14,074 nt of DNA from assembly GCA_013202335.1 (NCBI GenBank), contig JABMQR010000253.1:1-14074 (forward strand), in the 5' to 3' direction. The position numbers were made by a program, and so were the translations under genes. Source of the stretch: Bacteroidota bacterium (lineage in GTDB: Bacteria; Spirochaetota; Spirochaetia; JABMQR01). This document shows, piece by piece, positions 1 through 14,074 of the stretch. How positions within the stretch are numbered: position 1 is the first letter of the stretch; every line of letters starts with the position of its first letter. Below the pieces are notes generated by a model that saw only the letters and a list, made by a program, of their open reading frames with translations, ran no database searches and was not told where the DNA came from.

Positions 1-673
1 CTAGTTTGTTTAAGAATGTTGGAGAGACATGCACAAACCCCGCCAACTCTTCGATAGTAATCGGGCTATTGAAATTTTCCCGAATATAACAAATTGCCTG
101 CTCCACACGGTTTGTTGGGGTATCTGAACCTTTCTCCAGGAACTGCTGAATATATGAGAACAACAGTTTTACTAAATAATTGACCATATCGACATTTCTC
201 TTTTTCTCCAGCTTGTGCTGAATATGGAGCTCAGTAAAGATCCACTTAAGTCGATTCTGATGATCCTTTATACTCAGGATCGTTTCAATATTTGATCTAT
301 TGGAGAACTTCACTCCTATGCAGATGATATCCTGGTGTTTGTAAAGTGTGAGCATTTCTTGATGTATTATCCTTTCAGGATAAATAATTATGTCAAAGGG
401 AGAAACCAAATACTCAGTTTTTTCACCTCTGATATTAGCCTGTCCATCAATGAAATAGATCAGCTCAAGAAAATCATGAGAATGTTTTGAAAAGTTCCAC
501 ATATTGCACCGGGAAGCCCCGTCTGTATAAGACTCTTTTGAGAACTGTTCATTCTTTTTAGGAGATGAAATATCTAACTCTGTGAAATGTTCACAATACA
601 CCAGTCTGGCTGAATTGAGATTTAACCGATCAATAGCAAGTCCGGCTTTAATTAATCTATCAGAAGTACCCAT
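1..673 (-). CDS. AraC-family transcriptional regulator (3' end outside window)
   Basis: This gene runs off the left edge, and I read it by translating the reverse strand from the ATG at 673-671. About 224 residues are visible. An N-terminal cupin-like sensor half contains FSKHSHDFLELIYFIDG followed by a stretch ending SPFDIIIYPERIIHQE, the usual His-rich barrel entry and 'P..D...yP...H' signature of AraC sensor domains. A C-terminal part begins with NRVEQAICYIRENFNSPITI and continues EELAGFVHVSPTFLNKL, the first helix-turn-helix of an AraC/XylS DNA-binding domain; the second helix-turn-helix is cut off. An in-frame stop at 700-698 and no other ATG between fix the start at 673, although no good Shine-Dalgarno is visible. 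It is divergent from the SDR/propeller operon and is the obvious candidate to control it. Its ligand is unknown. Family assignment is firm; target is inference. Confidence 0.88.
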   Translation of the reverse strand, partial: MGTSDRLIKAGLAIDRLNLNSARLVYCEHFTELDISSPKKNEQFSKESYTDGASRCNMWNFSKHSHDFLELIYFIDGQANIRGEKTEYLVSPFDIIIYPERIIHQEMLTLYKHQDIICIGVKFSNRSNIETILSIKDHQNRLKWIFTELHIQHKLEKKRNVDMVNYLVKLLFSYIQQFLEKGSDTPTNRVEQAICYIRENFNSPITIEELAGFVHVSPTFLNKL

Positions 674-718
674 ATAAATATATATACCATGACATACTTA
701 CAAACGCAACTAATATTT

Positions 719-746
719 TTGTCCACCATCAGGAAAGTATTATAAG
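719..746 (+). promoter_or_regulatory. Candidate divergent promoter for the SDR-propeller operon
   Basis: In the 166-bp gap between the divergent AraC gene and the SDR gene, a TTGTCC hexamer (719-724) is followed after 16 bp by TATAAG (741-746), a fair sigma70-like pair. On the opposite strand a perfect TATAAT reads from 744 to 739, overlapping the plus-strand -10, without a convincing -35. Overlapping back-to-back -10 boxes are common between a regulator and its target operon. This is by-eye matching only. Confidence 0.35.
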
Positions 747-839
747 TGTGCAGATTTTAGTCAGCATGCTTAAATAAAGTAGTAATCATTTGAGGATCTT
801 TCAAAATTCATTTTCTATTGATATTTAATAGGAGCAAAC

Positions 840-1532
840 ATGAGGAAAGTATTAATTACCGGAGCCAATAGAGGTTATGGTCTTGCATTAATGGATGAAT
901 GTGTAAAGGCGGGAGACAGGGTTTTTGCGACCTGTCGCAAAGGAAAGAAGAAAGATATTGAGAAATATGTTTCCAGTCAATGTACTGTAATAGAAACCGG
1001 ATTAATTGAAGAGGCCGAAATGCTCTCTCTTGTTAATACAATTTCCCAATATACTGATTCATTGGATCTCCTGATCAATAATGCGGGAAAACTCGGTGGT
1101 GATTCTTTTGAAACTTTTAATCCACTTGAGCTAATAGAACACTATAAAACCAACGCTCTATCACCGCTGCTGTTGAGCCGCGCATGCACTCCATTACTTG
1201 AGAAAGGTGAAAATCCCTGTATTGTCATGTCCTCTTCTTCCTGGGGATCAATCGGTTATAAATGGGATCCCACAAATAACGCTCCTGATTCAGTTTTCGG
1301 ATATTGCGGAAGTAAAGCTGCTTTGAATATGTACAGCCGAACTCTGGCTGCTGCTTTAAAACCGAAAGGAATAAGAGTTATAATTCATCACCCAGGAGGA
1401 AAAGGGGACCCGGGCGGCGGTCCGGAGAGCCGGTCAGAATCAGCATTGGCGACTTTGCGTCTGGTCGACAGACACAATATTGATGATACAGGAAAATTTT
1501 ATCACTGGCGTGGCTACGAACTCCCCTGGTAA
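840..1532 (+). CDS. Short-chain dehydrogenase/reductase, C-factor/sniffer-like
   Basis: A 230-residue classical SDR expected to be a cytosolic NAD(P)-dependent oxidoreductase acting on a carbonyl or hydroxyl. The Rossmann cofactor motif TGANRGYG is at residues 7-14, NNAG at 80-83, the structural Asn in KTNALS near 106, the serine run SSSSWGS at 131-137, and the catalytic Tyr155-x3-Lys159 pair (YCGSK). The C-terminal end (GKFYHWRGYELPW) matches the C-factor/sniffer branch of SDRs, and the length is normal. GGAG at 831-834 sits five bases before the ATG. The propeller gene starts 18 bp after the stop, so the two are probably cotranscribed. One oddity: the loop after the catalytic helix, normally HPGWVxTDMGGP in this branch, reads HHPGGKGDPGGGP (183-195), which may alter cofactor or substrate contacts. 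Substrate is unknown; the context suggests a sugar or a sugar-derived carbonyl. Confidence 0.9.
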   Translation: MRKVLITGANRGYGLALMDECVKAGDRVFATCRKGKKKDIEKYVSSQCTVIETGLIEEAEMLSLVNTISQYTDSLDLLINNAGKLGGDSFETFNPLELIEHYKTNALSPLLLSRACTPLLEKGENPCIVMSSSSWGSIGYKWDPTNNAPDSVFGYCGSKAALNMYSRTLAAALKPKGIRVIIHHPGGKGDPGGGPESRSESALATLRLVDRHNIDDTGKFYHWRGYELPW

Positions 1533-1550
1533 TGATGATAAGGAGATACT

Positions 1551-4184
1551 ATGGATTACTCAGAAATAAAAATTAAAGATAAAAAACTGGACTACTGGTT
1601 CAGGATTATGGCTAAAAATCCCTGTCGTGAAGAGGAGTTTATAGAGCGGAAAGAATTTTTACAGAGAGTTCTTGAGACTTGCCAAAGATTGGGCTTCGAT
1701 ACTTCAAATATGTCGACAGTGTATGACAGGATTCAAGAGGGAAATGCCAATCACGATCTCCGGAAGATGATTGAAGCAGTTGATATGGGATTTCCCATAC
1801 TGGAAAAAATACTCACTGATGCCGAAAATTATCCTCTTTTTGAAAACCATGAAGGTATTCAGGAAGCAAAGGATATTGATCACAATCCATTACTGAGAAA
1901 TTGGGCCTGTTATGGAGGAGATCTTACTCACAAAGCATCTTCTCCTGACCCTGGACCTCTAAAAGGAAAGATTAGATGGAAACAACCTTTAGGATATGCC
2001 TGGTACAGTAAACCGCTTATACTTGGGAAAAAAGTAATCTGTGCCTCTCCGGGAATTAATACCTGTGGTTTTATTTTTGATATTGAAAACGGTACTATTA
2101 TACACAGGATAGAGAGAATCTTTAAACGGGAAGGCTGGGACGATTATAAGAATAATATTACAGGAGCTTCCTATGTCTACCAGGCAGCATCCAGCACACC
2201 TCTTTTAATAGACGGAGAGGTTGCATTTAATCAGTTGGGAGCACAAGGGTTTCAATCCGGTGAAAAAGATATCTTTTTCGTCAATCCCGATACTGGTTTA
2301 ATCAACAGATCTATAGCTGCCGGAGAATTAGATTATCGTGTCGGTCATGCCTCATTTACCGGAAATAGTCAATTTATTTTATATCCCGATTCAACTCAGC
2401 GGCTTATAGAAGAACCTCCCCGAATAACGGGACACAATAGGATTACCTGCCTTGATGCAAAGACCGGCAGTAAGTTATGGAATTTCTATATTGGACCTGT
2501 CGATGCTGAGCCGGTACTTTTTGATAACAGCGTTTATATTGGAAATAGTGCCGGCGTGTTTTTTTCTCTGAACTGTGTTTACAGCCTTAATTCCGAAAAT
2601 GAGATGAACTTTATCTCTGATGATAATACGGTTAATTATCAGATTAATCTGGACGGCCCAATTAGATCTTCTGTTAAAGTTGCCGGTAATTCTCTATTTG
2701 TTGCAACAGGTGCCGGAAGTCTCTATCATGTAGATCGGGAAACAGGAGATGTAATCTGGAAGAGTGCTATATGCAAACCGACTGCAGGAGCATATAAACA
2801 GTTTTCAACTCCGGAAGCGGGGAAGGGAATTATTGCAATTTCATCAGCTGACTGCTGCTGTTATATCATTTCCATGGATGATGGAAACGTTCTGAACCGT
2901 CTTGAACTACCTGATTGGGGAAGATCAACACCCGTAATTCTGGAGGATAGAGTAATTGCCGCATCTCTGGATGGATCTATTTCCGCATACTCTCTGGCAG
3001 ACAGCAGGCTCCTTTGGAGGAAAAAGCCTTCAGATTCCATGATCTTAGCTGATCCGGTCATTGATGAAAAGGAATCAACCCTACTCGTTTCTTATGCTAA
3101 TTTAGCCCTGTTTGCATTAAATCCTGAAAACGGAGAGATTCTTTGGGAACAGTTATTAATGGATTATGCAACCATACAAGGGAAAAAAATACTCACCGAT
3201 TCAACGGCTTCAGGCGGCTTTTTTCAATCCAAACCAACCGCTGCTGATGAAAGAGTTCTGGCAGGAAGCCCCTCTCGTTTTTTAACTTCATATCATTATG
3301 AATCGGGAAAGATCCAGTGGCGGTTTGAAGTAGGAGCAGCCATTTCATGCGCCCCGGCAATCAGCGATGGAAAGGTTGTGTTCGGTCAGCAGGGGGGAGA
3401 GGATTATTTTTATTGCGTTGATTTAATTACCGGAAAGCTTCTCTGGAAACAATCCCTGGGTTGGGTCTGGTCATCGGCTGCCATTCACAAGGGGAGAGTC
3501 TTTATTCCGGGGTGTGATGGTTACGTAAGTTGCCTCGATTTGTATTCGGGAGCAATCCTCTGGCGTTTCAGAACAGGCAGAGCCAGTCATCCTGAACCTC
3601 CGGTTGAAGATGGAATTGTTATCTTCGGATCCTGGGATCGTTATATTTATGCTCTTGATGTTGAGACAGGAGAGCAGATTTGGAGTTTTCATACAGGAGG
3701 AGCGCCGGATTCCGGATCTCCACTCATTGCAAATGGGCAGGTATTCCTCCCGGCTATCAGTGAGAATTATTATATACTTGATTTATATACAGGGAAAGTT
3801 CTGAGAAAATTCCACTTGAAAAATGGAAGTTACAATGCCTCTTCAAGTTACTGGGAGAATAATCTGTATCTCTCTGAAAGCTATAGGCATGGAGCCATTC
3901 CGGTAGCCTCGAGAATAGTATGTATGAATAATCTCACAGGAGAAACCCGCTGGAAACATTTTGGCGGCGGCGGACTGACTGCTCCGGTTACCACCAGAGA
4001 CTATCTCTATACAGCATCCACTTCAGATCCCTTTTTCTACTGCATTCATTTGAGAGGAGAAAAAGAGGGAGAAGAGCTGTGGAAAGTCGCTATGGAAAAC
4101 AGAGTAGACGAATCTGTTCCGGCTATTTATGGAGAGAAAGCTTATATTGTATCTGCTGATGGAAATCTATATTGTTTTGAATAA
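1551..4184 (+). CDS. Large cytosolic PQQ-type beta-propeller repeat protein
   Basis: An 877-residue protein. Residues 1-110 are mostly helical and charged with no signal peptide or membrane segment. The rest is built from PQQ/quinoprotein-like propeller blades of about 40 residues with the consensus 'D..TG...W'. Blade-end tryptophans or their substitutes are visible at about 143, 310, 403, 489, 532, 590, 632, 671, 711, 751 (Leu), 801 and 844; spacing is especially regular from 590 to 751. The number of blades exceeds a single eight-bladed ring, suggesting two tandem propellers. A CCC triplet lies at 435-437. Such repeats usually serve as scaffold or ligand-binding surfaces, and only some bind PQQ; without a signal peptide a periplasmic quinoprotein dehydrogenase is unlikely. 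AAGGAG at 1540-1545 precedes the ATG by five bases. It follows the SDR in an apparent operon. Function is unknown; a cytosolic glycan-related scaffold or lyase-like role is speculative. Confidence 0.85.
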   Translation: MDYSEIKIKDKKLDYWFRIMAKNPCREEEFIERKEFLQRVLETCQRLGFDTSNMSTVYDRIQEGNANHDLRKMIEAVDMGFPILEKILTDAENYPLFENHEGIQEAKDIDHNPLLRNWACYGGDLTHKASSPDPGPLKGKIRWKQPLGYAWYSKPLILGKKVICASPGINTCGFIFDIENGTIIHRIERIFKREGWDDYKNNITGASYVYQAASSTPLLIDGEVAFNQLGAQGFQSGEKDIFFVNPDTGLINRSIAAGELDYRVGHASFTGNSQFILYPDSTQRLIEEPPRITGHNRITCLDAKTGSKLWNFYIGPVDAEPVLFDNSVYIGNSAGVFFSLNCVYSLNSENEMNFISDDNTVNYQINLDGPIRSSVKVAGNSLFVATGAGSLYHVDRETGDVIWKSAICKPTAGAYKQFSTPEAGKGIIAISSADCCCYIISMDDGNVLNRLELPDWGRSTPVILEDRVIAASLDGSISAYSLADSRLLWRKKPSDSMILADPVIDEKESTLLVSYANLALFALNPENGEILWEQLLMDYATIQGKKILTDSTASGGFFQSKPTAADERVLAGSPSRFLTSYHYESGKIQWRFEVGAAISCAPAISDGKVVFGQQGGEDYFYCVDLITGKLLWKQSLGWVWSSAAIHKGRVFIPGCDGYVSCLDLYSGAILWRFRTGRASHPEPPVEDGIVIFGSWDRYIYALDVETGEQIWSFHTGGAPDSGSPLIANGQVFLPAISENYYILDLYTGKVLRKFHLKNGSYNASSSYWENNLYLSESYRHGAIPVASRIVCMNNLTGETRWKHFGGGGLTAPVTTRDYLYTASTSDPFFYCIHLRGEKEGEELWKVAMENRVDESVPAIYGEKAYIVSADGNLYCFE

Positions 4185-4203
4185 AAAAATTAAGTATTTT
4201 ATA

Positions 4204-4284
4204 CTAGGAGTCTGTCGGACTTATCAGCATTCAGATTAAAATCTGATTTTTCACTTCGAAATCCTAAGTCCGACAAACTCCTAG
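4204..4284. repeat. 81-bp palindromic element with 20-bp terminal inverted repeats
   Basis: The left arm 4204-4223 (CTAGGAGTCTGTCGGACTTA) and the right arm 4265-4284 are inverted copies with a single mismatch (19 of 20). Between them lies a smaller perfect inverted repeat, TCAGATT-AA-AATCTGA, at 4231-4246. The element fills nearly the whole 112-bp gap between the propeller gene and the AraC gene and ends directly at the AGGAAG ribosome site of the AraC gene. It resembles a miniature palindromic (MITE- or REP-like) repeat. As RNA it would fold into a long hairpin that could limit readthrough or mask the AraC ribosome site. No U-run follows, so it is not a textbook terminator. Confidence 0.75.
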
Positions 4285-4296
4285 AGGAAGTGATAT

Positions 4297-5049
4297 ATGG
4301 ATGCCTCACCCAACAATGAAAGTGTCATCTTTTTCAACGGCGGACAGCTTACCTGCAAACCGTCATGGGTCAGAAATCTTCATAGCCATAGTTTTTTTCA
4401 ACTCATAATTATATACAAAGGCGAAATGATGGTAAGTATACAAGGAGAGGAATTTAAAGCTAAACCCGGTGATATAGTTTTCTATCCATGTAACTTGCCC
4501 CATCAGGAGTCTAATAATAAGGATACGGACCTGGAAATCATCTACCTCGATTGGAAAGGTCCTGCTATCTCCTTCCCCACTCTTCTTTACGACAGAAAAG
4601 GGCGGGTGAGAATCATGGCAGAGTGGTTATTATCTGATTTTAAAAACTCTCTCCATCCTAATCAGGACAGGGCAGAAAATAATCTTATGCAAACTCTCCT
4701 TTACGAACTGGAGCGGAATATATCAGAAGAAGAGGATGTATTCGTTCAGGAAGTAAAGAGTCTCATCCACGAAAGCTTGAGCCGTAAAATATCTCTTGAA
4801 TCATTAGCTGCTGTTTTTGACATGAATAAATACACATTTCTGAGAAAATATAAACACCTGACTGGAATAACTCCTCTGGAAGCAGTTAAAAGGATACGCA
4901 TCGAACGAGCCAGAGACATGATAATCTCATCAGATCTCTCTTTAAGGGAGATAGCTGTTATTTGCGGAATGAGCAATGAATACAATCTATCCAGGGTTTT
5001 TCAAAAAACCTTGAAAACCCCTCCCGGATATTTCAGGAGAAATCACTGA
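4297..5049 (+). CDS. AraC-family transcriptional regulator with cupin sensor
   Basis: A complete 250-residue AraC/XylS-type regulator. The N-terminal half is a cupin sensor: HSHSFFQLIIIYKGEM (residues 29-44), then KPGDIVFYPCNLPHQE (56-71), the conserved metal- or ligand-pocket strand. The C-terminal hundred residues (about 148-250) hold the two helix-turn-helix units; the first spans SLESLAAVFDMNKYTFLRKY (166-185), and the second lies in LREIAVICGMSNEYNLSRVF (216-235) followed by the typical TPPGYFR ending. AGGAAG at 4285-4290, six bases before the ATG, fixes the start. The gene lies downstream of the palindromic element and is convergent with the glycyl radical enzyme operon. It is a paralogue in architecture, not a close copy, of the regulator at the left edge. 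It most likely senses a small sugar-like molecule and controls a neighbouring operon; which one is not visible. Confidence 0.93.
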   Translation: MDASPNNESVIFFNGGQLTCKPSWVRNLHSHSFFQLIIIYKGEMMVSIQGEEFKAKPGDIVFYPCNLPHQESNNKDTDLEIIYLDWKGPAISFPTLLYDRKGRVRIMAEWLLSDFKNSLHPNQDRAENNLMQTLLYELERNISEEEDVFVQEVKSLIHESLSRKISLESLAAVFDMNKYTFLRKYKHLTGITPLEAVKRIRIERARDMIISSDLSLREIAVICGMSNEYNLSRVFQKTLKTPPGYFRRNH

Positions 5050-5056
5050 TTTATTG

Positions 5057-5082
5057 TTGGTAAAATAGGCGGCCCTGATAGC
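5057..5082. repeat. Diverged duplicate of the 3' end of the ROK-like gene
   Basis: Read on the minus strand, 5082-5057 aligns without gaps to 5134-5109, the last coding bases of the neighbouring gene, with 21 of 26 identical and all five differences transitions. Translated in its own frame the outer copy gives AIRAAYFTNNK against the true C-terminus AIGAVYFANK. It lies beyond the stop codon and out of frame with the gene, 52 bp away. It is probably a relic of a duplicated gene end. Confidence 0.6.
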
Positions 5083-5091
5083 GGCTATCAG
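5075..5091. terminator. Short perfect dyad between convergent genes
   Basis: CTGATAGC-G-GCTATCAG is an 8-bp perfect inverted repeat with a single central base, in the 52-bp gap between the convergent AraC and ROK-like genes. On the minus strand it is followed by a short TATTTT stretch. It could act as a weak bidirectional terminator, but the tight loop and poor U-tract make this uncertain. Confidence 0.35.
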
Positions 5092-5101
5092 ATAATGTGC
5101 C

Positions 5102-6919
5102 TCATTTATTAGCAAAATAGACAGCCCCGATAGCTTGGGCAAATTGAGCCACCGTAAAATCCGGATCTGCTTCCAACTCTTTCATCAGCTTTGTATTGGC
5201 CAATCCTGAATCTGCAATTTCAAATATGATATCCTTTTTAATAGACCGGGCCCCTTCAACCATTAAATCAAAACATCTTTTTCTTTTTACCAGTCTTCCG
5301 AAGAGAACTCGTGAATTTACATCGGGATCTAATATTTTCTTTGTCTCCAGCCAGGTGATTGCCAGAAATTCACCCAGTTCTTTCCAGATTCTATCATTTA
5401 CCTCATCATTCTCCCTTTCCGGTAGAGCCATCATGTGCTCAAGGAAGGTTTTCCGCATATCTTCTGGCTCGGTGGGAACAGAAAGAACGGTCTTACCATC
5501 AACAATTGACTCTGCAACAAATCCCAACTCTATCAGTTCTGCAAAAAGATCGGGCCTCTCTTTAGGAAAATATTTCATAGCCAACCGGAAAATACCGCTT
5601 TGGCTTGTATACTTCTGAAGAGTTCCCGGAATTCCTGTATTAAAATTATTTATACTTCTTAAGTCGTCGGGATTGTGCTGCCTTTCCGGATAACTGCCCA
5701 GGTCAATGATAAAATTATATACTTCCAAAGGAATGTCAGGGATTGAACCCTTTTCATCAACCCAGCCCGTTCCCAGTTCTGTTCCCAGAGTATGAGCAAA
5801 AACTCCTTTTTCAATCAGTTGCGGTGAGTCGGATGCAGCAATTTCCACAGCTGCCGTGAATGATGCCATTGGCCCATCGTTTATAATATGCACTGACCCG
5901 TTTTTCTTAAGTAACCCGGCGATCCTGTCATTCAGGTCGGTTAACCCCTTAAAATCTGATTCGTAATCGATTGCAGGATTATTCCTTATACCTCTGGTCT
6001 TATAGACTTCTCCCCCAACAATTTTATTTTTAACCACAACATCGGGAAAACACATTCCCAGGGAATCAATCTCAGTAAGAGTTCCTGAAGAGAGATCTTC
6101 CACCCGGAAACAGAACTTACGCATAAGCTCCTCGCTTGCGGAGATGTGAAGGGCTTTCTCCTTCATTATGTTTAATCTATCCTTCTCTGCAGATGGAGAT
6201 AAAGTCTCAAGGGAGACCACGGCTCTCATGAGTCGGACTATAAGACAAATAGGGTCTACAAGCTGCTGTGACTCCGTGAAACTTGCCGGGAACCAATCAT
6301 ATTCTTTAAAACAGTTTATATGACCATCTTTTACCAAAACGATTTTAATATCCGTACCGCCTACATCAACGCCGCATAGTATCTTATTGTCCAAATTTTC
6401 TGTTACGGTTGAATATATACTGATATCCCGCTTAAAATTTACCGATGCAGTTTTGACTTCCGGAAGATCCGACAAAGGAGCGATAGTAAAACAGAAACCC
6501 TTCACCTTCTCTTCAGGAGCCAGTGTATCCAGCATTCTGTCTATGACATTTATTGCGCGTCCATATCCCTGACGATCTTTTCTCTTCAGAGGAATATTGA
6601 AAACATTTGTCAGATCCTCTGCAAAGCTTCGTAATTTGCTGCAGGTATCATCAATATATATATCCATTCTCCTGCCGCCCAAACTGGAGAGAATATTGTA
6701 CAGTTCAGCCCAGACATACTCTTTAATAAATTGATCAGTCTCTTCCGAAGCGCCGAATTCGGGTATTTTGATGGGAAAGTATTTTGTCCTATCCTCTTCA
6801 AGAAGTGATAAAAAACAATGGAGAGTCTGACTCTTTTCAAGAACCTGAAAAGCGTCATAAACTCTACTGATATAGACTGGTTGTCCTTTTTCTGCAGCTT
6901 CTAAAAATTGCATTATCAT
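5102..6919 (-). CDS. ROK/hexokinase-like ATPase domain protein with extra N-terminal domain
   Basis: A 605-residue protein I recognise only by its central fold. LCGVDVGGTDIKIVLV (181-196) is the phosphate-1 loop of the ROK/hexokinase/actin superfamily (DxGGTxxK). SLGMCFPD (287-294) resembles the ROK 'G...PG' segment, INDG (346-349) sits where the ROK catalytic Asp-containing loop is expected, and HTLGTELGTGW (376-386) is the phosphate-2/adenosine glycine motif. The ROK zinc-binding Cys cluster is absent. Residues 1-180 form a separate domain of unknown role, and the protein is about twice the length of an ordinary ROK kinase (near 300). An AGAGGT ribosome site at 6933-6928 supports the first ATG over the one two codons later. 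It lies 39 bp after the glycyl radical activase gene, last in that operon. It may phosphorylate a sugar-like substrate or product, or act as an ATP-dependent accessory protein; no choice can be made from sequence alone. BadF-type ATPase is an alternative. Confidence 0.75.
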   Translation of the reverse strand: MIMQFLEAAEKGQPVYISRVYDAFQVLEKSQTLHCFLSLLEEDRTKYFPIKIPEFGASEETDQFIKEYVWAELYNILSSLGGRRMDIYIDDTCSKLRSFAEDLTNVFNIPLKRKDRQGYGRAINVIDRMLDTLAPEEKVKGFCFTIAPLSDLPEVKTASVNFKRDISIYSTVTENLDNKILCGVDVGGTDIKIVLVKDGHINCFKEYDWFPASFTESQQLVDPICLIVRLMRAVVSLETLSPSAEKDRLNIMKEKALHISASEELMRKFCFRVEDLSSGTLTEIDSLGMCFPDVVVKNKIVGGEVYKTRGIRNNPAIDYESDFKGLTDLNDRIAGLLKKNGSVHIINDGPMASFTAAVEIAASDSPQLIEKGVFAHTLGTELGTGWVDEKGSIPDIPLEVYNFIIDLGSYPERQHNPDDLRSINNFNTGIPGTLQKYTSQSGIFRLAMKYFPKERPDLFAELIELGFVAESIVDGKTVLSVPTEPEDMRKTFLEHMMALPERENDEVNDRIWKELGEFLAITWLETKKILDPDVNSRVLFGRLVKRKRCFDLMVEGARSIKKDIIFEIADSGLANTKLMKELEADPDFTVAQFAQAIGAVYFANK

Positions 6920-6958
6920 GTATATGTACCTCTTTTGTTCAAGTAATATTTCGGGAAA

Positions 6959-7873
6959 TTACTCTCTCCCTGCGACAGATATCCCTTCTTCATAAAGTAT
7001 GTGACTGAACTCATTGAGTTTTTCATCATTAAAAGGTTTCATCTTCTGTAAAAAATCGGTATCGAGTCCCAAAAGCCGGTATTTATTGACTGCAAGGGGA
7101 TTATAATTAATCAATTCGATCGAAACATGCGGAGCTGTCTTGTGGACAAACCGGCCAATTTCCCTGAGATTCTCTTCAAAAGCTGTTAATTCGGGTATAA
7201 GAGGAATCCGTACCAATATATTCTCACCCTTTTCAGCAAGATACTGGAAGTTGGATAAGATCAATTGATTATCTCTCCCAATATATCTTTTATGATTTAC
7301 CGGATCCATGATTTTTACATCAACGATGAACAGATCAACAACGCCGATAAATTCCTGTAGAATAGCCGGATCAGCCTGCAGTGAAGTCTCTATGGCTGTA
7401 TGAACTCCTTTACTGCGGCATACCCGGAGAACCTCTGTACTGAACCTGTGCTGAAACAGAGGATCTCCCCCTGAAATGGTGATTCCGCCGCCCGATCGTT
7501 CGTAAAAGGCACGATCCTGTAACAAAATCCTGACAGTTTCATCAATGGTCAATTCATAACTATCGAATACGAGTGCTTCTGTTGGGCATTTTTCAACGCA
7601 AATGCCGCAATTTGTACACTTTGCTCTATCAATTATGATAAATGGAGATCCATCTGTTCCTTCTGACAGTGCTTCTGCCGGACAGGAATCTAAACATGAC
7701 CGGCATGTAATACATTTATTTTCAAAGTACCAGAGATTAATGGTATTTTTTATTCCTTCAGGATTATGACACCAAACACAGCTTAACGGACAACCTTTGA
7801 GAAACAGTGTGGTTCTGATACCCGGTCCATCATGAACGGCGAATTTTTTAATATCAAAAATCAGCCCCTTCAC
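6959..7873 (-). CDS. Glycyl radical enzyme activating enzyme (radical SAM, PFL-activase family)
   Basis: A 304-residue radical SAM activase that uses S-adenosylmethionine and a [4Fe-4S] cluster to place the glycyl radical on its partner. The cluster motif C28-x3-C32-x2-C35 lies in KGCPLSCVWCHNPEG. It is followed by a two-cluster ferredoxin insert with CxxCxxCxxxC at 54-64 and again at 86-96, which marks the larger activases of the glycerol dehydratase, choline lyase and arylacetate decarboxylase type rather than the short PFL activase. ISGGDPLFQ (133-141) is the SAM-binding GGE-like motif with Asp in place of the usual Glu. Translation starts at a GTG (7873-7871) that overlaps the TGA of the upstream enzyme in a GTGA junction, with GGGG seven bases before it, so the two proteins are translationally coupled. 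Partner assignment to the adjacent enzyme is near certain. Confidence 0.96.
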   Translation of the reverse strand: MKGLIFDIKKFAVHDGPGIRTTLFLKGCPLSCVWCHNPEGIKNTINLWYFENKCITCRSCLDSCPAEALSEGTDGSPFIIIDRAKCTNCGICVEKCPTEALVFDSYELTIDETVRILLQDRAFYERSGGGITISGGDPLFQHRFSTEVLRVCRSKGVHTAIETSLQADPAILQEFIGVVDLFIVDVKIMDPVNHKRYIGRDNQLILSNFQYLAEKGENILVRIPLIPELTAFEENLREIGRFVHKTAPHVSIELINYNPLAVNKYRLLGLDTDFLQKMKPFNDEKLNEFSHILYEEGISVAGRE

Positions 7874-10248
7874 AAATTTTCCCCATAGCTCGTTCTGGCA
7901 ATTATCTCATCCTGAAGATCAGCGGCAAGTTCAGTGAAATAAGCGGTATAACCGGCAACCCGAACAGTCAGGCTGGAATATTTTTCCGGATTCTTTTTTG
8001 CTTCAATGAGATCCTCTTTTCTGAGTACATTGAATTGAATATGATTAATTTTCAGGTCTACAAAGGTTCGTAATAGTGCGGAAAATTTTTGTATACCTTC
8101 ATTTGTTTCAAAAAAATCGGGTAAAAACTTCATATTCAGAAGTGTTCCGTTGCTTCCCAGTTTGGAGTTAATCCTGGATACAGAGTTCAGCAGAGCCGTC
8201 GGTCCGTTTGTATCCCGTCCGTACATAGCGGAGACACCGCCATCAGCGAGAGGATCCATGGCTCTTCTTCCATCCGCTGAAGCTCCTACATTCTGTCCCA
8301 TTGGTACATGAGCAGATACCGTATAGAGGCCTGTGTGGTAAACGCCGCCGCGTATATTGGTATAGCTGCGTAATTTCTCCGCAAAATACTCGATCCATTT
8401 ATTGCCCAAAACATCGACCCATTGAACATCATTACCAAATTTCGGCACTTTATTGAGAACAGTCTGGCGCAGAGATTCCCGGCCATCCCAATTGTTTTGA
8501 AGGGCGGTAAGTAATTCCTCTTTGGAGATCCGTTTTTTGTCAAAAACCAGCTCTTTCAAAACCGCAAGACTATCGGACAGGTTAGCGACCTGAATAGCCT
8601 GTATACCCGAAAGATTGTAATAAGCCCCTCCTGCCGTTACATCCATCCCCTTACCAATACAATCGTCGATAACGCTGGACAGAAAAGCCGAAGGGAGGAC
8701 TTCAGCATGGGTTCTGTCCACAACTTCACAACATGCGATCATCCTGTCCATGTAATGATCCAATTGTTTGGCCAGAGCATTTTCCAGATCTTCAAAAGTA
8801 TTAAAATCCGCCAATGTGCCAAGCTTCAGCCCCATATCCCGTCCTGACAACAAACAAACACCATTATTCAGCGTAAGCTCCAGAGCTTTCATGAGATTGA
8901 ACATAGCAGCATCACTCCACCCCAGGCTGTTTCCGTGGGTTGTCAGTTCAACACAGCCGACGATTGCATAATTCCTGGCATCTTTTTCCTGTATACCGAC
9001 ATTCATCAAAGCGGGAATAACACCTTCATCGTTGAAAATTTGCGGCATTCCACTCCCTAAACCGATAACCCGGCTGCATTCATCGACAAATTCTCCATCA
9101 GAATCAGAAAAAAGCCGGGCCGAGAGATTGGGCTGGGGAAGCAGGATGTGACTCTGCGCCTTGAGAAACAGAAAAGAGAGTTCGTTTGCCGCATCTCTTC
9201 CCATTTCATCCTGACCACCGCAGGCTATGTTAAAACCAATAGGAAAACCGGCAAAATATTTGGCACTGTGAGAGTTCCTCAAGTAGACAATCTGGTTGAG
9301 CTTCAACCACAGAGCTTCTATCAGCTCAAGAGCCTTCTGGTCATCTATTACCACTGAATCAATATCTTTCCGGTAATAACTATAGAGATATTGGTCTGCT
9401 CTACCGGGAGAAAAGGAAGAGGCGTTCGATTCCATGTGCAGAATTACATAGAGGAACCAGAAAGACTGAAGAGCCTCATGAAAAGATTCAGCTGGTTTAC
9501 AGGTCAGTTTCGTACAGATCCGTGAGACCTCTTCCAGATTTTCAACCACATCTTTATTTGTTGTTTCTCTGCTCATTTTCAATGCCAGTTCAGCATATCT
9601 TTTTATAAAGGAGATCGCTCCATTCTGAACAATTATAACACTTTTGTAAAAGTCCCGTTTCTCATCTGATGCCTTCTTAAGTTTTTCCTCAGCTTCATTT
9701 CTGATTCCAACAGGACCTTTTTTCAACCATTTCTCAGTGTTGGGACAGATGTGTCCCTGTGCATGATCTTTCTGATTTATCTTTGCTACTTTTACAATTT
9801 CACTTACTTCAGGTCCAATTTTCTTATTAATGATATCTTCCAGGCATTCTCCTTTCCAGAAAGGGAATATTTCATTCCTGAAGATCGCCACGTCTTCAGG
9901 TCTTACCATGAACTTATCCTGGGGTCTGGTCGAAAGGGTTTCAATTCCGCCGTTAATCCATGAGCTGCCAGCCTCAGGAAAGACAACACCACCCCGAACA
10001 CCGGGGGTTCTATTGCCCACGATAGGTTCGAGAGGATCAATTTTTATCTCGATTTCTTCCAATGATGCAGCAAGGCTTTTCGCTCTTTTTAAAGCTTTGG
10101 TGTCACCAGCGTTTTCTCTATAGCTCCTAGTTATAATCCGGGCCTGCTCCAAAGACATATATCTTGGTTCATTGAGCATATTTTCCTTTAAGGATTTAAT
10201 TCTGTCAGTTAAAATTAGTCTGTCATAGTTTGCTATCGTATTTTTCAT
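7870..10248 (-). CDS. Glycyl radical enzyme, GCVE class, substrate unassigned
   Basis: A 792-residue pyruvate formate-lyase superfamily enzyme. The C-terminal radical motif RVAGYTAYF places the glycyl radical at Gly766; the thiyl cysteine is Cys432 in VGCVE with the paired base Glu434. This GCVE signature belongs to the non-PFL branch that includes glycerol/propanediol dehydratase, choline TMA-lyase, trans-4-hydroxyproline dehydratase and sulfonate lyases, and excludes true pyruvate formate-lyase, which has two adjacent cysteines. His166 in QGH and Asp446 in GWSDAA sit where diol dehydratases carry catalytic residues. However the loop reads CVELTTHGNSLGW, and the segment that is usually ESNGHS..SPGRFDQ (from memory) reads ESNASSFSPGRADQ (273-286), so the pocket differs from the characterised members. 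GGGG at 10258-10255 precedes the ATG by six bases. First gene of an operon with its activase and the ROK-like protein. I cannot name the substrate; a modified sugar, polyol or amino-acid derivative is plausible. Confidence 0.95.
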   Translation of the reverse strand: MKNTIANYDRLILTDRIKSLKENMLNEPRYMSLEQARIITRSYRENAGDTKALKRAKSLAASLEEIEIKIDPLEPIVGNRTPGVRGGVVFPEAGSSWINGGIETLSTRPQDKFMVRPEDVAIFRNEIFPFWKGECLEDIINKKIGPEVSEIVKVAKINQKDHAQGHICPNTEKWLKKGPVGIRNEAEEKLKKASDEKRDFYKSVIIVQNGAISFIKRYAELALKMSRETTNKDVVENLEEVSRICTKLTCKPAESFHEALQSFWFLYVILHMESNASSFSPGRADQYLYSYYRKDIDSVVIDDQKALELIEALWLKLNQIVYLRNSHSAKYFAGFPIGFNIACGGQDEMGRDAANELSFLFLKAQSHILLPQPNLSARLFSDSDGEFVDECSRVIGLGSGMPQIFNDEGVIPALMNVGIQEKDARNYAIVGCVELTTHGNSLGWSDAAMFNLMKALELTLNNGVCLLSGRDMGLKLGTLADFNTFEDLENALAKQLDHYMDRMIACCEVVDRTHAEVLPSAFLSSVIDDCIGKGMDVTAGGAYYNLSGIQAIQVANLSDSLAVLKELVFDKKRISKEELLTALQNNWDGRESLRQTVLNKVPKFGNDVQWVDVLGNKWIEYFAEKLRSYTNIRGGVYHTGLYTVSAHVPMGQNVGASADGRRAMDPLADGGVSAMYGRDTNGPTALLNSVSRINSKLGSNGTLLNMKFLPDFFETNEGIQKFSALLRTFVDLKINHIQFNVLRKEDLIEAKKNPEKYSSLTVRVAGYTAYFTELAADLQDEIIARTSYGENL

Positions 10249-10280
10249 TAAATTCCCCGTCTACTAAATTACTAATTAAG

Positions 10281-10309
10281 ATTTTACATGACGAATACGC
10301 TCAAATCAA
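10281..10309 (-). promoter_or_regulatory. Candidate sigma70 promoter of the glycyl radical operon
   Basis: Read on the minus strand, TTGATT (10309-10304) is separated by exactly 17 bp from TAAAAT (10286-10281). Four of six and five of six positions match the -35 and -10 consensus. The predicted start near 10275 would give a leader of about 27 bases before the ATG at 10248. Confidence 0.55.
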
Positions 10310-10322
10310 TGTCAAACATTGA
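10306..10322. promoter_or_regulatory. 17-bp dyad operator candidate over the -35 box
   Basis: TCAATGT-CAA-ACATTGA is a perfect 7-bp inverted repeat with a 3-bp centre. It overlaps the -35 hexamer of the candidate glycyl radical operon promoter, an ideal position for a dimeric repressor. Neither local AraC protein would be expected to prefer a palindrome, so the regulator may be encoded elsewhere. Confidence 0.45.
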
Positions 10323-10617
10323 CTCACATTTATCATATATTGATCAAATATATAGTTATTGAAATCAAATTATGAAAAAATCAGTAATCGTTTTTCTGCT
10401 TTCAAGTATCTGTTTTGATAATAAATCCCCTAATATAAAAAATATTAATTTCCTGAACTCTTTATTCATATTATTTTTCTCCGGTTGAATTTGAACAAAA
10501 GATTATTGTATGCTTATGTGTACCTGTTTATTCAGAGGGATTTCAAGTTTGTAAACAAAGCTGATTTTAAAAGAATCAACTTTCCGTTCTTTATGTGATT
10601 AAAAATAAGGATGTACC

Positions 10618-12087
10618 ATGCGAATTTTATACCTTGATCTTGATACACTTAGACCTGACCATTTAGGATGCTACGGCTATCATCGGAATACCTCACCGAA
10701 TATTGATTCAATTGCTGAAGAAGGGATATTGTTTTCAAATTACTATACCAGCGACGCCCCTTGTCTCCCTTCCCGCACAGCCTTGATGTCAGGTACTTTC
10801 GGTATTCACAATGGTGTTATAAATCATGGAGGTACCGCTGCGGATATACGATATGAAGGACAATCCCGGGGATTTCAGGATCTACTGTTGAGAAATTCTC
10901 TTCCGGGATACTTGAATAATGAACTCGGGCTGCATACCTGTTTTATTGGAGGATTTGGTGCCCGCCACTCTTCATGGAACTTTTATGCCGGATTTAGGGA
11001 AATTTTCGATACGGGAATGGGCGGCCAGGAATCAGCTGAACACGTTACCCCGCATGTCCTTGATTGGATTGAGCGAAAGGCGGAGGAAGATGACTGGTAT
11101 CTTCACATAAACTATTGGGATCCACACACACCGCACAGGACTCCAGCCGAATTTGGAAATCCATTTAAAGAAGATCCGATACCGGAGTGGCTGACTCAAG
11201 AGAAAATAGATAGGGATATGAAAGTTCCCGGTCCCCATACTATACAGGACATCTCTATGTATGATGACAAAACGAATCCAAAATTTCCCCGTCAGGTTGG
11301 GCATGTGAGAAATCTGGATGAGATGAAACAGCTTATCGATGGATATGATTGTGGAATCAGGTATATGGATGATCATATTGGGATGCTGTTCAGGAAGTTG
11401 GAAGAAAAAGGTATTTTGGATGATCTGGTGATAATGATCAGTTCAGATCATGGTGAAAACTTCGGAGAACTGGGAATGTATGCCGAACATGGTACCGCAG
11501 ATCATATCTGCAATCGTATACCGATGATCATTCGGTGGCCTGGTGTTTGCTCTAAAGGGTTTCGGGATGATGGTTTGCATTATAATCTGGATCTGTTGCC
11601 AACTCTGGCTGAGATTACTGGAAAACCAGTCAGGAAAAGCTGGGATGGCCGAAGCTTTGCAGCCAGTGTTATACATAACGCAGATACAGGAAGAGATTTT
11701 TTGGTTCTGGGACAGTGTACTCACGGATGTCAGCGAAGTGTACGCTGGAAAAACTGGATATACATAAGAACCTGGCATGACGGATATCATGGATTTGAGG
11801 ATGAAATGCTTTTCAACCTGAATGATGATCCCCATGAACAGAACAATTTAATGGAAGAGATGCCGGAAATTGCAGAGACAGGAAAGCGATTGTATGCCGA
11901 ATGGCATCTAAAAATGATGGAAACTATGCCAGCCGGCTATACCGAAGATCCGATGGATATAGTTTTGCGTGAAGTCCCCTTTCATTGTGATTATGATATG
12001 CAAAAGTATGCTGAACGATTGAAGTCGACCGGCCGCGGGGGAACTATTGATATGATAAAAATGAAACATCCGGAAAAATTCACGTAA
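10618..12087 (+). CDS. Formylglycine-dependent (S1-type) sulfatase, apparently cytosolic
   Basis: A 489-residue arylsulfatase-superfamily enzyme hydrolysing a sulfate ester or sulfamate, probably on a sugar. The catalytic signature C49-L-P-S-R53-T-A-L-M-S-G has the cysteine that is converted to formylglycine by a maturase not encoded here. The N-terminal metal site is at D7/D9 in LYLDLDTLRPDHLGCYGY, and the second metal-site part is SSDHGENFG (275-283, D277 and H278), followed by EHG near 291. The C-terminal subdomain (LNDDPHEQNNL) is typical of the family. The protein begins directly with the first catalytic strand, so it has no signal peptide and should act in the cytoplasm on imported oligosaccharides or monosaccharide sulfates. 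AAGG at 10607-10610 lies seven bases before the ATG. It is divergent from the glycyl radical operon, and the two may share regulation. Substrate is not predictable. Confidence 0.95.
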   Translation: MRILYLDLDTLRPDHLGCYGYHRNTSPNIDSIAEEGILFSNYYTSDAPCLPSRTALMSGTFGIHNGVINHGGTAADIRYEGQSRGFQDLLLRNSLPGYLNNELGLHTCFIGGFGARHSSWNFYAGFREIFDTGMGGQESAEHVTPHVLDWIERKAEEDDWYLHINYWDPHTPHRTPAEFGNPFKEDPIPEWLTQEKIDRDMKVPGPHTIQDISMYDDKTNPKFPRQVGHVRNLDEMKQLIDGYDCGIRYMDDHIGMLFRKLEEKGILDDLVIMISSDHGENFGELGMYAEHGTADHICNRIPMIIRWPGVCSKGFRDDGLHYNLDLLPTLAEITGKPVRKSWDGRSFAASVIHNADTGRDFLVLGQCTHGCQRSVRWKNWIYIRTWHDGYHGFEDEMLFNLNDDPHEQNNLMEEMPEIAETGKRLYAEWHLKMMETMPAGYTEDPMDIVLREVPFHCDYDMQKYAERLKSTGRGGTIDMIKMKHPEKFT

Positions 12088-12262
12088 AAAGAGAATCCTG
12101 GTTGTATATATTCCCTTTTTTATAGTTTGCACAGACATCCTCAAACCATAACTCTGTATCCGGTATGGGTCGTCTTGGTACCCAATAATTTATAACCTTT
12201 TTACATTTATCATCCCATTCCGTTACCAGTACTTGCAGACGGAAATCAATATTTTCCTGCAT
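12080..12262 (-). pseudogene. Short unassigned minus-strand ORF, probably a gene remnant
   Basis: A 60-codon open frame with coding-like composition (VLVTEWDDKCKKVINYWVPR, then RPIPDTELWFEDVC) that I do not recognise. The open frame continues upstream to the A9 homopolymer at 12275-12283, where it meets the frame of the sialidase-like fragment, so it may be the shifted C-terminal part of that broken gene or of another one. No ribosome site stands before its ATG. Its stop overlaps the last codons of the sulfatase. Treated as a relic. Confidence 0.35.
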
Positions 12263-12660
12263 AATTTGATCGGCAAAAAAAAACTTTCATAGCACTTTCA
12301 AGAGAGTCTCTTCTGCTGTACGCCAAACCCAATCCACCATCTGCCAACCGGCATAAAGCAGGCGATATACAATTTAATCCACTCCCGGATTCAGACACAA
12401 CTCTTTCCTGCGACCAGGATTTACCCATATCGAAAGATTCCATCATAGCGATGACCGCCATATCGTTATCACTGTCCAATGATGTATTATCACCGTTACA
12501 TAATGTAGCTCCCGATTTTATTATACCCTTTTCGTTTCTATCTGCTGAAACCTTGACCAGGCTAATAGAAGATGGCCATTTGCCAGCTGCACTAATGATG
12601 CAACAATCTGCAATATTTGCCATGGCAGTTTATCTAGATGTGGTAACTCATGAAAATTGA
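12246..12660 (-). pseudogene. Broken BNR/sialidase-like gene fragment
   Basis: Two minus-strand frames together spell part of a BNR-repeat (exo-sialidase-like) propeller. The upstream frame gives SLVQLANGHLLLAWSRF, the typical first strand of such enzymes, and soon hits a stop. The second frame, entered near 12545-12552 by a one-base shift, reads SADRNEKG, then NDMAVIAMMESFDMGKSWSQ, an Asp-box-like SxDxGxxW block, and SPALCRLADGGLGLAYSRRD. It then reads CRSNYAGKY, a decayed second Asp-box start, before a stop at 12248-12246. No in-frame ATG precedes the first part, and only about 140 residues of an expected 350-400 remain, so the gene is truncated at both ends and frameshifted. When intact it probably encoded a sialidase or related glycosidase/lyase acting with the neighbouring sulfatase. 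Family call is by pattern from memory. Confidence 0.65.
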
Positions 12661-12697
12661 CATACTTAGGAAAACTTCGGTAAATTACATTAAATCA

Positions 12698-12777
12698 TTG
12701 CATATTTGCAAAATTTATATATACTTATAGCTATTCTTTGCATTTATGCAATTTTTATCAAGCTTTATGTCTATTCA
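12698..12777. repeat. Two 40-bp imperfect tandem repeats, each led by a TTGCA dyad
   Basis: Copies at 12698-12737 and 12738-12777 align end to end with about 70 percent identity. Each begins with a dyad: TTGCA-TATT-TGCAA (12698-12711) and TTGCAT-TT-ATGCAA (12738-12751), and each ends in CTATTC. The 40-bp phase is close to four helical turns, so proteins bound at both dyads would lie on nearly the same face. They sit 43 bp before the Fic start and probably carry its promoter or operators. Confidence 0.6.
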
Positions 12778-12819
12778 TAGCATATTAGTTATGAAAAACC
12801 AGCCTGCATGGGAGATGTA

Positions 12820-13977
12820 ATGGAAAGATATATCTGGGAACATCAGAATTGGCCCAATTTTACTTTTGATACATCTGCAACCGAAAGACTGCTCCATCGT
12901 ATTCATTACCTGCATGGGACATTAGATGCAGCAGCAATGACAGTTGATACTGCCGCTCGCGAGAAAATCCAAATTGAGATGCTTGCAGATGAGACCTTGA
13001 AAAGCAATGAAATCGAAGGGGTGCTGCTGGAGGCAGCCTCGGTCTGGTCTTCTGTTTCCCTCCGGTTGGGAATTGATAATAGCGTACCGAAAAAGCTTGA
13101 TAAAGGCTCGGAAAATGCAGCAGCTTTAGTGATGGATGCAGTACAAAATCATAACACCCCTTTAACCTGTGAACGATTGTTCGGGTGGCACAGACTTCTT
13201 TTTTCCGATACAGCGCCCAAGCTTCAACCTCCGGTTGTAGGAGGATGGCGGACGAAGCCAGTCTCAATTATCAGCGGGAGGTACGAAGGACGGCAAATAG
13301 AAATTTTTGAGGGGGTTCCTGCTGAACAAGTTAAACGGGAAATGGCCAGGTTACTCGTCTCTATTCAGTCGAAACCACAATACCACTACCTGATCGAAAG
13401 TGCCGTAACCCATCTCTGGTTTGTCTGTATCCACCCGTTTGGTGATGGGAACGGAAGGATTGCCCGTGCATTATCAGACTATTTATTGGCAAGAGGTGAT
13501 GAACGTAAGGACCATCTCTACAGTATTTCCGGTCAGATACACCGGGATAGAAATCAGTACTATGAAGCGTTAACTTCAGTCTCGGCATCTCCATCAGTCG
13601 ATATAACCTCCTGGGTTGTGTGGTATCTTGAAATGCTTCAACGATCTTTAGAGTACTCTGTTGAGGAGATACGAAAGGTTCTTGATTTAAGTCGTTTGGT
13701 ACGCTCTCTCGATCCCAATCATTATAATGCACGCCAGATATCAATGCTGTGCAAATTAGTTGAGGGTAGTTTTTTTGGTAAGCTAACCACTGCCAAGTGG
13801 GCAAAGATGACAAAAAGCACTTCCTATACGGCAGGGCGGGATATTAATGAACTGGTTGAGATTGGTCTGCTGATAAAGTCTGAAGCTGGGGGTCGGAGCA
13901 CCTCCTACGAGCTGACTACAGATTTGTGGAATTTACTTGATGGGGAGGATATCCCTATGGAAACAACAAACGGTTGA
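12820..13977 (+). CDS. Fic-domain protein with N-terminal DUF4172-like region (class II Fic)
   Basis: A Fic/DOC-family enzyme that usually transfers AMP from ATP to a hydroxyl on a target protein. The open frame extends to an ATG at 12808, but GGGAG at 12810-12814 sits five bases before the ATG at 12820, so I start there (385 residues). The N-terminal segment MERYIWEHQNWPNFTFD is characteristic of the DUF4172-like region found before Fic domains. The inhibitory motif SNEIEG (S62, E66, G67 from this start), in the [ST]xxxE[GN] form and N-terminal to the Fic core, makes this a class II Fic with a self-blocking glutamate. The full active motif HPFGDGNGRIAR (205-216) includes the catalytic His, so activity is expected. 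The C-terminal part (about 290-370) looks like a winged-helix DNA-binding region, which could bind the repeats upstream and autoregulate. No antitoxin partner is visible. Target unknown. Confidence 0.93.
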   Translation: MERYIWEHQNWPNFTFDTSATERLLHRIHYLHGTLDAAAMTVDTAAREKIQIEMLADETLKSNEIEGVLLEAASVWSSVSLRLGIDNSVPKKLDKGSENAAALVMDAVQNHNTPLTCERLFGWHRLLFSDTAPKLQPPVVGGWRTKPVSIISGRYEGRQIEIFEGVPAEQVKREMARLLVSIQSKPQYHYLIESAVTHLWFVCIHPFGDGNGRIARALSDYLLARGDERKDHLYSISGQIHRDRNQYYEALTSVSASPSVDITSWVVWYLEMLQRSLEYSVEEIRKVLDLSRLVRSLDPNHYNARQISMLCKLVEGSFFGKLTTAKWAKMTKSTSYTAGRDINELVEIGLLIKSEAGGRSTSYELTTDLWNLLDGEDIPMETTNG

Positions 13978-14027
13978 GAAACGAGTAACTACTATCCATA
14001 AAACAAATAAATGAAAGGTATCATACC

Positions 14028-14043
14028 CCAGGGCAAGCCCTGG
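14028..14043. repeat. GC-rich inverted repeat after the Fic gene
   Basis: CCAGGGC-AA-GCCCTGG is a perfect 7-bp inverted repeat about 50 bp after the Fic stop. No U-tract follows. Together with the next hairpin it looks like the start of an intergenic palindromic repeat rather than a standard terminator. Confidence 0.5.
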
Positions 14044-14047
14044 ACCC

Positions 14048-14067
14048 AGAACCGCTTTGGCGGTTCT
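14048..14067. repeat. Hairpin at the right window edge
   Basis: AGAACCGC-TTTG-GCGGTTCT is a perfect 8-bp stem with a four-base loop, four bases after the preceding dyad. Only a short ATT follows on the plus strand. It could terminate the Fic transcript or be part of a dispersed repeat that continues beyond the window. Confidence 0.5.
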
Positions 14068-14074
14068 ATTCCGC

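Follow-up and report, generated by a model that had tools for sequence, protein, structure and literature searches.

The glycyl radical enzyme (GRE) encoded in the stretch of DNA analyzed here (14,074 nucleotides, called the window below) raises the question of which substrate it acts on. The members of the large clade to which it belongs are called, where they are named, only "formate C-acetyltransferase" or similar. The proposal set out below gives them a concrete function, that of an oxygen-sensitive radical enzyme by which a cyclic sugar alcohol phosphate would most probably be opened.

Genes of the window and family of the GRE

The GRE gene is a real gene, since its product matches the Pfam models PFL-like (681 bits) and Gly_radical (106 bits), 5094 homologues were found at E ≤ 1e-3 among the 7978 sequences scored, and its reading frame overlaps that of the activase by 4 bases (Table 1). 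The best 120 of these 5094 homologues, the window itself included, show 64-100% identity. The reading frame fills the whole interval on the minus strand, an orientation absent from the original prediction, and the plus strand across 7870-10248 contains many stops in the frame that was read. The thiyl residue C432, its partner E434, and the radical site G766 had been described as intact; they are indeed present, and invariant in an alignment of 18 sequences of the clade. A relative of the activase is present in 72 of 80 loci, and the gene of a third protein, called protein K here, starts 39 bases after the activase gene. The window contains no importer, PTS, or FSA (fructose-6-phosphate-aldolase-like) gene, and no Rfam family was matched within it.

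Table 1. Annotated features of the window and the evidence or role attached to each.
Feature	Position	Strand	Remarks
Short-chain dehydrogenase	840..1532	plus	possible pathway member; 38% identity with the dehydrogenase whose gene immediately follows that of protein K in L026
PQQ-type beta-propeller, 877 aa	1551..4184	plus	pathway membership uncertain; 31% identity over 813 aa to an L007 protein
AraC-type regulator with cupin domain	4297..5049	plus	probable locus regulator; 61% identical to the L134 regulator
Protein K, 605 aa	5102..6919	minus	probable pathway kinase; N-terminal domain (~1-175) and ROK sugar-kinase fold (179-605)
Radical-SAM activase with extra Fe-S cluster domain, 304 aa	6959..7873	minus	TIGR02494, 329 bits (cut-off 174)
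GRE, 792 aa	7870..10248	minus	thiyl C432, E434, radical G766; nearest solved enzyme PflD
Sulfatase, divergent from the GRE	10618..12087	plus	pathway membership uncertain; L007 and L060 sulfatases 24-25% identical

Among the PDB matches of the GRE, Escherichia coli PflD comes first (624 bits), followed by the PflD of S. dysgalactiae (614 bits) and glycerol dehydratase (593 bits). Foldseek placed glycerol dehydratase first and PflD second. In the predicted model of the GRE, which has a mean pLDDT of 76.5, the values drop below 50 at residues 151-159, 323-336, 442-449, and 645-679, regions that matter for the pocket. The window GRE passed the broad subfamily model TIGR01774 (787 bits, cut-off 678) and lay under the cut-off of every NCBIfam equivalog listed. 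With NF007437, which we take to be the PflD model, it scored 758 bits, under the equivalog cut-off of 1109. The scores obtained with HypD (552 bits for a cut-off of 1100), CutC (543 for 1050), and 3-sulfopropanediol dehydratase (549-562 for 1000) were far under their NCBIfam cut-offs, and the PDB matches to isethionate lyase (376 and 418 bits, vs. 624 for PflD) exclude that identity as well.

In a midpoint-rooted FastTree phylogeny of 124 sequences, the window clade, PflD, and the PflD relative L087 were separated from the YbiW-like, diol-type, and other GREs with a support of 1.0. The window clade itself (support 0.945) is sister to PflD and does not lie within it, and most of its FSA- or PTS-linked members form one subclade. 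L087 and the S. dysgalactiae PflD are both 61% identical to E. coli PflD.

Active-site residues

The original prediction was based on two strings, GCVELTTHGNSLGW at residues 431-444 and ESNASSFSPGRADQ at residues 273-286, both of which had been read correctly, and on the replacement by Ser of a His present in the diol dehydratases. In glycerol dehydratase, the His of the ESNGHS motif is a substrate contact. The replacement is borne out: S277 stands where all nine glycerol/diol-dehydratase-type sequences have His, one member of this set having been checked against the PDB (1180 bits to glycerol dehydratase 1r8w). It is no mark of an uncharacterised class, since the same Ser is present in PflD: S277 and the preceding A276 both occur in the three PflDs compared (E. 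coli, S. dysgalactiae, and L087), whereas these positions are occupied by His and Gly in the nine diol-type and in all 14 YbiW-type sequences. S277 is combined with H647 in 79/79 clade sequences and in 3/3 PflDs; the YbiW-type sequences (14/14) carry His at position 277 and Asn at position 647, as do the diol-type ones. According to the PDB titles, PflD was solved with 1,5-anhydromannitol-6-phosphate (AM6P; 8id0) and YbiW with 1,5-anhydroglucitol-6-phosphate (AG6P; 8id7). In the sequences aligned, the residue at position 277 thus distinguishes the manno-type lyase from both the gluco-type one and the diol dehydratases; the window GRE sides with the manno type. The tree and S277 together rule out a diol dehydratase.

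The clade agrees with the three PflDs at 17 positions, unlike the diol type, and the GCVEL string occurs in E. coli PflD too (GCVET in that of S. dysgalactiae). At 32 other positions, the clade is at least 90% conserved and differs from the residue fixed in the three PflDs. These include H162, C168, I337, F339, N340, T437, L442, W444, and S445, several of which lie in the loops singled out in the original prediction. The K, T, Y, Y, and H fixed in PflD are replaced by H162, I337, F339, L442, and S445 in 79/79 clade sequences, and N440, present in 78 of these 79, stands where all 26 other sequences (3 PflD, 9 diol-type, and 14 YbiW-type) have Lys or Arg. Judging from these clade-wide loop differences and from N440, the pocket is rebuilt consistently across the clade. 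The GRE is not filed as PflD, since the PflD-fixed loop residues and the equivalog cut-off were both tested and neither agreed; orthology with PflD is rejected on the loop residues, and the enzyme may still work like PflD.

Gene context of the clade

The loci compared are those of the best 80 of 365 relatives and therefore lean towards the close ones; many of them end at contig ends, which makes absences weak. After L027 (a split gene) and L051 had been dropped, 78 loci were left, and the counts over 79 include the window. PTS genes were detected in L025, L033, L037, and L053: identity to E. coli FrwC is 42-53% for the IIC component, and identity to FrwB is 64-70% for IIB, which was found in three of the four; genes for PRD regulators and IIA occur there too. 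In E. coli, the pflD locus contains frwC, frwB, frwD, ptsA, fsaB, and gldA, and the ybiW locus contains fsaA. FSA genes occur in 15/79 loci, in 13 of which they lie within 3 kb of the GRE.

A YbiW-type GRE (at least 49% identity) was identified in 29 of the 36 genomes carrying a window-type GRE, as compared with only 2 of 148 sampled Clostridia, the class of L025 (Fisher p ~7e-25, the first set consisting of mixed phyla and the second of a single class). In the same 36 genomes, no match more than 45% identical to E. coli PflD was found. The window-type GRE thus seems to fill the place of PflD beside YbiW.

Four genomes were inspected for the FSA genes. In two of them, G179 and G184, one FSA gene comes after a YbiW-type GRE, and a second one after the window-clade GRE and its activase, located elsewhere in the genome. 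The two FSAs of one genome are 99.6% (G179) and 98.7% (G184) identical to each other, and 34-38% identical to E. coli FsaA/FsaB. The fact that these pairs are nearly identical suggests that the window-clade and YbiW-type GREs have a common product. In the two others, G176 and G177, FSA stands beside the YbiW-type GRE only. A fifth genome, G004, showed only a 51-residue FSA match beside the YbiW-type gene. Taken together, the Frw-type PTS, FSA, and the YbiW-type partner point to the known anhydrohexitol-phosphate class.

Loci carrying protein K

Protein K is encoded beside the GRE in the window and in 33 of the 78 other loci, at 3 kb or less in all 34 cases. These K loci differ in composition from the 45 K-less ones. 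FSA is present in 1/34 of them vs. 14/45 (p 0.0013), a YbiW-type GRE in 13/34 vs. 2/45, and ABC genes in 25/34 vs. 7/45, although generic ABC ATPases were also counted under the ABC label in at least some of these 7 K-less loci. PTS genes (0/34 vs. 4/45) do not differ significantly (p 0.13). At the genome level, FSA was found in 4/16 K-type vs. 18/19 K-less genomes (L066 left out), and a TAL_FSA of any kind in 9/16 K-type genomes. The loop motifs of the K-less, PTS/FSA-linked relatives are the same as those of the window.

A Cys motif is a feature of the ROK kinase family. The ROK fold is present in residues 179-605 of protein K, in which no conserved Cys cluster was found, and a Pfam search with the window protein gave no match. 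PF00480 (ROK) was matched in one (P0222) of the 120 protein K relatives listed. The predicted fold makes protein K the probable sugar kinase of the pathway, and this would provide a putative function for a kinase-like family of more than 1000 proteins which, P0222 excepted, are caught by no Pfam or NCBIfam model. One literature query, judged by abstracts, yielded nothing on a link between the ROK family and glycyl radical enzymes.

An AroE-like gene, of which the window has none, occurs in 17 loci. The S-x-S string of this protein is replaced by D/E-N-P-G in 13 loci, all but one of which carry protein K, and the best PDB match is 5-ketofructose reductase (7cok, 243 bits). The substrate of the AroE-like protein may be a neutral sugar from the pathway.

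As regards the other genes of the window, the relative of the regulator belongs to a locus (L134) in which the end of a GRE, an activase, protein K, a YbiW-type GRE, and an AroE-like gene stand together. The dehydrogenase and beta-propeller genes are separated by 18 bases, and the beta-propeller protein is also 35% identical to a fragment in L060. With sulfatases of L007 and L060 that are no more than 24-25% identical to that of the window, the link of the sulfatase to the GRE loci is weak.

Proposed reaction and alternative explanations

A 2024 study by Ma et al. reportedly dealt with PflD and YbiW. FsaA and FsaB convert 1-deoxyfructose-6-phosphate into glyceraldehyde-3-phosphate and hydroxyacetone. 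In a review (PMC12441222), 1-deoxyfructose-6-phosphate is given as the product of both YbiW and PflD. We favor, with moderate confidence, the explanation that the window GRE is a C-O lyase that would open a 1,5-anhydrohexitol 6-phosphate, most likely AM6P, to 1-deoxyfructose-6-phosphate, and hence do the job of PflD from a sister clade and with a different pocket. AM6P would be the natural second substrate because it differs from AG6P only at C2, the carbon expected to become the ketone. By analogy with the family, the activase would place the radical on G766. As in PflD and YbiW, C432 would then abstract the C2 hydrogen of the substrate with the assistance of E434, the C1-O5 bond would break, and the C1 radical would recover this hydrogen to give the methyl ketone. 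In the subclade of the window, the substrate would enter unphosphorylated via an ABC importer of the kind seen in relatives of the window, and protein K, in view of its fold and of the replacement of genes, would add the phosphate provided elsewhere by the PTS.

The points counting for a PflD-like ring opening are the tree split, S277/H647, the PTS and FSA links, the near-identical FSA pairs, the co-occurrence with YbiW-type GREs, and the fold of protein K. Those counting against it are the loss of the PflD-fixed loop residues, N440, the scarcity of FSA in K-type genomes, the closeness of glycerol dehydratase in bit score and its first rank with Foldseek, the p-value obtained for PTS, and the arrangement in G176 and G177.

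A rather unlikely alternative is that the subclade of the window opens an unphosphorylated anhydrohexitol or another stereoisomer, protein K phosphorylating the opened product and the AroE-like dehydrogenase acting in FSA's stead. The ABC genes of the K loci, the few FSAs in K genomes, the D/E-N-P-G variant with its match to 5-ketofructose reductase, and the altered GRE loops are all consistent with this scheme. The K-less relatives have the same loop motifs, however, and are linked to a PTS, which delivers a phosphorylated substrate; moreover, one shikimate-dehydrogenase-like relative of 5-ketofructose reductase is described in PMC7954740 as inactive with 5-ketofructose.

The second alternative takes account of the FSA pairing being more informative about the product than about the substrate: 1-deoxyfructose-6-phosphate might also be formed from a hexitol 6-phosphate by loss of another C1 group (hydroxyl or amine), as GREs performing such eliminations exist, and no ring would be opened. 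This we regard as improbable, since the nearest tested relative is a ring-opening enzyme and E. coli pflD is itself accompanied by a PTS of the Frw type.

The original prediction of an unrelated, uncharacterised substrate class has an equally slim chance. In its favor are the 42% identity to the nearest tested enzyme, the clade-specific loops, and the window flanks (sulfatase, beta-propeller, and dehydrogenase), nothing like which is present at the pflD locus of E. coli. It holds in so far as no characterised enzyme is close, and none was found to combine high identity with conserved binding residues. Against it stand the recurrent links with the Frw-type PTS, FSA, and YbiW-type GREs.

Returning to the PflD-like ring opening, its extension to a whole pathway can be put forward only tentatively. 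A PTS-free radical breakdown of anhydrosugars may exist in spirochaetes, Chloroflexi, Planctomycetota, and Clostridia. It would combine an ABC importer and a two-domain kinase of ROK fold with a PflD-like GRE whose pocket, and perhaps whose form of the substrate, is distinct, FSA being replaced in the lower pathway by an AroE-like sugar dehydrogenase. The data suggest that radical anhydrohexitol opening, first shown in E. coli, extends to anaerobes lacking a PTS for this purpose, and that the pocket of PflD can be remodelled while the substrate stays identical or is exchanged for a close relative. The term "anhydroglycolysis" was not found in the literature searched, where "radical-mediated glycolysis" does occur.

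Comparison with known systems

With PflD (E. coli 8yjo; S. dysgalactiae 8id0), the window GRE has in common the fold, the catalytic residues, ESNASS, INQxDxxQGHI, and H647, and a Frw-type PTS and FSA adjoin some of its relatives. It differs in its identity (42% to the E. coli and 41% to the S. dysgalactiae enzyme), in the 32 group-specific positions, and in the presence of protein K instead of a PTS or FSA. YbiW (8id7), a member of the same superfamily whose type accompanies the window-type GRE in most of the 36 genomes compared, is 35% identical and has His277, Asn647, and another loop. The B12-independent glycerol/1,2-propanediol dehydratases (1r8w, 5i2g, and 9rco) share the fold and the equivalents of H166, S278, C432, E434, and D446, whereas they are 38-42% identical (nine sequences), differ by the His to Ser change at position 277, and stand on the other side of the tree. 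Protein K is only 15-18% identical to the ROK kinases ManNAc kinase (2aa4) and glucokinase (2qm1), from which it is also set apart by its N-terminal domain of about 175 residues and by the lack of a Cys cluster and of a Pfam match. Lastly, the D-N-P string of 5-ketofructose reductase (7cok) is also present in the AroE-like protein of the relatives.

Genomic neighborhood of the glycyl radical enzyme

A PQQ-type beta-propeller and a sulfatase lie by the glycyl radical enzyme (GRE) gene in three loci of differing origin (the window, L007, and L060), and a connection of this neighborhood to sulfated glycans is possible. Identity amounts to 31–35% among the propellers and only 24–25% among the sulfatases. 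The window open reading frame (ORF) downstream of the sulfatase had no match in Pfam or NCBIfam; judged by eye, it resembles a fragment of a BNR/sialidase-type protein. The Fic-domain protein adjoins the GRE locus, to which it is apparently unrelated.

GMC-type oxidoreductase genes occur close to GRE and K (the protein with a ROK sugar-kinase fold) in the Chloroflexi loci L013, L018, and L032, as do GFO/IDH/MocA-like genes in L013 and L032. The products of these genes possibly interconvert anhydrosugars. A remote K relative in L086 is located amid DeoR-, DeoC-, and epimerase-like genes, in what appears to be a sugar-phosphate cluster, and GRE is absent from the stretch examined around it.

The AroE-like genes adjoining GRE probably do not encode shikimate enzymes: D/E-N-P-G replaces S-x-S in the 13 proteins aligned, and their nearest PDB match is 5-ketofructose reductase.

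Features of the GRE loci
Feature	Locus	Position	Strand
PQQ-type beta-propeller	window	1551-4184	+
Sulfatase	window	10618-12087	+
PQQ-type beta-propeller	L007	262-2895	
PQQ-type beta-propeller	L060	2-820	
ORF	window	12246-12623	-
Fic-domain protein with DUF4172	window	12808-13977	
AroE-like gene beside GRE	L001, L008, L011, L012, L014, L016, L020, L022, L024, L040, L050, L068, L078		
AroE-like gene beside GRE	L134	7254-8117
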